A DNA stretch of 64,000 nt from Actinomycetes bacterium (lineage in GTDB: Bacteria > Actinomycetota > JAICYB01). Both the position numbers and the translations under genes were made by a program. The notes below the pieces were generated by a model. It was given only the letters and a program-made list of their open reading frames with translations, was not told the origin of the DNA and did not search any database. Below are positions 1 through 64,000 of this stretch, in pieces; positions within the stretch are counted from its first letter, which is position 1, and every line of letters starts with the position of its first letter. The stretch covers positions 1 to 64,000 of the forward strand of contig JAICYB010000014.1 in the NCBI GenBank assembly GCA_025934435.1, in the 5' to 3' direction.

Positions 1-141
1 CTCTACACGACCAACGCCGCGCGTCTCCGAGCTCTTCCTCGATATCTCGACCGCTACAATCACCGTCGACCCCACACCTCGCTAGGAGGGCTCACGCCGA
101 TGCAGGTGCTTGTCAACCACGTGAGCGGGAAGCACATCTAG
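1..141 (+). CDS. IS481-family transposase, C-terminal end (partial)
   Basis: Frame 1 is open from the window edge to a TAG at 139-141. It reads as the C-terminus of an integrase-core (rve, DDE) transposase: the stretch YNHRRPHTSLGGLTPMQ is the characteristic tail of IS481-type enzymes, ending in SGKHI. The catalytic D-D-E residues and the left end of the element lie outside the window, so activity cannot be judged. Its stop codon overlaps the stop codon of the convergent PPIase gene on the other strand by two bases. That suggests the element inserted right at the end of that gene, or that the IS end lies further right inside it. Family assignment rests on the tail motif only. Confidence 0.7.
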   Translation, partial: LYTTNAARLRALPRYLDRYNHRRPHTSLGGLTPMQVLVNHVSGKHI

Positions 142-1100
142 GGGTTGAGGTTCGTCGGAGCGCGAACGACCTGGGCTTGCGCCTTGTCGAACCGTCCGTA
201 CTGCGGGTTCACGACGATGTGTGCGTGCCGGACGCGTGCTTCGAGCCACGACTGGTAGTTCTGCTGCTGCAGTTGCTGTTGGAGACCGCTCCGGATCTGC
301 GCGGACGCTTCATCGAGGGGCTGCGTCCGCCGTTCGACCACCTTGAAGAGCTCGAACGCCGTTCCCGTCGGGATGGGATCGGTGACGCCCCCGGGCTTCG
401 CGCGGCCGATGGCGTCTTGCTCCTGCGGTTGCAGCTGCGAGAGCAGGACGAACCCCATGTCGCCGCCGTTGCTCTTGAGCTGATCGATCGACTCCTGCTT
501 CGCGAGTGTCGCGAAATCCGTACCGCTCTCGAGCTTCGACAGCGCATCTCTCACGTCGTTGCTCGATGAGAGCGTCATGCGGAGCAGATGCGCTTCGGCG
601 AATGCGTCGGCGTTCGCTTGGTACGCGGACTTGATGGCTGCGTCCGAAACCGCCGTGTTCCTCACGACGTGCGCTTGCAACTCCTGGTCGAGGAGCAGAC
701 GACGCGCGATGTCTCGTCCGTCGGCCAGTGAGAGGTTCTGCGACTTGAGGAACTGGCTGACCGAGAGACCATCCGACTGCGCGCGTTCGGTGATGAGCTG
801 GTCGACCTGCGCGGACGACGGGTGCACGCCCAGCTTGTCGCCTTCCTGTTCCGCGACGGCTGTGTAGATGAGGGTCGTGAGCACCTGCCGCCGGCCTTCG
901 CCCCGCGCGACGTTCGGGTCCTGGCGTAGCGCGACGCCGAACGTCGGGTCGGCGGTGAGCTGCTTCAGCTGCGCTTCGACGTCGTCCTGCGTGATGCGGT
1001 GCCCGTTGACGGTCGCAGCGGCCACCGTGAGCGACGAGCACGACGCCGCGACGAGGCAGGCAAGCGCGAGGGGAAAAAGCCGGAGGAGGACTGTCTTCAT
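138..1100 (-). CDS. SurA/PrsA-like lipoprotein peptidyl-prolyl isomerase
   Basis: A 320-residue exported foldase. The chosen ATG at 1100 gives a lipoprotein signal: a basic start (MKTVLLRLF), a hydrophobic core and a lipobox ending VAASC. An upstream ATG at 1136 would bury the signal behind 12 residues. Residues about 25-160 resemble the SurA N-terminal chaperone domain (VNGHRITQDDVEAQL). Residues about 170-260 form a parvulin-type rotamase domain containing SNGGDMGF and a typical FELFKVVERR end strand. The role would be folding of secreted proteins at the outer face of the membrane. It follows mfd by 10 bp on the same strand, as SurA-like genes often do in Actinobacteria. Which client proteins it serves is unknown. 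Confidence 0.8.
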   Translation of the reverse strand: MKTVLLRLFPLALACLVAASCSSLTVAAATVNGHRITQDDVEAQLKQLTADPTFGVALRQDPNVARGEGRRQVLTTLIYTAVAEQEGDKLGVHPSSAQVDQLITERAQSDGLSVSQFLKSQNLSLADGRDIARRLLLDQELQAHVVRNTAVSDAAIKSAYQANADAFAEAHLLRMTLSSSNDVRDALSKLESGTDFATLAKQESIDQLKSNGGDMGFVLLSQLQPQEQDAIGRAKPGGVTDPIPTGTAFELFKVVERRTQPLDEASAQIRSGLQQQLQQQNYQSWLEARVRHAHIVVNPQYGRFDKAQAQVVRAPTNLNP

Positions 1101-1110
1101 AACGGGGGCT

Positions 1111-4551
<3,441 letters not shown>

Positions 4552-4559
4552 CGCGTAGA

Positions 4560-4585
4560 GGGCCCGATTCCAAACAACCGGGCCC
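4560..4585. repeat. Inverted repeat in the pth-mfd gap
   Basis: GGGCCCG (4560-4566) and CGGGCCC (4579-4585) form a perfect 7-bp stem with a 12-nt loop, 8 nt upstream of the mfd start on the minus strand. No T-run follows on the minus strand, so it is not a good intrinsic terminator. It may limit read-through or occlude the mfd ribosome site. Function is inferred only. Confidence 0.4.
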
Positions 4586-4607
4586 TTTGGACTTCCTTTC
4601 GCCGAGT

Positions 4608-5186
4608 CTACGGGGAGTGGAGGTGGCTCTGGGCGGCGTCGATGCCGTCGCGAACGAGGATCCGCACCGCTTCGAGTCCTCGTTCGATCGATCCGTCGAT
4701 GAGCCGGCGGTCGTCCGGCGTCACCTTCGAGAGCACGTGGTCGGCGCCCTCTTCCTTCGACGGGGGCTTCCCGACGCCGATGCGCAAGCGAAGGAAATCG
4801 CGCGACCGCAGCGCGGCTTCGATCGAGCGCAGACCGTTGTGTCCGGCGGTGCCGCCACCATCTTTGAAGCGCACCTTTCCCGGCGGGAAGTCGAGCTCGT
4901 CCTGCACGATCAGCAGTTGTTTCGGCGGGACGTTTTCCTTCTTCACGAGACGCGCGATCGGCCGGCCGGAGTCGTTCATGTACGTCGTCGGGATGCCGAG
5001 TACGACGGGCACGCCCTCGATCTCGGTTTCGAGCACGCGCATCTGGCCGCGGTTCCGTTTGAGATCCCCGCCCGCGAGACGCTCCACGAGCTCGGCGCCG
5101 ACGTTGTGACGTGTCCGCGAATACGCGGCACCGGGATTGCCGAGTCCGACGATGACGTAGCCGGGCTTCGACCCGCGGCCGAACAA
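4608..5186 (-). CDS. pth: Peptidyl-tRNA hydrolase
   Basis: 192 residues, normal length for bacterial Pth, which cleaves peptidyl-tRNAs released from stalled ribosomes. The N-terminal signature GLGNPGAAYSRTRHNVG holds the catalytic His and the substrate Asn. TYMNDSGRP, VQDELDFPPGKVRFK and GGTAGHNGLRSI are the other family blocks. The start must be the TTG at 5186 because an in-frame stop (the rplY TAG) directly precedes it, so pth begins on the base after the rplY stop codon and is probably translationally coupled to it. The coupling of L25 and Pth genes is usual in bacteria. Confidence 0.95.
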   Translation of the reverse strand: MFGRGSKPGYVIVGLGNPGAAYSRTRHNVGAELVERLAGGDLKRNRGQMRVLETEIEGVPVVLGIPTTYMNDSGRPIARLVKKENVPPKQLLIVQDELDFPPGKVRFKDGGGTAGHNGLRSIEAALRSRDFLRLRIGVGKPPSKEEGADHVLSKVTPDDRRLIDGSIERGLEAVRILVRDGIDAAQSHLHSP

Positions 5187-5909
5187 CTACTCGCCTTCGG
5201 CGCCCTCGGCTGGTTCTTCGCCCGGCTCCTCGGCTTCGGCCGGCGCGCCTTCCTTCGCCGCCGCGGCGAGCTCCTTGACCGCCTCGAGGTCCTCCGGCGA
5301 CAGCGCGGCGAGGGCCTCGGCCTCTTCGGCCGAGAGGGTGACCTCTTCGGCGACGCGCGGCGCAACGACCGTGCAGAGCGTCGTGCCCTCGTCGGTGAGG
5401 ATCGTCACGCCGGACGGCGGCGTCAGTTCGCGCACTTCGAGCGTCGAACCGAGCTCCATCGCCGACACGTCGTATTCGATGCTCTCGGGAAGAGCCCGCG
5501 GCAGCGCTTCGATCGCGACCATGCGCGTGAGCTGCTCGAGGATGCCGCCGGTCTTGACGCCCGCCGGCGTCCCGATGAGGACGACCTCGACTTCGGTCTG
5601 CACCGGCTTGTTCGCTTCCACACGGTGGAAGTCGACGTGCAACGCGACCTGCTTCACTGCGTCGACCTGAAGGTCCTTGATGAGCGCCAGGTACTCCTGC
5701 CCGCCGTCCACCTTGACGGTGACGAGAGGGTGGGCCCCGTGCGCGTGCAGGACGCGGAGCAGATCGTGACGGTCGACCGACAAGGCGACGGGCTCGATAC
5801 CGGAGCCGTAGATGACGCCCGGAAGCAGCCCGTCGGAACGGAGCTTCTTGACGCTCGAACGTCCGCGGTCGTCGCGCGGCTTCGCGGTGAGAACGATGTT
5901 GTCGGCCAT
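5187..5909 (-). CDS. rplY: 50S ribosomal protein L25 (Ctc/TL5 type)
   Basis: 240 residues, the long Ctc/TL5 form of L25 that binds 5S rRNA. The N-terminal L25 beta-barrel (residues about 1-95, with LPGVIYGSG) is followed by the TL5 C-terminal domain (about 100-190). A low-complexity acidic tail rich in Glu and Ala covers about the last 45 residues. ATG start at 5909. It lies between prs and pth, the standard order. Its 55-nt leader contains a 6-bp inverted repeat (GAGTCC/GGACTC, 5925-5942), which could be a weak regulatory hairpin. Confidence 0.94.
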   Translation of the reverse strand: MADNIVLTAKPRDDRGRSSVKKLRSDGLLPGVIYGSGIEPVALSVDRHDLLRVLHAHGAHPLVTVKVDGGQEYLALIKDLQVDAVKQVALHVDFHRVEANKPVQTEVEVVLIGTPAGVKTGGILEQLTRMVAIEALPRALPESIEYDVSAMELGSTLEVRELTPPSGVTILTDEGTTLCTVVAPRVAEEVTLSAEEAEALAALSPEDLEAVKELAAAAKEGAPAEAEEPGEEPAEGAEGE

Positions 5910-5964
5910 GGTCGTAGAACCTCGGAGTCCTAAGGAGGACTCACGTTAGCACGACTGGGTTCTG

Positions 5965-6942
5965 CTAGTTGTCGCCGCCGAAGATGCCCGAGACCGACTC
6001 GTCCTCGAAGACGGCGCGGACCGCGTCGGCGATGATCTGCCCGACCGACACGACCTGGAGCTTCTCGAAGCCCTTCTCGGGTGGTATCGGAAGGGAGTTC
6101 GTGACGATCACGCGGTCGATCGCGGACTTCTGCAGACGGTCCGTCGCGCCACCGGAGAACACGCCGTGCGTCGCGGCGGCGATCACTTTCGTCGCGCCGT
6201 TGGCGACGAGCGTTTCGGCCGCGACGGCGAGGGTGCCACCCGTCGAGATGCTGTCGTCCACCAGAACGCACACCTTGCCGGCCACATCGCCGACGATCCC
6301 GAGCGTACGAACCTGATCGTGCACGGTCGGCTCGCGGCGTTTGTGGGCGATGGCCAGACCGGCTTCCGGTCCGAGCTTGCGACGGAACTTCTCGGCGTCC
6401 TTCACTTCGCCGGCGTCCGGCGCGACGACGACGACGTGCGATCCGCCGCCGACCTCACTCCGTACCGCTTCGACAAGGAGCGGAAGCGCGGTCAGGTGAT
6501 CGAACGGTACGTCGAAGAATCCCTGGATCTGTCCGGCGTGCAGATCGATCGACATGACGCGGTCGGCGCCCGCGGCGTTCAGAAGGTCAGCCATGAGCTT
6601 CGCGGAGATGGGCTCCCGCGCGAGGTGCTTCTTGTCCTGGCGCGAGTACGGGAAGTACGGCAGCACCGTCGTGACGCGACGCGCGGATGCGCGCTTCAAG
6701 GCGTCGAGCATGATCAACGTCTCGATGATGTGGTCGTTCACGGGTGCGCTGTGCGTCTGGATGATGAAAACGTCGGCGCCACGGACCGACGACAGGAACC
6801 GCGTGTAGACCTCACCGTCGGCGAAGTGCTCGATGTCGACCTCGCTCAGGCTGCAGCCGAGATGCTTCGCGACCTCCTCGGCGAGCTCCGGGTGCGACGT
6901 CCCCGAATACAGGAGAAGGTGCCGCCTCGGTTCGAAGTCCAT
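5965..6942 (-). CDS. prs: Ribose-phosphate pyrophosphokinase (PRPP synthetase)
   Basis: 325 residues, typical class I length. It makes PRPP from ribose 5-phosphate and ATP for nucleotide, histidine and tryptophan synthesis. Visible motifs: FADGEVYTRF, the ATP-loop region LPYFPYSRQDKK, the metal/ribose site SIDLHAGQIQGFF, and the PRPP-binding loop CVLVDDSISTGGTL. The start ATG (6942-6940) overlaps the glmU stop by one base (TGATG), so the two are coupled. The pairing of glmU and prs is conserved in Gram-positive bacteria. Confidence 0.95.
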   Translation of the reverse strand: MDFEPRRHLLLYSGTSHPELAEEVAKHLGCSLSEVDIEHFADGEVYTRFLSSVRGADVFIIQTHSAPVNDHIIETLIMLDALKRASARRVTTVLPYFPYSRQDKKHLAREPISAKLMADLLNAAGADRVMSIDLHAGQIQGFFDVPFDHLTALPLLVEAVRSEVGGGSHVVVVAPDAGEVKDAEKFRRKLGPEAGLAIAHKRREPTVHDQVRTLGIVGDVAGKVCVLVDDSISTGGTLAVAAETLVANGATKVIAAATHGVFSGGATDRLQKSAIDRVIVTNSLPIPPEKGFEKLQVVSVGQIIADAVRAVFEDESVSGIFGGDN

Positions 6943-8276
6943 CAGCCCTTGCGCCCCTTTCTCTTCTTGCCGCCTTTGCGCTCCCGTTTGGTTGCGGGGA
7001 CCCCGTAAACGAGCCCGCCCGCCGCCACGTCACGGGTCACGACCGAACCGGCGCCAGTGTAGGCCCCGCGCCCGACACGAACGGGCGCCACGAGGATGGT
7101 GTCCGAGCCGATGAAGACGTCGTCGCCGATGGTCGTCGCATGCTTGTTCTTGCCGTCGTAGTTCGACGTGATCGTGCCGGCGGCGATGTTCGAACCCTTC
7201 CCGACCGTCACGTCCCCGAGGTAGGAGAAGTGCGGCACCTTCGCGCCTTCGCCGATCTTCGCGTTCTTCATCTCGGCGAACGTTCCGACGTGCGCGCCTT
7301 TCGCGATCTGGGTGCCGGGACGAAGCGACGCGAAAGGGCCCACGTCCGCACCGTCGCCGACCTTCGTCGACCGGAGCACGGCGAACGGACCGATCGAACA
7401 TCCCGAACCGATCTTGGTGTCGTCGTAGAGGAAGACGTTCGGATGCAGGACGGTGTCGGCGCCGACGGTGACGCCGACGTCGACGTACGTCGTGTCGGGG
7501 TCGACCACGGTGACGCCGTCGTCCATGAGTCGTTGGACGACCCGCTTCCGGAGCGTCCTCATCACAACGGCAAGATCGGCCCGCGTGTTCGTCCCCATGA
7601 CTTCGCTCGGATCGCCTTCGACACTCGCAAGCGTTTCACCCGCGTCGACGAGCAGACCGATGACGTCAGTGAGATATCGCTCGCCTTGCGCGTTGTCCGT
7701 GGTGAGCTTCGGAAGCATGCGCGCGAGGATCTGCGCGTCGAACGCGTACGTGGACGTGTTGATCTCTTTCACCCGGAGCTGCTCGGGCGTTGCGTCACGC
7801 GCTTCGACGACCCCGGTGATGGCGCCGTCCGTGCGCAGGATGCGTCCGTACGGCGGCGGGTCGTCGAACATCGCCGTGAGGATCGAGGACGCCGCGGCCT
7901 CCTCGCGCCGCGCTTCGACGAGAGCTTTGAGGCTCTCTGCCCGGACGAGCGGCGCATCGCCGGCGAGCACGAGCACGTCGCCCGTCGCTTGGAGCTTGCG
8001 GAGCCCGATCTGCGCGGCGTGCCCCGTCCCGCCCGCTTCCTTCTGCACGGCGAACACGATCTCGAAGGGGTACTTCGAGCCCTTCAGCGCGTTCTCCACG
8101 GCCTTCCCCGGCGGAACGACCAGGCACACGCGCTTCGGCTTGACGACGCGAAGCGTCTCGAGGACGTGTGCGATGAGCGGGCGTCCGAGCAGCGGGTGGA
8201 GCACCTTCGGGGACGAACCCTTGAAGCGCTTGGACCTCCCAGCGGCGAGGACGATCGCATCCAAACGGTTGGCCAC
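6942..8276 (-). CDS. glmU: Bifunctional GlmU, UDP-N-acetylglucosamine synthesis
   Basis: 444 residues. The N-terminal uridyltransferase domain begins ANRLDAIVLAAGRS and contains SPKVLHPL. The C-terminal half is a left-handed beta-helix of hexapeptide repeats (IGEGAKVPHFSYLGDVTVG) with acetyltransferase activity. The product UDP-GlcNAc feeds peptidoglycan synthesis. The C-terminus ends in a Lys/Arg/Gly-rich tail (RKGGKKRKGRKG), which is common in Actinobacteria. The start is GTG at 8276; no earlier start fits the conserved N-terminus. Confidence 0.95.
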   Translation of the reverse strand: MANRLDAIVLAAGRSKRFKGSSPKVLHPLLGRPLIAHVLETLRVVKPKRVCLVVPPGKAVENALKGSKYPFEIVFAVQKEAGGTGHAAQIGLRKLQATGDVLVLAGDAPLVRAESLKALVEARREEAAASSILTAMFDDPPPYGRILRTDGAITGVVEARDATPEQLRVKEINTSTYAFDAQILARMLPKLTTDNAQGERYLTDVIGLLVDAGETLASVEGDPSEVMGTNTRADLAVVMRTLRKRVVQRLMDDGVTVVDPDTTYVDVGVTVGADTVLHPNVFLYDDTKIGSGCSIGPFAVLRSTKVGDGADVGPFASLRPGTQIAKGAHVGTFAEMKNAKIGEGAKVPHFSYLGDVTVGKGSNIAAGTITSNYDGKNKHATTIGDDVFIGSDTILVAPVRVGRGAYTGAGSVVTRDVAAGGLVYGVPATKRERKGGKKRKGRKG

Positions 8277-8296
8277 GCCTCCAGTTAATCAGCCGG

Positions 8297-8851
8297 TCAG
8301 CCGACAGTTGCGCTGAAGGAGAACGTGTCCCCTCCGGACGTCTGGCCCGGTGGCTGGTAGCGCAGCTTGACGGAGGTCGCGCCGGCACCCTGGGCCCGGT
8401 ACGTCCAAACGTGCGTCTGCGAGCGCCCGGCGGTCGGCGGCGAGGTCTGGGGCGCAGGCGTCGACGCGCTCGACAGCTCCTCGAGGACCTTCGAGCTCGG
8501 CTTCTGGTCGTAGACCCAGCTGTAGCCGGTGCTCGGGTTCTCGTCGAGCTCGAGCTTCACCGTGTCGCCTTTGACGAGTGAGAGATGCATGCCGTTGTCC
8601 TTCGACGTCAGCGTGAACGTCTTCACCGGTCGGGTCGCCGGAGCCGCGGTGGCGGCGGCTTTCGTCGGCGTCGCGCTCATCGGTGCACTCGTCGCCGATC
8701 CTGACGGCGCCGGCGAGGGCGAGGACGAGGGGGATACCGAAGGCGTCGGCGACGCGGACGCCAGCGACGACTTCGTCGACTTGGCGCACGCGGACGCCGC
8801 GAGCGCGGCGATCAGGAGCGCTGCGGCAACGAGAAGGTGCGACTTCTTCAT
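8297..8851 (-). CDS. Chagasin-like (I42) protease-inhibitor lipoprotein
   Basis: 184 residues with a lipoprotein signal (MKKSHLLVAAALLIAALAAS, then AC), a 50-residue Ser/Pro/Ala/Thr linker, and a C-terminal domain of about 95 residues. That domain carries the chagasin/I42 hallmark NPSTGYSWVY and a conserved end strand near GGDTFSFS. Chagasin proteins inhibit papain-like cysteine peptidases; bacterial members are poorly characterised. The ATG at 8851 has AAGGG six bases upstream, better than the overlapping ATG at 8857. It sits between tRNA-Gln and glmU, reads in the same direction, and would act outside the membrane. Confidence 0.7.
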   Translation of the reverse strand: MKKSHLLVAAALLIAALAASACAKSTKSSLASASPTPSVSPSSSPSPAPSGSATSAPMSATPTKAAATAAPATRPVKTFTLTSKDNGMHLSLVKGDTVKLELDENPSTGYSWVYDQKPSSKVLEELSSASTPAPQTSPPTAGRSQTHVWTYRAQGAGATSVKLRYQPPGQTSGGDTFSFSATVG

Positions 8852-8960
8852 CTCCATCCCTTCGGTATCCGGGTTACGGCTGTGCCCGCGAGTCTCGGCT
8901 GGACCGGATACGCGTGGCAAGTGTGACGGGGTGTGCGCGAAGTCCCGGCCGCCGTCTGAG

Positions 8961-9031
8961 CTGGGAGGCGCGGACTCGAACCGCGATAACGGGAGCCAAA
9001 GTCCCGGGTCCTGCCATTGGACGACCTCCCA
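8961..9031 (-). tRNA. tRNA-Gln (anticodon UUG)
   Basis: A 71-nt cloverleaf read on the minus strand: acceptor TGGGAGG/CCTCCCA with discriminator G73, D-arm GTCC/GGAC, anticodon stem CGGGA/TCCCG around the loop CTTTGGC (anticodon TTG), and T-arm CGCGG/CCGCG with the loop TTCGAGT. CCA is not encoded. U1-A72 and G73 fit glutamine identity. It lies 3 bp beyond the ispE stop, so it may be processed from the same transcript. Confidence 0.95.
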
Positions 9032-9034
9032 CTG

Positions 9035-9838
9035 CTACGTCGTAAGTCTAAGAACCACGCCGGCGTCGACCGGTTCGGCCAGCTCGACGCGGTCGAAGGA
9101 TGCGGCGATACGCTCCGGGATCTCGCTCCCGATCGCGACGACCGTGGGGCCGCTCCCGGAGACCCACGCCGTTCCGTAGGTCTCGCGCATGATCTCGACG
9201 CGCGCCGCGAGGCCCGGCACGATCGCGCACGCCGCGGCCTCGAGATCGTTGTGCTCGATGCGGTCCGAGCCGGAGCCGGGCAACTCGTCGAACGCGCGAT
9301 AGGCGTCCGCCGCCGAGATGCCTTGATCTGAGATCCCGAGGACGAAACCGAAGCCCGACGTCGAACCGATGCGCCGAACAAGCTCGCCCCGTCCGGAAGC
9401 GTGGACGAGTCCCCCGAGCAGGAGCGCCGGAACGTCGGATCCGATCTCGGACGCGAGCTCGACGAGACGGCGCGCGGGAAGATCGGCTCCCCACAGCACG
9501 TTGAGCGCGCAGAGCGCAGCGGCGGCGTCGGCGCTCCCGCCGCCGAGTCCGGCTGCTATGGGGATGCGCTTGTCGATCGTGATCTTCGTCGGTCGAGCGA
9601 ACCGTTCGAGTAGCCCGGCCGCGTCCAGCACGAGGTTCGACGACTCGAGGCCGGGGTGACCCGGGACGATGACGCGGACGCCGTCGCCGTCGTCGGCTTC
9701 GAGTGTCAGCTCGTCGGCGAGTGAGATCGTCTGCATCACGCCGGATACGTCGTGGTAGCCGTCCTCGCGGCGCGGGCCGACTCGCCAGCCGATGTTGACC
9801 TTCGCATGCGCGAACGCTTTCACCCGGCGAAGCTTCAC
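9035..9838 (-). CDS. ispE: 4-diphosphocytidyl-2-C-methyl-D-erythritol kinase
   Basis: 267 residues, a GHMP kinase of the MEP isoprenoid pathway. It opens with KAFAHAKVNIGWRVG, has the ATP loop PIAAGLGGGSADAAAAL, and ends with the GHMP C-terminal motif WVSGSGPTVVAI. The frame stays open well upstream, but the conserved start of the family fits GTG at 9838, which overlaps the rsmA stop as GTGA. The order rsmA-ispE is typical of Actinobacteria. Confidence 0.93.
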   Translation of the reverse strand: MKLRRVKAFAHAKVNIGWRVGPRREDGYHDVSGVMQTISLADELTLEADDGDGVRVIVPGHPGLESSNLVLDAAGLLERFARPTKITIDKRIPIAAGLGGGSADAAAALCALNVLWGADLPARRLVELASEIGSDVPALLLGGLVHASGRGELVRRIGSTSGFGFVLGISDQGISAADAYRAFDELPGSGSDRIEHNDLEAAACAIVPGLAARVEIMRETYGTAWVSGSGPTVVAIGSEIPERIAASFDRVELAEPVDAGVVLRLTT

Positions 9839-10620
9839 TGCGATGCGAAGAGGCACGCGTACTCTTCCAGTGATACGTCCTCGGGACGGGCGTTCGACGC
9901 GATCCCGCATCCGGGCTCGCCGATACCGAGCGAATTCCGCAGCGTCTTGCGCCGATGCGCGAACGCGCGCCGGACGAAGCCGAAGAACGCTGCTTCGTCC
10001 GCGACGTCGACCGGCGGTTCCCGTCGCTCGAAGGCGACGAGCACGGACGAAACCTTCGGGGGCGGCATGAAGACGGAGCGCGGAACCTCGGCGACGATCT
10101 CGGCGCGTGCTCTGTACTCGATGTGCACCGAGACCGAGCCGTAGATCTTGGAGCCCGGTGACGCCGTCCATCGCTCCCCGACCTCCCGCTGCACCATGAC
10201 GAGACCACCTCGGACCTGCGGAAGATCGTCGAGCACGTGCAGGATGAGGGGCGTCGCGACGTTATAGGGAAGGTTCGCGACGAGACGTGAGGGTTCGTCG
10301 AGATCGACGGACATCGCGTCGCCGACGAGCAGCTCGACGTTATCGAGACCGGCGATCATCTCCCGCAGCGCCTCAGCCACTTCGTAGTCGATCTCGATCG
10401 CGACGACACGCTTGGCTGCTTCGGCGAGCGCGACGGTGAGCGAACCGATGCCCGGACCGATCTCGACGATCGTTTCGTCCGGATCGATGCTCGCCAGCCG
10501 GACGATCTTGCGCACGGTGTTCGGATCGACCAGGAAGTGCTGCCCGTGCTTACGTCCCGCGCGGAGGTTGTAGCGCTGCAGGAGATCCGACGCGACGGAC
10601 GGGGTGACGTGCACCCCCAC
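9835..10620 (-). CDS. rsmA: 16S rRNA dimethyladenosine transferase RsmA (KsgA)
   Basis: 261 residues. It methylates A1518 and A1519 of 16S rRNA (E. coli numbering). The SAM-binding motif VEIGPGIGSLTVAL, the catalytic block ANLPYNVATP and the C-terminal AFAHRRKTLRNSL are clear. Two GTG codons two residues apart (10620, 10614) can both serve as start. The gene begins 4 nt after the stop of the upstream G5 protein gene and overlaps ispE by 4 nt. Confidence 0.94.
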   Translation of the reverse strand: MGVHVTPSVASDLLQRYNLRAGRKHGQHFLVDPNTVRKIVRLASIDPDETIVEIGPGIGSLTVALAEAAKRVVAIEIDYEVAEALREMIAGLDNVELLVGDAMSVDLDEPSRLVANLPYNVATPLILHVLDDLPQVRGGLVMVQREVGERWTASPGSKIYGSVSVHIEYRARAEIVAEVPRSVFMPPPKVSSVLVAFERREPPVDVADEAAFFGFVRRAFAHRRKTLRNSLGIGEPGCGIASNARPEDVSLEEYACLFASQ

Positions 10621-10624
10621 AGTC

Positions 10625-11824
10625 TCAGCTATCGACGCGGACCCTGATCGTTCCGGAACCGAGAGGAGCCAGTTGCCGGAAGGCGTCGTCCGAGAGGTCG
10701 ATGATCCGGCCGTCGACGTACGGCCCCCGCTGGTTGATGCGCACGATCACCGACTTGCCCGTCGCGAGGTTCGTCACCTTCACGGTCGACCCGATCGGGA
10801 GCGTGCGATGCGCCGCGACCATGCCGTCGGCCGTGAACCACGACGCGTCGCCCGTTTCGGAACCGCCGTGCGCGGTGAAGGTGGGGCCCTTCGTCCCGAC
10901 GCGGACGATGTAATCGCGCGCGTGCCGGACGACTTGCGAGCCGACGAGCGACGACGAGATACGACGGCCGTCCTCCATGAGGACCGAGTACGTGTCTACC
11001 TCGAGCCCTTCGCGCCCCTGCTGGATCACCTCGCTCGTGCCGCTGTCCATCGACGAGTCGTGCCGCGTGACGTAGGAGTACGGGAGCGAGACGTTGACCG
11101 ACTCGGTGACGTACCGCACGCGGACGACCCTGATCCACTCGCCGTCGAACGGCACGGACGATCGCACCGGATAGACGTAGTCCTTCGACCCGACCCCGAT
11201 GTCCGCTTGTTCCAGGAGGTGCTGGACCGTATCCGCGCTGGACACGATGTCGCGGTGCAAACCGTCCACGCGGACGACGGCGTGGACGGCATTGCGGACG
11301 TAGATCACCGTCGACGGCGCAAGCTTCGTCGATGCGTCCGGGTAGACGTGGTCGTTTTGTCCGGGTCGGAGCCCGAGATCTCTCAGCACCTCTCCGACCG
11401 TCAAGCCGTGCGCGACGACGCGGCGGTGGTGGCCGTCGACCACGAGCAAGACGTGCTTCGCCCGGCGGTAGACAACGCGGTCGCCCGGCCGCAGACGGTG
11501 CGCCGGCAGCACGAGGTCGTCTTTGTGCACGTGGACGCCTTGGCGTTCGAGGAGCGCCTTCGCGGACACCGCATAGGTGCGCACGTGCCGCACGTTTCCT
11601 TCGACGTCGATCGCAACGGTTCGTTGTCCCGCGAACGCGGCGATCGGCGCGGCGAGCGCGAGCAGCATGACGAGCGCGCGAGCGACGAACCGTCCGCCGC
11701 CGCCGAGTGCGGCGCGCCGGCGAGGCGTCGGACGACGCACCGGCGCCGGCACGAGCTCGAGCCGTCTGAGATCCGGAGCCTCCGCGCTCCCCGGGCGCGC
11801 AGGCAGAACGAGAAGTTCCGTCAT
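10625..11824 (-). CDS. DUF348-G5-RlpA-like DPBB secreted protein (RpfB position)
   Basis: 399 residues from ATG 11824. An N-terminal membrane anchor/signal (FVARALVMLLALAAPIAAFA) follows a Pro/Arg-rich cytoplasmic stretch. Next come ubiquitin-like DUF348 repeats (about residues 75-230), then a G5 domain (about 230-305). The C-terminus is a double-psi beta-barrel with MVAAHRTLPIGSTVKVTN and NQRGPYVDGRIIDLS, the RlpA signature. RpfB of this locus in Actinobacteria normally ends in a lysozyme-like Rpf domain; here an RlpA-type barrel replaces it. The likely role is peptidoglycan binding or cleavage in the wall. Neighbours tatD and rsmA keep the RpfB synteny. Confidence 0.82.
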   Translation of the reverse strand: MTELLVLPARPGSAEAPDLRRLELVPAPVRRPTPRRRAALGGGGRFVARALVMLLALAAPIAAFAGQRTVAIDVEGNVRHVRTYAVSAKALLERQGVHVHKDDLVLPAHRLRPGDRVVYRRAKHVLLVVDGHHRRVVAHGLTVGEVLRDLGLRPGQNDHVYPDASTKLAPSTVIYVRNAVHAVVRVDGLHRDIVSSADTVQHLLEQADIGVGSKDYVYPVRSSVPFDGEWIRVVRVRYVTESVNVSLPYSYVTRHDSSMDSGTSEVIQQGREGLEVDTYSVLMEDGRRISSSLVGSQVVRHARDYIVRVGTKGPTFTAHGGSETGDASWFTADGMVAAHRTLPIGSTVKVTNLATGKSVIVRINQRGPYVDGRIIDLSDDAFRQLAPLGSGTIRVRVDS

Positions 11825-11837
11825 GGGATTGGGCGCG

Positions 11838-11854
11838 AAGCTAGCAGCGGTAGC
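11838..11854 (-). promoter_or_regulatory. Candidate promoter of the DUF348-G5 gene
   Basis: On the minus strand an extended -10 (TGCTAGCTT) lies 13 nt before the ATG, with TTGCAG 17 nt upstream as a weak -35. The 14-nt block at 11841-11854 recurs exactly upstream of tRNA-Ala (53147-53160) at the same 17-nt distance from the gene. Support is pattern only. Confidence 0.3.
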
Positions 11855-11898
11855 AGGATGCTGCAAATGCCCGGCAAGCGAACGCGTGTTCGCGCCTG

Positions 11899-12645
11899 CT
11901 ACAAGCTGAAGGCCCGCCGGGTGTTGTCGTCGAGCCGCCTGGAGAGCTCTTCGAGCGGCATCTGAAGCTCGGAAGCGAGCCTGGTTGCCGTGATCGGCAA
12001 CAAGGACGGAGCGTTCGGCTTCCCGCGGTGAGGTTCGGGCGTCAGGAATGGAGCGTCCGTCTCCACGAGCACGAGCTCCGTCGGTAGGGATGTGGCCGCC
12101 CGCCTCAAGTCGGTGTTGCGCTTGTAGGTAACGTTCCCGGCGAACGAACAGAAGAAGCCGCGGGCCGCGCACTTCATCGCGAAGGCTTCGTCCCCGCTGA
12201 AGCAATGCATGACGACCCGGGACGGAGCACCGGCGTCGTCGAGCACTTCGAGGACGGCATCGTGCGCATCCCGGCAGTGGATGACGAGTGCTTTGTCCGC
12301 CTGCTTCGCGAGATCGATGTGCGCCCGGAATGCCGCGACCTGAAGCGCCTCACCCGACCGCTCGCGGAAGAAGTCGAGCCCGGTCTCCCCGATGCCGACG
12401 ACGTTCGGCCGACCCGCGAGCTCCGCGAGCCGCGTCATCGCGCCGGACGGATCGGCTTGGAACTCCTCGAGCTCGTTCGGATGGATCCCGATGGCGCAAG
12501 GTCCAAAGCGAGCGGTCGACGCTTCGCACTCCGCGAGTCCCATGGCGATGTCGATGACCGTTGACACGCCGGCGTCGCGCGCGGCCGCGAGCGTGTCGGC
12601 AGGATCCGCCTCGACGTGCGCGAGGTGGCAGTGCGAATCGATCAA
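11899..12645 (-). CDS. tatD: TatD-family metal-dependent DNase
   Basis: 248 residues. The amidohydrolase fold metal sites are visible: IDSHCHL at the N-terminus, GETGLDFFRE, VIHCRDAHDAVLEVL, VMHCFSGD and VETDAPFLTP. TatD proteins are Mg-dependent 3'-5' exonucleases/deoxyribonucleases. TTG at 12645 puts IDSHCH at residues 2-7, as in the family, and overlaps the metG stop as TTGA. The open frame continues far upstream but that part overlaps metG and is not conserved. Confidence 0.9.
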   Translation of the reverse strand: MIDSHCHLAHVEADPADTLAAARDAGVSTVIDIAMGLAECEASTARFGPCAIGIHPNELEEFQADPSGAMTRLAELAGRPNVVGIGETGLDFFRERSGEALQVAAFRAHIDLAKQADKALVIHCRDAHDAVLEVLDDAGAPSRVVMHCFSGDEAFAMKCAARGFFCSFAGNVTYKRNTDLRRAATSLPTELVLVETDAPFLTPEPHRGKPNAPSLLPITATRLASELQMPLEELSRRLDDNTRRAFSL

Positions 12646-14159
12646 GCTTCGAGTCTTGGGAAGAGTGGATCCCCCGCGCGGACCGTGTGACCGACGGGAG
12701 ACGGGGGCCGCAGCGACGGTGCTCCGTCGTATCCGAGCCGCGACCACAGCTCCTGCGTCGCCGTCGGCATCACCGGTGACAGCAGCGCGGCGAGATGCCC
12801 GAGGACGTGCGCGGTCGTGGCGAGCACGGCCCCGACGAGCGGCAGCTGGGCTTCGTCCTTCGCGAGCTTCCACGGCTCGCGCTCGACGAGGTAGGCGTTC
12901 GCGCGGCGCACGACCTCCCAGACCGCGTCGAAGGCTTGCGTGACCTCGAAGGCCTCCATCCGCGACATCGCCGCGCCGTCCGCGTTCTCCGCGTCGGCGA
13001 GGAGCGCTTTCTCCGGGTCGCCGGCCGCCTCGGAGGACGGGACGACGCCGCCGAAGTAGCGGTCGACCATGGCGAGCGTCCGGCTCGCGAGGTTGCCGAG
13101 TCCGTTCACGAGGTCGGCGGTGTAGCGCGCGTGCATGTCTTCGAGGGAGAAGCTCGCGTCGTCACCGCCGAGCTTGATGCCGCGCGTGAAGTGATAGCGG
13201 TACGCATCGACGCCGTACGTCGCGATGAGCTCGCGGGGTTGGAGATCGGTGATGCCTCGTCCGGACTTCGAGATCTTCTCGCCGCCGGCGAGCAACCACC
13301 CGTGGGCGAACACGTGCTTCGGGAGCGGGAGGTCCAGGCTCATGAGCATCGCCGGCCAGATGACCGCGTGGAACCTGACGATCTCTTTCGCCATGAGATG
13401 GACGTCCGCCGGCCAGATGCGATCGAACATCTCGGGATCGCGCTCGTAGCCGATCGCCGTGATGTAGTTCGTGAGCGCCTCGACCCAGACGTACACGACC
13501 TGCTCGGGGTCACCGGGGAAGGGGATCCCCCACTTGATGCGTCGCGAGATCGGCGTATCGATGAGGCCCTGCTTCAACAGTGCGAACATCTCGTTGTACG
13601 CGCGTTTCGGTTGCAGGAACTCCGGGTGCTTCTCGTAGAGCTCGATCAGCCGGTCGTTGTACTTCGAGAGCCGGAAGAAATGGTTGTCCTCGGCGAGCCA
13701 CTCGACCGGGGTGCCGTGCACCGTGCAATTCCCGTCGACGACATCGGTGTCCGTCTTGAACTCTTCGCAGCGAACGCAGTACCAGCCCTCGTACCGCGCG
13801 GTGTAGACGTCGTCGTTGCGCTGCAGCTGCTCGAGGAACGGGACGACGGCACGCTTGTGTCGCTCTTCCGTCGTGCGGATGAAATCGTCGTTCGAGATGT
13901 TCAGTGCCTGCCACAGCTCACGGAAGTGCGGCGCCATCGAGTCGACATACGTTTGCGTGTCGATCCCGGCTTCTTCGGCCGACTTCTGCTGCTTGGCGCC
14001 GTGCTCGTCGACGCCGGTGAGGAAGAAGACCTTCTCACCGTGGAGGCGATGCCAGCGGGCGATGACGTCGGCCACGATCGTCGTATACGCGCTGCCGACG
14101 TGCGGGATCGCGTTGACGTAGTAGATCGGCGTCGTGATGTAAAAGGTGTCCTTAGCCAT
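12642..14159 (-). CDS. metG: Methionyl-tRNA synthetase
   Basis: 505 residues, class I enzyme charging tRNA-Met. The N-terminus MAKDTFYITTPIYYVN leads to the HIGH-type motif PHVGS at about residue 19. The KMSKS loop is GGEKISKSGRG. A zinc-knuckle region YCVRCEEF/NCTVHGTP is partly degenerate, with three Cys and a His. No C-terminal tRNA-binding EMAP domain is present. Start is ATG 14159; the gene overlaps the rsmI stop by 8 nt. Confidence 0.95.
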   Translation of the reverse strand: MAKDTFYITTPIYYVNAIPHVGSAYTTIVADVIARWHRLHGEKVFFLTGVDEHGAKQQKSAEEAGIDTQTYVDSMAPHFRELWQALNISNDDFIRTTEERHKRAVVPFLEQLQRNDDVYTARYEGWYCVRCEEFKTDTDVVDGNCTVHGTPVEWLAEDNHFFRLSKYNDRLIELYEKHPEFLQPKRAYNEMFALLKQGLIDTPISRRIKWGIPFPGDPEQVVYVWVEALTNYITAIGYERDPEMFDRIWPADVHLMAKEIVRFHAVIWPAMLMSLDLPLPKHVFAHGWLLAGGEKISKSGRGITDLQPRELIATYGVDAYRYHFTRGIKLGGDDASFSLEDMHARYTADLVNGLGNLASRTLAMVDRYFGGVVPSSEAAGDPEKALLADAENADGAAMSRMEAFEVTQAFDAVWEVVRRANAYLVEREPWKLAKDEAQLPLVGAVLATTAHVLGHLAALLSPVMPTATQELWSRLGYDGAPSLRPPSPVGHTVRAGDPLFPRLEA

Positions 14160-14985
14160 CGTTTCTCCGCTTCGCGAGCACCGCATCGTACAGCGTGCGT
14201 CTCGACACTCCCCGCTCTTCGGCGACGGAACGCGTCGCCTCGCGCACGCTCTCGCCACCCGCGGTGCGCGCGAGAACTTCTTCGATCGCTGCGTCCATAT
14301 CGCCTTCGGTTTCCGACGCGCCGGACACGACGATCACGATCTCGCCCTTCACCGGCGTCCGCTGAATCGCAGCGGCGAGCTTGCTGAGCGACGAACGTCG
14401 CACCTCCTCGTGCAGCTTCGTCAGCTCACGGCACAGCGCCACCTCGCGGTCACCGAGAACGTCGGCCATGTCGGCGAGCGAACGGTCGAGGCGATGCGGC
14501 GCTTCGAAGAAGACGAGCGTGCGTCGTTCGTCCTTCAAGTCTTCGAGGCGGCGGCGGCGTTCACCGGAGCGCCGCGGCAGGAAGCCTTCGAAGACGAAGG
14601 CGTCCGACGGGAGGCCCGACACAACCACGGCAGCCAGCACGGCCGAAGCACCGGGGATCGGCTCAACCGGGATCTTCGCTTCGATCGCTTCGCGGACGAG
14701 ACGGAAGCCCGGGTCGGAGATCGAGGGCGTCCCGGCCTCGGACACGACGGCGACGGACTCGCCGCCGCGCATCCTGTCCAGCAGCTCCGGTGTCCGGACG
14801 TTCTCGTTGTGTTCGTGATAGGACACGAGCGGCGTGCTGATGCCGTGATGCGTCAGCAGCTTCCGCGTGGTGCGCGTGTCTTCGGCCGCGACGACATCGA
14901 CCTCGCCGAGGATGCGCAGCGCGCGAAGGGTGATATCCGCGAGATTGCCGATGGGCGTCGCGACGACGTAGAGGCGTCCGCTCAT
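14152..14985 (-). CDS. rsmI: 16S rRNA (cytidine-1402-2'-O)-methyltransferase RsmI
   Basis: 277 residues, tetrapyrrole-methylase fold. Family motifs: LYVVATPIGNLADITLRAL at the start, AAEDTRTTRKLL, VSEAGTPSISDPG and VFFEAPHRL. The C-terminal part after residue 230 is a short helical HTH-like tail (SRRTLYDAVLAKR). ATG 14985 is preferred over an in-frame GTG/ATG further up because it starts at the conserved residue and overlaps the DUF192 stop as ATGA. Confidence 0.93.
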   Translation of the reverse strand: MSGRLYVVATPIGNLADITLRALRILGEVDVVAAEDTRTTRKLLTHHGISTPLVSYHEHNENVRTPELLDRMRGGESVAVVSEAGTPSISDPGFRLVREAIEAKIPVEPIPGASAVLAAVVVSGLPSDAFVFEGFLPRRSGERRRRLEDLKDERRTLVFFEAPHRLDRSLADMADVLGDREVALCRELTKLHEEVRRSSLSKLAAAIQRTPVKGEIVIVVSGASETEGDMDAAIEEVLARTAGGESVREATRSVAEERGVSRRTLYDAVLAKRRNDG

Positions 14986-15314
14986 CGCAGGTCCAATCGG
15001 ACGCCGACATCGATATCGCACTCGCCGGCGCGTCCGGCCGCGAGCTCGACGCAGTACCGCGCGCGCCTCACGAGGCGCGACACCGAACGAGGACGAAGCG
15101 TCTGCACCGCGACGACGACGCCGTCACCGTCGCAGAAGACCGCATCGATCGAAAAGCGCATCCCGAACGTGTGCACCTGCCGGCACGGACGGAGCAGGAG
15201 CCCTTCGTCGGCCGCGAGCGGCGACCCGGCCATCAGTCCCCGCATCCGCGCGAGCGGGCCCCGGGCGACGCGAAGCGTCGCGACGACGCCGGACGGACCA
15301 GTCAGTACGGGCAC
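14982..15314 (-). CDS. DUF192-family protein
   Basis: 110 residues. The DUF192 pattern is visible: a domain with RVARGPLARMRGLMAG near the start, LLRPCRQVHTFGMRFSIDAVF in the middle (CxxVHTFGM-type core), and VLELAAG-like YCVELAAGRA near the end. Function of the family is unknown; some members are exported. No signal peptide is visible here. GTG at 15314 is the first plausible start. The stop overlaps the rsmI ATG by 4 nt, so the gene likely heads the rsmI-to-mfd operon. Confidence 0.75.
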   Translation of the reverse strand: MPVLTGPSGVVATLRVARGPLARMRGLMAGSPLAADEGLLLRPCRQVHTFGMRFSIDAVFCDGDGVVVAVQTLRPRSVSRLVRRARYCVELAAGRAGECDIDVGVRLDLR

Positions 15315-15373
15315 AGTCTGATGGTAGAGGCACGTCACCTGCGCACTTGCCCCGAGGTCTACCCTGTGACCAA

Positions 15374-15625
15374 GTGGAGCCCATCTCCGGTGGACGAAGC
15401 TCTCGCTGCCCGATCTGCGGCAGCCGCCGCCTGATCGCGAGTCTCGGCCGGCTCGCTCATCGCGACCCATCGTCGACGATGCCGTCGTTCTCGTGGCGAT
15501 GCCGGGCGTGCCGGACGACCCTCCACGCGAAGCGGGCGCGTTTGCGCCGACGCTTGCAGCGTCCTTCGCTAGTTCCCGGCCCCCGAGTGTCCCTTGACAC
15601 CTCCGCCGTGCTCCGGCGGGGCTAG
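15374..15625 (+). CDS. Possible small zinc-ribbon protein
   Basis: An 83-codon plus-strand frame from GTG 15374 that reads RCPICGSRRL, then about 30 residues, then WRCRACRTTL: two CxxC knuckles with the spacing of a zinc ribbon. Codon positions up to about 15560 look coding; after that the frame runs over the end of the opposite-strand membrane gene. No good ribosome site is visible. It is divergent from the DUF192 gene by 59 bp. It may be a real small DNA/RNA-binding protein or chance. Confidence 0.35.
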   Translation: MEPISGGRSSRCPICGSRRLIASLGRLAHRDPSSTMPSFSWRCRACRTTLHAKRARLRRRLQRPSLVPGPRVSLDTSAVLRRG

Positions 15626-15997
15626 GTCGCGAACGACCGCGGGCTTGAACGATTCGTCCTGGGACGCCTTCGTCTTGAGATAGGTGTCGTAGACCTTCGT
15701 CCCGGCCCACGCCGCGATCCCGACGACGGCGACGAAGGTCAGGCTCTTCGGGAAGACGTTGACGGTGACGGGCTGCCCGACGGCTTCGGCGGCCCGCTTC
15801 TTCCGGCCGCCGCCGCGCAGCCGGCGCATCCCCCATGCGAGGGCCGGTGCGCTCACGCTGCTCCCGACGATGGCGAGCGCGGCCTTCTTGCCGAATCCCG
15901 CGAGCGGGAACCGCTCTTCGAGCGCGCCGAGCTTGCTCGATAGGCCGGCGCGGAGCTCGTCGATCTCCTTCAGCTTGTCATCTGTTCGCGAGCCCAC
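15569..15997 (-). CDS. Small membrane-associated protein, unknown
   Basis: 142 residues. An N-terminal amphipathic helix (DDKLKEIDELRAGLSSKLGALEE) is followed by two hydrophobic stretches (about residues 35-58 and 86-104) separated by a very basic loop (GGGRKKRA). The GTG start has an almost perfect Shine-Dalgarno AAGGAGG seven bases upstream and lies 28 nt inside the preceding holin-like gene. The two are probably co-translated and may work together at the membrane. No family recognised. Confidence 0.7.
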   Translation of the reverse strand: MGSRTDDKLKEIDELRAGLSSKLGALEERFPLAGFGKKAALAIVGSSVSAPALAWGMRRLRGGGRKKRAAEAVGQPVTVNVFPKSLTFVAVVGIAAWAGTKVYDTYLKTKASQDESFKPAVVRDLAPPEHGGGVKGHSGAGN

Positions 15998-16356
15998 TTC
16001 ACGTCCTCCTTGATGGAAGCGACCGACTTGTCGAGCTTCGGCTTGCGCCGCTTCATGATCCGTACCCCAACCATGATGACGATTCCCGCGACGATCAGCA
16101 GACCCGTCGCGACGATGGCGAAGGCGAGCGCCCGCGGGACGGGCAGCCAGTAGGTGATCGCGAACAGATAGAAGAGGAGCGCGGGCAGCACGGCGACCAC
16201 GGCCAGAGCGATCAGCCCGGCGCCCATCACCTGCGCCTTGACGCCGTCGAAGATCTCGATCCGCGCGAGCTCGATCTCCTTGCGGACGAGCATGCGGAGG
16301 TCGTCGGCGATGTCCATCACGAGCTCGGATGTCGAGCGGGTTGATGTATCCGACAT
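15970..16356 (-). CDS. Holin-superfamily-III membrane protein (DUF1469-like)
   Basis: 128 residues from ATG 16356. An N-terminal soluble helix (ELVMDIADDLRMLVRKEIELAR) is followed by two membrane helices (about 43-66 and 72-97), then a basic tail. This is the layout of the Phage_holin_3_6 / actinobacterial Holin-X family, membrane proteins of unknown role often linked to envelope stress. The open frame runs upstream across the divergent gene, but that part is antisense and not conserved. Confidence 0.75.
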   Translation of the reverse strand: MSDTSTRSTSELVMDIADDLRMLVRKEIELARIEIFDGVKAQVMGAGLIALAVVAVLPALLFYLFAITYWLPVPRALAFAIVATGLLIVAGIVIMVGVRIMKRRKPKLDKSVASIKEDVKWAREQMTS

Positions 16357-16380
16357 GTGCCCGTCAGCATACCCGTACGC

Positions 16381-17424
16381 ATGCGCCTCTCCGATATCCC
16401 TACACCGGCCCTCTGCGTCGAACTCGACGCCTTCGAGCGGAACATCGAACGGATGCATTCGTTCTTCGCCGACAAGCCCTGCAACGTCCGGCCGCACCTG
16501 AAGGCGCACAAGACACCGGCCATCGCCCGCATCCAGCGCGACGCAGGCGGTGTCGGCTTCTGCTGCGCGACGCTGTCCGAGGCCGAGGTCTTCGCGGCTG
16601 AGGGATTCGACGATCTGCTGATCGCGAACGAGGTGTGCGATCCGTCGAAGGTGGAACGGCTCATCGCGCTGTCGAAGAAGGTGAAGCTCACGGTCGCGGT
16701 CGACTCGCGCGCGTCGTGCGACATCATCGTCGGGACGGACCTCAGCGTCCTTCTCGACATCAACGTCGGCATGCCGCGGTGCGGCGTGGCTCCGTCCGAA
16801 GCGGTCGAGCTCGCACGCGTCGCGACACGGGCGGGTCTCAACGTCAAGGGGATCATGGGCTACGAAGGACACGTCACCGTCATCGAAGATGTCGACAAGC
16901 GCGCGGAAGCGACGCGGAAGTCGATGGAGGTCCTGCTCGGCGTGGCCGACGATCTCCGCGACAACGGATACGCCGTCGACATCGTGAGCGCGGGATCGAC
17001 GCTCACCTACGACGTCACCGGAACCATCGACGGGATCACCGAGATCCAGGCGGGCAGCTACGCGCTGATGGACACCGAGTTCGCGAAGTCGAGCCCGTTC
17101 GAAGAAGCCCTGCGGATCATGTGCACGCTCGTGAGCGTGCAGGGCAACATCGCGGTTCTCGACGCCGGACTGAAGACGATGTCGATCGATCACGGGAACC
17201 CCGGCTTGTTCCCCGAGGCGAGAGCCGACGTGCTCTACCTCTCGGACGAACACACGTCGCTCGTCATCCATGACGACTTCGACGCGAAGGTCGGCGACCG
17301 TATGTGGCTTCGTCCGTCGCACGTCGATCCGACGGTCAATCTGCACGACGAGCTCTACGCCTTCCGCGGCGAAGAGGTCGAAGAGGTGTGGCCGGTCGTG
17401 GCGCGCGGCTACCGCGGCCCGTGA
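16381..17424 (+). CDS. D-threonine aldolase / D-serine dehydratase-like PLP enzyme
   Basis: 347 residues, fold-type III (alanine-racemase-like) PLP enzyme. It starts RLSDIPTPALCVELDAFERN; RPHLKAHKTP holds the probable PLP lysine (about K41). The C-terminal metal domain has RPSHVDPTVNLHDELYA; the His-x-Asp arrangement resembles metal-activated D-threonine aldolase more than D-serine dehydratase (His-x-Cys). Substrate is therefore inferred. ATG 16381 leaves only 24 bp to the divergent membrane gene; a GTG at 16357 would leave none. The stop overlaps hisN as GTGA. Confidence 0.8.
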   Translation: MRLSDIPTPALCVELDAFERNIERMHSFFADKPCNVRPHLKAHKTPAIARIQRDAGGVGFCCATLSEAEVFAAEGFDDLLIANEVCDPSKVERLIALSKKVKLTVAVDSRASCDIIVGTDLSVLLDINVGMPRCGVAPSEAVELARVATRAGLNVKGIMGYEGHVTVIEDVDKRAEATRKSMEVLLGVADDLRDNGYAVDIVSAGSTLTYDVTGTIDGITEIQAGSYALMDTEFAKSSPFEEALRIMCTLVSVQGNIAVLDAGLKTMSIDHGNPGLFPEARADVLYLSDEHTSLVIHDDFDAKVGDRMWLRPSHVDPTVNLHDELYAFRGEEVEEVWPVVARGYRGP

Positions 17425-18200
17425 GCGCAGAACTCGACTTCGCGCATCACCTCGCCGATCTCGCGGACGCGATCTCGATGCAACACTTCCGCCGAGACCC
17501 GAAAGTTCGCATCAAAGCGGACAACACCCCGGTCACGGAAGCGGACGAAGCCATCGAGCAACTGCTTCGTGACGAGATCAAGGCCGCGTTCCCGGATCAC
17601 GGGATCCTCGGCGAGGAGCAGGAGGAGACGAGTGGTTCGTCCGGCGCGAAATGGATCATCGATCCCATCGACGGGACGAAGAACTACTCCGCAGGGATCC
17701 CGATCTGGGCGACGCTGATCGCCTTCGAACGGGGCGGCGTCGTCGAGTGCGGCATCGCGAGTGCGGCCGCGCTCCGCGAGCGATACGCCGCCGCGCGAGG
17801 CGAAGGCGCCACGCGCAACGCCGAACCCATCCACGTCTCCGACACAGACGACCTGTCGAAGGCGCGCGTCGGATTCACGTCCATACACGGGTTCGAACGA
17901 AGCCCCTACGCCGACGCATTCCGCAAGCTCCTGGGCGGTGCCGCTTCCGACCGCGGGATCGGGGATTTCTACGGCCACATGCTCGTCGCGGCGGGGTCGC
18001 TCGACCTCATGGTCGAGCCGTCCTTGAAGCCCTGGGACCTCGGCCCCCTGCTCGTGATCGTCGAAGAAGCCGGGGGCCGGCTGACGGACTTCACGGGCGA
18101 AGCGACGATCTACGGAGGCGGCGCGCTGACGACGAACGGCCGTCTGCATGCCTCGGCGCTGGCGCTCTTCGGTGGAAAAGCCGCCAAACGCCCTGGTTAG
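17421..18200 (+). CDS. hisN: Inositol-monophosphatase family, probable histidinol-phosphatase
   Basis: 259 residues. Mg-binding signatures: GEEQEE, WIIDPIDGTKNYSAG and the C-terminal WDLGPLLVIVEEAGG. Actinobacteria use this family (HisN/ImpA type) to dephosphorylate L-histidinol phosphate; the family also includes inositol and fructose-bisphosphate phosphatases, so the substrate is inferred from the closest type. GTG 17421 overlaps the aldolase stop by 4 nt. A strong hairpin lies 100 bp downstream. Confidence 0.8.
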   Translation: MSAELDFAHHLADLADAISMQHFRRDPKVRIKADNTPVTEADEAIEQLLRDEIKAAFPDHGILGEEQEETSGSSGAKWIIDPIDGTKNYSAGIPIWATLIAFERGGVVECGIASAAALRERYAAARGEGATRNAEPIHVSDTDDLSKARVGFTSIHGFERSPYADAFRKLLGGAASDRGIGDFYGHMLVAAGSLDLMVEPSLKPWDLGPLLVIVEEAGGRLTDFTGEATIYGGGALTTNGRLHASALALFGGKAAKRPG

Positions 18201-18206
18201 GCCGCT

Positions 18207-18223
18207 GGAACTGTCATAGTTCC
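18207..18223. repeat. Short inverted repeat after hisN
   Basis: GGAACT-gtcat-AGTTCC, perfect 6-bp arms with a 5-nt centre, 6 nt after the hisN stop in an unusually AT-rich stretch. It could be a regulator site or a weak hairpin. No gene is seen in 18201-18349. Confidence 0.3.
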
Positions 18224-18301
18224 GTCACAGAAAAGCCCTTAGACCGCGATGTCCATGGCCGATTATTCAACTACCACGAATTGTTGGTCGCATCGACGGA
18301 A

Positions 18302-18331
18302 GCGCCCCCGGTTTGCCAGAGCCGGGGGCGC
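18302..18331. terminator. Bidirectional terminator-like hairpin between hisN and the GerMN gene
   Basis: GCGCCCCCGG (18302-18311) and CCGGGGGCGC (18322-18331): a perfect 10-bp all-GC stem with a 10-nt loop, placed between two convergent genes. There is no clean T-run on either side (GATATTTCC to the right), so it fits the T-poor terminators of high-GC Actinobacteria. Confidence 0.65.
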
Positions 18332-18349
18332 AGATATTTCCGGGGTCTT

Positions 18350-18955
18350 TCAGGTCAGCGGTCCCTGCGAGACGGCGGCTCCCGAGGACCGCGGCGCGAA
18401 GTCCGAGTAGCGGCCGCGCGCGACCGGTTCGGCGACGAGTGATCCGTCCTGCACGAGGACGGACACCGGCTGTCCCTCGATCAGGAAGCGCACGGACTGC
18501 ACGTTGTTGAGCTCCGTCAGCGTGTAGACGACCTGCGCGAGCCGGAGCACGAACGTCGCGCGGTCGACCGTCCGGAGCTCGAGGTCGTGGGTCATATCGA
18601 CCGTCGCGACGCCGCGGTCGTCCACGACCACGTTCAGGAGCTGCACCGACGCGGGGATGTTCGACGTGATGCCTTGCGTGCGCTCGGCGTTGTTCGCTCC
18701 CTTCAGCAGCTCGACCATCGCGAGCTTCTCGGGCGGAAGGGAGCTTCGTCCCGTGCGGTCGACGGCGACGAGCCTCGTGCCCTGGACGAGATAGATCCGC
18801 ACCGTCGTCACGTTCGGCGAGTGGTTGCGGACGTTCGATCCGTAGAGATCCGACGCGAGCGAACGCAGCTGCGAACGAGGAACGATCACAAGACCGCCCC
18901 CCGCGCACGACGCGCAGAGCATGAGCGTCACCGCGAGCAGGACGAGACGCTTCAT
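18350..18955 (-). CDS. GerMN-domain lipoprotein, LpqB-like
   Basis: 201 residues with a lipoprotein signal (MKRLVLLAVTLMLCASC). The rest is one GerMN domain (VRIYLVQGTRLVAVDR ... MVELLKGANNAE ... VATVDMTHDLE ... VRFLIEGQPV). It follows an MtrB-like kinase with an ATGA overlap. In most Actinobacteria this position holds LpqB, which has a GerMN domain plus a large beta-propeller; here only the GerMN part exists. LpqB modulates MtrB, so a sensor-accessory role is the natural inference. Confidence 0.82.
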   Translation of the reverse strand: MKRLVLLAVTLMLCASCAGGGLVIVPRSQLRSLASDLYGSNVRNHSPNVTTVRIYLVQGTRLVAVDRTGRSSLPPEKLAMVELLKGANNAERTQGITSNIPASVQLLNVVVDDRGVATVDMTHDLELRTVDRATFVLRLAQVVYTLTELNNVQSVRFLIEGQPVSVLVQDGSLVAEPVARGRYSDFAPRSSGAAVSQGPLT

Positions 18956-20337
18956 CGCTCCTCACTCCCCCTCGGCAAGGTCACCTCGAAGCGCGTCCCG
19001 ACACCGATCTCGGACGCGACGCCGAGCTCGGCGCCGATCACGGCCGCGTTCTCACGTGCGATCGCGAGGCCGAGACCCGATCCGACCCGTCCGTCGCGGC
19101 GTCGAGCCGTGTCGCCGCGCCAGAAGCGTTCGAAGATCCGCGGAAGCTGTTCGGGATCGATGCCCGGACCTTCATCGGCGACGGTGATCCTCGCGATGCC
19201 GTCTTCCGCCGCGAGGATGATGTGGACGTCTCGTCCTCCGCCGTGGAACACGGCGTTCTCGAGCAGGTTCCCGACGACGCGTTCGAGCCGCATCTTGTCG
19301 GTGTGGACGATCAAACCTTCCTCGCCATCGATGTGCACCGACGTCTCCGGTGCTCGCCGCCGCACGACCTGCGTCGCGAAATCGCGAAGGTCGATGTCCT
19401 CCATCGCGACCTCGACGCCGCCGGCTTCGACTCGCGTGAGCTCGAGCAGGTCGTCGACGAGCCGCTGGAAGGAGCGCACCTCATCCGCCGCGAGCGCCAT
19501 CGGGCCGCGCAACTTCGCCGGGAGATCCCCGCTGCGATCGGCCAGGTAGTCGATCGAGGTCTTGAGCGCCGTCAGGGGCGTCCGCAGTTCGTGTGATGCG
19601 TCCGCGACGAACCGCCGTTCGCGCGTGATCCGATCCTCGAGTGCCGTCGTCATCTGGTTGAACGCCCGCGCGAGTTGCCCGAGCTCGTCCTCCCCCCGCT
19701 CTTCGAGGCGCGTGTCGAGGTTGCCGCCCGCGACGCTGCGTGCGGCGTCGGCGGCGAGACGAAGCGGACGGATCGTGCGTTGCGCGAGCTCGAACCCCGC
19801 GGCGCCGGCGAAGGCCGCCGCCGCGCCGACGACGACGATCAGAATCTTCCGTAGCAGCGCGAGCGTCTGATCGAGCTGCGCGAGCCGGTAGAAGAAGTAC
19901 GCCTCGAACCGCGGGACCCCGGGGATCGGCGAGCCCATCACGAGGCGTCGCTGCCCGGACCCGATCGTTTCGTAGCCGACCTGCCCGCGGTGCACCGCCG
20001 CCCGGAGATCCGCGGGCACGAGGTCCATGGTGATCGCGCCGTTCGACGACGCTTGGGCTTGGGGGCCGATGACGATCACGTCGGTGGCCTGCGCCTGCAG
20101 TTTCCCGACGATGTCGTCGATCGTGTACGCCGGACCGTTCGAAGGAAGGCTCGTGAGGTAGTTCTGCAGAGCATGGAACCGGTTGATCATCGAGACGAGC
20201 ACCGCTTGATTGCGCTGCTTCGTCAGCGTCTTCGAGACGAGGTAGTACGTCGTTCCGGCGACCGTGCCGGCGACGGCGAGCGCGCCGACGATGAAGGCGA
20301 CCGCGATCCGGAACCGGAGCGAGCGAACCGCGAACAC
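18952..20337 (-). CDS. mtrB: MtrB-like sensor histidine kinase
   Basis: 461 residues. TM helix about 9-33, an extracytoplasmic sensor of about 130 residues, a second TM about 164-183, HAMP about 184-238, and DHp with FVADASHELRTPLTAL (phospho-acceptor about His249). The ATPase has the N-box LLENAVFHGG and G-boxes DEGPGID and GSGLGLAIA. The start is GTG 20337, 3 nt after the response-regulator stop. Context (mtrA-like gene before, LpqB-like lipoprotein after) argues for the MtrAB system that controls cell-wall and division genes. The symbol rests on synteny, not on a sequence search. Confidence 0.85.
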   Translation of the reverse strand: MFAVRSLRFRIAVAFIVGALAVAGTVAGTTYYLVSKTLTKQRNQAVLVSMINRFHALQNYLTSLPSNGPAYTIDDIVGKLQAQATDVIVIGPQAQASSNGAITMDLVPADLRAAVHRGQVGYETIGSGQRRLVMGSPIPGVPRFEAYFFYRLAQLDQTLALLRKILIVVVGAAAAFAGAAGFELAQRTIRPLRLAADAARSVAGGNLDTRLEERGEDELGQLARAFNQMTTALEDRITRERRFVADASHELRTPLTALKTSIDYLADRSGDLPAKLRGPMALAADEVRSFQRLVDDLLELTRVEAGGVEVAMEDIDLRDFATQVVRRRAPETSVHIDGEEGLIVHTDKMRLERVVGNLLENAVFHGGGRDVHIILAAEDGIARITVADEGPGIDPEQLPRIFERFWRGDTARRRDGRVGSGLGLAIARENAAVIGAELGVASEIGVGTRFEVTLPRGSEER

Positions 20338-20340
20338 TCT

Positions 20341-21024
20341 CTACTCCTCGGAGACCTTGTAGCCCATCCCCCGGACGGTCTGGATGATCGCCGGCTCGTG
20401 CGGGTCGGGCTCGATCTTCGCGCGCAGACGCTTGATGTGGACGTCGACGAGTCGCGCGTCACCGAAGTAGTCGTATCCCCACACTTCGCTGAGGAGCTGC
20501 TCGCGTGAGAACACGCGGCCCGGACGCGAGGCGAGCGTCGTCAGCAACCGGAACTCCGTGCGAGTCAGCGATACCGGCTCGTCGTTCCGCCGGACGACCC
20601 CCTCTTCCGGACGAACCTCGAGCGGCCCGACGCGGATGATCCGCTGCGATTCGTCCTGCGACTGCGCTCGGCGAAGCAGCGCACGCATGCGGGCGAGGAG
20701 CTCGCGCATCTCGAACGGCTTGGTGACGTAGTCGTCGGCGCCGGATTCGAGCCCGACGACCTTGTCGATCGTGTCCGTCTTCGCCGTGACGAGGATGATC
20801 GGCATGTTCGACGTCTTGCGGATCTCGCGCGTGAGCTCGAAGCCGTCACGTCCGGGGAGCATCACGTCGAGGACGAGCAGGTCGGGCGGATTGCGGCGTA
20901 TGGACTCGAGGGCTTCCTCGGCGTCGTTCGCCGTATCGACCGCGTACCCCTCTTCTTCGAGGGTGAGCTTCGCTATCTCGCGGATGTGGCGGTCGTCGTC
21001 GACGACCAGGAGGCGCTGACTCAT
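20341..21024 (-). CDS. mtrA: MtrA-like OmpR-family response regulator
   Basis: 227 residues from ATG 21024. The receiver domain has the DDD acidic pocket (VVDDDRHIREI), the phospho-site LLVLDVMLPGRDG, and a switch region ending DYVTKPFEMREL. The winged-helix DNA-binding domain ends in VHIKRLRAKIE and VRGMGYKV. Only 42 bp separate it from the divergent selenoprotein candidate, so they must share a short promoter region. It is followed by the kinase and a GerMN lipoprotein. Confidence 0.88.
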   Translation of the reverse strand: MSQRLLVVDDDRHIREIAKLTLEEEGYAVDTANDAEEALESIRRNPPDLLVLDVMLPGRDGFELTREIRKTSNMPIILVTAKTDTIDKVVGLESGADDYVTKPFEMRELLARMRALLRRAQSQDESQRIIRVGPLEVRPEEGVVRRNDEPVSLTRTEFRLLTTLASRPGRVFSREQLLSEVWGYDYFGDARLVDVHIKRLRAKIEPDPHEPAIIQTVRGMGYKVSEE

Positions 21025-21066
21025 ATATCTCAGTGTCTCGCGTCCGCACGGGGTACGTTTCGAACC

Positions 21067-21747
21067 ATGCCTACCGATATCTCGAGGGCGGAGACCGTCG
21101 CCTTGATGGAAGCGGGCGCGCAGGTCGTGGACGTCCTCCCGCGCAAAGAGTTCGAGGAGGAGCATCTCCCGGGTGCGATCTCGATCCCGCTCCGGCATAT
21201 CGACGAACGCGCCCCCGAGCTGCTCGATCCGGCTCGCCCGGTCGTCGTCTATTGCTTCGACTTCGGCTGAGACATGAGCCCGCGGGCCGCGTGGCGGCTC
21301 GAAGCGCTCGGGTTCGGCCAGGTCTACGACTACGCCGGTGGACGCGAGGATTGGGCCGCCGCCGGCCTCGCAACCGAAGGGAGCGAGCCGGGCAAGCCCC
21401 GAGCCGGTTCGCTCGCCCGTCGCGACGTCGTCACGTGCCGGCCGGACGAATCTCTCGGCGAGGTGCGGGCACGCGTTGCCGAAAGCGGCATCCCCGCGGC
21501 AGTCGTCACGAACGACGAGGGCATCGTCCTCGGCCTCCTTCGCGAAGCGCAGCTCGAAGGCGCGGACGGCGCCCGAGTGGGTGCCGTGATGCGTCCGGGT
21601 CCGTCGACCTTCCGGCCGAACGTGCCGGCGGGCCAGATGGCGCGGTACATGACGGACCACGATCTGCCCTCAGCCCCGATCACGTCGTCGGACGGCCGCC
21701 TGATCGGCCTCCTCCTGCATACCGACGCCGTCGCCGCCGGCACGTGA
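21067..21747 (+). CDS. Candidate selenoprotein: rhodanese-CBS fusion with in-frame UGA
   Basis: 226 residues if the TGA at 21268-21270 is read as selenocysteine (Sec68). Before it: a rhodanese half (VVDVLPRKEFEEEHLPGAISIPL, then VVVYCFDFG with the usual active-site Cys63). After it the same frame continues at once as DMSPRAAWRLEALGF ... VYDYAGGREDW, the second half of a rhodanese domain. Two CBS motifs follow (about residues 110-220; DVVTCRPDESLGEV, GAVMRPGPSTFRPN). Homologues as I remember them carry Cys at the UGA position. A hairpin with a GUG loop lies 20 nt after the UGA. The window also holds a clear selenoprotein (FdhA), so the host evidently decodes UGA. Alternatives: a Cys-to-stop mutation or an assembly error. 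Confidence 0.72.
21268..21301 (+). promoter_or_regulatory. Candidate SECIS element of the rhodanese-CBS gene
   Basis: After the UGA (21268-21270) and 12 nt, CGGGCCGC (21283-21290) pairs with GCGGCUCG (21294-21301) to give an 8-bp stem with one G-U pair and the 3-nt loop GUG. The loop begins 20 nt after the UGA and starts with G-U, meeting the general bacterial SECIS rules (loop 16-37 nt downstream, G in its first two positions). Confidence 0.6.
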
Positions 21748-21789
21748 CGCCCTTGTTACCGTTAGTACAGGGGAACGAGCAGCGTCGGT

Positions 21790-24000
21790 ATGCCATACAG
21801 GGAAGATCGTTCGACGGTGCGGCGAGTACTCGAGGCTGCGCCGAATGCGATGGTGGTCGTCGATCTCGAGGGTCAGATCGTCCTGCACAACTCGAAGCTC
21901 GCCGATCTGACCGGCTACGACACTTCTGAGCTCGTCGGACACAACGTCGAGATGCTCGTCCCGCAGCATGTGGGCCGATCACACATCGCGCTTCGCGAGG
22001 GGTACGTCCACGACCCGCAGATGCGTCCGATGGGGGCCGGACGAGACCTCTTCGCGCGCCGGAAGAACGGTACGGAGGTGCCCGTCGAGATCGGCCTGAA
22101 TCCGATGCGCTTCGACGACATCGAGTACGTCCTCGCGTCGATCATCGACATCTCCGAGCGCAGGCGGGTGGAAGAGCTGCGCGAAGGCAAACTGCTGGCG
22201 GAGGAAGCCGCCAAGGCGAAGACGTCCTTCCTCGCGAACATGTCGCATGAGATCCGTACACCGATGAATGCCGTGATCGGTCTCGCCGGTCTGCTCCTCG
22301 AGACCGAGCTCGATCGCGAGCAACGCGACTGGGTCGAGACCATGAAGCGATCCGGCCAGCACCTGCTCACGATCATCAACGACATCCTCGACATCACGAA
22401 GATCGACGCCGGCGAGTTGACGATCTCGACGGAGCCGTTCGAGATCTCTTCCGTCCTCGAGAACGCGATCGACCTCGTCGCACCTTACGCGCGTGAGCAC
22501 GGGATCGAAGTCATGGGCTACGCGGACGTCGACGTTCCCGAGTGGATCGTCGGCGACGCGGGGCGCGTACGGCAGACAGTCGTGAACCTCTTGTCGAACG
22601 CGCTCAAGTTCACGGACGAAGGATGCGTCGAAGCTCACGTCCAGAAGGAAGGCGACACGTTGCGTTTCTCCGTCACCGATACAGGACGCGGGATACCCGA
22701 CGACAAGATCGACGCGATAGTCGGCGACTTCGCGCAACTCGATGCATCGATGTCGCGTCCGTTCGGAGGGACGGGACTCGGCCTCGCGATCAGCAAACGG
22801 CTCGCCGAGGCGATGGGCGGAACGATCGGCGTCACGAGCAGGCTCGGAGAAGGGTCCACATTCGCGTTCACGATCCCGTGCGTGGAGGCGGCGTCGGCGG
22901 TCCCACCCTTGCACCCCGACAACGAACTCATGCACAGCCGCGTGCTCATCGTGGACGACCTCCCGACGAACAGGCTGATCCTCGACCGCGTCACGACCGG
23001 CTGGGGGATGACGCCGACCGTGTTCGAGTCGCCCGTCGGCGCGCTCGACCTCATACGCCGCGGAGAGCCCTTCGACATCGCGATCGTCGACTACGTGATG
23101 CCCGGAATGAACGGGGAGCACTTCGCGCGTGAGCTGAGAGCGATCCGGCCCGATCTGCCCATCGTGCTGCTCTCCTCCATCCCGATCGCCGACCTCGCGG
23201 TGACGCGGCTGTTCGATGCCGTCCTGATGAAGCCGGCGAAGCGGTCGACGCTCTTCGACACGATGGTCGAAGCCGTCGGTCGCGCCCCGAAGCGAGGACG
23301 CCCGGGTCGGCTGCGTCTCCTGCTCGTCGAGGACAACACCGTGAACCAGAAAGTCGCCCTCGCGATCCTGCGGAGCCGTGGATACGACGCGGACGTCGCC
23401 GCCGACGGCATCGAGGCGATCGAGATGCTCGCAGCGAACGACTACGACGCCGTCTTCATGGACGTGCAGATGCCGCGCATGGACGGCCTCGAAGCGACGC
23501 GAGAGATCCGCCGCCGGTGGGGCGCGGACGGACCGACGATCATCGGGGTCACCGCGCACGCGCTCGAAGAAGACCGGCGTGCGTGCCTCGAAGCCGGCAT
23601 GGATCGCTACGTCACGAAGCCTGTGACGCTCCAAAAACTCGCCGGCATCCTGGACGATCTCACGGCGTCACACGCACCACCCGGGTCGAACAAGATCGCC
23701 GTCCTCCGTAAGACGATAGGAGACGCGCAAACGGAGCAGCTCGTCGCCGAGTGCCTCGACGATGCAACTTCGCTCGTCGGCCGGATGGAAGATGCGGTCA
23801 CGGTCTTCGACGACGTCGACCTCGCGAAAGCAGCACACATGCTCGGGTCGACGAGCGCGATCGTCGGCGCGGATGACCTGTCGGACGCGGCTCGTCGGAT
23901 CGAGGCCGCGGTACGCCACGGCGACGTCGAGGACGCGCGGGTGGCTACGCGGACGCTACGCCCGATGCTCGAGGCGTTGATCGCTCGGCTTCGTCCCTAG
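21790..24000 (+). CDS. Hybrid sensor histidine kinase (PAS-HK-REC-REC-HPt)
   Basis: 736 residues, no membrane helix. A PAS domain (about 10-125) is followed by a coiled linker and DHp ([18 protein letters not shown], about His153). The HATPase has [16 protein letters not shown] and [10 protein letters not shown]. Then two receiver domains ([10 protein letters not shown] and [11 protein letters not shown] phospho-sites) and a C-terminal HPt ([13 protein letters not shown]). It is thus a cytoplasmic phosphorelay protein of ArcB/BarA-like architecture; the input and the output partner are unknown. It starts 42 bp after the rhodanese-CBS gene on the same strand, so a link to sulfur/selenium or redox sensing is possible but unproven. 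Its stop shares CTAG with the convergent gene. Confidence 0.88.
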
Positions 24001-24680
24001 CCTTCGAGGAGCGCGCGGAACAACGCTAGGTGTTCCGGACGATGCCGTAGCAATTCGGGATGCCACTGCACGCCGAGCGCGCGTCCACCGTTCACTTCGA
24101 GGGCTTCGACCGTTCCGTCCGGCGCGCGAGCGACGACGCGCACGTCGCGGCCGGGCTCCGCCGTCGCCTGGTGATGCAATGTGTTCACCTGCGCGATCTT
24201 CGCGTCGAGGATCTTCGCGAGGGAGCTCGATCCGTCCACCTCGACCTCGTGGACCGACTCGTTGTACCGATCGAGGTCGAAGTGTCCGTCGATGTGCTGG
24301 ACGAGTGTTCCACCGAGCGCGACGTTCAGGATCTGCGAACCGCGGCAGATCGCGAGCGTCGGTACATCGCGGTCGAGCGCCGCTCGGACGAGCGCGATGT
24401 CGTGCTCGTCGCGCTTGGGGTCGACGTTCGTCGTCAGCGGATCGGGCTCGGCGTCGTAGCTATCCGGATCGACGTCGCCGCCGCCGGTGACCACGAGCGC
24501 GTCGATCCCTTCGAGTAGATCTCCGGCGTCGTCCGGTTCGACGATCGGCAAGAGAACGGGAACGCCTCCCGCTTTCCGCACGGCCTTCACGTACGCCGCA
24601 CTGACGACGTGATGGAACGTGCCGATGGCGCCGTCGGTGACCATCACGGTGTGCGCGGAGATACCGACGAGTCGTCCCAT
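23997..24680 (-). CDS. Class I glutamine amidotransferase-like hydrolase (peptidase C26)
   Basis: 227 residues. The nucleophile elbow AICRGSQILNVALGGTL (Cys) and GVQWHPE (His-Glu) complete the catalytic triad, and VTGGGDVDP is the other conserved loop. This is the gamma-glutamyl-GABA hydrolase (PuuD) type. It directly follows a glutamine-synthetase-like gene, the same pairing as PuuA/PuuD in polyamine breakdown, so it probably hydrolyses a gamma-glutamyl amide made by that ligase. ATG 24680 touches the ligase stop. Confidence 0.82.
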   Translation of the reverse strand: MGRLVGISAHTVMVTDGAIGTFHHVVSAAYVKAVRKAGGVPVLLPIVEPDDAGDLLEGIDALVVTGGGDVDPDSYDAEPDPLTTNVDPKRDEHDIALVRAALDRDVPTLAICRGSQILNVALGGTLVQHIDGHFDLDRYNESVHEVEVDGSSSLAKILDAKIAQVNTLHHQATAEPGRDVRVVARAPDGTVEALEVNGGRALGVQWHPELLRHRPEHLALFRALLEG

Positions 24681-26027
24681 CTACATCAGCTCGAAGTAGC
24701 GCTCGAGCTCCCAGTCGGTGACCGACTGCGCTTCGGGGTCACCGCCCGTCGTGTGGAACATCATCCATTCCCACCGCCGGGTGTGCATCCAGTGCTCGGC
24801 CATGACGGGCCCGATGGCGTCCGCGAACGCCTTGTCCTTCTCGAGCGCGTCCGCCGCACCGACGATCGACGTCGGGAGGTACGGATAGCGGTCGGGCAAT
24901 CCCCACGCGAGCGCACGTAGCTCCTCCGGCGGCTCGATCGCCTGCTCGATACCGACGATGCCGCCGGCGAGGATCGCCGCGAGTCCGAGGTACGGATTGA
25001 CGTCACCCGCGCCGAGACGGTGCTCGACGCGCGCGAGCTTCTCGCTCCGCGAGATGACGCGAAGCGCAGTGGACTTGTTGTCCTCGCCCCAGCTCACGAC
25101 GAGCGGCGCGGCGACGAACCCGACCATGCGCCGGTAAGAGTTGATCGTCGGCGTCAGGAACGCATGCGCGGCCGGCATCGTCGCGATGAGTCCGCCGATC
25201 CAGTTGCGCATCAACGCGCTGCGGCGGTCGGGTGAGCTCTCGTCGTAGAAGGCCGACGCGCCGTCTTTCTGCAGCGAGTGGTGGATGTGCATCCCGCTGC
25301 CGTACGACTCCGTCGGTTTCGCCATGAACGTCACGGACATCCCGAGATCGACGGCGACCTCGCGGCACACGCCGCGCACACGCACGGCGGTGTCGGCGGC
25401 GGACACCGGATCTTGCGCCGGGAGGTTGATCTCGAACTGTCCGGGCGCGGCTTCGGCGCTCCACGCTTCCCACGGGATGCCGATCGCATCGAGGCGTCTC
25501 GCGACTTCGTCGAAGAGTGTCCGCATCCGGTACGCGTCGTGCGTCAGGTACGCGAGTGCGTGCGGAGCGCCGAGCGGTGTGAGATCGCGGAACCGTTTGG
25601 CTTTCGCCTCGGCATAACTCTCCGTGAACGCCATGCCCTCGATCTCGCACGCCGCCCTCGCCGTGTAGCCGTTCGCGGCGAGTCGCGCCACGACGGCCTT
25701 CAGAACGCTGCGCGGACAAACGGGCAGCGGTGTTCCGTCCACATCCACGAAGTCGACGAGCACCGAAGCCACGCCCGGACGGATCACCGTGAGCGTGTCC
25801 AGATCCGGCCGTTGGTGCACGTCCCCCAGGAACGGCCGGCGCCAGTCGTGCCACCACCCGAGCTGCGGCGTCCCGGCGAGGTCGTACGCGAACGCGAAGT
25901 CGGCGAGCGCCGGACCTATCGGCAGCGATCGTTCGAACTTGTCGCGACTCAGGTACTTGCCGATGAGTGGGCCGTCCGGCGTCGCACCTTCCGTGCGGAC
26001 GACGCGGATCGAGTCGTCGAGGTTCAT
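24681..26027 (-). CDS. Glutamine-synthetase-family gamma-glutamyl ligase
   Basis: 448 residues from ATG 26027 (overlapping the upstream stop as ATGA). GS fold motifs: AACEIEGMAFTES in place of the canonical metal loop; APGQFEINLPAQDP; and the ATP/Glu site FMAKPTESYGSGMHIHHSL. The C-terminal part has NSYRRMVGFVAAP and RVEHRLGAGDVNPYLGLAA. The usual adenylylation Tyr region is absent. With the C26 hydrolase downstream, a gamma-glutamylamine or gamma-glutamylpolyamide synthetase is more likely than a nitrogen-assimilating GlnA. Substrate unknown. Confidence 0.82.
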   Translation of the reverse strand: MNLDDSIRVVRTEGATPDGPLIGKYLSRDKFERSLPIGPALADFAFAYDLAGTPQLGWWHDWRRPFLGDVHQRPDLDTLTVIRPGVASVLVDFVDVDGTPLPVCPRSVLKAVVARLAANGYTARAACEIEGMAFTESYAEAKAKRFRDLTPLGAPHALAYLTHDAYRMRTLFDEVARRLDAIGIPWEAWSAEAAPGQFEINLPAQDPVSAADTAVRVRGVCREVAVDLGMSVTFMAKPTESYGSGMHIHHSLQKDGASAFYDESSPDRRSALMRNWIGGLIATMPAAHAFLTPTINSYRRMVGFVAAPLVVSWGEDNKSTALRVISRSEKLARVEHRLGAGDVNPYLGLAAILAGGIVGIEQAIEPPEELRALAWGLPDRYPYLPTSIVGAADALEKDKAFADAIGPVMAEHWMHTRRWEWMMFHTTGGDPEAQSVTDWELERYFELM

Positions 26028-26644
26028 CGACCTTGTCCCATCACCCAGGCGATCGAGCGTCCGGTCAGGACGGATGCGTGCTCGAGCGTCGCGACGCCGT
26101 GCAGCTTCCCGCTGAGCCACTCCTCCGTGACGATCGCGTCGCCGCTGAACACACGCGTCAGGTCTTTCGCCGTCCCATGCAGCTCGAACTCGGGTGCACC
26201 GGTTTCACCGAACTGGACTTCGGCGTGATCGTCGGTGCACACGACCAGCATCGACTTCGGCATCCGCGGCCAGTCGCCGGCGAACTCCCAGAACGCCTTC
26301 GCTTCTTCCTGCCACGACTTCGTCGGCGGCTCGAGCACCTTCGCCGCCGCGAGAGCGAATGCGAGGTGCTTCGCGGCCCCCTGCACCTTCGGCTTCGCGT
26401 TCGCATCGTTCATGTCGAGCGTGATGACGAGGCCGGCGTCGTCCGCGACACCGGACGCGAGCGTGATGCGTCCACGGTCGAAGCGGACCGTGACCGACTG
26501 CTTGTCCGCCGACGATCTCAGCGCGAGGACGCCTTTCATCTTCTCCATCCGCCGAGCGAGCGAGGGAACCGCCGCGGAACGCTTCAGCCTCGCCGCCGTG
26601 CCGAGAACGATCGGCGGCGAATCCGGTGCGCACTGGATGTTCAC
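26024..26644 (-). CDS. SCP2-like two-lobed protein (tentative)
   Basis: 206 residues. Two halves each look like an SCP2 sterol-carrier lobe: SVTVRFDRGRITLASG and ITLDMND in the first, AEVQFGETGAPEFELHGTAKDLTRVFSG in the second, ending in a short hydrophobic helix. There are no catalytic motifs and no signal peptide. GTG 26644 overlaps the patatin stop (GTGA) and the stop overlaps the ligase ATG, so it sits in the middle of a tight four-gene operon. A lipid-binding partner for the patatin phospholipase is a reasonable guess. Confidence 0.5.
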   Translation of the reverse strand: MNIQCAPDSPPIVLGTAARLKRSAAVPSLARRMEKMKGVLALRSSADKQSVTVRFDRGRITLASGVADDAGLVITLDMNDANAKPKVQGAAKHLAFALAAAKVLEPPTKSWQEEAKAFWEFAGDWPRMPKSMLVVCTDDHAEVQFGETGAPEFELHGTAKDLTRVFSGDAIVTEEWLSGKLHGVATLEHASVLTGRSIAWVMGQGR

Positions 26645-27504
26645 TGGACGTCCCAGAAGTCGGCGACACGTTCGGCGAGACGTCGGCCTTGTTCGAAACC
26701 GGCGTCGGCCGCGGCGCCGGCTCGAGACGGATCCATGAGGTTCAGGCCGATGACGGCTTGCACCTCGGCGTCGGGAGCGATGACGAGCGAGCGTCCGCCC
26801 TTCGAAGCGATCGCTTCGATCTCGGCGTCATGCACCTTTCGCATGCGGACGGTGCGCGGGTCGTCCATCTCTGGTGTCGGTTCGAAGAGCGTCACGATCA
26901 CCACCCGATCGTGACCCGCGGCGAGGTCGGCGTTCGTGATCGATCGCATGCCACCGTCCATGTAGCGGCGTCCGTTGATCGTGATCGGAGGGAACACGCC
27001 GGGAACGGCACACGATGACGCCACCGCGTGAGCCGGGTCGACGCCGGAGGCTTCGTCCCACACGGTGAACGTCCCGTCGGCGGTGTCGATGGCCGTGCAG
27101 ACGAAGTGCGGCGGCCAGCCTTCGGTCGAAAGATGCTCGAAGCGCCGGAAGAAGCTCTCCTCCGGCGCCGTCGTCGCTTCGAGCGAAAGCTCCCCGAACG
27201 CGCGCAGGCGCTCCTGCGGGTCCATCTCGTCCGACGACATCATCAGCGTCATCAGGCGCTGCATGTTCTCGCCGAGCGAGGCCGCGTGCGTCGAGTCGGG
27301 GCGCGTCTCGACGATCCGGTCCATCTCGTCTCGCGGTTTGCGTCCGAGGGCCAGCTGGGCCCCCACGACCGATCCCGCGGACGTACCGACGAAGAGATCC
27401 GCCTCGGAGACGGCTATGCCGGCATCGGCGAGCGCGGCGACGATGCCGGACTCCCAGCCGATACCGACGGGACCGCCCCCGCTCAGAACCAGTGCTCGAC
27501 TCAT
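26641..27504 (-). CDS. Patatin-like phospholipase
   Basis: 287 residues. The Ser-Asp dyad motifs are plain: LVLSGGGPVGIGWESGI (oxyanion), FVGTSAGSVVG (GxSxG nucleophile) and YMDGGMRSITNADL (DGG). Such proteins hydrolyse phospholipids or other lipid esters in the cytoplasm or at the membrane. It is the first gene of the operon patatin, SCP2-like, GS-like ligase, C26 hydrolase. ATG 27504 is preceded by CAAGGAGG a few bases upstream. Confidence 0.88.
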   Translation of the reverse strand: MSRALVLSGGGPVGIGWESGIVAALADAGIAVSEADLFVGTSAGSVVGAQLALGRKPRDEMDRIVETRPDSTHAASLGENMQRLMTLMMSSDEMDPQERLRAFGELSLEATTAPEESFFRRFEHLSTEGWPPHFVCTAIDTADGTFTVWDEASGVDPAHAVASSCAVPGVFPPITINGRRYMDGGMRSITNADLAAGHDRVVIVTLFEPTPEMDDPRTVRMRKVHDAEIEAIASKGGRSLVIAPDAEVQAVIGLNLMDPSRAGAAADAGFEQGRRLAERVADFWDVQ

Positions 27505-27633
27505 GCGTGCCTCCTTGCCAGGGGGGAAGCGTAAATCAACCGGTTGTGTGTCGTTTTGCCTATTCCGGGGCCGGAGCCGGTGCTAGGGTCGCTGCGGGAG
27601 AGGCGGTTCGCGGTAGGCAGGAGGATGGGATCG

Positions 27634-28140
27634 ATGCGGCCTATTCGCTTCGTTGTACTCGCTTTGACGATCGCAGCATTGGCAGTGACCACACTGCCCG
27701 ACGCCCACGCCACGAGCATGGTCGGCTGCCCCCAGATCTGCCTCACGGGCGGACTCGTGAAGACCGTCAGCAGCTCGTCGGTCGCCGTTTCGGGGGTCAA
27801 GAACGCGTCGGCTGCCTCGGACCACCACGATTACTTCTTCACATGGACCGTCGTCGATCTGACGGTGCTTCCCCCGGTGACGCGTACCTTGCCGATGTCG
27901 ATCGGTGCGGACGGTACGACAACCGAGGGCGTCTTCGAAGGATCGGGAACCTTGTTCATCGACTTCGGGCGCGTCGTGGCACCGGTGACGGTCATCGATG
28001 ACGGACAGACCGTCCACGCCGATGCAGCCACCACGGGAGGCTTCGCGTTCCACCTGGTCGTGAACAAGGCGACCGGAACGGGCGAAGCGGCGCTCCAAGA
28101 CAACGAAAACCCCTCGTGGGGAGGGTGTGACTGCGACTGA
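27634..28140 (+). CDS. Secreted protein, unknown
   Basis: 168 residues. A Sec signal peptide (MRPIRFVVLALTIAALAVTT, cleavage near DAHA-TS) precedes a Ser/Thr/Val-rich beta domain with four Cys, two near the start (VGCPQICL) and two at the very end (GGCDCD). They may form two disulfides joining the termini. ATG 27634 has GGAGG nine bases upstream; an ATG at 27625 has none at usable spacing. No family recognised. It is divergent from the patatin operon. Confidence 0.72.
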   Translation: MRPIRFVVLALTIAALAVTTLPDAHATSMVGCPQICLTGGLVKTVSSSSVAVSGVKNASAASDHHDYFFTWTVVDLTVLPPVTRTLPMSIGADGTTTEGVFEGSGTLFIDFGRVVAPVTVIDDGQTVHADAATTGGFAFHLVVNKATGTGEAALQDNENPSWGGCDCD

Positions 28141-28175
28141 GCCTTACTGAACACCGAAGCGTCGAAGGTCACCGA

Positions 28176-30800
28176 TTGCCCTCGGGCACGGTGACCTTCG
28201 TCTTCACGGACATAGAAGGTTCGACGAAGCTCTTCCACGAGCTCGGTGACAACTACATCACGGTGCTCGAGGAGCATCACGCCATCCTGCGAACGGCGAT
28301 CGAGGCTCACGCCGGCGTCGAGATCAAGACGGAAGGCGACGCGTTCTTCGTCGCGTTCGAGGGGGTCGCGCAAGCGGTGCTCGCGTGCCGCGATGCACAG
28401 CTCGGTCTGGCGGCGCATCCCTTCTCGCACGGACGACCCGTCCGCGTGCGCATCGGGATCCACGTCGGAGATGTCGCCATCGTCGACGACGACTACGTCG
28501 GCCTCTCCGTGCACGAAGCCGCGCGCATCGCCGGCGCGGCCCACGGCGGGCAGATCCTCGTTTCCGAAGACGTCGTTCGTGCTGCCGGATCGATCGACGG
28601 CGTGGCGTTCCACGACCTCGGCCGGCACGTACTGAAGGACTTCCCCGATCCGCGTCACCTCTTCCAAGTCACCGCCGCCGGGCTCGACAGCGTCTTCGAG
28701 GCGCCGCGCACCCTGACGGCACGCTCACACAACCTGCCGGCATCGCCGACGGAGCTGATCGGCCGCACGAGCGAGCTGCGCGAGATCCAGCGGGTCCTCG
28801 TCGGCGGTTCGCGCCTCGTATCGATCACCGGCGGGGGCGGGTTCGGCAAATCCCGTCTCGCGATCGAGGCGGGATGGTCACTGCTGTCGTGGTTCCGCGA
28901 GGGCGTGTGGTTCGTCCCGCTCGCGACGGTCACGGAGGAAGCGGACATCGTCCCGACGATCAACCGCGTGCTGAACATCCCGGACGAACCGGGCAGCGAA
29001 CCGATCGAGCTCCTCGTTGCGCGCCTCAACAAAGGGCCGACCCTGCTCGTCTTGGACAACCTCGAACAGCTCGGGGACGGCGTCGTGTTCATCGCGGATC
29101 TGCTCGCGGCGTGTCCGTCGCTCGCCGTGCTCGCGACGAGCCGCGAACGCCTTCGCCTGCGCGGTGAGACCGAACTCGCGATCGACGGCCTCCAGCCGGA
29201 CGAAGCCCTCGCGCTCTTCGCGGAACGCGCGGAAGCGAACAACCCGTGCGTTCCGCTCGACACCCCGGAGCAGATCGCGGCGATGACGGAGCTGGCGGCG
29301 AAGCTCGACGGCCTCCCGCTCGCGCTCGAGCTCGCGGCGGCCCGCGTGCGGGACGAACCCCCGACGGCGCTTGTCGGCCAACTCGACCGGAGCCTCGAGC
29401 TGCTCACCGAGGGCGAACGCGATCTCCCGGCGCGTCAGCGCACGCTGCGGTCGACGATCGCGTGGAGCCACGACCTCCTCGACACCGACGAGCGGCGCAC
29501 CTTCGAGCTGCTTGCGCTCTTCGCCGGCGGCGTTCCGTTGCCGGCTTTCGCCGCGGTGGCGCGAGCGGTCGGCGTCGACGACGCCGGCATCGAGATCGTC
29601 CTCGACCGCCTCGTCGACAAGGCACTCGTACGGAAAGCGGAGGTCCGGGGGCCGCACGATCCGAGGCGCTGGTGGCTGCTCGAAACGATCCGACAGTTCG
29701 CCGCGGAGCGACTGAGCGGCCGCGAAGAACACCTCCGTATCGGACGGGCGGCGCACGCGCGCTGGTTCGCCGAGTGGATGGCGGACGGAGCCCCGTCACT
29801 CGATCAAGCGACGCGGTTCGATCTCGTCGCCCGCGACATCGACAACCTTCGCCTCGCGCTCGCGGCCGAAACCGGCGGCCGCGCTCGCCTCGCCGCGAAC
29901 CTCTCGCCGTTCTGGGAGGTGCGCGGCCACTGGCATGAGGGCCTGCGGTGGTTGTCATCGGTCATCGGAACGAGCGACGACGAGCGGTGCCTCGTCCTGC
30001 TGGCGCGCGCACGACTGCAGCACCGATTGCGGATGTTCGGCGATGCCGAGGGCGCGCTCCGCCAAGCACTGATGCTCGGTGAAGACCCGTCCCTGATCTC
30101 GCGATGCGCGTCCGAGCTCGCGAGCGTGGTGCTCTCTCTCGCGAGTGAAGAAGGTCAGCACGACGAACTGGCGATCGACGAGATCGACCGTCCGGCACAG
30201 CGTATGGACGAGGCGAAACGACTGCTCGACATCGCCGCGACGAAGGCGGCCTCCGCCCACGACGGCGGCGCCGAAGCACGCGCTCGCTCCATGCTTGCGC
30301 CGCTCCTGCTCGACGGCGGGGACGCGCAAGCCGGACGCGACACCGCGCACGCGGCGCTCGAGCTCTTCTCCGATCTCGGCGATCTCGTCGGGATATCCGA
30401 CGTCGCGTTCACGCTCGCGCGCGCCGACCTCGCTCTGCAGGACTTCCCAACGGCAGTCGATGACTGCTCGCTCGGGATCGAGCACGCACAGCTGACCGGC
30501 GATCGAAGCCGTGAAGGAAATCTGCGATGGATCGAATCCGTCGCGCGGTTCAACCTGGGCCAGATACAGGACGCATTCGCTGCGGCCGAGTCCGCCTATG
30601 ACCTCTTCGTGGGAAACGGTGACGAAGCCGCCGCGGCCGGGATCTGTTTCGTCCGTGGCGAGCTTGCGAAAGCAGCCGGCGATATCGACGGCGCGCGCTT
30701 GTGGATGACGCGCAGCGCGGACGCATGGCGAGCGCTCGGCGACGAACGCCGCGCCGCGTGGTGCGAAGAAGCGGTCGCGCAGCTCGAACTCGCGTCCTGA
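28176..30800 (+). CDS. Adenylate-cyclase-like / STAND NTPase / TPR regulator
   Basis: 874 residues. Domain 1 (1 to about 170) is a class III cyclase homology domain: PSGTVTFVFTDIEGST holds metal Asp 1 and IKTEGDAFFVAF metal Asp 2. The transition-state Asn is replaced by His in GLSVHEAARI, as in many actinobacterial relatives, so activity is uncertain. Domain 2 (about 190-530) is an AP-ATPase/NB-ARC type STAND module (ITGGGGFGKSRLA Walker A, TLLVLDNLEQL Walker B, GLPLALELAA). Domain 3 is TPR-like helices to the end. No DNA-binding domain. The start is TTG 28176, with GAAGG eight bases upstream, giving the family N-terminus. Confidence 0.85.
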   Translation: MPSGTVTFVFTDIEGSTKLFHELGDNYITVLEEHHAILRTAIEAHAGVEIKTEGDAFFVAFEGVAQAVLACRDAQLGLAAHPFSHGRPVRVRIGIHVGDVAIVDDDYVGLSVHEAARIAGAAHGGQILVSEDVVRAAGSIDGVAFHDLGRHVLKDFPDPRHLFQVTAAGLDSVFEAPRTLTARSHNLPASPTELIGRTSELREIQRVLVGGSRLVSITGGGGFGKSRLAIEAGWSLLSWFREGVWFVPLATVTEEADIVPTINRVLNIPDEPGSEPIELLVARLNKGPTLLVLDNLEQLGDGVVFIADLLAACPSLAVLATSRERLRLRGETELAIDGLQPDEALALFAERAEANNPCVPLDTPEQIAAMTELAAKLDGLPLALELAAARVRDEPPTALVGQLDRSLELLTEGERDLPARQRTLRSTIAWSHDLLDTDERRTFELLALFAGGVPLPAFAAVARAVGVDDAGIEIVLDRLVDKALVRKAEVRGPHDPRRWWLLETIRQFAAERLSGREEHLRIGRAAHARWFAEWMADGAPSLDQATRFDLVARDIDNLRLALAAETGGRARLAANLSPFWEVRGHWHEGLRWLSSVIGTSDDERCLVLLARARLQHRLRMFGDAEGALRQALMLGEDPSLISRCASELASVVLSLASEEGQHDELAIDEIDRPAQRMDEAKRLLDIAATKAASAHDGGAEARARSMLAPLLLDGGDAQAGRDTAHAALELFSDLGDLVGISDVAFTLARADLALQDFPTAVDDCSLGIEHAQLTGDRSREGNLRWIESVARFNLGQIQDAFAAAESAYDLFVGNGDEAAAAGICFVRGELAKAAGDIDGARLWMTRSADAWRALGDERRAAWCEEAVAQLELAS

Positions 30801-30831
30801 CGCCCTCTCGGCCGCGCCGAAACACCGGGCG

Positions 30832-30860
30832 TTGAGTGCGAGGGACTCAGGGTATATAAC
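30832..30860 (+). promoter_or_regulatory. Sigma-70-type promoter of the XRE gene
   Basis: TTGAGT (30832-30837), a 17-nt spacer, then TATAAC (30855-30860): one of the best housekeeping promoters in the window, ending 23 nt before the ATG. A Shine-Dalgarno CGGAGG lies at 30875-30880. Confidence 0.6.
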
Positions 30861-30883
30861 TGGAGGTCACCGATCGGAGGACG

Positions 30884-31228
30884 ATGTTTTCTGACGTCGG
30901 AGGAACCTTCGGCGAACGGCTGCGAAACGCCCGGCGCGACGCCGGTCTGACGCAGAGCCAGCTCGTCCGGATATCGGGCATCCCGAAGCCGACCCTGTCA
31001 CGTTACGAGAACGGGCATGTGATGCCGTCGCTGCAGACTCTCGCACGACTCGCCGAAGCGCTCGACCTTCCCCAAGGCGCCCTCCTTCCCGGCAAGCTTT
31101 CCCCGAAAGAAGAGCTCTTCATCGCGCTCGCCGAAAAGGGAGTCGAGCTGAGGTCGCGTGAGCACGCGCGTCAGATCGCTGAGATCGTCGCGCAAGTGGT
31201 CGCCGAACCGAAGCTTCGCGACGCGTAG
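30884..31228 (+). CDS. XRE-family transcriptional regulator
   Basis: 114 residues. A Cro/C1-type helix-turn-helix at about 10-65 (FGERLRNARRDAGLTQSQLVRISGI, then PTLSRYENGHVMPSLQTLARLAEAL). The C-terminal 45 residues form a charged helix (SREHARQIAEIVAQVV), possibly for dimerisation. It has its own strong promoter. Target genes are unknown. Its stop directly abuts the stop of the convergent membrane gene. Confidence 0.87.
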   Translation: MFSDVGGTFGERLRNARRDAGLTQSQLVRISGIPKPTLSRYENGHVMPSLQTLARLAEALDLPQGALLPGKLSPKEELFIALAEKGVELRSREHARQIAEIVAQVVAEPKLRDA

Positions 31229-31909
31229 CTACTTCAGGATGTTGACGGCGCGCGCGCCGACGATCGCGACCGTCGCGAGCGACGCCATGCCCTCGATCCC
31301 CATCAGTGCTTTCGCGCGTTGTGTGAGCGGGAGTGTGTCCGTCGGGCTGAAAGCCGTCGCGTTCGTGAGCGACACATACAGGTAGTCGACGAAGCCCGGG
31401 CACCAGCGTCCCTTCGAGAAACCGGGATTCTCCATCTGCGGGAAGAAGAGATCAGGGGCGCGGTGGTCGCGCGACATACGCGCCATCGGGCCCCCGCGGT
31501 CGAGCTCCCAGTACCAGAGGGCGAACACGATCACGGTCGTCAGCCAGACACCGACGCCGGCAAGGATCAGCGCGTGACCGTTCGAGACGCGGCCTTTCAG
31601 CAACTGGCGGACGAGCAGACCGAGCGAGATGAGGTTCGCCGCGTTGACGACGCCGATGAGCGCGACGGACAGCGTCTGCATGTCGCGCGAAGCGCGGTCG
31701 AGTCTCCTCGGGTTCGCGATCATGAGGGGCACCAGGAGCGCGACCTCGAGGGCCGGGATCACGTAGCGGGGGCCGATGGTCAGCCTGTCCGGGAGGACCG
31801 CCTGGATCACGAGCGCCACGAGAAGGGCGATCGTCGCCGGCCAGCGCGATTCTCCGCTGGACGGATAGCCCCAGAGTGACTCGGCGGTCGTTCCGACGTC
31901 GTCCGACAT
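31229..31909 (-). CDS. Four-helix membrane protein with pore-like loop
   Basis: 226 residues with hydrophobic helices near 25-45, 48-66, 80-100 and 112-133, then a soluble loop and a fifth helix at the C-terminus (about 200-222). The loop VDYLYVSLTNATAFSPTDTLPLT sits where two-TM ion channels have the selectivity filter, but the TVGYGD sequence is replaced by TAFSPTD, so potassium selectivity is not expected. The family is common in Actinobacteria and uncharacterised. Confidence 0.7.
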   Translation of the reverse strand: MSDDVGTTAESLWGYPSSGESRWPATIALLVALVIQAVLPDRLTIGPRYVIPALEVALLVPLMIANPRRLDRASRDMQTLSVALIGVVNAANLISLGLLVRQLLKGRVSNGHALILAGVGVWLTTVIVFALWYWELDRGGPMARMSRDHRAPDLFFPQMENPGFSKGRWCPGFVDYLYVSLTNATAFSPTDTLPLTQRAKALMGIEGMASLATVAIVGARAVNILK

Positions 31910-31964
31910 CGGACGGAACGCTAGCGGCCGCCACCGACGGAACCCGGCCCGACGGCTAGATCCG

Positions 31965-31992
31965 GTGGAGGCGAGCAGACTCTATTCGAACC
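31965..31992 (-). repeat. Degenerate tRNA-Ala 3'-end remnant
   Basis: GTGGAGGCGAGCAGA matches the 3' end of tRNA-Ala(CGC) and its left attachment copy, then a few foreign bases interrupt before ATTCGAAC of the T-loop. It is the third copy of this sequence in the window, after 34337-34379 and the intact gene at 53058-53130. It suggests an older integration boundary. From here to 32319 the only candidate gene seen is the short frame at 32027-32167. Confidence 0.5.
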
Positions 31993-32026
31993 GGTTGGAC
32001 CAGCTGAAACGCCTTCTAGGGAAGTC

Positions 32027-32167
32027 TTAGGGGCGTCCTAACCGTTGCTCGCGCCAAGCTGGGCGTTCAGAGTCAAACGGATACGCCGCTCGCCAAAGGA
32101 GGTACATCGGTACCGCAATCCCACGTGCCAGCAAGACGACGACAATCGTAGTTAGCACATCGTGCAT
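32027..32167 (-). CDS. Possible small membrane peptide
   Basis: 46 codons from ATG 32167: MHDVLTTIVVVLLARGIAVP, then a second hydrophobic part and a charged tail ending REQRLGRP. GAGG lies four bases before the ATG. A single hydrophobic span followed by charged residues is what a small membrane protein or type I toxin looks like. It is in a decayed region, so it may be a remnant. Confidence 0.3.
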   Translation of the reverse strand: MHDVLTTIVVVLLARGIAVPMYLLWRAAYPFDSERPAWREQRLGRP

Positions 32168-32319
32168 TCAGCCTCTGCAGGTGCGAGGTCTTCCAACCAG
32201 ACCCCAGCAGCGCGGCGGCGGGCTAAACGGCAGCCGTCCTGATCCGCATCGAGATCGCTTTGACGAACAGCATCCGCCGCGCGGGAGGGCGAACCTCAGG
32301 CGCGACGGATGGAGCCGTC

Positions 32320-32946
32320 TTAGAACCTGCCGAGGCACTGATTGCCAGGCCGCGCACCCCCGACCGTGTTCCGGTGGTGCTTGTGTTTGGGTGCGGGGGA
32401 ATTGTCGTTGCACGTCAGGTCCTTAGCGATCTTGTTGGCCTTGATGATCGTCCTAACCTGATTCGTGTTCGCCGTCACCGAATCGGAGATGCGGTTGTGG
32501 CTCAGCGTCAATCCGCCCTGGTTCGACGTGAGCGTGACCGTCGCGAGCTTGTTACCTCGACACGCTCTGGTGCTCCCTCCCAGCCGGACTGCGCCCGTCC
32601 CGCCTGATGCCGTGATGCCGCCGAGCAGCGTGCTGGCGCACGACTTGAAGGTGTTGAAACCAGACGACATGGTGATTGCACCCGTCACGACCGAGTGCAC
32701 GATCAGAAGAGAGCCCGTCGATGCGACGTTGATAGCACCCGTCTGATTCGCGTGGCGTAAGCACTCCTTCTGTCCCGCAGCGACGTTGATGACCGGCGCA
32801 TGGGCGCCTCTCGTCGTGTGCGTGCACGGCGCGGACCTAGCCTCAGCCGCGATCGGGACGACCGCAGTGAGAATCGGAGTCACGAGTGCGATCGCGGCAA
32901 CTGCGACGAGCGATCGCCGGAAGATCCGATGCGGAAAATGTTTCAA
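32320..32946 (-). CDS. Secreted protein, unknown, probably beta-rich
   Basis: 208 residues from TTG 32946, which has a near-perfect AAGGGAG seven bases upstream. A longer frame exists but has no ribosome site. The signal peptide KHFPHRIFRRSLVAVAAIAL is followed by a mature part starting near SAPC. The mature domain repeats short strands (GAINVASTGSLLIVHS, GAITMSSG, GAVRLGG, TVTLTSNQGGLTLSHN), as in right-handed beta-helix proteins, with six Cys and a basic tail. Exported; function unknown. Confidence 0.6.
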   Translation of the reverse strand: MKHFPHRIFRRSLVAVAAIALVTPILTAVVPIAAEARSAPCTHTTRGAHAPVINVAAGQKECLRHANQTGAINVASTGSLLIVHSVVTGAITMSSGFNTFKSCASTLLGGITASGGTGAVRLGGSTRACRGNKLATVTLTSNQGGLTLSHNRISDSVTANTNQVRTIIKANKIAKDLTCNDNSPAPKHKHHRNTVGGARPGNQCLGRF

Positions 32947-33231
32947 GTGGGTGCTCCCTTCGGGATGCCGCCGGCCCCTCCGACGCATACGTTCAGCGTT
33001 GTCGACGGCCGTCACCGGAACGTCACGGGACAAACCGGCGGGCGATGGGCGGTCTCGTCAGTTCGAGTTGACGAAGTCATCAACCCACTTCCGCACGGCC
33101 GGGCAGAGTTCCTCACGTGTTCCAGCCGTCGCGGTCTTTCGTTCACGTCCAACTGAATCGAGGGTCTGCGTGATCCGCGCCCCGAAGCCCTCGCGTACGC
33201 TGCCTTCGACCCGTTCCTAGACTTGAGACTC

Positions 33232-33396
33232 ATGGATCGGGAAGACATTCTCAACGCGATCCGTAAGACCGCAGATGCCAATGGCGGCAAGCCATTGGGC
33301 CGGCGCCGCTTCGCAGACATGAACTGCCGCCAATTCTCGAGCTGGAAGCTGCGCAACACGCAAGTGGCCCTTCCGATCGCCGTCGACGACGGCTAA
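33232..33396 (+). pseudogene. Homing-endonuclease-repeat-like fragment
   Basis: 54 codons from ATG 33232: REDILNAIRKTADANGGKPL, then GRRRFADM. This resembles the single helical repeat found next to HNH/homing endonucleases (pattern AIRxTAExNGGxPLGRxRF). The typical following W..YW..W segment is missing and the frame ends after an unrelated tail, so it looks like a truncated remnant. Confidence 0.4.
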
Positions 33397-33945
33397 CGCG
33401 GCCGAATGCCCCAAACGTGCAGGCCGGCGACCCGCCGAAAGTCACGATCCATCGTCGCCACGCTCGGCCGCTCAGCGGCGTCAGCACCAACCGAGAACGC
33501 CGCTGCGGCCACGACGGCGTCCATCGGCTTAAGGCCTGACGTAATCGTGATTTCGCGCGCGCGCCATCAGGCGTCTCGTAATCCTGATCCTCGTCGAATT
33601 CAAGAACGACAGATACAAATCCAGCAGCTCATCTCCTAGTTGCAGCACGCGGTCCCTTCGCTCGACAACGCTCTTTGGTGCCGGCTCATCGACCGGGAGC
33701 TCGAGCTGACCTGGAACCGATTCCCGAATCTCCAACGCCAGACGGCCCAGTCCAACGTGATCGAGCTCACGAACCGCGCTCTGCCAGGCAAACCAGAACT
33801 CGAGGTTGTGAAGATGCTCAACGTACGCACATATCGTCCCGTCCGAGACCAAGCGTCCCTAGAGCGCTCTGGCCCTGGCGTGCTCAGGATCTCGACGATC
33901 TAGGACTTTGACGACGAAACTCGCGTCGAGAACGAGCGCGCCGCG
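33393..33945 (-). pseudogene. Broken VapC-type PIN-domain toxin
   Basis: Reading the minus strand, GALVLDASFVVKVLDRRDPE is a PIN N-terminus with the first Asp, but no start codon exists between an upstream in-frame TAA and it. An in-frame TAG at 33859-33861 interrupts the gene. Near 33560 the reading frame shifts by one base, after which SGLKPMDAVVAAAAFSVGA and SVATMDRDFRRVAGLHVWGI restore the PIN C-terminus with the other acidic residues. At least three lesions, so no active toxin. Confidence 0.65.
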
Positions 33946-33974
33946 ACGTCGTGCATGGTTGCGTTAGGCAAGTG

Positions 33975-34166
33975 CTACTTCGACTTCTTGCCTCGGCCTT
34001 CCATGAGCGCTCGAGACAGGTCGAGGCCCGGAACATCGATCGCGCGCGGCGGATCGCCGACTTTGCCACGCGAAATCTTGTAACCGGCCGAACGGAGGCG
34101 CCGGGCGGCTCGCCCCGATACCGCGCGCGGTGAAGCGGCCTTCTTTGGGGTTTGCGCGGTTGCCAA
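33975..34166 (-). CDS. Small VapB-like antitoxin (partner of broken PIN gene)
   Basis: 63 residues from TTG 34166, which has AAGGAGG six bases upstream. The sequence is basic at the start (AQTPKKAASPRAVSGRAARR) with an acidic/hydrophobic end (AIDVPGLDLSRALMEGRGKK). Its place just before the PIN remnant is that of a VapB antitoxin. No classical AbrB/RHH motif is obvious, so the assignment is by context. Confidence 0.45.
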   Translation of the reverse strand: MATAQTPKKAASPRAVSGRAARRLRSAGYKISRGKVGDPPRAIDVPGLDLSRALMEGRGKKSK

Positions 34167-34236
34167 GGTCGACCTCCTTCTCCCAGGGTATCGGCCCGGC
34201 GAAGAGAACAATTGGTTCGCCCGCCGACAGGAGCGC

Positions 34237-34379
34237 CAGAGCAACCCCAGAGCAACCCCGCGGCCTCGGCCCCCACTAACGAAAGAAGCCGCACGCCGCG
34301 TGACGTGCAGCTTCTCTGACATGCAGCTTCTCCGTGGAGGCGAGCAGATTCGAACTGCCGACCTCGGCGTTGCGAACGC
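34237..34379 (-). repeat. Left attachment repeat (tRNA-Ala 3' half plus terminator)
   Basis: Aligns with 52975-53102. Shared blocks: tandem AGAGCAACCCC, a hairpin bounded by GAAGC/GCTTC, and the tRNA 3' half (34337-34379). An extra 15 bp duplicates GCAGCTTCTC. In the T-arm the pair is A-T here but G-C in the intact tRNA, a compensated change. Similarity stops at the anticodon loop. A further copy of the AGCAACCCC pair lies at 34483-34501. 34380-34544 shows no gene. Confidence 0.75.
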
Positions 34380-34544
34380 GATTCAGCCTAGTTGACGCAC
34401 CTGCGGGTTCCGGGCGAAACCGGCGCTGACCTCGACTTTCGCTTGTCAACCTTCGCAGGCATTCTTGGCCGGTTTTCGGCCTTGGAGCAACCCCACAGCA
34501 ACCCGGCGGCGAAGCCGCGAGCGACCGACCGACGCGGCGATGAT

Positions 34545-35573
34545 TCAGACGAGGTCTCGCATCCGGACATAGAGATCAGGGTTCGCCTCGAGGAATCGAA
34601 GGCGCTCGAAGGAGATGCTGGCGTCCTCCCCGACCGGAAGTTGGTCCAAAGGACCGCTCCCGTTCTCCTCGGTCGTCAACGCTGCTATGTCTTCATCGAT
34701 GAGAACGGCGAGATGCTGGGCGCCATGCTCGACCACGTAGGCGGCGCCGTTCTCGACGTCGGATGCAATCTGCTCGGTTCGCTCGACCCAGGCCGACCTT
34801 ATTCCCGGCCATGCGTCAGCTGACGCCCAGCCGCCGAAACCCACGCACTCGCCAGAGCCGGGATCGATCAGACGATGAGTCAACTCGCGCAGATCATGCT
34901 TCGGCGGGCCAGACCGCGAACGCTGCACGGCCTCGTTCGCGACATCGGCTTCCTTAGGCCATGCCGGATGACGCCTTTCGTAGTTGTGCTCGAGGAGGTA
35001 TGGCAGCGGGAAGTGCAGCGGTTCACCGTCGGGCCCGACAGGCACCACAGTCGGGTCCAGTTCGTGAAAGAACTTGCACACATCGAGCAGGGTCTCGATG
35101 ACAAGCTCTTCTCCGACGGATGACTGATACGCCGCATGGCAGCTGGGAGCGGTCTTCGTATCGGCCTGAACTGCGGATGGCAGCTCTCCGTACGGCTTCC
35201 AATGAGGGTGAACTCGCGTCACTGTGCGACTCTCAGCTGGAATGCTCGTTAGTCGCCCGATGCCGGGCTCGATGACTTCGACCATGTGGATCTCAGCGTT
35301 CCTGACCAGCGTGAGGCCCCGAACGACCTCCCCCTCGGGCGAGTGCTCGCGGTGGGTTTGGTACGCGCCGCCGGCGAACTCGTCGTACACAACCAAGTCG
35401 AGGACTCGAACAGCGACTACGGCGAAGGCCGTCTCGATAGCGATAGCTTCCGGATCCTCGATCGTGGCGAGCCAGCAGCGAGCAACCGCTCTATGCAGGC
35501 CACGCAGCCACAACGCAGCCTTCGGGCGAAGCGCTGAGGGCACCGGGAAGCTGCATCCGCATGGCGAAACCAT
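34545..35573 (-). CDS. Hypothetical protein, unknown
   Basis: 342 residues from ATG 35573 (an in-frame GTG at 35636 is another option; neither has a good ribosome site). No family recognised. Visible features: no signal or TM helix after the first 40 residues, a His/Trp/Pro-rich middle (VHPHWKPYGELP, HFPLPYLLEHNYERRHPAWP), and an acidic C-terminal half. It is first inside the left boundary and divergent from hsdM. Codon use is the less GC-rich type of the island. Confidence 0.5.
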   Translation of the reverse strand: MVSPCGCSFPVPSALRPKAALWLRGLHRAVARCWLATIEDPEAIAIETAFAVVAVRVLDLVVYDEFAGGAYQTHREHSPEGEVVRGLTLVRNAEIHMVEVIEPGIGRLTSIPAESRTVTRVHPHWKPYGELPSAVQADTKTAPSCHAAYQSSVGEELVIETLLDVCKFFHELDPTVVPVGPDGEPLHFPLPYLLEHNYERRHPAWPKEADVANEAVQRSRSGPPKHDLRELTHRLIDPGSGECVGFGGWASADAWPGIRSAWVERTEQIASDVENGAAYVVEHGAQHLAVLIDEDIAALTTEENGSGPLDQLPVGEDASISFERLRFLEANPDLYVRMRDLV

Positions 35574-35700
35574 GCGTCTAATGGTAGAGCTGCTCCCTTG
35601 CCCTTGAGACAGGCGTAGGGCAACCTCGCACGGCACCGCGTGGCTCGACTCTCGTCGCGCGACTGATCACGACGTCCCGCGCAGCTGGAAGACTGACGAA

Positions 35701-37257
35701 ATGACTGTCTCGGAGCGCGCAGAACTGCATAAGACGATCTGGCGGATCGCAAACGACCTCCGTGGGAGCGTAGACGGGTGGGACTTCAAAAGCTATGTGC
35801 TCGGGATGCTCTTTTATCGCTTCATCTCGGAGAACCTCACGGCCTACCTAAACGAACAGGAGCGCCGCGCCGGTAGTGCTGACTTCGACTACAGCCACCT
35901 GAGCGATGCTGATGCGGAGTCGGGCCGCGAGGAAACCGTCCGCGAGAAGGGGTTCTACATCCTCCCGACGGAGCTGTTCGCCAACGTGCGAGCTCGCGCG
36001 CGGAACGACGCCGATCTCAACGAGACGTTGGCGCGGATCTTCATCAACATCGAAGGTTCAGCGGTTGGTGCCGACAGCGAGGACGACTTCAAGGGTCTGT
36101 TCGATGATCTGGACGTCAACAGCAACAAGCTCGGTCCGACGGTTGCCAAACGAAATGAGAAGCTCGTCAAGCTCCTCGATGCCATCGGCGACCTGCCGCT
36201 CGGCAGCTTCGCCGACAACACCATTGACCTGTTCGGCGATGCCTACGAGTACCTGATGCAGATGTACGCATCGACGGCCGGCAAGTCCGGCGGCGAGTTC
36301 TACACGCCGCAGGAGGTTTCCGAGCTCCTGGCGCGGATCACGGTCGTGGGTAAGACCGAGGTGAACAAGGTCTACGACCCGGCCTGCGGTTCGGGCTCGC
36401 TTCTGCTGAAGTTCGCCAAGGTGCTGGGGCAAGACAATGTTCGGCAGGGGTTCTTCGGTCAGGAGACCAATCTGACGACCTACAACCTGTGCCGGATCAA
36501 CATGCTGTTGCATGACCTGAATTTCGAGAAGTTCGATATCGCACAAGGCGATACGCTGCTCGATCCGGCGCACTGGGAGGACGAACCGTTCGAGGCAATC
36601 GTGTCCAATCCGCCGTACTCGATCAGGTGGGACGGCGACGCCAACCCCCTGCTCATTAACGACCCCCGTTACGCGCCAGCCGGCGTGCTCGCGCCGAAAA
36701 GCAAGGCCGATCTGGCCTTCACGATGCACATGCTCAGTTGGCTAGCCGTGGACGGGACCGCGGCCATCGTCGAGTTCCCCGGCGTGCTTTACCGCGGTGG
36801 AGCAGAGCGCAAGATCCGCAAGTACCTCGTCGACAACAACTATGTCGACACCGTCATCCAACTCCCACCGGATCTGTTCTTCGGGACGACCATCGCGACG
36901 TGCATCATCGTGCTCAAGAAATCCAAGGCCGACAACGCCATCCTCTTCATCGATGCCTCGGCCGAGTTCGTCCGCCAAGGAAACAAGAACCGCCTTAGTG
37001 AGGTGAACCAGAACACGATCCTCGACGTCTTCAGCACACGTGCTGACGTCGACCACGTCGCGAAACTTATCGCCTCCGATGTCATCGCTGAGAACGACTA
37101 CAACATCGCCGTGACCTCATACGTGGAGGCCGAGGACACGCGAGAAGTCGTCGACATCAAGGAGTTGAACTCCGAGATCGCCCGCATCGTCGCCCGCCAG
37201 TCGGAGCTCCGGACAGAGATTGACGCCATCGTCGCCGACTTGGAGGAACCGTCGTGA
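35701..37257 (+). CDS. hsdM: Type I restriction-modification DNA methyltransferase HsdM
   Basis: 518 residues. The N-terminal HsdM helical domain (KTIWRIANDLRGSVDGWDFK, then YVLGMLFYRFISE) precedes an N6-adenine methyltransferase with motif I YDPACGSGSLLLKF (about 225-238) and motif IV SNPPYSIRW (about 302). Between them YEYLMQMYASTAGKSGGEFY is the usual linker. It methylates the host's recognition sites as part of an M2S complex. GTGA overlap with hsdS. Confidence 0.95.
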   Translation: MTVSERAELHKTIWRIANDLRGSVDGWDFKSYVLGMLFYRFISENLTAYLNEQERRAGSADFDYSHLSDADAESGREETVREKGFYILPTELFANVRARARNDADLNETLARIFINIEGSAVGADSEDDFKGLFDDLDVNSNKLGPTVAKRNEKLVKLLDAIGDLPLGSFADNTIDLFGDAYEYLMQMYASTAGKSGGEFYTPQEVSELLARITVVGKTEVNKVYDPACGSGSLLLKFAKVLGQDNVRQGFFGQETNLTTYNLCRINMLLHDLNFEKFDIAQGDTLLDPAHWEDEPFEAIVSNPPYSIRWDGDANPLLINDPRYAPAGVLAPKSKADLAFTMHMLSWLAVDGTAAIVEFPGVLYRGGAERKIRKYLVDNNYVDTVIQLPPDLFFGTTIATCIIVLKKSKADNAILFIDASAEFVRQGNKNRLSEVNQNTILDVFSTRADVDHVAKLIASDVIAENDYNIAVTSYVEAEDTREVVDIKELNSEIARIVARQSELRTEIDAIVADLEEPS

Positions 37258-38423
37258 ATCGCATCGACGACCTGATCGCCGAGGTCTGCCCGAACGGTGT
37301 GGAGTACAAGGCGATGGGAGATGTCGGTTCATTCACGCGCGGCCGACGCTTCACCAAGGACGACGTAGTAGCCGATGGGATCGGCAGTATGCACTACGGT
37401 GAGATTTACACGCGCTATGGAGTTTCGGCGAGGACTGCGCTGACTCACGTCCGGTCCGACCTGGCGCCGTCGCTCCGCTTTGCACGAACAGGCGATGTCA
37501 TCATCGCTGCGGTCGGCGAGACGGTAGAAGAGGTGTGCAAGGCCGTCGCCTGGCTGGGCCAGGATGAGATTGCGATCCACGACGACTGCTTCGCGTATAG
37601 GCACTCTATGAACCCGACGTTCGTCGCGTACTACATGCGGACGAAGGCCTTCAACGCTGAAAAGGCAAAGTACGTCGCGCGTGCCAAGATGAAGCGGATC
37701 TCCGCCGAGTCATTGGCGAAGCTATCGATTCCGGTGCCGCCGCCTGAGGTCCAGGCGCGGATCGTCGCGATCCTCACGAGGATGGAGGAGCTGGAGGCGG
37801 AGCTGGAGGCGGAGCTGCAGGCACGCCGCCACCAGTACGAGTACTACCGGGGAGCGCTTCTCGCGCCCACAAGAAGCGGAGCAGCAAATTGGACCACTCT
37901 CAACGATGCATTCGTGATGCGCGCCGGACAGCATGTCCGGGCCCGTGACATCGGCCACAAGCATGATCAAACGCACCCCTATCCGTGCTACGGGGGCAAC
38001 GGCATTCGTGGCTTCGTGCGATCGAATAGTCACGATGGCGCCCATTTGCTCATCGGACGCCAAGGGGCGCTCTGCGGGAACGTACGCAGGGCACGAGGCA
38101 AGTTCTACGCAACAGAACACGCCGTCGTGGTGACTCCAAGAGCAGACGTCGACGTCGACTGGGCGTTCCACGTGCTCACGTTTATGAACCTGAACCAGTA
38201 CGCGACGAAGTCGGCCCAGCCGGGGCTCGCTGTCGGCAGGCTCGGGAGAGTGCCGATTGCCATCCCGCCAATAAGTGAGCAGCGACGAATAGGATCTCTG
38301 CTCGACAAGTTCGATGCCCTCGTCAGCGACCTATCTGTCGGGCTTCCGGCGGAGTTGTCGGCCAGGCGCCAGCAGTACGAGCACTACCGGGACCGGTTGC
38401 TGACGTTCGACGAAGCAGTCTGA
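37254..38423 (+). CDS. hsdS: Type I restriction specificity subunit HsdS
   Basis: 389 residues with two target-recognition domains (about 15-150 and 205-335). Each is followed by a conserved helical spacer: IPVPPPEVQARIVAILTRME then QARRHQYEYYRGALL, and IPPISEQRRIGSLLDKF then SARRQQYEHYRDRLL. These set a bipartite DNA target. The first spacer contains a short Glu-Ala-Glu-Leu repeat (LEAELEAELQA), the kind that can change length and alter spacing. The start is GTG 37254, the end overlaps hsdR as TGATG. Confidence 0.93.
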   Translation: MNRIDDLIAEVCPNGVEYKAMGDVGSFTRGRRFTKDDVVADGIGSMHYGEIYTRYGVSARTALTHVRSDLAPSLRFARTGDVIIAAVGETVEEVCKAVAWLGQDEIAIHDDCFAYRHSMNPTFVAYYMRTKAFNAEKAKYVARAKMKRISAESLAKLSIPVPPPEVQARIVAILTRMEELEAELEAELQARRHQYEYYRGALLAPTRSGAANWTTLNDAFVMRAGQHVRARDIGHKHDQTHPYPCYGGNGIRGFVRSNSHDGAHLLIGRQGALCGNVRRARGKFYATEHAVVVTPRADVDVDWAFHVLTFMNLNQYATKSAQPGLAVGRLGRVPIAIPPISEQRRIGSLLDKFDALVSDLSVGLPAELSARRQQYEHYRDRLLTFDEAV

Positions 38424-41400
38424 TGACGCAGTCCCCGGACGCACCGCCACGGTACGAGCCCATCGCGGTCGGCGATGAGAGCACCGTTGTGGCGGAGTTT
38501 GTTACGGATGCTGTGCGGCAGACCGCCTATCAGAGCGAGGCAGAGCTCGAAGCCGAGCTCGTTGCTCTACTGCAGAGCCAGGCCTACGAGTATCTGCCTG
38601 TCACGAGTGAAGCCGCGCTGATCTCCAATCTGCGCTCGCGGCTCGCGCACTTGAACAAGATCGCGTTCTCAGATGCGGAGTGGGAGCGCTTCTTCAACGG
38701 GAGGATCGCCGGCGCCAATGAAGGGATTGTCGAGAAGACGGCACGCATCCAAGAGGACCATGTCCAGCTGCTCCAGCGCGACGACGGAAGCGTCAAGAAC
38801 GTCTATCTGATCGACAAGCAGAACATCCACAACAACAGCCTCCAGGTCATCAACCAGTACGAGGCGGCGGGCTCCCGGTCCAACCGATACGACGTCACCG
38901 TGCTCGTCAACGGGTTGCCCATGGTTCACATCGAGTTGAAGCGACGCGGTGTCGACATCCGTGAGGCGTTCAACCAGATTACCCGTTACCAGCGCGACGG
39001 ATTCTGGGCGGGGTCGGGCCTCTTCGAGTACGTCCAACTGTTCGTGATCAGCAACGGGACGCTCACGAAGTACTACTCGAACACCACACGCGAATCACAT
39101 CTGACCGAAGCCGCTCGGGGCCAGCGGTCAAGGCGGAAGACGTCGAACAGCTTCGAGTTCACGAGCTGGTGGGCGGACGCGCGCAACAAACCGATCACAG
39201 ATCTCACGTCGTTCACGCGGACCTTCTTCGCCAAACACACCTTGCTCAACATCCTCACGAGGTACTGCGTGTTCGACGTGGACCGCAAGCTCCTCGTCAT
39301 GCGTCCGTACCAGATCGTCGCAACTGAGAGGATCCTGCAACGCATCAACGTTGCGACGAACTACAAGAAGCTCGGCACAAACGAGTCCGGTGGGTACGTA
39401 TGGCACACGACCGGATCCGGCAAGACACTCACGAGCTTCAAGGCTGCACAGCTCGCCAGTCGCCTCCCGAGTGTGAACAAGGTCATCTTCGTCGTCGACC
39501 GACAAGATCTCGATTACCAAACGATGCGGGAATACGAGCGCTTCGAGAAGGGGGCCGCCAACTCGAACGCATCGACGAAAGTCCTGAAGCAGCAGCTTGA
39601 GGACCCTGGAGCACAGATCATCATCACGACCATCCAGAAGCTCTCGACATTCATAAGAGGCAACCCAGCGCACCCGGTCTACGGGAGCCACGTCGTGCTC
39701 ATCTTCGACGAGTGCCATCGCAGTCAGTTCGGCGACATGCACCAAGCAGTCACGAAGGCGTTCAAGCGATACCACCTGTTCGGCTTCACCGGAACGCCGA
39801 TCTTTGCCGTAAATGCCCGTTCGGGAGGGAAGGCCCATCTGCGGACGACCGAGCAGGCCTTCGGCGAGAAGCTCCACGCTTACACCATCGTGGATGCGAT
39901 CAGTGACAAGAACGTCTTGCCGTTCCGGATCGACTACATCAACACAATCAAGGCGGCTGAGGACGTTACCGACAAGCAGGTCTCAGCGATCGACGTCGAG
40001 AAGGCACTACTTGCACCGGCACGCATCGCGATGGTCGTCGACTACGTATTGGAGCACTTCGACCAGAAGACCAAGCGGAGCTCCACCTACCGCCTCGGGG
40101 AGAAGCGTTTGTCCGGCTTCAACTCGATCCTCGCAACGGCGTCGATCGAGGCCGCGAAGCGCTACTACGCAGCGTTCGCCCGCCGGCAAGAGGAGCGTGC
40201 GGCGAGCGACCCGACATACAAGCGGCTGAGGATCGCGCTGATCTACAGCTACTCGCCGAATGAGGACGAGAACGACGATCTTCTACCCGAGGAGGACTTC
40301 GAGACGGACGGTCTCGATGCGACCTCCCGCGACTTCCTCGAGGCGTCGGTACGGGACTACAACGATGTGTTCGGTACGTCGTTCGATACGTCCGCAGAGA
40401 AGTTCCAGAACTACTACAAGGACCTGTCGCTCCGCCTGAAGAGCCGCGAGGTTGACCTCGCCATCGTCGTCAACATGTTCCTCACCGGCTTCGACGCCAC
40501 CACGCTGAACACCCTGTGGGTCGACAAGAATCTCCGGCAACACGGGCTCATGCAGGCCTACTCGCGGACGAACCGGATCCTCAACTCGGTCAAGACATAC
40601 GGGAACGTCGTGTGCTTCCGTGACCTCGAGCAAGCGACGAACGATGCGATTGCGCTGTTCGGCAACCAAGAGGCGGGTGGCATCGTCGTCCTCAAGCCGT
40701 ACACCGACTACTACGCGGAATACGAGCAGGTCGTTGCCGCGTTCGTGGCAGAGTTCCCGGTTGACGCGCTAATCGTCGGCGAAGAAGCGCACAAGCGATT
40801 CGTCACCATGTTTGGCAAGATCCTCCGCCTTCGAAACATCCTGACCGCGTTCGACGAGTTCGCAGGTAACGAGCTGCTCAGCGCGCGCGACCATCAGGAC
40901 TATCAGAGCATCTATCTCAATATCTACGCGGAGTTCACGAGGCTTGCGGCGGCTGAGAAGGAGTCGATCCTCGACGACATCGTCTTTGAGATCGAGCTGG
41001 TCAAGCAGGTCGAAGTGGACGTCGACTACATCCTCATGCTTGTCGCGAAGTGGCGGGAAGAACGCGGAAGCGGTTCGGACCGCGAAGTGGCCATCTACGA
41101 GGAAATAGAGCGTGCGATCGACTCAAGCCTCAGCCTGCGGAGCAAGAAGGATCTCATCCTCAAGTTTGTCGACTCCGTGTCGGTCACGCCGGACACTGCC
41201 GGCGACTGGCGGCGATACATCGAGGCCAGACGCGACGCGGAGCTCGACGCCATCATCGCCGAGGAGCAGCTCGACCCAGAGAAGACCAAAGCGTTTATCG
41301 AGGACGCGTTCCGAGACGGTGTTGTCACAGCATCGGGTACCGCTATCACGAAGGTCATGCCACCGGTGTCGCGCTTCGGCGTCGACAGCAATCATGCGGG

Positions 41401-41461
41401 TCGGAAGCGGGCCGTCCTGGACAGGCTCACGGCCTTCGTGGAGCGCTTCCTCGGTCTGTAG
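38423..41461 (+). CDS. hsdR: Type I restriction endonuclease/translocase HsdR
   Basis: 1012 residues, full length. The N-terminal PD-(D/E)xK nuclease (RYDVTVLVNGLPMVHIELK, about 155-175) is followed by SF2 motor motifs: HTTGSGKTLTS (about 329), IFDECHRSQFG (about 428), FGFTGTPIF, and VNMFLTGFDATTLNTLWVDK. The C-terminal helical region binds the methylase. All three hsd genes are intact and overlap, so the system looks functional. Confidence 0.95.
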   Translation: MTQSPDAPPRYEPIAVGDESTVVAEFVTDAVRQTAYQSEAELEAELVALLQSQAYEYLPVTSEAALISNLRSRLAHLNKIAFSDAEWERFFNGRIAGANEGIVEKTARIQEDHVQLLQRDDGSVKNVYLIDKQNIHNNSLQVINQYEAAGSRSNRYDVTVLVNGLPMVHIELKRRGVDIREAFNQITRYQRDGFWAGSGLFEYVQLFVISNGTLTKYYSNTTRESHLTEAARGQRSRRKTSNSFEFTSWWADARNKPITDLTSFTRTFFAKHTLLNILTRYCVFDVDRKLLVMRPYQIVATERILQRINVATNYKKLGTNESGGYVWHTTGSGKTLTSFKAAQLASRLPSVNKVIFVVDRQDLDYQTMREYERFEKGAANSNASTKVLKQQLEDPGAQIIITTIQKLSTFIRGNPAHPVYGSHVVLIFDECHRSQFGDMHQAVTKAFKRYHLFGFTGTPIFAVNARSGGKAHLRTTEQAFGEKLHAYTIVDAISDKNVLPFRIDYINTIKAAEDVTDKQVSAIDVEKALLAPARIAMVVDYVLEHFDQKTKRSSTYRLGEKRLSGFNSILATASIEAAKRYYAAFARRQEERAASDPTYKRLRIALIYSYSPNEDENDDLLPEEDFETDGLDATSRDFLEASVRDYNDVFGTSFDTSAEKFQNYYKDLSLRLKSREVDLAIVVNMFLTGFDATTLNTLWVDKNLRQHGLMQAYSRTNRILNSVKTYGNVVCFRDLEQATNDAIALFGNQEAGGIVVLKPYTDYYAEYEQVVAAFVAEFPVDALIVGEEAHKRFVTMFGKILRLRNILTAFDEFAGNELLSARDHQDYQSIYLNIYAEFTRLAAAEKESILDDIVFEIELVKQVEVDVDYILMLVAKWREERGSGSDREVAIYEEIERAIDSSLSLRSKKDLILKFVDSVSVTPDTAGDWRRYIEARRDAELDAIIAEEQLDPEKTKAFIEDAFRDGVVTASGTAITKVMPPVSRFGVDSNHAGRKRAVLDRLTAFVERFLGL

Positions 41462-42005
41462 CTCAAGGACTGATCGGTCTCAAGTCCATACCTCGAGCCC
41501 GGCCGCCGAGAGTCAGTAGCGATGCTCTAATCGGTTACTTGTTGCGCTTGGCTCAGCCCATACTTCGGGTTCAGCGGCAAGTAAGACCTGGTGGTGAGGT
41601 CAGCATCGGATGGCTTCGCTCGAACGGACTCTTGCAGTTTCCATTCTGCTACGCGGCATTGGCGAAGGGTTCTCAGGTATCGACAATGACGCTACTGACG
41701 CTCTCCGTCCAAGACAGCGATTAACGGAAGCTGGTGGTTGTCGCCTTTCTTGGAACGACCCCCACCGACCAGCGCTCGAAGCGCGCCGTCAGTTGGCTGA
41801 GCTTGCGACTCCGGGCAGCACACGGCCTCACGGCGGAGCGTGCGAGCGGCCGGACTAAGCGAAGATATCGGAATCGACAAAAGATGATCACTCGCCCATT
41901 GGGCGCACTCCGAAAGCCAACCCTCGCGCAATGTCCAGGGGGTCTGCATCACCCGCTACCTCCGATCGACGGACGGGCGCAGCCTAGACGGGCGCAGTGA
42001 CACAT
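41462..42005. other. Gap of 544 bp without a supported gene
   Basis: Between the convergent hsdR and deaminase genes. Short open frames exist on both strands (82-88 codons) but lack ribosome sites, recognisable motifs or codon bias. No terminator hairpin with a T-run, tRNA or repeat found. It may be a gene remnant. Confidence 0.5.
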
Positions 42006-43664
42006 CTAGGACGCGGCACCCCTCTTGTCGCCGGTCGCGGGTGTTGTCAGTTCGGTGTCGGATGGTGCCCTTTCCGCTTCTGCAGCGGCCAGGCCCGCAA
42101 GAACGTCGTCGATGGACTTGACGACTACGGCCTCGCGGTCGGCGACGCCACGCTCGCTCCAGCCATTCGTGCGAGGACAGGCGCGGAGGCGGTCGATCTC
42201 CACCAGCTCGCTACCAGCGCGCCGTTCACTTGCCAAGAACGAAGCCGAGTAGCGGCGGGGAGCAATTCCAACATACTGGCGAAACGGGACCATGCCGTTC
42301 ACAAGTCCGCGTGTTCCGCCGACAGGCTCCGTCTCGATGAGGTCCCGGTACAGGCGCCCAACGAGGGACTTGGGATAAGGCTCGATGTAGTGGACCTCGA
42401 CGATCCCCGCACCGATGATCATCTTCGCGCACTCGTGGCAAGGGAACGTCGACGTGAAGAGTGTCGCTCCGTCCGTCACGACCCCCGCACGGGCCGCGTT
42501 GACGATGACGGCCTGCTCGGCGTGCAGACAACGGGTGAACTCGATGAGCGCAGACGCCCTGGCGCCGGCCAGCACGGAAGCCCCGCCGTCATCGGCTTTC
42601 GTCGCCCGCTCGAGCAGCTCGACTCCCGTCAGCCCGGCGTATTCTTCGATCAACCATCCGTGGCTCGCGAGTCGCTCGAGCACTTCCTGCACCACGCGCC
42701 GGGTGTACAGCGGGTTGGGATCCGTCCCGATGTTGAAGTCGCGGTAGTCGGGGTTGTCCCCGCTCCAGTACTGCCCCCCGCCGGGCTTCGGGACCTCGTT
42801 GGTCCCGACCACGACGGGTGTTCCCAGCACCGGGACAAGCGCTGCGCCGACCTGGCGACCGGCCGCAGCCGATCGGAGGCTCGCATCGAAGGCGAGTCGC
42901 ATGGCCTCTTCCTCAGGTCGCGGCGTGATGAAGGGTGCGCCGAACACGGCGTCGACGAAGCGGTCAACCTCGGCCGAAACATCGAGCCCGCGGCCGCATT
43001 GCAGGTATACATCGGCCATCGAGTACACGTCGCGAACGTGTTGACCGAACTCCTTCTCGAGGTCTTCCTCGTCGCGAGCAATCAAATCCTCGGCCGCGGC
43101 GCGCGGGTTGTCGAACAGCGACAGCGCATCGATCAGGGCATCTCGACGCTCGTCGAGCGAGCTGGACACCGCCACCAACGAGAACGCGTCGCCGAAGACG
43201 TGGCGGAGAAGCTCGACCTCAGACGGATGTTTGAGGCTCCGCAGGATGTACACCGTCGTCTTCTGAGAAGCATGCCGACTGGCGGCGACGCGCGCGACGG
43301 CGAGCGCAGCGAGAGCGGCACCGTTGCCAACGTCTGCTCGGAGGCGATCGCCCGCATCCATCCGACGGGTGTAGTAATCGCGTGTCCCTCGGGCGGGTAG
43401 CGGGCCCCAGGGTTGGTAGGGAAGATCGTCGAGCAGCTCGGACAACCGCACCGCGCTGGCCTCGTAACCGTATCGCCGGAAAGACTCGCCGAACGAACGC
43501 TCGATGGCATCAAGGGGTGTTCCGAGCGGTGCGACGAATGCGAGTACCAGCGGGTGGCGGTCCGGTTCGCGTTGGACGAGCTGCTGCAGGGCCTCCCGAC
43601 CCGCATCAATGTGGCTAGGTGCGCCGACCGCTGATTCCCTCTCGGGTGGATCTTGACTGGTCAC
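42006..43664 (-). CDS. AvcD-like anti-phage deoxycytidine nucleotide deaminase
   Basis: 552 residues from GTG 43664 (GGAGGG just upstream). The N-terminal half is a P-loop-like domain opening HPLVLAFVAPLGTPLDAI, with RRYGYEASAVRLSELL, the pattern of the NTPase half of bacterial anti-phage dC deaminases. The C-terminal half is a CMP/dCMP deaminase: LHAEQAVIVNAAR (zinc His381, catalytic Glu383) and STFPCHECAKMIIGAGI (Cys409, Cys412), then YIEPYPKSL. AvcD proteins convert dCTP/dCMP to dU nucleotides on phage infection and starve phage replication. AvcD is normally held off by an adjacent RNA (AvcI); the 117 bp upstream (43665-43781) is where that would lie, but I cannot identify it. Confidence 0.82.
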   Translation of the reverse strand: MTSQDPPERESAVGAPSHIDAGREALQQLVQREPDRHPLVLAFVAPLGTPLDAIERSFGESFRRYGYEASAVRLSELLDDLPYQPWGPLPARGTRDYYTRRMDAGDRLRADVGNGAALAALAVARVAASRHASQKTTVYILRSLKHPSEVELLRHVFGDAFSLVAVSSSLDERRDALIDALSLFDNPRAAAEDLIARDEEDLEKEFGQHVRDVYSMADVYLQCGRGLDVSAEVDRFVDAVFGAPFITPRPEEEAMRLAFDASLRSAAAGRQVGAALVPVLGTPVVVGTNEVPKPGGGQYWSGDNPDYRDFNIGTDPNPLYTRRVVQEVLERLASHGWLIEEYAGLTGVELLERATKADDGGASVLAGARASALIEFTRCLHAEQAVIVNAARAGVVTDGATLFTSTFPCHECAKMIIGAGIVEVHYIEPYPKSLVGRLYRDLIETEPVGGTRGLVNGMVPFRQYVGIAPRRYSASFLASERRAGSELVEIDRLRACPRTNGWSERGVADREAVVVKSIDDVLAGLAAAEAERAPSDTELTTPATGDKRGAAS

Positions 43665-43781
43665 TGAACCCTCCACCACAAAGGATAAGACGGCGGTCAC
43701 TCGAGGGCGGTGCGCGCCTCGTTTCATCGTGTCTGAGGGCGAAGTCGACTCGATGTCAGTGCTGAGGCCTAGTGTCCATCC

Positions 43782-44861
43782 ATGTCTCGGCTTGGGACAC
43801 GCAGCCCGACAACTCTTGCCCTTCGGGGCATCCGCGCGTACGCACCGCCGACCCTCGGCCTCAACGAGCACCTCTTGGTCGCGTCGCGCGTCGGCGGACT
43901 CGTCCTACCCGGCCGAGCCGGGGTGAAGGCCGCCAGAGAGCTACGCGCGTACGGCTTCGACGGTCCCCTCCTGGTCGACCCAGCGCTGTATGCCGACGTG
44001 ACGAAGCGACATGACTCCGAGGTCGCTTCGCTCGACCTCGACACCGAACCCGACTGGTTGGACCTCCAGCTTCAGCTCGGAGTCGACATGGCGCTCTCGC
44101 CGACTCCGTTCATCGCGAACAACGATCGTGACGCGCTGCATCAGGCGATTCGCGGAGGCACGGAGTTCTGCGAGCGAGCCGCGGACGCCGGACTGCCTGG
44201 CTTGATCGTGTTGCCGGTTGCGACGAACTTCTTGACGCGTGACATCGTCAACTTCGTCGAAGCAATCGCACCACAGCGGCGACCTGTGGCCTTGGTACTT
44301 GCCGACCGGACCGATCCCTACCGCTTCCGCGCCGCGATCCCGAACCTGCTCGCCCTGATTCGCGGCACCAAGGACGTTGTTCTCCTGCGTAGCGATCACA
44401 GTGCCATCGGGTTCAGAGCGTTCGGCGCTTCGCTCGCTGCGATCGGGTTGACCTCGGCTACACGGCATCTCGTACCGCCCGGCAGCGAGGGCGGCGGATC
44501 CCGTGGAGATCGCTCACCGTCGCTATTCGTAGACTCGATCGCCGCATACGTCAGAGGCTCGAAGCTCGAGCGTCTCGAAGACGACGGTGGTGCTCTCGAC
44601 TGCACCTGTTCCGTTTGCGAGGGCGGGAGCCTGAAGCGGTTCGGCGACCCACGCTTGAAGGACGAAGCCCGACGCCACTCCGTCGAGGCGTGGTCATCGC
44701 TCGCCGCGCGCGTCTTAGACGCGCCGGAGTCTCGCCGCGCAGAAGCCTGGCGCCACTACTGCCGACGGGCGCAGTGGACACGCGAGCACCTCGCTGAGCG
44801 AACGGGTGTCGACATCGGCCAGCGCAACCCCCTACAAGGCTGGTCCCAAGGCGAAACCTAG
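43782..44861 (+). CDS. TGT-like (tRNA-guanine transglycosylase superfamily) protein, tentative
   Basis: 359 residues. Alternating helix/strand pattern of a TIM barrel (GLVLPGRAGVKAARELRAYG, FDGPLLVDPALY, VDMALSPTPFIAN, LPGLIVLPVATNFL, PVALVLADRTDPYR). Near the C-terminus is CTCSVC (Cys274, 276, 279) followed by His299, matching the CxCx2C...H zinc site of tRNA-guanine transglycosylases. Canonical catalytic motifs such as DSGGFQ are not recognisable. Base-exchange enzymes of this superfamily act on tRNA (queuosine/archaeosine) or DNA (DpdA, 7-deazaguanine). Convergent with the unknown/XRE pair. Function unproven. Confidence 0.5.
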   Translation: MSRLGTRSPTTLALRGIRAYAPPTLGLNEHLLVASRVGGLVLPGRAGVKAARELRAYGFDGPLLVDPALYADVTKRHDSEVASLDLDTEPDWLDLQLQLGVDMALSPTPFIANNDRDALHQAIRGGTEFCERAADAGLPGLIVLPVATNFLTRDIVNFVEAIAPQRRPVALVLADRTDPYRFRAAIPNLLALIRGTKDVVLLRSDHSAIGFRAFGASLAAIGLTSATRHLVPPGSEGGGSRGDRSPSLFVDSIAAYVRGSKLERLEDDGGALDCTCSVCEGGSLKRFGDPRLKDEARRHSVEAWSSLAARVLDAPESRRAEAWRHYCRRAQWTREHLAERTGVDIGQRNPLQGWSQGET

Positions 44862-45454
44862 ACGGCCCGCCTCGAGCGCAGGAGCTCGGCGCTCCAGCGG
44901 CGGTAAAGCAGCTCAAGGACGCGCCATCTCCGGACGCTGACGCGCACGAAGCGTCGTGAACATGATCCGATGATCGTTCCGTCCGGGAGCACAACGCCGA
45001 CGCCGAGTCTCGACGCCAAACGGCCAACTGCGTCAAGGTCGCGCGGCGAAACTTCGAGCAGGAGCGCGCGTGGCGCGTCAGGCGCAAAGAGGCTGACACG
45101 CTCAAGTCCGCGCCGCCAATTGCGATCGCGGACATAGACGGCGTCCAAGTGAATGGCCGGTCGAAGTGTCCGGGTGACAGTTGTCTGATCGATGGCAACG
45201 ACGCCACTAGGCGCTGTATCGAGGACGGCGGCCAACACTGGGTCAATGTCGGCCCACGAGACGGCCAGACCGAGCGGTAGCGAGCCGAGTATCGATAAGA
45301 GGTCCCGTTCGGTGACGGCCCCGAGACCGAACCTCGCTCTCCGTGCGATCTCGGAATCGTTTGGGCGAATCACGAAAGTGGCGGTCTGACCGTCGAGCCG
45401 AGTAGTGAATTCGTCGCCTGTAAAGCCGAAGGCACGACCGACGTTCGTGCTCAT
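44858..45454 (-). CDS. Unknown protein coupled to XRE regulator
   Basis: 198 residues, no family recognised. N-terminal half acidic with alternating hydrophobics (ATFVIRPNDSEIARRARFGL, LDTAPSGVVAIDQTTVTRTL); C-terminal part very basic (RRFVRVSVRRWRVLELLYRR), which suggests nucleic-acid contact. It is cotranscribed with the XRE gene (ATGA overlap) and its stop shares CTAG with the convergent TGT-like gene. The two-gene form (small XRE first, larger unknown second) is like many toxin-antitoxin or defence pairs. Confidence 0.55.
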   Translation of the reverse strand: MSTNVGRAFGFTGDEFTTRLDGQTATFVIRPNDSEIARRARFGLGAVTERDLLSILGSLPLGLAVSWADIDPVLAAVLDTAPSGVVAIDQTTVTRTLRPAIHLDAVYVRDRNWRRGLERVSLFAPDAPRALLLEVSPRDLDAVGRLASRLGVGVVLPDGTIIGSCSRRFVRVSVRRWRVLELLYRRWSAELLRSRRAV

Positions 45455-45708
45455 CGCGAAGCGGCCCTATAGAGGTCTCCGAGATCGGCACCGAGGGCGT
45501 TCGCAAGGCGTCCGACCATGAAGAACCCGGGGTCAGCGACGACACCGCGTTCGATCTTGCGAATCGCGTCGATCGAGACTCCTGCACGCTGGCCGAGCGC
45601 TTCAGCTGTCAGTCCGAGGACATCGCTGCGGCGGGTGCGGAGTTCCCGTGCGAGCTTCTGCGCGCGCCGCCGTGCCGCGGGCGTCGTGATCTTCCTTCCT
45701 GCACGCAT
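45451..45708 (-). CDS. Small XRE-family DNA-binding protein
   Basis: 85 residues. HTH at about 33-56: LTAEALGQRAGVSIDAIRKI followed by ERG, then GFFMVGRLANALGADLGDLY. A basic N-terminal helix (TPAARRRAQKLARELRTRR) precedes it. It is the first gene of the pair with the 198-residue unknown. The ATG lies 6 nt after a TAATAT box, so a leaderless mRNA is likely. Confidence 0.8.
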   Translation of the reverse strand: MRAGRKITTPAARRRAQKLARELRTRRSDVLGLTAEALGQRAGVSIDAIRKIERGVVADPGFFMVGRLANALGADLGDLYRAASR

Positions 45709-45714
45709 AAGAAA

Positions 45715-45735
45715 ATATTACCAGGAAAACAATAT
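45715..45735 (-). promoter_or_regulatory. AT-rich -10 box and inverted repeat before XRE gene
   Basis: Minus-strand TAATAT (45715-45720) lies 6 nt upstream of the XRE ATG. ATATT (45715-45719) and AATAT (45731-45735) form 5-bp inverted arms 11 nt apart, possibly an autoregulatory operator. No convincing -35. The rest of the 45709-45931 gap holds nothing I can name. Confidence 0.35.
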
Positions 45736-45931
45736 GCAAAATGAGATGGATAACCGCGCGGCCGATGATTGAGTCGCGTGCCCGCCGGTCCGGACTGCAC
45801 GTAGCTTGCACGAGCGACTTTCGCGCACCGCACTCAATGTCTGGGTATCGGTACGTGTCCTCGGAAGACCACGCTCATCCTCACCTCCGGCCGGTCCCGT
45901 TTCCTTGGATTCGACGGCGGACGCGGGCGGT

Positions 45932-47281
45932 CTACTTCGACCGAGCGGGGGTTTCCGCCGGCGTAAGCGAATGGACAGCTGACAGCTCAGGCAGCTCGTT
46001 CGTTCCTTCTGCAGACTCGATAGAAGGACACACGGACACCGGCAGGCCAAAGGCGGTGTCAGGGTTTGACGCCGTTGGGTCGGGAGCATCGGTCGACCTG
46101 GGGTTGTCCGTGTGTCCGTGTCGCGGCGCGGGCTCCTCGATGTAGCGAGCCCAAACCGGCTCAAGATCCGATCGCCGATAACCGCGTTGACGCCCTTCGC
46201 GTGGTCCCACTCGCCGTGGTTCGACGGCGTATGGCTTGAGCAGACGCGCAACCCTCGACGCGGGGCCGCCGTATCGGCTGGCCTCCACGTCCCGCCCCCA
46301 CCACGCGGGCCAAGGTCCGTCCTCTCGCTCGACGAGCCGTTGGAGGATCTCGGCGCTCGTCATCTCAACGGGACCACCCGCTTCTTTGAAGGCCGCCCTC
46401 AAGTGGCGAAGCAGGAGAGTGCCGACTGAGTCGCTATCCGCTTCGACGCCGTGAAGTTCGACGGCGGCCGCTCGGGCACGAGCAGGCCACCCCTCCCCCG
46501 CGATGTCCGCGATCGCGAGGAGCGGCTCCCAGCCATCTTGCGCTCGATCGTCGAGCTCGTCGGGCAGCTCTGGTTGTGCGACCTGCAGGGTCCCGATGAG
46601 GTCTTCGTCGTCCGCGTGCCCGGCGATCTCTTCGCGCAAGGCTTCGCCTTGAGGTCGGGTGAGTCGCAGCCTGAAACGCTCGACCACTTCGCCGCGATGC
46701 TTGCGCTGCAGGCGGATCGGGATCGAGCGGTCCGCGATGGTGTCCGGGAGCTGGCCAATACCGGCGATCACCTTCGGTCCGTACGCGTCGTACGGACGGG
46801 TCGTGACGGTTCGGCCCTGAATCTCGCATCGCAACGTCACGGATCCGCGCCGATATCCAGCGTTGATCAGCGCTCGCAGATCTTCATGTTCCTTCTTCGC
46901 GTTGAAAACCGCATCGCCTTCGTCCAGCAGCAAGGTCGAGCGTTGCTCGGCGACCGCTCGGAACAGCGCGGCCTCGCTGACGTTCGCGACGCGAAGGGGC
47001 CGCGGCACGAGGAGCTCGAGAACTTCCAAGAGGCGCGTCTTGCCCGAGCGACGCTCGGCTGACGTGACTGCGATGTACGGGGTCGCCTCGGACGCCTCGA
47101 CGACGTGCGTATGTGCGACCCATAGCGCGAGGGCTGCCGACTGCGCGCTCGTTAGTACGACGAAGCGTCGTATGAACGTTTCGACGGCCGACAACTGCTC
47201 CGGCAGATGAGACGGAGTCGGGTGATCGATCGGTTCGTCCGCGAGAAGTAGGTCCCGCTCCGCTTGGTCAAGGGTGGTCAT
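45932..47281 (-). CDS. DUF3631-type P-loop ATPase of the mobile element
   Basis: 449 residues. Walker A TSAERRSGKTRLLEVLELL (about 73-91) and Walker B STLLLDEGDAVF (about 114-125), then YRRGSVTLRCE, and IADRSIPIRLQRK, the DUF3631 pattern common in actinobacterial integrative elements. Such proteins are helicase/primase-like and thought to act in element replication. The C-terminal 70 residues are low-complexity, Pro/Thr/Ser-rich and probably disordered. ATGA overlap with the upstream gene. Confidence 0.75.
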   Translation of the reverse strand: MTTLDQAERDLLLADEPIDHPTPSHLPEQLSAVETFIRRFVVLTSAQSAALALWVAHTHVVEASEATPYIAVTSAERRSGKTRLLEVLELLVPRPLRVANVSEAALFRAVAEQRSTLLLDEGDAVFNAKKEHEDLRALINAGYRRGSVTLRCEIQGRTVTTRPYDAYGPKVIAGIGQLPDTIADRSIPIRLQRKHRGEVVERFRLRLTRPQGEALREEIAGHADDEDLIGTLQVAQPELPDELDDRAQDGWEPLLAIADIAGEGWPARARAAAVELHGVEADSDSVGTLLLRHLRAAFKEAGGPVEMTSAEILQRLVEREDGPWPAWWGRDVEASRYGGPASRVARLLKPYAVEPRRVGPREGRQRGYRRSDLEPVWARYIEEPAPRHGHTDNPRSTDAPDPTASNPDTAFGLPVSVCPSIESAEGTNELPELSAVHSLTPAETPARSK

Positions 47282-47703
47282 CGATCCTCCAGAAGTCGTG
47301 CTGCATCAGTCGTTGCGCGCAGGTACGCGGCGCGGCGTTTCGCGAGCCGGACGAGACGATCCACGTATCCGTCGATCGCGCCGATGACGCCGCCAGCGCC
47401 GTCGACGACGCTCGGTAAGACGTAGCGGACCTCTTCGAAGGCGCGGCGCTCTCGCAACCGATCACGGACCAGCAGTGGCGCAGCGACGCCGAAGTCTGCG
47501 ATCACTGACTGAGTCGCCCGAAGAACCGTCCGGCAATCGCGGCAACCGAAGAGTGCTTCGTCCAGCTTCGCGACGACGTTGAGCGCGTGGCGCGCGGCCG
47601 CGTCCTCCGCGACGTTCAGTCGGAAAGACGCGGCGAAGGCGACGCCGAGGATGTCCATCTCGAGTTCGCGATCGACGAGGCGGTCCGTGAGATCGCTAGC
47701 CAT
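47278..47703 (-). CDS. DnaB N-terminal-domain-like protein
   Basis: 141 residues. The first 75 residues (DRELEMDILGVAFAASFRLN ... DEALFGCRDCRTVLRATQSV) follow the helical pattern of the replicative-helicase N-terminal (primase-binding) domain, without any helicase motor. This fits a helicase-recruiting or loading factor working with the DUF3631 ATPase. It overlaps both neighbours by 1-4 nt. Assignment is tentative. Confidence 0.5.
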   Translation of the reverse strand: MASDLTDRLVDRELEMDILGVAFAASFRLNVAEDAAARHALNVVAKLDEALFGCRDCRTVLRATQSVIADFGVAAPLLVRDRLRERRAFEEVRYVLPSVVDGAGGVIGAIDGYVDRLVRLAKRRAAYLRATTDAARLLEDR

Positions 47704-47906
47704 CAAGACCTTGCACTCGCTTGCTCGTCTGCCCACCGCTCGACCTCGCTTCGGCGGTAGCGAAGGTGACGGCCGAGCTTCACGGCCTTCGGCCCGGTCC
47801 CCTTGTAACGCCAGGTGTAGATCGTCTGGAGCGGAAGCCGGTAATGGTCGGCAACCTCCGCGGCCGTCATGTATTCCGCTTCTCGTGCGCTGTTCTGAAC
47901 TGCCAA
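47703..47906 (-). CDS. Excisionase / AlpA-type helix-turn-helix protein
   Basis: 67 residues: MTAAEVADHYRLPLQTIYTW, RYKGTGPKAVKLGRHLRYRR and SEVERW is the MerR-like HTH_17 pattern of phage excisionases. TTG 47906 is preferred because AGGAGG lies five bases upstream; ATG twelve codons later would also include the whole HTH. It leads the operon excisionase, DnaB-N-like, DUF3631. Likely it steers integrase directionality or represses the element. Confidence 0.8.
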   Translation of the reverse strand: MAVQNSAREAEYMTAAEVADHYRLPLQTIYTWRYKGTGPKAVKLGRHLRYRRSEVERWADEQASARS

Positions 47907-48055
47907 TCTGGCCTCCTACCTCGGGATTCGGGAAAAAAATCGGAACCGATGCGGGCGGAAGAAAATCGCGCTCGGCCCGGGTCATGGGCCTTCCGACCGC
48001 CAGACTTTTGGACTGGCCTACCTCCTCTCGTCGGGTCTGAATTCCTCGACCTAGA

Positions 48056-48087
48056 TTGACAACCGTCTGGAAGCGATGCAATATGTT
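48056..48087 (+). promoter_or_regulatory. Candidate promoter for the integrase operon
   Basis: A perfect -35 TTGACA (48056-48061) followed by ATGCAATATGTT; CAATAT is at 17-nt spacing and TATGTT (48082-48087) at 20-nt spacing. It lies 39-70 nt before the GTG of the next gene, in the 219-bp divergent gap after the excisionase. Confidence 0.4.
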
Positions 48088-48125
48088 CACGAACTCAGAC
48101 TTTCGGCCGTAAGAGGGGACCATCG

Positions 48126-48797
48126 GTGGCGAGACGCGAAGTACCGATCGAGAGTCAGATGACGATCGGCTCTGGGGGCTGGGTCCGGTACCAATCGCGG
48201 CAGCTAGAGCGCGGCGTCGCCTTCGTCCGGTTCGGCGATCACGGAGGCCGCCTCGTGCTCCGTGAGCTCTTCGTGGCGGGGCCAGATGGCGGAATCGACC
48301 CTGAAGCCGTCCGACGCCTCCCTCTCGGCCGTATCGAGGCGTGGGCCAACGACGTCGGGCACGCCGCGATGATTCGATCGCGCCTCGATACGCCGGCGCC
48401 CGACCTCCGGCGCGCCATCGGGTACTTCGCAAGCAGCTCGACGCCGGTTCGTCCGGGCAACGAGCACTGGGTCGCTCGGATGTTCGAAGCGCAAGTGCCG
48501 GACTCCGAGGAACCTCAGGCGCCCATGCGCGAGCTCACGCGTCCGCTTGGTAGCGCGATCGTTGTGAGCCCGGACCTGCCGTCCGGTGAGGTCGACGTTC
48601 CGCCCCGTCGTCCGTACTCAGACGAGTTCTATCGCCAGGTGGCGTCCGTCTACTCGGCCCTCGCCGCGCAAATCCGTGCGCCTGCCGCCGTGATGGCCGA
48701 CGCGAACCACGTTCCGCTCTCGACGGTCCACCGTTGGGTTAAGGAGACGCGCAAGCGCGGCTTCCTCGCGCCGGGACAGCGCGGCCGCGCGGGATAG
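48126..48797 (+). CDS. Unknown protein with C-terminal HTH, integrase neighbour
   Basis: 223 residues from GTG 48126. The N-terminal 100 residues are unrecognised (VAFVRFGDHGGRLVLRELFV). The C-terminal 60 residues form a homeodomain-like HTH: YSDEFYRQVASVYSALAAQI, MADANHVPLSTVHRWVKETR, KRGFL. This type often precedes integrases in actinobacterial elements and may control them. 9 nt gap to the integrase. Confidence 0.65.
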   Translation: MARREVPIESQMTIGSGGWVRYQSRQLERGVAFVRFGDHGGRLVLRELFVAGPDGGIDPEAVRRLPLGRIEAWANDVGHAAMIRSRLDTPAPDLRRAIGYFASSSTPVRPGNEHWVARMFEAQVPDSEEPQAPMRELTRPLGSAIVVSPDLPSGEVDVPPRRPYSDEFYRQVASVYSALAAQIRAPAAVMADANHVPLSTVHRWVKETRKRGFLAPGQRGRAG

Positions 48798-48806
48798 GGG
48801 TCAGAG

Positions 48807-49892
48807 ATGGCACACGTACAGCGACGGAAGCGTGCCGGACGGCGCGACGACTGGCTCGCGAGCTACGTCGGGACGGACAACAAGCGGCACTCAAAGGTGT
48901 TCCAGAAGAAGATCGACGCCGAGCGTTTCGTCGTCGAGATGGAGTCGCGGAAGCTGCGCGGCATCTGGACGAACCCTGAGCACGGCAAGGAACTGTTCGG
49001 GAAGTGGCTCGACGAGTGGTGGGAAACCACCACCAACCTCCGCCCAAGCTCACGCGCTCGCGACGAGTCATACATGGAGAAGCACGTCCGCCCGCGGTTC
49101 GGCGACGTTCCGCTCGCGAAGATCTCGCAAGTGGACGTCCGTGCATGGGTCGCGGGCCTAAGCAAGAAGAGAAGGCCGGCGACGGTCCATCTGATCTATC
49201 AGATCCTCGCTCGCGCGCTGGACGCAGCCGTGGACGGTGGAATGATTCCGCTCTCGCCGTGCCGCAACATCTCCCTGCCGAAGATCGAGCAAGGCGAACC
49301 GCGTTTTCTGACGCCGGAGCAGGTGAATCTGATCGTGCGTTCGGCGCATCACTACTACGGAACGCTGATTCTCACCGCCGCGTACCTCGGCCCCCGGTGG
49401 GGTGAACTGGCAGGACTGCGGCCGAAGAACGTCGACATCCTCCACCGGAAGCTGCACATCGTCGAGCAGGCAACGGAGCTGAGGGGCATGGTGACTCTCG
49501 GATCGCCGCTGAAGACGCCTGCGTCGCGCCGGATCATCACGATCCCGAAGTTCCTCGTGCCGCTCCTCGAGGAGCAGATCGGGCGGAACAACGAGCTCGT
49601 CTTTCCATCACGCGATGGATTGCCGATGCGACGGACGAACTTCCGGCGCCGGACGTGGGCAGCGGCTCTCGAGAAGGCCGAGCTCGATGCGACCATCCGG
49701 TTCCACGACCTGCGTCACACGTCCGTGGCGTTCGCGATCGCGCGGGGCGCACACCCGAAGGCAATCCAAGAACGGATGGGTCACAGCTCGATCAACACCA
49801 CCCTGAATGTCTACGGCGGCCTCTTCCCACGCTTGGAGGAAGCGATCGCCGAGGGCCTAGACGACCTCTATGCTTCGTCACAGCCGGGATGA
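48807..49892 (+). CDS. Tyrosine recombinase (integrase)
   Basis: 361 residues. N-terminal arm-binding part (HVQRRKRAGRRDDWLASYVG), SAM-like core-binding domain (about 60-150), catalytic domain with the R-K-HxxR-H-Y set: GPRWGELAGLRP (Arg), HDLRHTSVAFA (His-Arg), MGHSSINTTLNVYGGL (His, nucleophile Tyr). Intact. It is the natural enzyme for the tRNA-Ala attachment sites, 3.2 kb from the right one. Its stop overlaps the next ATG. Confidence 0.93.
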   Translation: MAHVQRRKRAGRRDDWLASYVGTDNKRHSKVFQKKIDAERFVVEMESRKLRGIWTNPEHGKELFGKWLDEWWETTTNLRPSSRARDESYMEKHVRPRFGDVPLAKISQVDVRAWVAGLSKKRRPATVHLIYQILARALDAAVDGGMIPLSPCRNISLPKIEQGEPRFLTPEQVNLIVRSAHHYYGTLILTAAYLGPRWGELAGLRPKNVDILHRKLHIVEQATELRGMVTLGSPLKTPASRRIITIPKFLVPLLEEQIGRNNELVFPSRDGLPMRRTNFRRRTWAAALEKAELDATIRFHDLRHTSVAFAIARGAHPKAIQERMGHSSINTTLNVYGGLFPRLEEAIAEGLDDLYASSQPG

Positions 49893-50512
49893 AAGTTGGC
49901 GATTCGGTTCGCAAGACCATCGAGGACTGGGAACTCGGAGACACCGAGTCTGCGATGCTGCACGCCTGCAACGCCGTCGATGGAACCGCGGCGAAGACGT
50001 ATCCGAACGAAAAAAGCAACAAGCGGCGGTTCACCAGGGTCATCCGAGAGAACTATGCAATCTTCGGACCCATGGCAGCGCCGGGAATCAACCTTGCGGA
50101 CACACGCTTTCCGGTTCGGCTTCAGAATGCGACAACCGCGGATGGCAAGCCAGACATCGCCGATGTCATCTACGGAATCCATCGATGCACGCACGGGCAT
50201 GGGGACGAATTGCCCGAGGGCTTCGATTTACTGCCCGATGTGGCGGGCCCACCTGGGCACACGCACATCGGAGTGCAACAAGGGCAGGTACGTCTCAGTG
50301 ACCGAACGATCTTTGCGCTCTTGGCAATCGCGGTGGGAGCGCCGGAGAACCTCGATCAGTCAGTACCTAGTGAGATGTATCTCAGCTTCGACACTCTCAA
50401 GCTCCCAATCAACGAGTGGTGGGGCCGTCGCGACGATCTTCAGGCAGTCGTCTGCTCAGTCGAGATGCCCCACGTCACGCTCGACTTCGGCGATTGGATG
50501 GACAACCTCTGA
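49889..50512 (+). CDS. Unknown protein coupled to integrase
   Basis: 207 residues from ATG 49889 (ATGA overlap with the integrase). I recall similar hypothetical proteins in environmental bacteria: SVRKTIEDWELGDTESAMLHA, CNAVDGTAAK, then FTRVIRENYAIFGPM, and DVIYGIHRCTHGHGDELPEG. The Cys/His-containing YGIHRCTHGHGDE is striking and could be a metal or catalytic site. No membrane segment. Function unknown; cargo or an accessory of the element. Confidence 0.6.
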   Translation: MKVGDSVRKTIEDWELGDTESAMLHACNAVDGTAAKTYPNEKSNKRRFTRVIRENYAIFGPMAAPGINLADTRFPVRLQNATTADGKPDIADVIYGIHRCTHGHGDELPEGFDLLPDVAGPPGHTHIGVQQGQVRLSDRTIFALLAIAVGAPENLDQSVPSEMYLSFDTLKLPINEWWGRRDDLQAVVCSVEMPHVTLDFGDWMDNL

Positions 50513-50617
50513 ACCCGTCAGACGACTAACCATCGAAATTGACGCTGGACGCTCACGGCTTGAAGCAGTAGCGCCAACACGAAAGGCACAGCCGCCGCGG
50601 CTCGGTGCTCCGACTGG

Positions 50618-51211
50618 TCACCAGGTCTTTCGTTCCTTGAAGACCGCTCGATTCTTGTCGAGAACCTCCTGCCAATCCTCTCGCCGATGCCGAACTCCGA
50701 ACTCAACTATCAGGAGCTCGATGAAGTCTTCGACGCTCACTCGGCCGGTCGGCAGATGCTTCTTCTTCAGCGCGCCATGGTGTACCCAGTCGGCCTCGGC
50801 GCTGACGTGCAGATGCGGCTCCGGTGCCCGTGGCGCCGGATGGTAGTGGTACGAGAGCTGTTCGGTTGGGGCTTCCTTCGGTCCACCGAAGAATGACCAC
50901 ATGTAGCTGATCGTGTGAGTTCGCCACGGACCACTGCCATCGTCTTCACGAACGGGCTGGATCCCGACGTCGATTGAAATCCACTTATGCCGTCCCACTG
51001 AAGCGAGGCCCGGGTCGCCGAATGTAATGGCGACCGGCGAGTCGGCAGACGCTGGCGCCCTCTTGATCTGGAGAAGAACGCCATCCGATACACAGTCAAC
51101 GGCCCGCTGAAGGTCCGCAACGAGAAGGCGGACGGCGGCGCCTGGAGACCTAACCCGACGCGAGGAGGTCTGCGAGGACGATGATTGGGCCTTCGACTGG
51201 CGCGAACTCAA
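50618..51211 (-). CDS. Unknown protein, second gene of a small two-gene pair
   Basis: 197 residues from TTG 51211, the only usable start in frame. The Ser-rich first 20 residues overlap the previous gene by 62 nt. The conserved-looking part is C-terminal: EQLSYHYHPAPRAPEPHLHV and KHLPTGRVSVEDFIELLIVE, then EDWQEVLDKNRAVF. His residues are abundant (YHYHP, HLHV). I have seen this type next to the 80-residue protein upstream. Function unknown; the arrangement resembles a toxin-antitoxin pair. Confidence 0.5.
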   Translation of the reverse strand: MSSRQSKAQSSSSQTSSRRVRSPGAAVRLLVADLQRAVDCVSDGVLLQIKRAPASADSPVAITFGDPGLASVGRHKWISIDVGIQPVREDDGSGPWRTHTISYMWSFFGGPKEAPTEQLSYHYHPAPRAPEPHLHVSAEADWVHHGALKKKHLPTGRVSVEDFIELLIVEFGVRHRREDWQEVLDKNRAVFKERKTW

Positions 51212-51392
51212 TCTTGCCCGCCCTGTAGCGTCGGAGGAACTGGTCGCCCGAGATACCGAGCAGGGCCCGAGACCGCCTGTCGATCATCTTGAGAAGCTCG
51301 TCCTGGGTGAGCTCGCGCACGGTCGAAGCGTTTCGCTGACCGTTCCCATTCGTGGCGGCGGGTCGTCGCCGCGGAGCCACTCGCCGAGCCAT
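51150..51392 (-). CDS. Small unknown protein, first gene of the pair (antitoxin-like)
   Basis: 80 residues from ATG 51392 with AGGAGG four bases upstream. A basic N-terminus is followed by LTQDELLKMIDRRSRALLGI and SGDQFLRRYRAGKIEF, a helical pattern common to small antitoxin-like proteins in actinobacteria. It overlaps the larger gene by 62 nt. CCAAG-tctacg-CTTGG (51411-51426) just upstream could be its operator. Confidence 0.55.
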   Translation of the reverse strand: MARRVAPRRRPAATNGNGQRNASTVRELTQDELLKMIDRRSRALLGISGDQFLRRYRAGKIEFAPVEGPIIVLADLLASG

Positions 51393-51516
51393 CTCTCCTC
51401 CTGTCCTTGACCAAGTCTACGCTTGGCCACGCAACATCCTGCCAGCAGACGTTAACGACCGGCGCCGACAGCAGGAACTGATGGTTCGCGGGGCTCACTT
51501 GCATATCCTCGTATGT

Positions 51517-51554
51517 GAGATAGAATCTGTCAACCCAGTGATGAATTCTATCTC
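51517..51554. promoter_or_regulatory. Perfect 10-bp inverted repeat operator candidate
   Basis: GAGATAGAAT (51517-51526) and ATTCTATCTC (51545-51554) are exact reverse complements with an 18-nt centre. The right arm ends immediately before the AGGAG of the 51567 gene. Arms with about three helical turns between centres suggest a dimeric repressor site, or a hairpin masking the ribosome site in the mRNA. Confidence 0.5.
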
Positions 51555-51566
51555 CAGGAGCCACAT

Positions 51567-52166
51567 GTGACAGACGCCAAAGGAACGCAAGACGGCACGG
51601 GCCGGGGCCTGATCAGGTTCCTCGAGTACGCCGCGAACCGCGGCTACATGAATAAGAACACTTCAGCCGCACACCGGTCCGCGGTTACCAAGGTGCTGGA
51701 GATCGACGGTGAGAGGTGGGAAGCGATCGACTTGCGCGAGCTCGATGTCGACCAGCAGATCGCGCGGTTCACGAACCTACGGAAGATGGATTATTCGTCC
51801 CAGTCGATAAAGACATACGAATCGAGGTTCCGAAACGCTCTGACCGAGTATTTCCGGTTTCTCGACGACCCCGGTTCGTACAGGTCCGGCGGTGGTCGAG
51901 AGACAAGTGCGAAGGCATCGAAGAAGCCTTCGCCCAAACGCCCAGCCGAGACCGCACCGGACCGCGAGCAACGGCCCGACACACCGGTCGCTCCCCCTTC
52001 GCGCGACTTGCTCGTTACTTATCCGTTCCCTGTGCGGGAGACGTTGATGGCCTACCTGCAGCTTCCGAAGGATCTGAGCGAGCGAGAGGCACAACGCGTC
52101 GCGAAGTTCGTCCAAAGCCTCGCGATGGAGACAAGCGCTAGCGATACCGTCGCTAGCGGCGACTGA
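51567..52166 (+). CDS. Integrase core-binding-like protein, unknown
   Basis: 199 residues from GTG 51567 (AGGAG six bases upstream). Residues 12-100 look like the SAM-like core-binding fold of tyrosine recombinases (LIRFLEYAANRGYMNKNTSA, SIKTYESRFRNALTEYFRFL) but no catalytic domain follows. A Lys/Pro-rich linker leads to a C-terminal segment LLVTYPFPVRETLMAYLQLP then LSEREAQRVAKFVQSLA. It could be a stand-alone DNA-binding regulator, perhaps acting on the inverted repeat directly upstream. Divergent from the small pair. Confidence 0.55.
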   Translation: MTDAKGTQDGTGRGLIRFLEYAANRGYMNKNTSAAHRSAVTKVLEIDGERWEAIDLRELDVDQQIARFTNLRKMDYSSQSIKTYESRFRNALTEYFRFLDDPGSYRSGGGRETSAKASKKPSPKRPAETAPDREQRPDTPVAPPSRDLLVTYPFPVRETLMAYLQLPKDLSEREAQRVAKFVQSLAMETSASDTVASGD

Positions 52167-52183
52167 TGAGGTCGCCGAGCCGA

Positions 52184-52921
52184 TCATCGCGCGGCGAGTC
52201 GAGGCTCCATGCCGATCGCGTTCGCAAATCCCAGATGGAATGCGTAGATCGAATGCCACGCCCAAGCCGCGCAACCAGCACCGAGGCAGAGAGCCGGAAA
52301 CCAAAGAACGCGCCCCGGCGCGCGCTCGAATAGCCGATTTGGTTTGAACTTGCCCGCTATCGCGGCCTCAAGCTTCGCCTGCTGATCTAGTTCGTCATCG
52401 CGCTCTGGTTTGAAGTGAACGATTAGGTTCCTGAGTCTGAACACGTTGCTGGCTGATTGATACGGCTCGCTGCCTCGATCCAATTCGCGGCGACCTAATG
52501 CAGTGACGGCAACTTGATGCTTGGCAAGTGTGTTGGCCTTTGACTCCTCAAGCGCCTCCCACAACTGCGCCAGAATGGAGACTTGGGCAGCCGTCGCCGA
52601 CGAGACGACGGTCTGGTTGCCCGCGACCGCCTGCAGGTAGAACTCGTTGATTGATGCCTCCAGCGCGGCCGCCGACATGACAACGGCCGACGCAGCTTGC
52701 CTCATCGAGATCTCATAGTGCGACTGCGGCCAGTCGAGTTCGAATTCCTCACGCTCGACGCGATCGCAGTCGGCGGCGCAATCTCTCGCGGCCTGAAGAA
52801 GCAGTTGAGACAAGAACAGGGTCGCGTGGCCTTCAACGTGGGCAGTCATGGCTTCAGTCTTGGATGGAAGGTGCATACCGCGCCAGGGTCCCTGACCATT
52901 AGCCCAGCTCATGACCAGCAT
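52184..52921 (-). CDS. HEPN-like protein with C-terminal membrane helix
   Basis: About 245 residues; the start is uncertain (ATG 52921 has GAGG at eight bases; ATG 52876 and 52849 are alternatives). SAVVMSAAALEASINEFYL and VFRLRNLIVHFKPERDDE match the HEPN fold; RNLIVH has the R-N-x3-H spacing of HEPN ribonucleases. The C-terminal VLWFPALCLGAGCAAWAWHS is hydrophobic enough to span the membrane. HEPN proteins are common abortive-infection or toxin RNases. It is the last gene before the right attachment site. Confidence 0.55.
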   Translation of the reverse strand: MLVMSWANGQGPWRGMHLPSKTEAMTAHVEGHATLFLSQLLLQAARDCAADCDRVEREEFELDWPQSHYEISMRQAASAVVMSAAALEASINEFYLQAVAGNQTVVSSATAAQVSILAQLWEALEESKANTLAKHQVAVTALGRRELDRGSEPYQSASNVFRLRNLIVHFKPERDDELDQQAKLEAAIAGKFKPNRLFERAPGRVLWFPALCLGAGCAAWAWHSIYAFHLGFANAIGMEPRLAAR

Positions 52922-52974
52922 GACGAAACCTCGCTTGCCGATATCGGGCGAGATTCGTTGCTCCGGCGCGAGGT

Positions 52975-53102
52975 CAGAGCAACCCCAGAGCAACCCCGCG
53001 GCATCGGCCCCCAAGAACGAAAGAAGCCACACGCCGTGTGACGTGCAGCTTCTGACGTGGAGGCGAGCGGATTCGAACCGCCGACCTCTGCGTTGCGAAC
53101 GC
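52975..53102 (-). repeat. Right attachment repeat
   Basis: Counterpart of 34237-34379. The left part (AGAGCAACCCC twice, then the GAAGC/GCTTC hairpin) belongs to the element end; the right part is the 3' half of the intact tRNA-Ala. Identity ends at the tRNA anticodon loop. Confidence 0.75.
53022..53053 (-). terminator. Intrinsic terminator after tRNA-Ala
   Basis: On the minus strand AGAAGC-tgcacgt-CACAC-ggc-GTGTG-GCTTCT forms a hairpin with a 7-nt bulge, followed by TTCGTTCTT. It begins 5 nt after the tRNA 3' end and is duplicated in the left repeat. Confidence 0.65.
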
Positions 53103-53130
53103 AGCGCTCTACCAACTGAGCTACGCCCCC
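53058..53130 (-). tRNA. tRNA-Ala (anticodon CGC)
   Basis: 73-nt cloverleaf on the minus strand: acceptor GGGGGCG/CGCCTCC with A73, D-arm GCTC/GAGC, anticodon stem CTGCG/CGCAG around TTCGCAA (anticodon CGC), T-loop TTCGAAT. CCA not encoded. It is the integration target of the island and is left complete by it. A TGCTAGATT extended -10 (53144-53152) lies upstream. Confidence 0.95.
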
Positions 53131-53211
53131 GGTAAGACGCACCAATCTAGCAGCGGTAGCGGCCCTCAGCCCGTTTAGGGCAAGCTCAACACGGCTACCA
53201 AAGGAGGCGTC

Positions 53212-56200
53212 GTGCGTCGCGTCCTACCGGCTTGGCCCGTCCTCGAACAGCTGCGTCGCCGCGACCTCAAAGCCCTTGGTCGGACAGCGTTCTCCGAGCG
53301 AACCGAACAGCTCGGCCCCCGTACGGCGAAGGCGGACGAGGTCGTCCGATCGGTCTGCCCGTACTGCTCCGTCGGATGCGGGCAGCTCGTCTATCTCAAG
53401 GATGGACGGATCACCGACATCGAAGGCGATCCGGACTCCCCCATCTCCGGCGGGTGCCTCTGCCCGAAGGGCGCCGCCACCTTCCAGCTCGTCACGGGTT
53501 CGCACCGGACGAAGCAGGTGCTCTACCGGAAGCCCTACGGAACGAAGTGGGAGACGCTGCCGCTGGCGACCGCGATGGAGATGGTCGCGCAACGCGTGAA
53601 GCAAACGCGCGACGAGACGTGGGAAGAAACGGATCCGAAGGGCAACGTCGTCAACCGCACCCTCGGCATCGCGCACCTCGGGGGCGCGACGCTCGACAAC
53701 GAAGAGAACTACCTCATCAAGAAGCTGTTCACGGCGCTCGGGGTCGTCCAAGTGGAGAACCAAGCACGTATATGACACAGCTCCACGGTCCCCGGTCTGG
53801 GGATCTCGTTCGGAAGGGGCGGAGCGACGACGTTCCAGCAGGACCTTCGGAACGCTGATTGCATCGTCATCGAGGGATCGAACATGGCGGAGTGCCATCC
53901 GGTCGGCTTCCGCTTCGTGATGGAAGCGAAGCGCCGCGGCGCGACGATCATCCATGTCGACCCGCGATTCACACGCACGAGTGCGGTCGCCGACATCCAC
54001 GTACCGATCCGTCCCGGAACCGACATCGCGTTCCTCGGTGGACTCGTCAACTACATCATCACGAACGAGCGGTACTTCACCGAGTACGTCAAGGCGTACA
54101 CGAACGCAACGGCGCTCGTGAACGAGAACTTCAAGGACACCGAAGATCTCGACGGCTTGTTCAGCGGCTGGAACAGCGAGAAGGGACAGTACGAGATCTC
54201 GTCGTGGCAGTACGACGGTGCCGAGGTCGGCCCCGCCGCCGGCAAGCGCGAGATGTTCAGCGGCGAACCGATGTCCGAACGCGGAACGCAGTCCGGCGCC
54301 ATACATCACGACGAGACGATGCAGGACCCGCGCTGCGTCTTCCAGATCGTGAAGCGTCACTATTCCCGTTACACACCGGAGATGGTCGAGGACATCTGCG
54401 GCATCCCGCAGGACAAGTTCCTCCAGGTCGCGGAAGCGCTCTGCAGCAACTCCAGCCGCGAACGCACGAGCGCGTTCTGCTACGCCGTCGGCTGGACGCA
54501 GCACTCGATCGGTGTCCAGTACATCCGCACGGCGTGCATCGTCCAACTGCTGCTCGGGAACATCGGACGACCCGGCGGCGGGATCATGGCCCTGCGCGGT
54601 CACGCGTCGATCCAGGGCTCGACGGACATCCCGACGCTCTACAACCTCCTCCCGGGATACCTGCCGATGCCCCACGCGAAATACGACACCGACCTTCCGA
54701 CGTATCTGGAAGCGAACGGGTCGACGTCCGGCTGGTGGTCCGAGATGCCGAAGTACATGGTGTCGCTCCTCAAGGCGTACTGGGGGGACGACGCGACGGA
54801 GCACAACGAGTACGGCTACCACTACCTGCCGCGACTCTCCGGCGACCACTCGCACCAAGTGACGGTTGCCGCGATGGCCGACGGCGTCGTCAAGGGCTAC
54901 TTCGTCATGGGCGAGAACCCAGCCGTCGGCTCGATGCACGGACAGCTGCAGCGCAAGGGCCTCCGCGAGCTCGATTGGCTCGTCGTGCGCGACTTCGCAC
55001 CGACGGAGACCGCGGAGTTCTGGAAGACGGCGCCGGAGATCGAACGCGGTGAGGTTCGTCCCGAAGACATCGGCACCGAGGTGTTCTTCTTCCCCGCCGC
55101 GACACACACGGAGAAGGACGGATCGTTCACGAACACGCAGCGCCTCCTGCAGTGGCACCACAAGGCGATCGAACCGCCGGGCGATTGCCGGAGCGAGCTC
55201 GGGTTCACCTATCACCTCGGACGCCGCCTCCGCGAGCTCTACGCGGATTCAGCCGAGCAACGCGATCTCGGCATCCAGCGCCTGACGTGGGACTACCCGA
55301 CGAAAGGTCCGCACGAAGAACCGGACGCCGAAGCCGTCCTGAAGGAGATCAACGGCTACACCGTGCAGGACGGCAAGGCGATGTCCGGGTTCAAGGATCT
55401 GAAGGACGACGGGTCGACGGCATGCGGCTGCTGGATCTACTCCGGCGCCTACGCCGACGACGCGAACCAAACCGCGCGACGGAAACCCGCAGACGAACAG
55501 ACGTGGGTCGCACCGGATTGGGGATGGGCGTGGCCGTCGAACCGGCGCCTGATGTACAACCGCGCGTCCGCGGATCCCGACGGCAACCCGTGGTCGGAAC
55601 GCAAACGCTACGTCTGGTGGGACGCGCAGAAGAAGAAGTGGACCGGTGAAGACGTCCCCGATTTCATCGAGACCCGGCCCCCGGACTACCGGCCCGCCGA
55701 AGACGCGACGGGAACGGACACGATCGGCGGCGCCGACCCGTTCATCATGCAAGCCGACGGTCTCGGCTGGCTGTACGCACCGAACGGTCTGCAGGACGGA
55801 CCGCTGCCGACGCACTACGAGCCCGAGGAGTCGGTCGCGGAGAACGCGCTGTATCTCCAGCAGTGCAATCCGGCGCGCATGGAATGGGACCGCAAGGACA
55901 ACCCGTTCCACCGCGCCTTCGACGATCCGCGCTTCCCGTACGCCATCACGACTTACCGGCTGACCGAGCACCACACGGCCGGCGGCATGACGCGGTGGCT
56001 CTCGTGGCTGTCGGAGTTGCAACCGGAGATGTTCTGCGAGATCTCACCCGAGCTCGCGCGCGAGAAAGGCTTGCGCAACGGCGACTGGGCGACGATCTCG
56101 ACGGCGCGGACGGTGATCGAGTGCCGCGTCCTCGTGACGGAGCGGATACGACCGATGCGTATCCGCAAGCGCATCGTCCACACGATCGGACTCCCCTATC

Positions 56201-56448
56201 ACTGGGGAACCAAGGGGCTCGTCACCGGCGACTCGACGAACGACCTCATCGGTTTCGTCGCCGACCCGAACTCGTCCATCCAAGAATCGAAAGCGTTCAC
56301 GGGGAACATCGAACGCGGACGCCGCGGTCGGGGCCGCGGGATGCTCGAACCGATCGACGACAAACTCCGCGATCTTCCCGAAGTGCACAAGCCGCGCGGC
56401 AAGCACGGCGTGCGTGCGGCGACGTCCCAAGAGGACGAGGAAACCTGA
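53212..56448 (+). CDS. fdhA: Formate dehydrogenase catalytic subunit, selenocysteine-containing
   Basis: 1078 residues when TGA 53773-53775 is read as Sec188. GTG 53212 has AAGGAGG four bases upstream. The N-terminal 4Fe-4S motif is CPYCSVGC (Cys49, 52, 56) plus CPKG (Cys84). ENQARI-Sec-HSSTVPGL is the conserved active site where Sec ligates Mo or W; FGRGGATTF follows. The later bis-MGD-binding domains include HPVGFRFV, GWTQHSIGVQYIRT, NIGRPGGGIMALRGHASIQG and a C-terminal molydopterin dinucleotide-binding domain (PYHWGTKGLVTGDSTND). No Tat signal, so probably cytoplasmic. With fdhB and nrfD it oxidises formate and passes electrons to the membrane. Confidence 0.95.
53773..53805 (+). promoter_or_regulatory. 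SECIS element of fdhA
   Basis: UGA at 53773-53775; GGUCCCC (53787-53793) pairs with GGGGAUC (53799-53805) around the loop GGUCU. The loop contains the same GGUCU as the E. coli fdhF SECIS and starts 18 nt after the UGA. Confidence 0.85.
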
Positions 56449-57203
56449 TGGCAACGGGCTTCTTCACCGACACGACCGTCTGCATCGGTTGCAAGGCCTG
56501 CGAAGTCGCGTGCAAGGAATGGAACCAGCTGCCGGACGACGGATTCGTCTTCAGCGGCATGTCGTACGACAACACGGTGATGCTCGGCGCTTCGACATGG
56601 CGTCACGTCGCGTTCGTCGAACGACGGCGCAACGACGACTTCTCGTGGCTGATGATGTCCGACGTCTGCAAGCACTGCCGGAGCGCCGCGTGCCTCGAGG
56701 TCTGCCCGACGGGCGCGATCGTTCGCACGGAGTTCGGGTCCGTCTACGTGCAGCCCGACATCTGCAACGGTTGCGGATATTGCGTCGTCGCTTGCCCGTT
56801 CGGCGTGATCGATCGCCGCGAAGACGACGGGCGCGCGTGGAAATGCACACTCTGCTACGACCGTCAGCGCGGTGGGCTCGAGCCGGCGTGCGCGAAGGCT
56901 TGCCCGACGGACTCGATCCGGTTCGGAGAGGTCGACGAGTTGCGACGGCTCGCGGAAGCTCGCGTCTCGACGCTGCACGGCGAGGGTGTGTCCGACGCGT
57001 ATCTCTACGGCGTCGACCAACCCGGCACCGACGGCTTGAACGCGTTCTTCCTGCTCGTGGACGAACCCGAGGTCTACAACCTCCCGCCCGACCCCTCGAC
57101 GCCGACGAAGGTCGCCGCGAGCTCGTGGTCGCATGTTCTCGCGGCCGGCGCCGCCCTGCTCGGCGCGACGGTTGTCGCCGTCGTCGGAGGACGTCAGCGA
57201 TGA
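56448..57203 (+). CDS. fdhB: Formate dehydrogenase iron-sulfur (beta) subunit
   Basis: 251 residues, start overlapping the fdhA stop (TGATG). Four 4Fe-4S clusters are indicated: CIGCKACEVACKEW; CKHCRSAACLEVCPTGAI; CNGCGYCVVACPFGVI; CTLC with CAKACPTDSI. The C-terminal 25 residues (WSHVLAAGAALLGATVVAVV) are a membrane anchor, as in FdnH-type subunits. It wires the catalytic subunit to the NrfD membrane subunit. ATGA overlap with nrfD. Confidence 0.93.
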   Translation: MATGFFTDTTVCIGCKACEVACKEWNQLPDDGFVFSGMSYDNTVMLGASTWRHVAFVERRRNDDFSWLMMSDVCKHCRSAACLEVCPTGAIVRTEFGSVYVQPDICNGCGYCVVACPFGVIDRREDDGRAWKCTLCYDRQRGGLEPACAKACPTDSIRFGEVDELRRLAEARVSTLHGEGVSDAYLYGVDQPGTDGLNAFFLLVDEPEVYNLPPDPSTPTKVAASSWSHVLAAGAALLGATVVAVVGGRQR

Positions 57204-58195
57204 GTGACGGGCGGTACATCGACCCGCGGATCGGTTCGGTCTCCGGCGAAGCCGGATCCCAGCGCGTGGAACATATCCCGGAGAAGCGTCTCGAAGAGCT
57301 CGCCGCGAAAGCGTGGGACCAGGTGCCGTCCGAAGGCGGGCGCGATACCTATTACGAGCGCCCGGTGATCAAGCCGCCGGTCTGGAAGTGGTACATCCCG
57401 GCGTACTTCGTCGCGGGCGGTGCCGCCGGGGCCGCGGCGACACTCGGAGCGGTCGCGCAATCGTTCGGCGGAGAAGCGATGCGTCCGCTCGTGAAACGTT
57501 GCCGGCTCATCGCGATGGCCGGAACGTCGATCGGCACGGGGTTCCTCGTCGCCGATCTCGGCGTGAGGAGCAAGTTCCTGAACATGCTTCGCGTGTTCCG
57601 TCCGACGTCGCCGATGAGCGTCGGGTCGTTCATCCTCGCGCCGACCGCCGGAGCCGCGGCCGCGTCCGTCGTGCTGCCCGGCGCGCTCGGCGACCTCGCG
57701 GGTCTGCTGGCCGGCGCTCTCGGCCCGGGGCTCGCGAGCTATACCGCGATCCTCACGTCGAACACGTCGGTCCCGCTGTGGGCTGCGTCCCGCAAAGCGC
57801 TTCCCGCGATGTACGTCTCGTCGGCGGCGTCCGCCGCGACGTCGCTACTGCATCTGACGGGTTCATCCGAGCGCGCGGTGACGATCCTCGACGTGGCCGC
57901 TTCGATCGGAGAGCTCGCGTCGGGCTATGCGATCGAGCAGGAAGCGTCGAAGGTCGAACGTGTGGGAAGACCGCTCCACGAAGGCACGTCCGCGGACCTG
58001 TGGAAGGCTTCGAAGATCGCGACGATCGTCGGACTCGTGCTCGCGCTCTTCGGCGGACGACGCACCAAGAAGGTCGGTGCGTTCGTCGGTCTACTCGGCA
58101 GCGTCGCGGCGAAGTTTGCGATCTTCCGCGCCGGTATCGCGTCGGCGCACGATCCGCGCGCGACCTTCGAGCAGCAGCGCGCGAGCGTGAGCTAG
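57200..58195 (+). CDS. nrfD: NrfD-type membrane subunit of formate dehydrogenase
   Basis: 331 residues. A soluble N-terminus with SYYERPVIKPPVWKW-like TYYERPVIKPPVWKWYIPAY leads to about eight membrane helices (first near 70-95, last near 285-315). This is the quinone-reactive polysulfide-reductase/NrfD family; no haem ligands are expected. Position after fdhAB implies it carries electrons from formate to the quinone pool. Its 3' end overlaps the 3' end of the convergent mobA by 105 bp, unusually long. Confidence 0.85.
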   Translation: MSDGRYIDPRIGSVSGEAGSQRVEHIPEKRLEELAAKAWDQVPSEGGRDTYYERPVIKPPVWKWYIPAYFVAGGAAGAAATLGAVAQSFGGEAMRPLVKRCRLIAMAGTSIGTGFLVADLGVRSKFLNMLRVFRPTSPMSVGSFILAPTAGAAAASVVLPGALGDLAGLLAGALGPGLASYTAILTSNTSVPLWAASRKALPAMYVSSAASAATSLLHLTGSSERAVTILDVAASIGELASGYAIEQEASKVERVGRPLHEGTSADLWKASKIATIVGLVLALFGGRRTKKVGAFVGLLGSVAAKFAIFRAGIASAHDPRATFEQQRASVS

Positions 58196-58687
58196 GTCGT
58201 CGGGCGTGTCGACGTCGATGAGTCCTTCGAGATCGATCCGGCGAACGTCGAGCTGCGCGATCCAGGCGCGGAGGGAACGCTCGCCGTCGGCCACCGCTCG
58301 CCGCGCAACCTCGACCGCGCGTGAAGAGAAGAGCGAGACGCTCGGCTGGTCGCGTCCGTCGACGACGGGGACGACGGCGCCGTGGGGGCCGAGCTCGTCC
58401 GCGAGCATGGTCAGCAGTTCCGTGCCGACGAAGGGAACGTCGCAGGCGACAAGGAAGGTCGGGGCGGTCCGCGCGCCGCGCACGAAGGCCACGAGCGGTC
58501 CGTGGCTCGGGTCGTCCACACACTCGAGCCCGGTGTCGAAGGACGGCCCCACGGCCACGACACGATCGCAGAGCGCTCGGAGCGCATCGGCGGCCCGACG
58601 GCCGAGCGACACCCCGTCGAAGTCGATCGCCGCTTTCGGCATGCCCATCCGGGACGACGCCCCGCCCGTCAGCAGCACGCCGTCCAC
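58091..58687 (-). CDS. mobA: Molybdenum cofactor guanylyltransferase MobA
   Basis: 198 residues from GTG 58687. Nucleotidyltransferase signature VLLTGGASSRMGMPKA, then GPLVAFVRGA, FLVACDVPFVG and IDVDTPDDLAHA. It attaches GMP to molybdopterin to form MGD, which FdhA needs. It is the only minus-strand gene of the cluster, 18 bp from the divergent moaA start. The last 34 residues (RALLLEGRARIVRRRDTGAE...) overlap nrfD and may be extra. Confidence 0.88.
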   Translation of the reverse strand: MDGVLLTGGASSRMGMPKAAIDFDGVSLGRRAADALRALCDRVVAVGPSFDTGLECVDDPSHGPLVAFVRGARTAPTFLVACDVPFVGTELLTMLADELGPHGAVVPVVDGRDQPSVSLFSSRAVEVARRAVADGERSLRAWIAQLDVRRIDLEGLIDVDTPDDLAHARALLLEGRARIVRRRDTGAEDRKLRRDAAE

Positions 58688-58705
58688 GGGGTCATCCTAG
58701 AGGCC

Positions 58706-59686
58706 GTGCCCCTACTCGACGGCTTCGGCCGCATCGCGACGGACCTCCGGATCTCGGTGACCGACCGCTGCAACCTGCGCTGCACGTATTGCATGCCGGC
58801 CGAGGGCATGACGTGGCTGCCGCGAGCCGACGTGCTGACGTTCGAAGAGATCGATCGCCTCGTCCGCATCTTCGTCTCACTCGGCGTCCGGACGGTTCGC
58901 CTCACCGGTGGTGAGCCGCTCGCGCGTCGTGACGTTCCGAAGCTGGTGGAGATGATCGCCGCCCACGACATCGACGACATATCGATGACGACCAATGGGA
59001 CGACGCTCGCGAAGCATGCGCACGCATTGCGCGCGGCCGGCCTCGAGCGCATCAACGTCAGCGTCGACTCGCTCCTCCGCCACCGCTTCGCCGAGATGAC
59101 GCGCCGCGACGCGCTCGATTCGGTGATCGAAGGACTCACGGCCGCTCGCGACGCCGGACTTTGGCCCATCAAGCTGAACTGCGTCGTCGTCCGGGGGACG
59201 AACGACGACGAGGTCGTCGACTTCGCGCGTCTCGCGCGCGACACCGGCTACGAGGTGCGCTTCATCGAGTTCATGCCGCTCGACGCGGACGAGTCGTGGT
59301 CGCGCGCCAGCGTCGTGCCGTCGAGCGAGGTGATCGAAGCGATCGATCGAGTGTTCGCGCTCGAGCGGATCGTCCGCGGGACCGAACCTGCCTCGGTGTT
59401 CCGGTTCGCGGACGGCGCGCCGGGATCGGTCGGCGTGATCTCGAGCGTCACCGAGCCGTTCTGCGCATCCTGCGACCGCATCCGTATCACCGCCGACGGT
59501 CAGTTCCGCACCTGCCTATTCGCACTCGACGAGATCGACCTACGCGCGCCGCTCCGCGACGGAAGAAGCGACGAGGAGATCGCCGCCGCGATCGCCGCGG
59601 CCGTCGAACGCAAGTGGGCGGGACACCGGATCGGCGCGCGCAGCTTCGTCCGCCCTTCGCGGAGCATGTCGGCGATCGGCGGATGA
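58706..59686 (+). CDS. moaA: GTP 3',8-cyclase MoaA
   Basis: 326 residues from GTG 58706. Radical-SAM CNLRCTYC (Cys22, 26, 29), TGGEPLARRD for SAM, and the C-terminal second cluster CASCDRIRITADGQFRTC. It ends in the essential Gly-Gly (SAIGG). First step of molybdopterin synthesis, making 3',8-cyclo-GTP for MoaC. The frame is open far upstream but only this start matches the family. ATGA overlap with fdhD. Confidence 0.94.
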   Translation: MPLLDGFGRIATDLRISVTDRCNLRCTYCMPAEGMTWLPRADVLTFEEIDRLVRIFVSLGVRTVRLTGGEPLARRDVPKLVEMIAAHDIDDISMTTNGTTLAKHAHALRAAGLERINVSVDSLLRHRFAEMTRRDALDSVIEGLTAARDAGLWPIKLNCVVVRGTNDDEVVDFARLARDTGYEVRFIEFMPLDADESWSRASVVPSSEVIEAIDRVFALERIVRGTEPASVFRFADGAPGSVGVISSVTEPFCASCDRIRITADGQFRTCLFALDEIDLRAPLRDGRSDEEIAAAIAAAVERKWAGHRIGARSFVRPSRSMSAIGG

Positions 59687-60513
59687 GCGAGCGTCCCGGT
59701 TCGACCGTCAACGTGCGAACGACCGTGGTTCGCGACGGCGTTGCGAACGACAAGACCGATCGCGTCGCGACCGAAGAGCCGCTCGAGATCCGCATCGCGC
59801 GCGGGCCGGACGAAGCTCTCCCGCTCGCGGTCACGATGCGCACGCCCGGTCACGACTTCGAGCTCGCCGTCGGTCTGCTCGTCTCCGAAGGTGTGCTCCG
59901 GTCGGCGGACGACGTCCTCGAGGTGCGGTACTGCATCGAGGGCGAGCAGCTCTACAACGTCGTCACGGTGCACGTTCGCTCGAGCGTCGAGCTCGACCGT
60001 CACCATCTCGCGCGCAATCTCACGATGACGTCAGCTTGCGGGATCTGCGGCAAGGCGTCGCTCGATGCGATCGAAGCAACGAACGCGCCGAAGATCGATG
60101 GTGGTCCGTCCGTCGGCAGCGATGTGATCGCGGCGCTCCCCGACCGCTTGCGCGAAGCGCAACGCATCTTCGACCGCACGGGCGGGTTGCATGCAGCCGG
60201 GGTGGCGGACGCCACCGGCGAGCTGTTGCACGTCCGCGAGGACGTGGGACGGCACAACGCCGTCGACAAGATCGTCGGTGCGCTTTACATGGAGCACGCT
60301 CTGCCTGCGAGCGAACGCGTGCTCGTGGTGAGCGGGCGCGCGTCCTTCGAGATCATGCAGAAGGCGGCGTCGGCCGGGATCCCGATCGTCGTCGCCGTCG
60401 GGGCTCCGTCCTCACTCGCCGTCGACGTCGCGAAGTCGTTCAACATGACGCTCGCCGGATTCGTCCGAGAAGGCGGCTTCAACATCTACGCGGGCAAGGA
60501 ACGGATCGCATGA
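59683..60513 (+). CDS. fdhD: FdhD sulfurtransferase for formate dehydrogenase
   Basis: 276 residues. TSACGICGKASL gives the CxxC pair (Cys119, Cys122) that passes sulfur from a cysteine desulfurase to the bis-MGD cofactor. HDFELAVGLLVSEG and DVGRHNAVDKIVG are other conserved blocks, along with RASFEIMQKAASAG and KSFNMTLAGFVREG. Needed for active FdhA. ATGA overlaps at both ends. Confidence 0.95.
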   Translation: MSERPGSTVNVRTTVVRDGVANDKTDRVATEEPLEIRIARGPDEALPLAVTMRTPGHDFELAVGLLVSEGVLRSADDVLEVRYCIEGEQLYNVVTVHVRSSVELDRHHLARNLTMTSACGICGKASLDAIEATNAPKIDGGPSVGSDVIAALPDRLREAQRIFDRTGGLHAAGVADATGELLHVREDVGRHNAVDKIVGALYMEHALPASERVLVVSGRASFEIMQKAASAGIPIVVAVGAPSSLAVDVAKSFNMTLAGFVREGGFNIYAGKERIA

Positions 60514-60746
60514 GCTGGCTCGACGACATCACCCAAGAGATCGCGGAAGCGTCCGGTATCGACGTCGGCACGCTTCGCCTGACGCCGGACGAGATCCGGG
60601 AGCTGCTCGACATCGCGCGGATCGCGTCACATACGAGCGGTGACCGCATCAACGCGCCGCTGTTGTGTCACGTGCTCGGCGTCGCGCGCGCGAACGGCGC
60701 GTCGCTCGACGATCTCGCCGCCATCGTGCGATCGCGCGAGTCATGA
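60510..60746 (+). CDS. DUF6457-like small protein
   Basis: 78 residues: WLDDITQEIAEASGIDVGTL, EIRELLDIARIASHTSGDRI, then APLLCHVLGVARANGAS. All-helical and acidic at the start. Small proteins of this type are found beside mobA/fdhD/moe genes in Actinobacteria; function unknown. It is wedged between fdhD and moeA with 4-nt overlaps, so a role in Moco assembly is likely. Confidence 0.7.
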   Translation: MSWLDDITQEIAEASGIDVGTLRLTPDEIRELLDIARIASHTSGDRINAPLLCHVLGVARANGASLDDLAAIVRSRES

Positions 60747-61957
60747 AGCGCGTCATCACGAACGAAGAGCTCGAGCGGCCGCTCCTCCCCTACGACGACG
60801 CCGTGCGGCTCGTGACGGCCTCGTTCCGTCCGCTTCCGCCCATTCGACTCCCGCTCGACGAAGCACTCGGGCTCGTCTGCGCTGAAGACATCCGTTCGAC
60901 CATCGACGTTCCGGGCTTCCCGAGTTCCGCGATGGACGGCTACGCCGTCCGCGCAGCCGACACGCAGAACCCACCGGTGGCACTCGCCGTCGCCGGCGAG
61001 CTCACCGCGGGCGGCGAGATCCTCGCCGCTCTCGGGCCCGGCACCGCGGCGACGATCATGACCGGCGGCGTCGTGCCGGAGGGCGCGGACGCGATCGTTC
61101 CCTGGGAAGACACCGACCGCGGGACGGACACGGTCACGATCCACTCGGCGGCGAGTCCGGGCAAGCACGTGCGCCCGGCCGGCGAAGATGTCGCAGCGGG
61201 AAGCATCGTGGTCCGAGCGGGTGAGGTATTGACCGCCGTTCGGCTCGGCGTCATCGCGTCGATCGGAGATGCGGACGTGCCCGTCCACCGTCGCCCCCGC
61301 GTCGCCGTACTTTCGACGGGAGACGAGATCACGGCACCCGGTGGCGCTCTCAGCGCGGGACACGTCTACGACGCGAACTCGACGCTGATCGCCGCGCTGT
61401 TGCGATCGGCCGGAGCCGACCTCGCCGACGTCGCGACCGTACGCGACGACCCGGTCGCGATCTCGTCCTGGCTGGCGGACGCGTCACGGTCGGCGGATCT
61501 CATCGTGACGAGCGGCGGCGCGTCCGTCGGATCGCACGACTGGCTGCGCGAGGTGCTCGAGCGTGACGGCGACCTGACGATGTGGAGGGTCGCGGTGAAG
61601 CCGGGCAAACCCGTCGCCCTCGGACGCATCGCCGGCGCACCGGTCATCGTCCTGCCCGGCAATCCGGGGAGCGCGTTCGCCGCGATGCACTGCTTCGTGA
61701 TCCCGGCCGTCCGGACCATGCTCGGCGGCGATCCGGCGCACCGCGCGATCGACGCGCGCCTGGCCGAACCCGTCCGCGGCAGCGCGAACCGGACGAACCT
61801 CGCGCGCGTACGCATCGATTCAGACCGGGCGATCCCTCTCGCCGCCCAGTCGAGCGTCGTCCTTTCGAACCTCATCGGTGCGGACGGATTCGCGATCGTC
61901 CCGCCCGGCGGCCTCGACGAAGGTGCTCGCGTCCGCGTCGAGCTCTTCGATCTATGA
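60743..61957 (+). CDS. moeA: Molybdopterin molybdenumtransferase MoeA
   Basis: 404 residues. Domains: MoeA N-terminal (PLDEALGLVCAEDI, FPSSAMDGYAVRAAD), MIMTGG-type TIMTGGVVPEGADAIV, the MPT-binding domain VAVLSTGDEI and VYDANSTLIAALL, VTSGGASVGSHDWL, VAVKPGKPVALGRI, VIVLPGNPGSAFAAM, and a C-terminal beta domain. Inserts molybdate into adenylylated molybdopterin made by Mog. Overlaps at both ends. Confidence 0.94.
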   Translation: MKRVITNEELERPLLPYDDAVRLVTASFRPLPPIRLPLDEALGLVCAEDIRSTIDVPGFPSSAMDGYAVRAADTQNPPVALAVAGELTAGGEILAALGPGTAATIMTGGVVPEGADAIVPWEDTDRGTDTVTIHSAASPGKHVRPAGEDVAAGSIVVRAGEVLTAVRLGVIASIGDADVPVHRRPRVAVLSTGDEITAPGGALSAGHVYDANSTLIAALLRSAGADLADVATVRDDPVAISSWLADASRSADLIVTSGGASVGSHDWLREVLERDGDLTMWRVAVKPGKPVALGRIAGAPVIVLPGNPGSAFAAMHCFVIPAVRTMLGGDPAHRAIDARLAEPVRGSANRTNLARVRIDSDRAIPLAAQSSVVLSNLIGADGFAIVPPGGLDEGARVRVELFDL

Positions 61958-62613
61958 GACTTCGTTTCTTCGCGGCTGCGCGGGAGGCGACCGGCACGCG
62001 AAACGTCGACCTCGACGCGCGCACAGTCGGCGAAGCACTGAAGGTCGCGTGCGAACTCTTCGGCCCCCGGTTCGAGGACGTCCTCACGCACTGCACGGTC
62101 GTCATCGGCGACGAGCAGTTCTCGATCGATGCCGCCGCGGGGATCGAGGCCGATGAGATCGCGGTGCTGCCGCCGCTTTCCGGCGGCGCACGGATGGCTG
62201 ACGTCTCCGACAAGGACGAGACACCGCGCGAAGCTGTTGCGTCCTGCCGTCTCATGTCGTCCGTCGCGGCCCGCATCATGAGCGGCGAGCTGCCGAAGGG
62301 CGATGCGCTCGAGACCGCTCGCATCGCAGGGATCCTCGCGGCGAAGCGTGTCCCGGAACTGATCCCGCTCTGTCATCCCGTGCGGATGAACCACGTCGAC
62401 GTCGCGTTCGAACGCGACGGTGACGTCATCTCGATACGTACGACGATCCGCGGCGTCGACCGCACCGGCTTCGAGATCGAAGCGCTGACGGCGGCGTCCG
62501 TCGCGGCGCTCACGCTCTACGACATGGCGAAGTCCGAGGACGCCGCGATGTCGATCGACTCGCTCCGCCTCGAGTCGAAGAGCGGCGGCAAGTCGGGAGA
62601 GTGGCGCCGTTGA
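61954..62613 (+). CDS. moaC: MoaD-MoaC in-frame fusion
   Basis: 219 residues. Residues 1-78 are a MoaD: MRLRFFAAAREATG and ending VLPPLSGG, whose Gly77-Gly78 is the thiocarboxylate site and must normally be a free C-terminus. With no stop, ARMADVSDKDETPREAV continues directly as MoaC (residues 81-219: GDALETARIAGILAAKRVPE, LIPLCHPVRMN, EALTAASVAALTLYDMAK, KSGGKSGEW). ATG at 62194 could start a separate MoaC but has no ribosome site. Cleavage after Gly78, as reported for the MoaD-MoaE fusion MoaX of Mycobacterium, would yield both proteins. Confidence 0.85.
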   Translation: MRLRFFAAAREATGTRNVDLDARTVGEALKVACELFGPRFEDVLTHCTVVIGDEQFSIDAAAGIEADEIAVLPPLSGGARMADVSDKDETPREAVASCRLMSSVAARIMSGELPKGDALETARIAGILAAKRVPELIPLCHPVRMNHVDVAFERDGDVISIRTTIRGVDRTGFEIEALTAASVAALTLYDMAKSEDAAMSIDSLRLESKSGGKSGEWRR

Positions 62614-63053
62614 AGATCGCGATCCTGACGGTGAGCGACACGCGAGCCCTTGCAACCGACGAGACGGGCGACGCGATCGGGAACGCGCTACCCCAACACG
62701 ACGTGGTCGAACGCGCCATCGTGAGAGACGAGCGCGACGAGATCGAAGCCGTGCTGCGCACATGGTGCGACGACGGCATCGCCGACCTCGTCCTCACCAA
62801 CGGCGGCACCGGACTCTCGCCCCGCGACGTGACACCCGAAGCGACGCGAGCCGTGATCGACAAAGAGGTTCCCGGCCTGCCGGAAGCGATGCGCGCGAAG
62901 AGTCCGACGTCCTTCGCCTATCTCTCGCGCCAGGTCGCGGGGATCCGCGGCCGCGTCCTGATCGTGAACCTCCCCGGATCGCCGAAAGCCGCGATCGAAT
63001 GTCTGCAGGCGATCGAGGACATCCTCGAACACGCCGTGACGATGGCCAAGTGA
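62610..63053 (+). CDS. mog: Molybdopterin adenylyltransferase Mog/MoaB
   Basis: 147 residues from TTG 62610 (TTGA overlap with moaC); GTG 62601 would add three residues and is also possible. KIAILTVSDTRALATDETGD opens the fold; VLTNGGTGLSPRDVTPEAT is the MPT-binding motif, and VLIVNLPGSPKAAIECL closes it. It adenylylates molybdopterin before MoeA adds Mo. GTGA overlap with moaE. Confidence 0.92.
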   Translation: MKIAILTVSDTRALATDETGDAIGNALPQHDVVERAIVRDERDEIEAVLRTWCDDGIADLVLTNGGTGLSPRDVTPEATRAVIDKEVPGLPEAMRAKSPTSFAYLSRQVAGIRGRVLIVNLPGSPKAAIECLQAIEDILEHAVTMAK

Positions 63054-63457
63054 TCCACACCGCGCTGTCGGACGAACCCCTCGACACGCAGGCGATCGTC
63101 GCGCGCGTCCACACACAGGACGCGGGCGCGGTCGTCGTGTTCGAGGGACGCACCAGAGCCGAAGACGGTCTCGTCCGCCTGTCCTACGAAGCTTTCGCCG
63201 AACGCGCCGCGGCTCAGCTCGGATCGTTCGCGCGCGAGATCGCCGCGCGTGACGGCGTGAGCGGCGTCGCCGCCGCGCATCGCACGGGCGATGTGGCCGT
63301 CGGAGAAGTGTCGGTTGTCGTCGTGGTCTGCGCCGGGCACCGCGCCGAAGCGTTCGACGGCGCGCGCGATCTGATCGATCGCATCAAGGCCGAGGCCGCG
63401 ATCTGGAAGAAGGAGATCTTCGCCACGTCCGAGAAGTGGGTCGGCCTGCCTCAGTAG
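63050..63457 (+). CDS. moaE: Molybdopterin synthase catalytic subunit MoaE
   Basis: 135 residues from GTG 63050. GAVVVFEGRTR, LSYEAFAERAA, VAAAHRTGDVAVGEVSVVVV and the conserved lysine block RIKAEAAIWKKEIF are visible. It uses sulfur from MoaD thiocarboxylate to make molybdopterin from cPMP. It ends this Moco run. Confidence 0.93.
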   Translation: MIHTALSDEPLDTQAIVARVHTQDAGAVVVFEGRTRAEDGLVRLSYEAFAERAAAQLGSFAREIAARDGVSGVAAAHRTGDVAVGEVSVVVVVCAGHRAEAFDGARDLIDRIKAEAAIWKKEIFATSEKWVGLPQ

Positions 63458-63469
63458 GCTGTACCGCTC

Positions 63470-64000
63470 ATGGACCGACCGGCAGTAGTCGCGCGTGACC
63501 TGAAGAAGTCCTACGGCCGCTTCCCGGCCGTCAAGGGCGTGAACTTCACCGTCCCGTCGCAGACGTGCTTCGGCTTCCTCGGCCCGAACGGTGCCGGCAA
63601 GACGACGACGATGCGGATGATCGCGTGCACCGTCCCGCCGACGAGCGGGACGCTCGAGGTCGCCGGTCTCGATGTCACCCACGACCCGCGCGAGATCAAG
63701 TCCCGGATCGGCGTGATCCAGCAAGAGGACAACCTCGACGAAGAGATCTCCGTCATCGACAACCTGATGATCCACGCGCGATATCAAGGCGTCCCACGCA
63801 AGCAGGCGCTCGAGCGCGCGGCCGAGCTCCTCGAGTTCATCGCGCTGACCGACAAACGCGACCGCGAGATCCGCGAACTCTCCGGCGGCATGAAGCGGCG
63901 GCTCATGATCGCCCGCGCGATGCTCCACGACCCGGAGCTGCTCATCTTGGACGAACCGACGACGGGACTCGACCCGCAAGCACGTCACCTCGTGTGGGAG
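63470..64000 (+). CDS. ABC transporter ATP-binding protein (partial)
   Basis: 177 codons to the window edge. Walker A GPNGAGKTTT, Q-loop IGVIQQEDNLDEE, signature LSGGMKRRLMIARA, Walker B LLILDEPTTGLDP. This is the NodI/daunorubicin-resistance type exporter ATPase (YGRFPAVKGVNFTV start). 12 bp after moaE on the same strand; no motif suggests molybdate uptake. The permease would lie beyond the window. Confidence 0.9.
   Translation, partial: MDRPAVVARDLKKSYGRFPAVKGVNFTVPSQTCFGFLGPNGAGKTTTMRMIACTVPPTSGTLEVAGLDVTHDPREIKSRIGVIQQEDNLDEEISVIDNLMIHARYQGVPRKQALERAAELLEFIALTDKRDREIRELSGGMKRRLMIARAMLHDPELLILDEPTTGLDPQARHLVWE

What the first reader, a model, noticed from the sequence alone, without database searches (positions are those of the whole stretch)
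21067..21747. Candidate selenoprotein: rhodanese domain with UGA at the second active-loop position, fused to CBS domains
Seen: one uninterrupted reading frame broken only by TGA at 21268-21270. The halves before (VVVYCFDFG) and after (DMSPRAAWRLEALGF) join into a single rhodanese domain, and a hairpin with loop GUG sits 20 nt after the UGA. Known: rhodanese-like selenoproteins and SECIS rules are established in bacteria, and this window encodes a clear Sec-FdhA, so UGA decoding is available. Inference: Sec68, five residues after Cys63, makes a C-x4-U redox or sulfur/selenium-transfer centre whose activity may be gated by the CBS pair. I know of no description of a Sec-rhodanese-CBS protein. 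Its neighbours are a two-component system and a hybrid kinase, so a redox-signalling role is possible.
Basis: partly seen in the sequence, partly recalled or inferred. Interest (0 to 1): 0.85.

Follow-up and report, generated by a model that had tools for sequence, protein, structure and literature searches.

The report
Selenium-containing rhodanese–CBS fusion protein family
This gene uses a UGA "stop" codon to insert the rare amino acid selenocysteine next to the active-site cysteine of a sulfur-handling (rhodanese) domain joined to a nucleotide-sensing domain pair; the UGA and its RNA signal are conserved in all 49 relatives examined, and no published inventory I could read lists this type.

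Summary
The finding holds. Frame 21067-21747 (+) is broken only by TGA 21268-21270; read through, it is one rhodanese domain plus a CBS pair. A phylum-wide profile search plus one named contig gave 49 such genes (41 genomes; Actinomycetota). All 49 carry TGA, never TAA/TAG or a sense codon, at the same column (motif YCxDxxU). Eleven single-domain relatives carry Cys (TGC) exactly there. A 7-8 bp hairpin with a GUG loop 20 nt after the UGA is present in all 49; its codons are frozen (Ala75 GCG 49/49, Leu78 CTC 49/49), and Arg77-to-Gln is always matched by a synonymous Ala74 change that keeps the pair (7/7). Cys relatives lack the hairpin. It meets the published bacterial SECIS rules. UGA plus hairpin occurs exactly once per genome in seven genomes tested. 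The own genome (94% complete MAG) has tRNA-Sec and SelD; selA and selB were not found in the assembly. A 2026 inventory of 119 selenoprotein families has five rhodanese forms, none C-x4-U or CBS-fused. Neighbours are not conserved, so the two-component link is unsupported. Likely mechanism: C63/U68 selenenyl-sulfide chemistry on sulfane sulfur, tuned by nucleotides at the CBS pair; unproven.

The parts
21067..21747 (+). selenoprotein gene: rhodanese-CBS, 226 aa including Sec68
   Evidence: single frame with one internal TGA; Pfam Rhodanese + CBS; 48 further homologues with TGA at the same column
21091..21363 (+). rhodanese domain (residues 9-99), spanning the TGA
   Evidence: Pfam PF00581, 57.8 bits
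21253..21255 (+). Cys63 codon, presumed catalytic cysteine (49/49 conserved)
   Evidence: codon table of 49 homologues; aligns with the Cys of YCWGPAC in PDB 3nhv
21268..21270 (+). Sec68 codon (TGA), 49/49 TGA in homologues; TGC in 11 single-domain relatives
21283..21301 (+). SECIS hairpin, 8 bp, loop GUG (21291-21293)
   Evidence: fits the bSECIS model quoted in PMC13188914
21406..21546 (+). CBS domain 1 (residues 114-160)
   Evidence: Pfam PF00571
21550..21732 (+). CBS domain 2 (approximately residues 162-222)
   Evidence: second Pfam CBS stretch, PDB alignments, Foldseek CBS-pair matches; limits approximate
53179..56448 (+). second selenoprotein gene in the window (FdhA; open frame limits), Sec TGA 53773-53775; independent sign of Sec decoding

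Best explanation
A genuine selenoprotein, member of a Sec-dependent rhodanese-CBS family in Actinomycetota. SHOWN by comparative evidence: UGA 21268 is decoded, not a stop; a hairpin 12-31 nt downstream is under selection as RNA; the Sec position is a Cys position in sister rhodaneses. INFERRED: SelB bound to the hairpin delivers Sec-tRNA-Sec. INFERRED mechanism: Cys63, the rhodanese nucleophile, takes up sulfane sulfur (or attacks an oxidised sulfur or selenium substrate); Sec68, at the end of the same active loop, attacks the Cys63 persulfide or sulfenate, releasing sulfide or reduced product and leaving a Cys63-Sec68 selenenyl-sulfide that thioredoxin or a small thiol reduces. The CBS pair binds an adenine nucleotide and adjusts this activity to energy state. 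Confidence by step: selenoprotein with SECIS about 0.95; C63/U68 pair doing sulfur-handling redox chemistry about 0.5; CBS nucleotide control about 0.5. The figure below is for the selenoprotein and SECIS claim.
For: One frame, one TGA inside a Pfam rhodanese domain. 49 of 49 homologues (first nine measured at 43-61% identity to the window protein) keep TGA in register, with none TAA, TAG or sense. Similar purifying selection on both sides: median dN/dS 0.36 upstream, 0.31 downstream (dS near saturation). Eleven related single-domain rhodaneses have TGC in that column; PDB 3nhv/3o3w have Cys there. Hairpin in all 49: codons 74, 75, 77 and 78 show synonymous identity 0.75, 1.00, 1.00, 1.00 against 0.29-0.37 expected; a C-G to U-A double change tied to Arg77Gln; 97% of cells paired against at most 60% when slid. 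Cys relatives lack it. It meets the published bSECIS criteria. UGA plus hairpin is unique in each of 7 genomes. tRNA-Sec (77.9 bits) and SelD (383 bits) in the own genome. SelA in 34 of 40 carrier genomes against 198 of the other 357.
Against: selA and selB not found in the own assembly nor in five other carriers; G338 (96% complete) shows none of selA, selB, selD. selA and selB share a contig in most relatives examined, so one missing contig could explain the pair, but this was not proven. Covariation rests on one base pair and seven sequences that form one clade, so it may be a single event. A Ser paralogue exists. There is no protein-level evidence; mechanism and ligand are entirely inferred.
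Confidence: 0.95

Rival explanations
1. The TGA is a real stop: a short rhodanese fragment is made, and a separate CBS protein starts at ATG 21274, two codons later.
For: 30 of 49 homologues have ATG at that codon; the mechanical ORF list gives the 157-aa ORF 21274-21747.
Against: 19 of 49 have Leu (17) or Ile (2) there, mostly CTC, not a start codon. The stop would always be TGA and never TAA or TAG in 49 genes, and would split a rhodanese domain under purifying selection on both sides. Cys sisters are continuous. The RNA hairpin is left unexplained.
Confidence: 0.02
2. Sequencing or assembly error, pseudogene, or general UGA read-through or reassignment.
For: Most genomes are draft MAGs; selA and selB are missing from this one.
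Against: The same TGA in 49 genes of 41 genomes; this gene itself ends at TGA; purifying selection on both sides; the hairpin is specific to this UGA.
Confidence: 0.01
3. It is a selenoprotein, but its role is in selenium supply: the rhodanese loop passes selenium (perselenide) to SelD or another selenium user, and Sec68 is part of selenium handling or sensing.
For: Rhodanese domains act on selenium in MnmH/SelU (named among the weak NCBIfam matches); the gene is commoner in genomes with SelA.
Against: No conserved linkage with sel genes in 20 loci; 198 genomes with SelA lack the family; the site is Cys in sister proteins, so it is not selenium-specific.
Confidence: 0.15
4. It is a redox-signalling partner of the adjacent two-component system and hybrid kinase.
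For: Start codons of the gene and of the response regulator lie about 45 bp apart, divergently; a hybrid kinase follows.
Against: No neighbour family is shared across the 20 relatives' loci examined beyond sporadic cases, with a crude gene caller.
Confidence: 0.07

Closest known systems
TsoB, rhodanese/DsbD fusion-like selenoprotein (rhodanese form 5, NF045694, UxxxxU, 2 Sec)
   Same: Rhodanese domain; same spacing, so by inference its second U corresponds to U68
   Different: In TsoB the first position is also Sec and the partner is DsbD-like; the window protein scores 22.5 bits against a cut-off of 805
NF041203 rhodanese_LYCAU (rhodanese form 3, CxU)
   Same: Rhodanese selenoprotein with Cys preceding Sec in the active loop
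   Different: Sec two residues after Cys, not five; no CBS; 19.3 bits against a cut-off of 115
Rhodanese selenoprotein forms 1, 2 and 4 (UxxS, UxxG) listed in PMC13188914
   Same: Sec in a rhodanese domain
   Different: Motif UxxS/UxxG with no preceding Cys named; here Cys63 stays and Sec is at +5; no CBS pair reported
Single-domain C-x4-C rhodaneses (L104-L115 here; PDB 3nhv/3o3w BH2092, YCWGPACNG)
   Same: Cys at exactly the Sec position, five after the catalytic Cys
   Different: No Sec, no CBS pair; the 11 loci here lack the SECIS hairpin
Single-domain C-x4-U rhodaneses (L010, L011, L013, L019 here)
   Same: C-x4-U loop with TGA
   Different: No CBS; different hairpins; grouped with the Cys forms in a poorly resolved tree

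Membership tests
Bacterial selenoprotein | In-frame UGA conserved across divergent homologues | tested here: met
   49/49 TGA
Bacterial selenoprotein | Cys in place of Sec in related proteins | tested here: met
   11 single-domain rhodaneses have TGC at that column; no CBS-fused Cys form was found, one Ser paralogue
Bacterial selenoprotein | bSECIS: 3-9 nt loop, 4-16 bp stem, G in first two loop positions, 16-37 nt from UGA, MFE <= -7.5 | tested here: met
   3 nt GUG loop, 8 bp, 20 nt, -13.1 kcal/mol; criteria from PMC13188914
Bacterial selenoprotein | Host has selA, selB, selC, selD | tested here: inconclusive
   own genome: tRNA-Sec and SelD found, SelA and SelB not found in a 94% complete MAG; SelA in 34/40 carriers
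Bacterial selenoprotein | Sec present in the protein | not testable with these tools
   needs mass spectrometry or 75Se labelling
Rhodanese domain superfamily (PF00581) | Profile match over cut-off, Cys in the active loop | tested here: met
   57.8 bits against 22.2; C63 49/49
CBS pair (PF00571) | Two CBS motifs, match over cut-off | tested here: met
   55.2 bits against 24, two stretches; 9/9 members scanned; Foldseek top matches are CBS pairs
TsoB (NF045694) | Curated score cut-off; two Sec UxxxxU; DsbD-like part | tested here: not met
   22.5 bits against 805; first position is Cys, partner is CBS
NF041203 rhodanese_LYCAU | Curated score cut-off; CxU | tested here: not met
   19.3 bits against 115; spacing is C-x4-U

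The most novel reading that the evidence does not exclude
An obligate-Sec protein family (no CBS-fused Cys form seen) in which nucleotide binding to a CBS pair gates a Cys63/Sec68 selenenyl-sulfide switch, coupling cell energy state to sulfane-sulfur or redox chemistry: a selenoprotein sensor-enzyme of a kind not described.
Probability: 0.35. Interest if true: 0.78.

Novelty: new variant of a known kind. Interest (0 to 1): 0.66.

Why it matters
It adds a selenoprotein subfamily with a new Sec position (C-x4-U, catalytic Cys kept) and a new partner (CBS pair), spread over many Actinomycetota families. Gene callers would record it as broken pieces, so the family is probably misannotated in databases. 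The apparent absence of CBS-fused Cys forms is unusual, since nearly all selenoproteins have abundant Cys homologues (PMC13188914), and lets one ask directly what Sec buys in a rhodanese. The strongly frozen SECIS is a clean test case for SelB recognition in Actinomycetota.

Tried and rejected
Stop plus restart at ATG 21274: rejected, codon 70 is Leu or Ile in 19/49. Conserved operon or link to the two-component genes: no shared neighbourhood in 20 loci by an improvised gene caller. SelB in the own genome: weak profile hits proved to be other translation factors (contig ends C133/C67 look like the str operon; C6 looks like IF-2). Direction of Cys/Sec change: the tree of about 100 columns is unresolved and has long-branch joins. 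Rfam on the window: no SECIS-type hit, only two tRNAs. Foldseek listed CBS proteins only in its top 50. The single genome-contig scan used patterns from one sequence, so its yield of one true relative says little about spread outside the phylum. One partial hit with a TGA (G317) was not resolved.

Full report
OBSERVATION. The frame from ATG 21067 to the final TGA 21745-21747 contains one internal stop, TGA 21268-21270, codon 68. Read through, 226 residues match Pfam Rhodanese (residues 9-99, E 1.6e-15) and two CBS stretches (E 9.1e-15). The TGA lies inside the rhodanese match, five residues after the presumed catalytic Cys63.

CONSERVATION OF THE UGA. A search of 61 related genomes found near-full-length homologues of 43-61% identity that each have exactly one TGA. 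A profile search of 397 genomes of the phylum gave 48 genes with a TGA in 40 genomes (the window's included; a few cut by contig ends); one further gene came from a named Solirubrobacteraceae MAG, Actinomycetota. After extraction, all 49 have TGA at the same column, in Y-C-x-D-x-x-U-[DG]-[MLI]-S-[PA]-R-A-A-[WC]-[RQ]-L. Exceptions among the profile hits are fragments (G052, G117), one unresolved partial hit (G317) and one diverged paralogue in G058 with Ser at the site, in a genome that also has a Sec copy. Eleven single-domain rhodaneses have Cys (TGC) at the site; four other single-domain ones have TGA. Both sides of the UGA are under similar purifying selection (median dN/dS 0.36 and 0.31, with dS near saturation).

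SECIS. A hairpin CG[AG]GC[CU]GC-GUG-GC[GA]GCUCG begins 12 nt after the UGA and its loop lies 20 nt after it, in all 49 genes; in the nine with a Cys76 codon the closing pair is lost and the loop is 5 nt, and in two genes the outermost pair is lost. Synonymous identity rises to 1.00 at codons 75, 77 and 78 and 0.75 at 74, against 0.29-0.37 expected from the rest of the gene. Where Arg77 (CGG) became Gln (CAG), the synonymous third base of Ala74 went from C to U in all seven cases, keeping the pair; 97.1% of cells pair, against 23-60% when the partner is slid. These seven belong to one clade, so they may be one event. Cys relatives lack the hairpin. It meets all four criteria of the published bacterial SECIS model (PMC13188914; -13.1 kcal/mol). 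The pattern TGA-N13-hairpin occurs exactly once in each of seven genomes, always at this gene, with zero control matches.

MACHINERY. The own genome (G000, 133 contigs, 94% complete) has tRNA-Sec at C89 (77.9 bits, cut-off 47) and SelD (383 bits, cut-off 125). SelA and SelB were not found; the weak SelB hits are other translation GTPases. In most relatives examined selA and selB share a contig, and the same six carrier genomes lack both, so a missing contig is a fair explanation but not shown. Four of those six have SelD genes that themselves contain a TGA, a further sign of Sec decoding. G338 lacks all three in its assembly and remains unexplained. SelA is found in 34 of 40 carriers and in 198 of the other 357 genomes. 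The window itself holds a second, classical selenoprotein gene, FdhA, with Sec TGA 53773-53775 and a hairpin with GGUCU loop.

CONTEXT AND FUNCTION. Twenty loci with up to 20 kb around the gene share no conserved neighbour by an improvised gene caller, so the adjacent response regulator and hybrid kinase give no reliable hint. The invariant C63, D65 and U68 and the Cys at position 68 in sister proteins point to a two-centre active loop. I infer that C63 carries sulfane sulfur or attacks an oxidised substrate and that U68 resolves it as a selenenyl-sulfide that thiols reduce; the CBS pair, which in solved relatives binds adenine nucleotides (AcuB, MgtE and IMPDH are among the Foldseek matches), probably tunes this. 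None of these functional steps is shown. The structure model is too weak to measure the C63-U68 distance.

COMPARISON WITH WHAT IS KNOWN. A 2026 review lists 119 prokaryotic selenoprotein families or subfamilies, with five rhodanese forms: UxxS, UxxG (twice), CxU and UxxxxU (PMC13188914). None is C-x4-U and none is described as CBS-fused; a full-text search for selenoprotein, rhodanese and CBS domain together found no paper. NCBIfam's TsoB and LYCAU models match far below cut-off. The library holds open-licence papers only, so an unseen description cannot be excluded. Filed as a new variant of a known kind.

VERDICT. Selenoprotein and SECIS: near certain on comparative grounds. Mechanism and CBS control: reasonable, untested.

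Noticed in passing
window 53179-56448 (+), TGA 53773-53775: Sec-containing formate dehydrogenase alpha subunit with a GGUCU-loop hairpin, followed by ferredoxin-like and molybdenum-cofactor genes (the latter by reading the translations).
   Followed up: partly
L010, L011, L013, L019 (codons near 1699, 1684, 1666, 1690 on the coding strand): Single-domain rhodaneses with C-x4-U and TGA but no CBS; hairpin stems differ between genomes in a compensating way (GGTCGCC/GGCGGCC against GGTCGTC/GACGACC). Possibly another unlisted selenoprotein subfamily; the two tested score 61.8 and 46.4 bits to NF041203 (cut-off 115).
   Followed up: partly
L034 (G058:C20:13586-14239): Rhodanese-CBS paralogue with Ser at the Sec position, in a genome that also has a Sec copy.
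   Followed up: partly
G338, whole genome; gene in L088: Carries the TGA gene with its hairpin but shows no SelA, SelB or SelD in a 96% complete assembly.
   Followed up: partly
G256:C13, G178:C123, G200:C239, G345:C127: SelD genes with one in-frame TGA (probable Sec-SelD) in genomes whose assemblies lack selA and selB.
   Followed up: no
window 35701-41461, 48807-49892, 53057-53130: Type I restriction-modification genes and a phage-type integrase near tRNA-Ala: possible integrated island (identified by reading the translations only).
   Followed up: no
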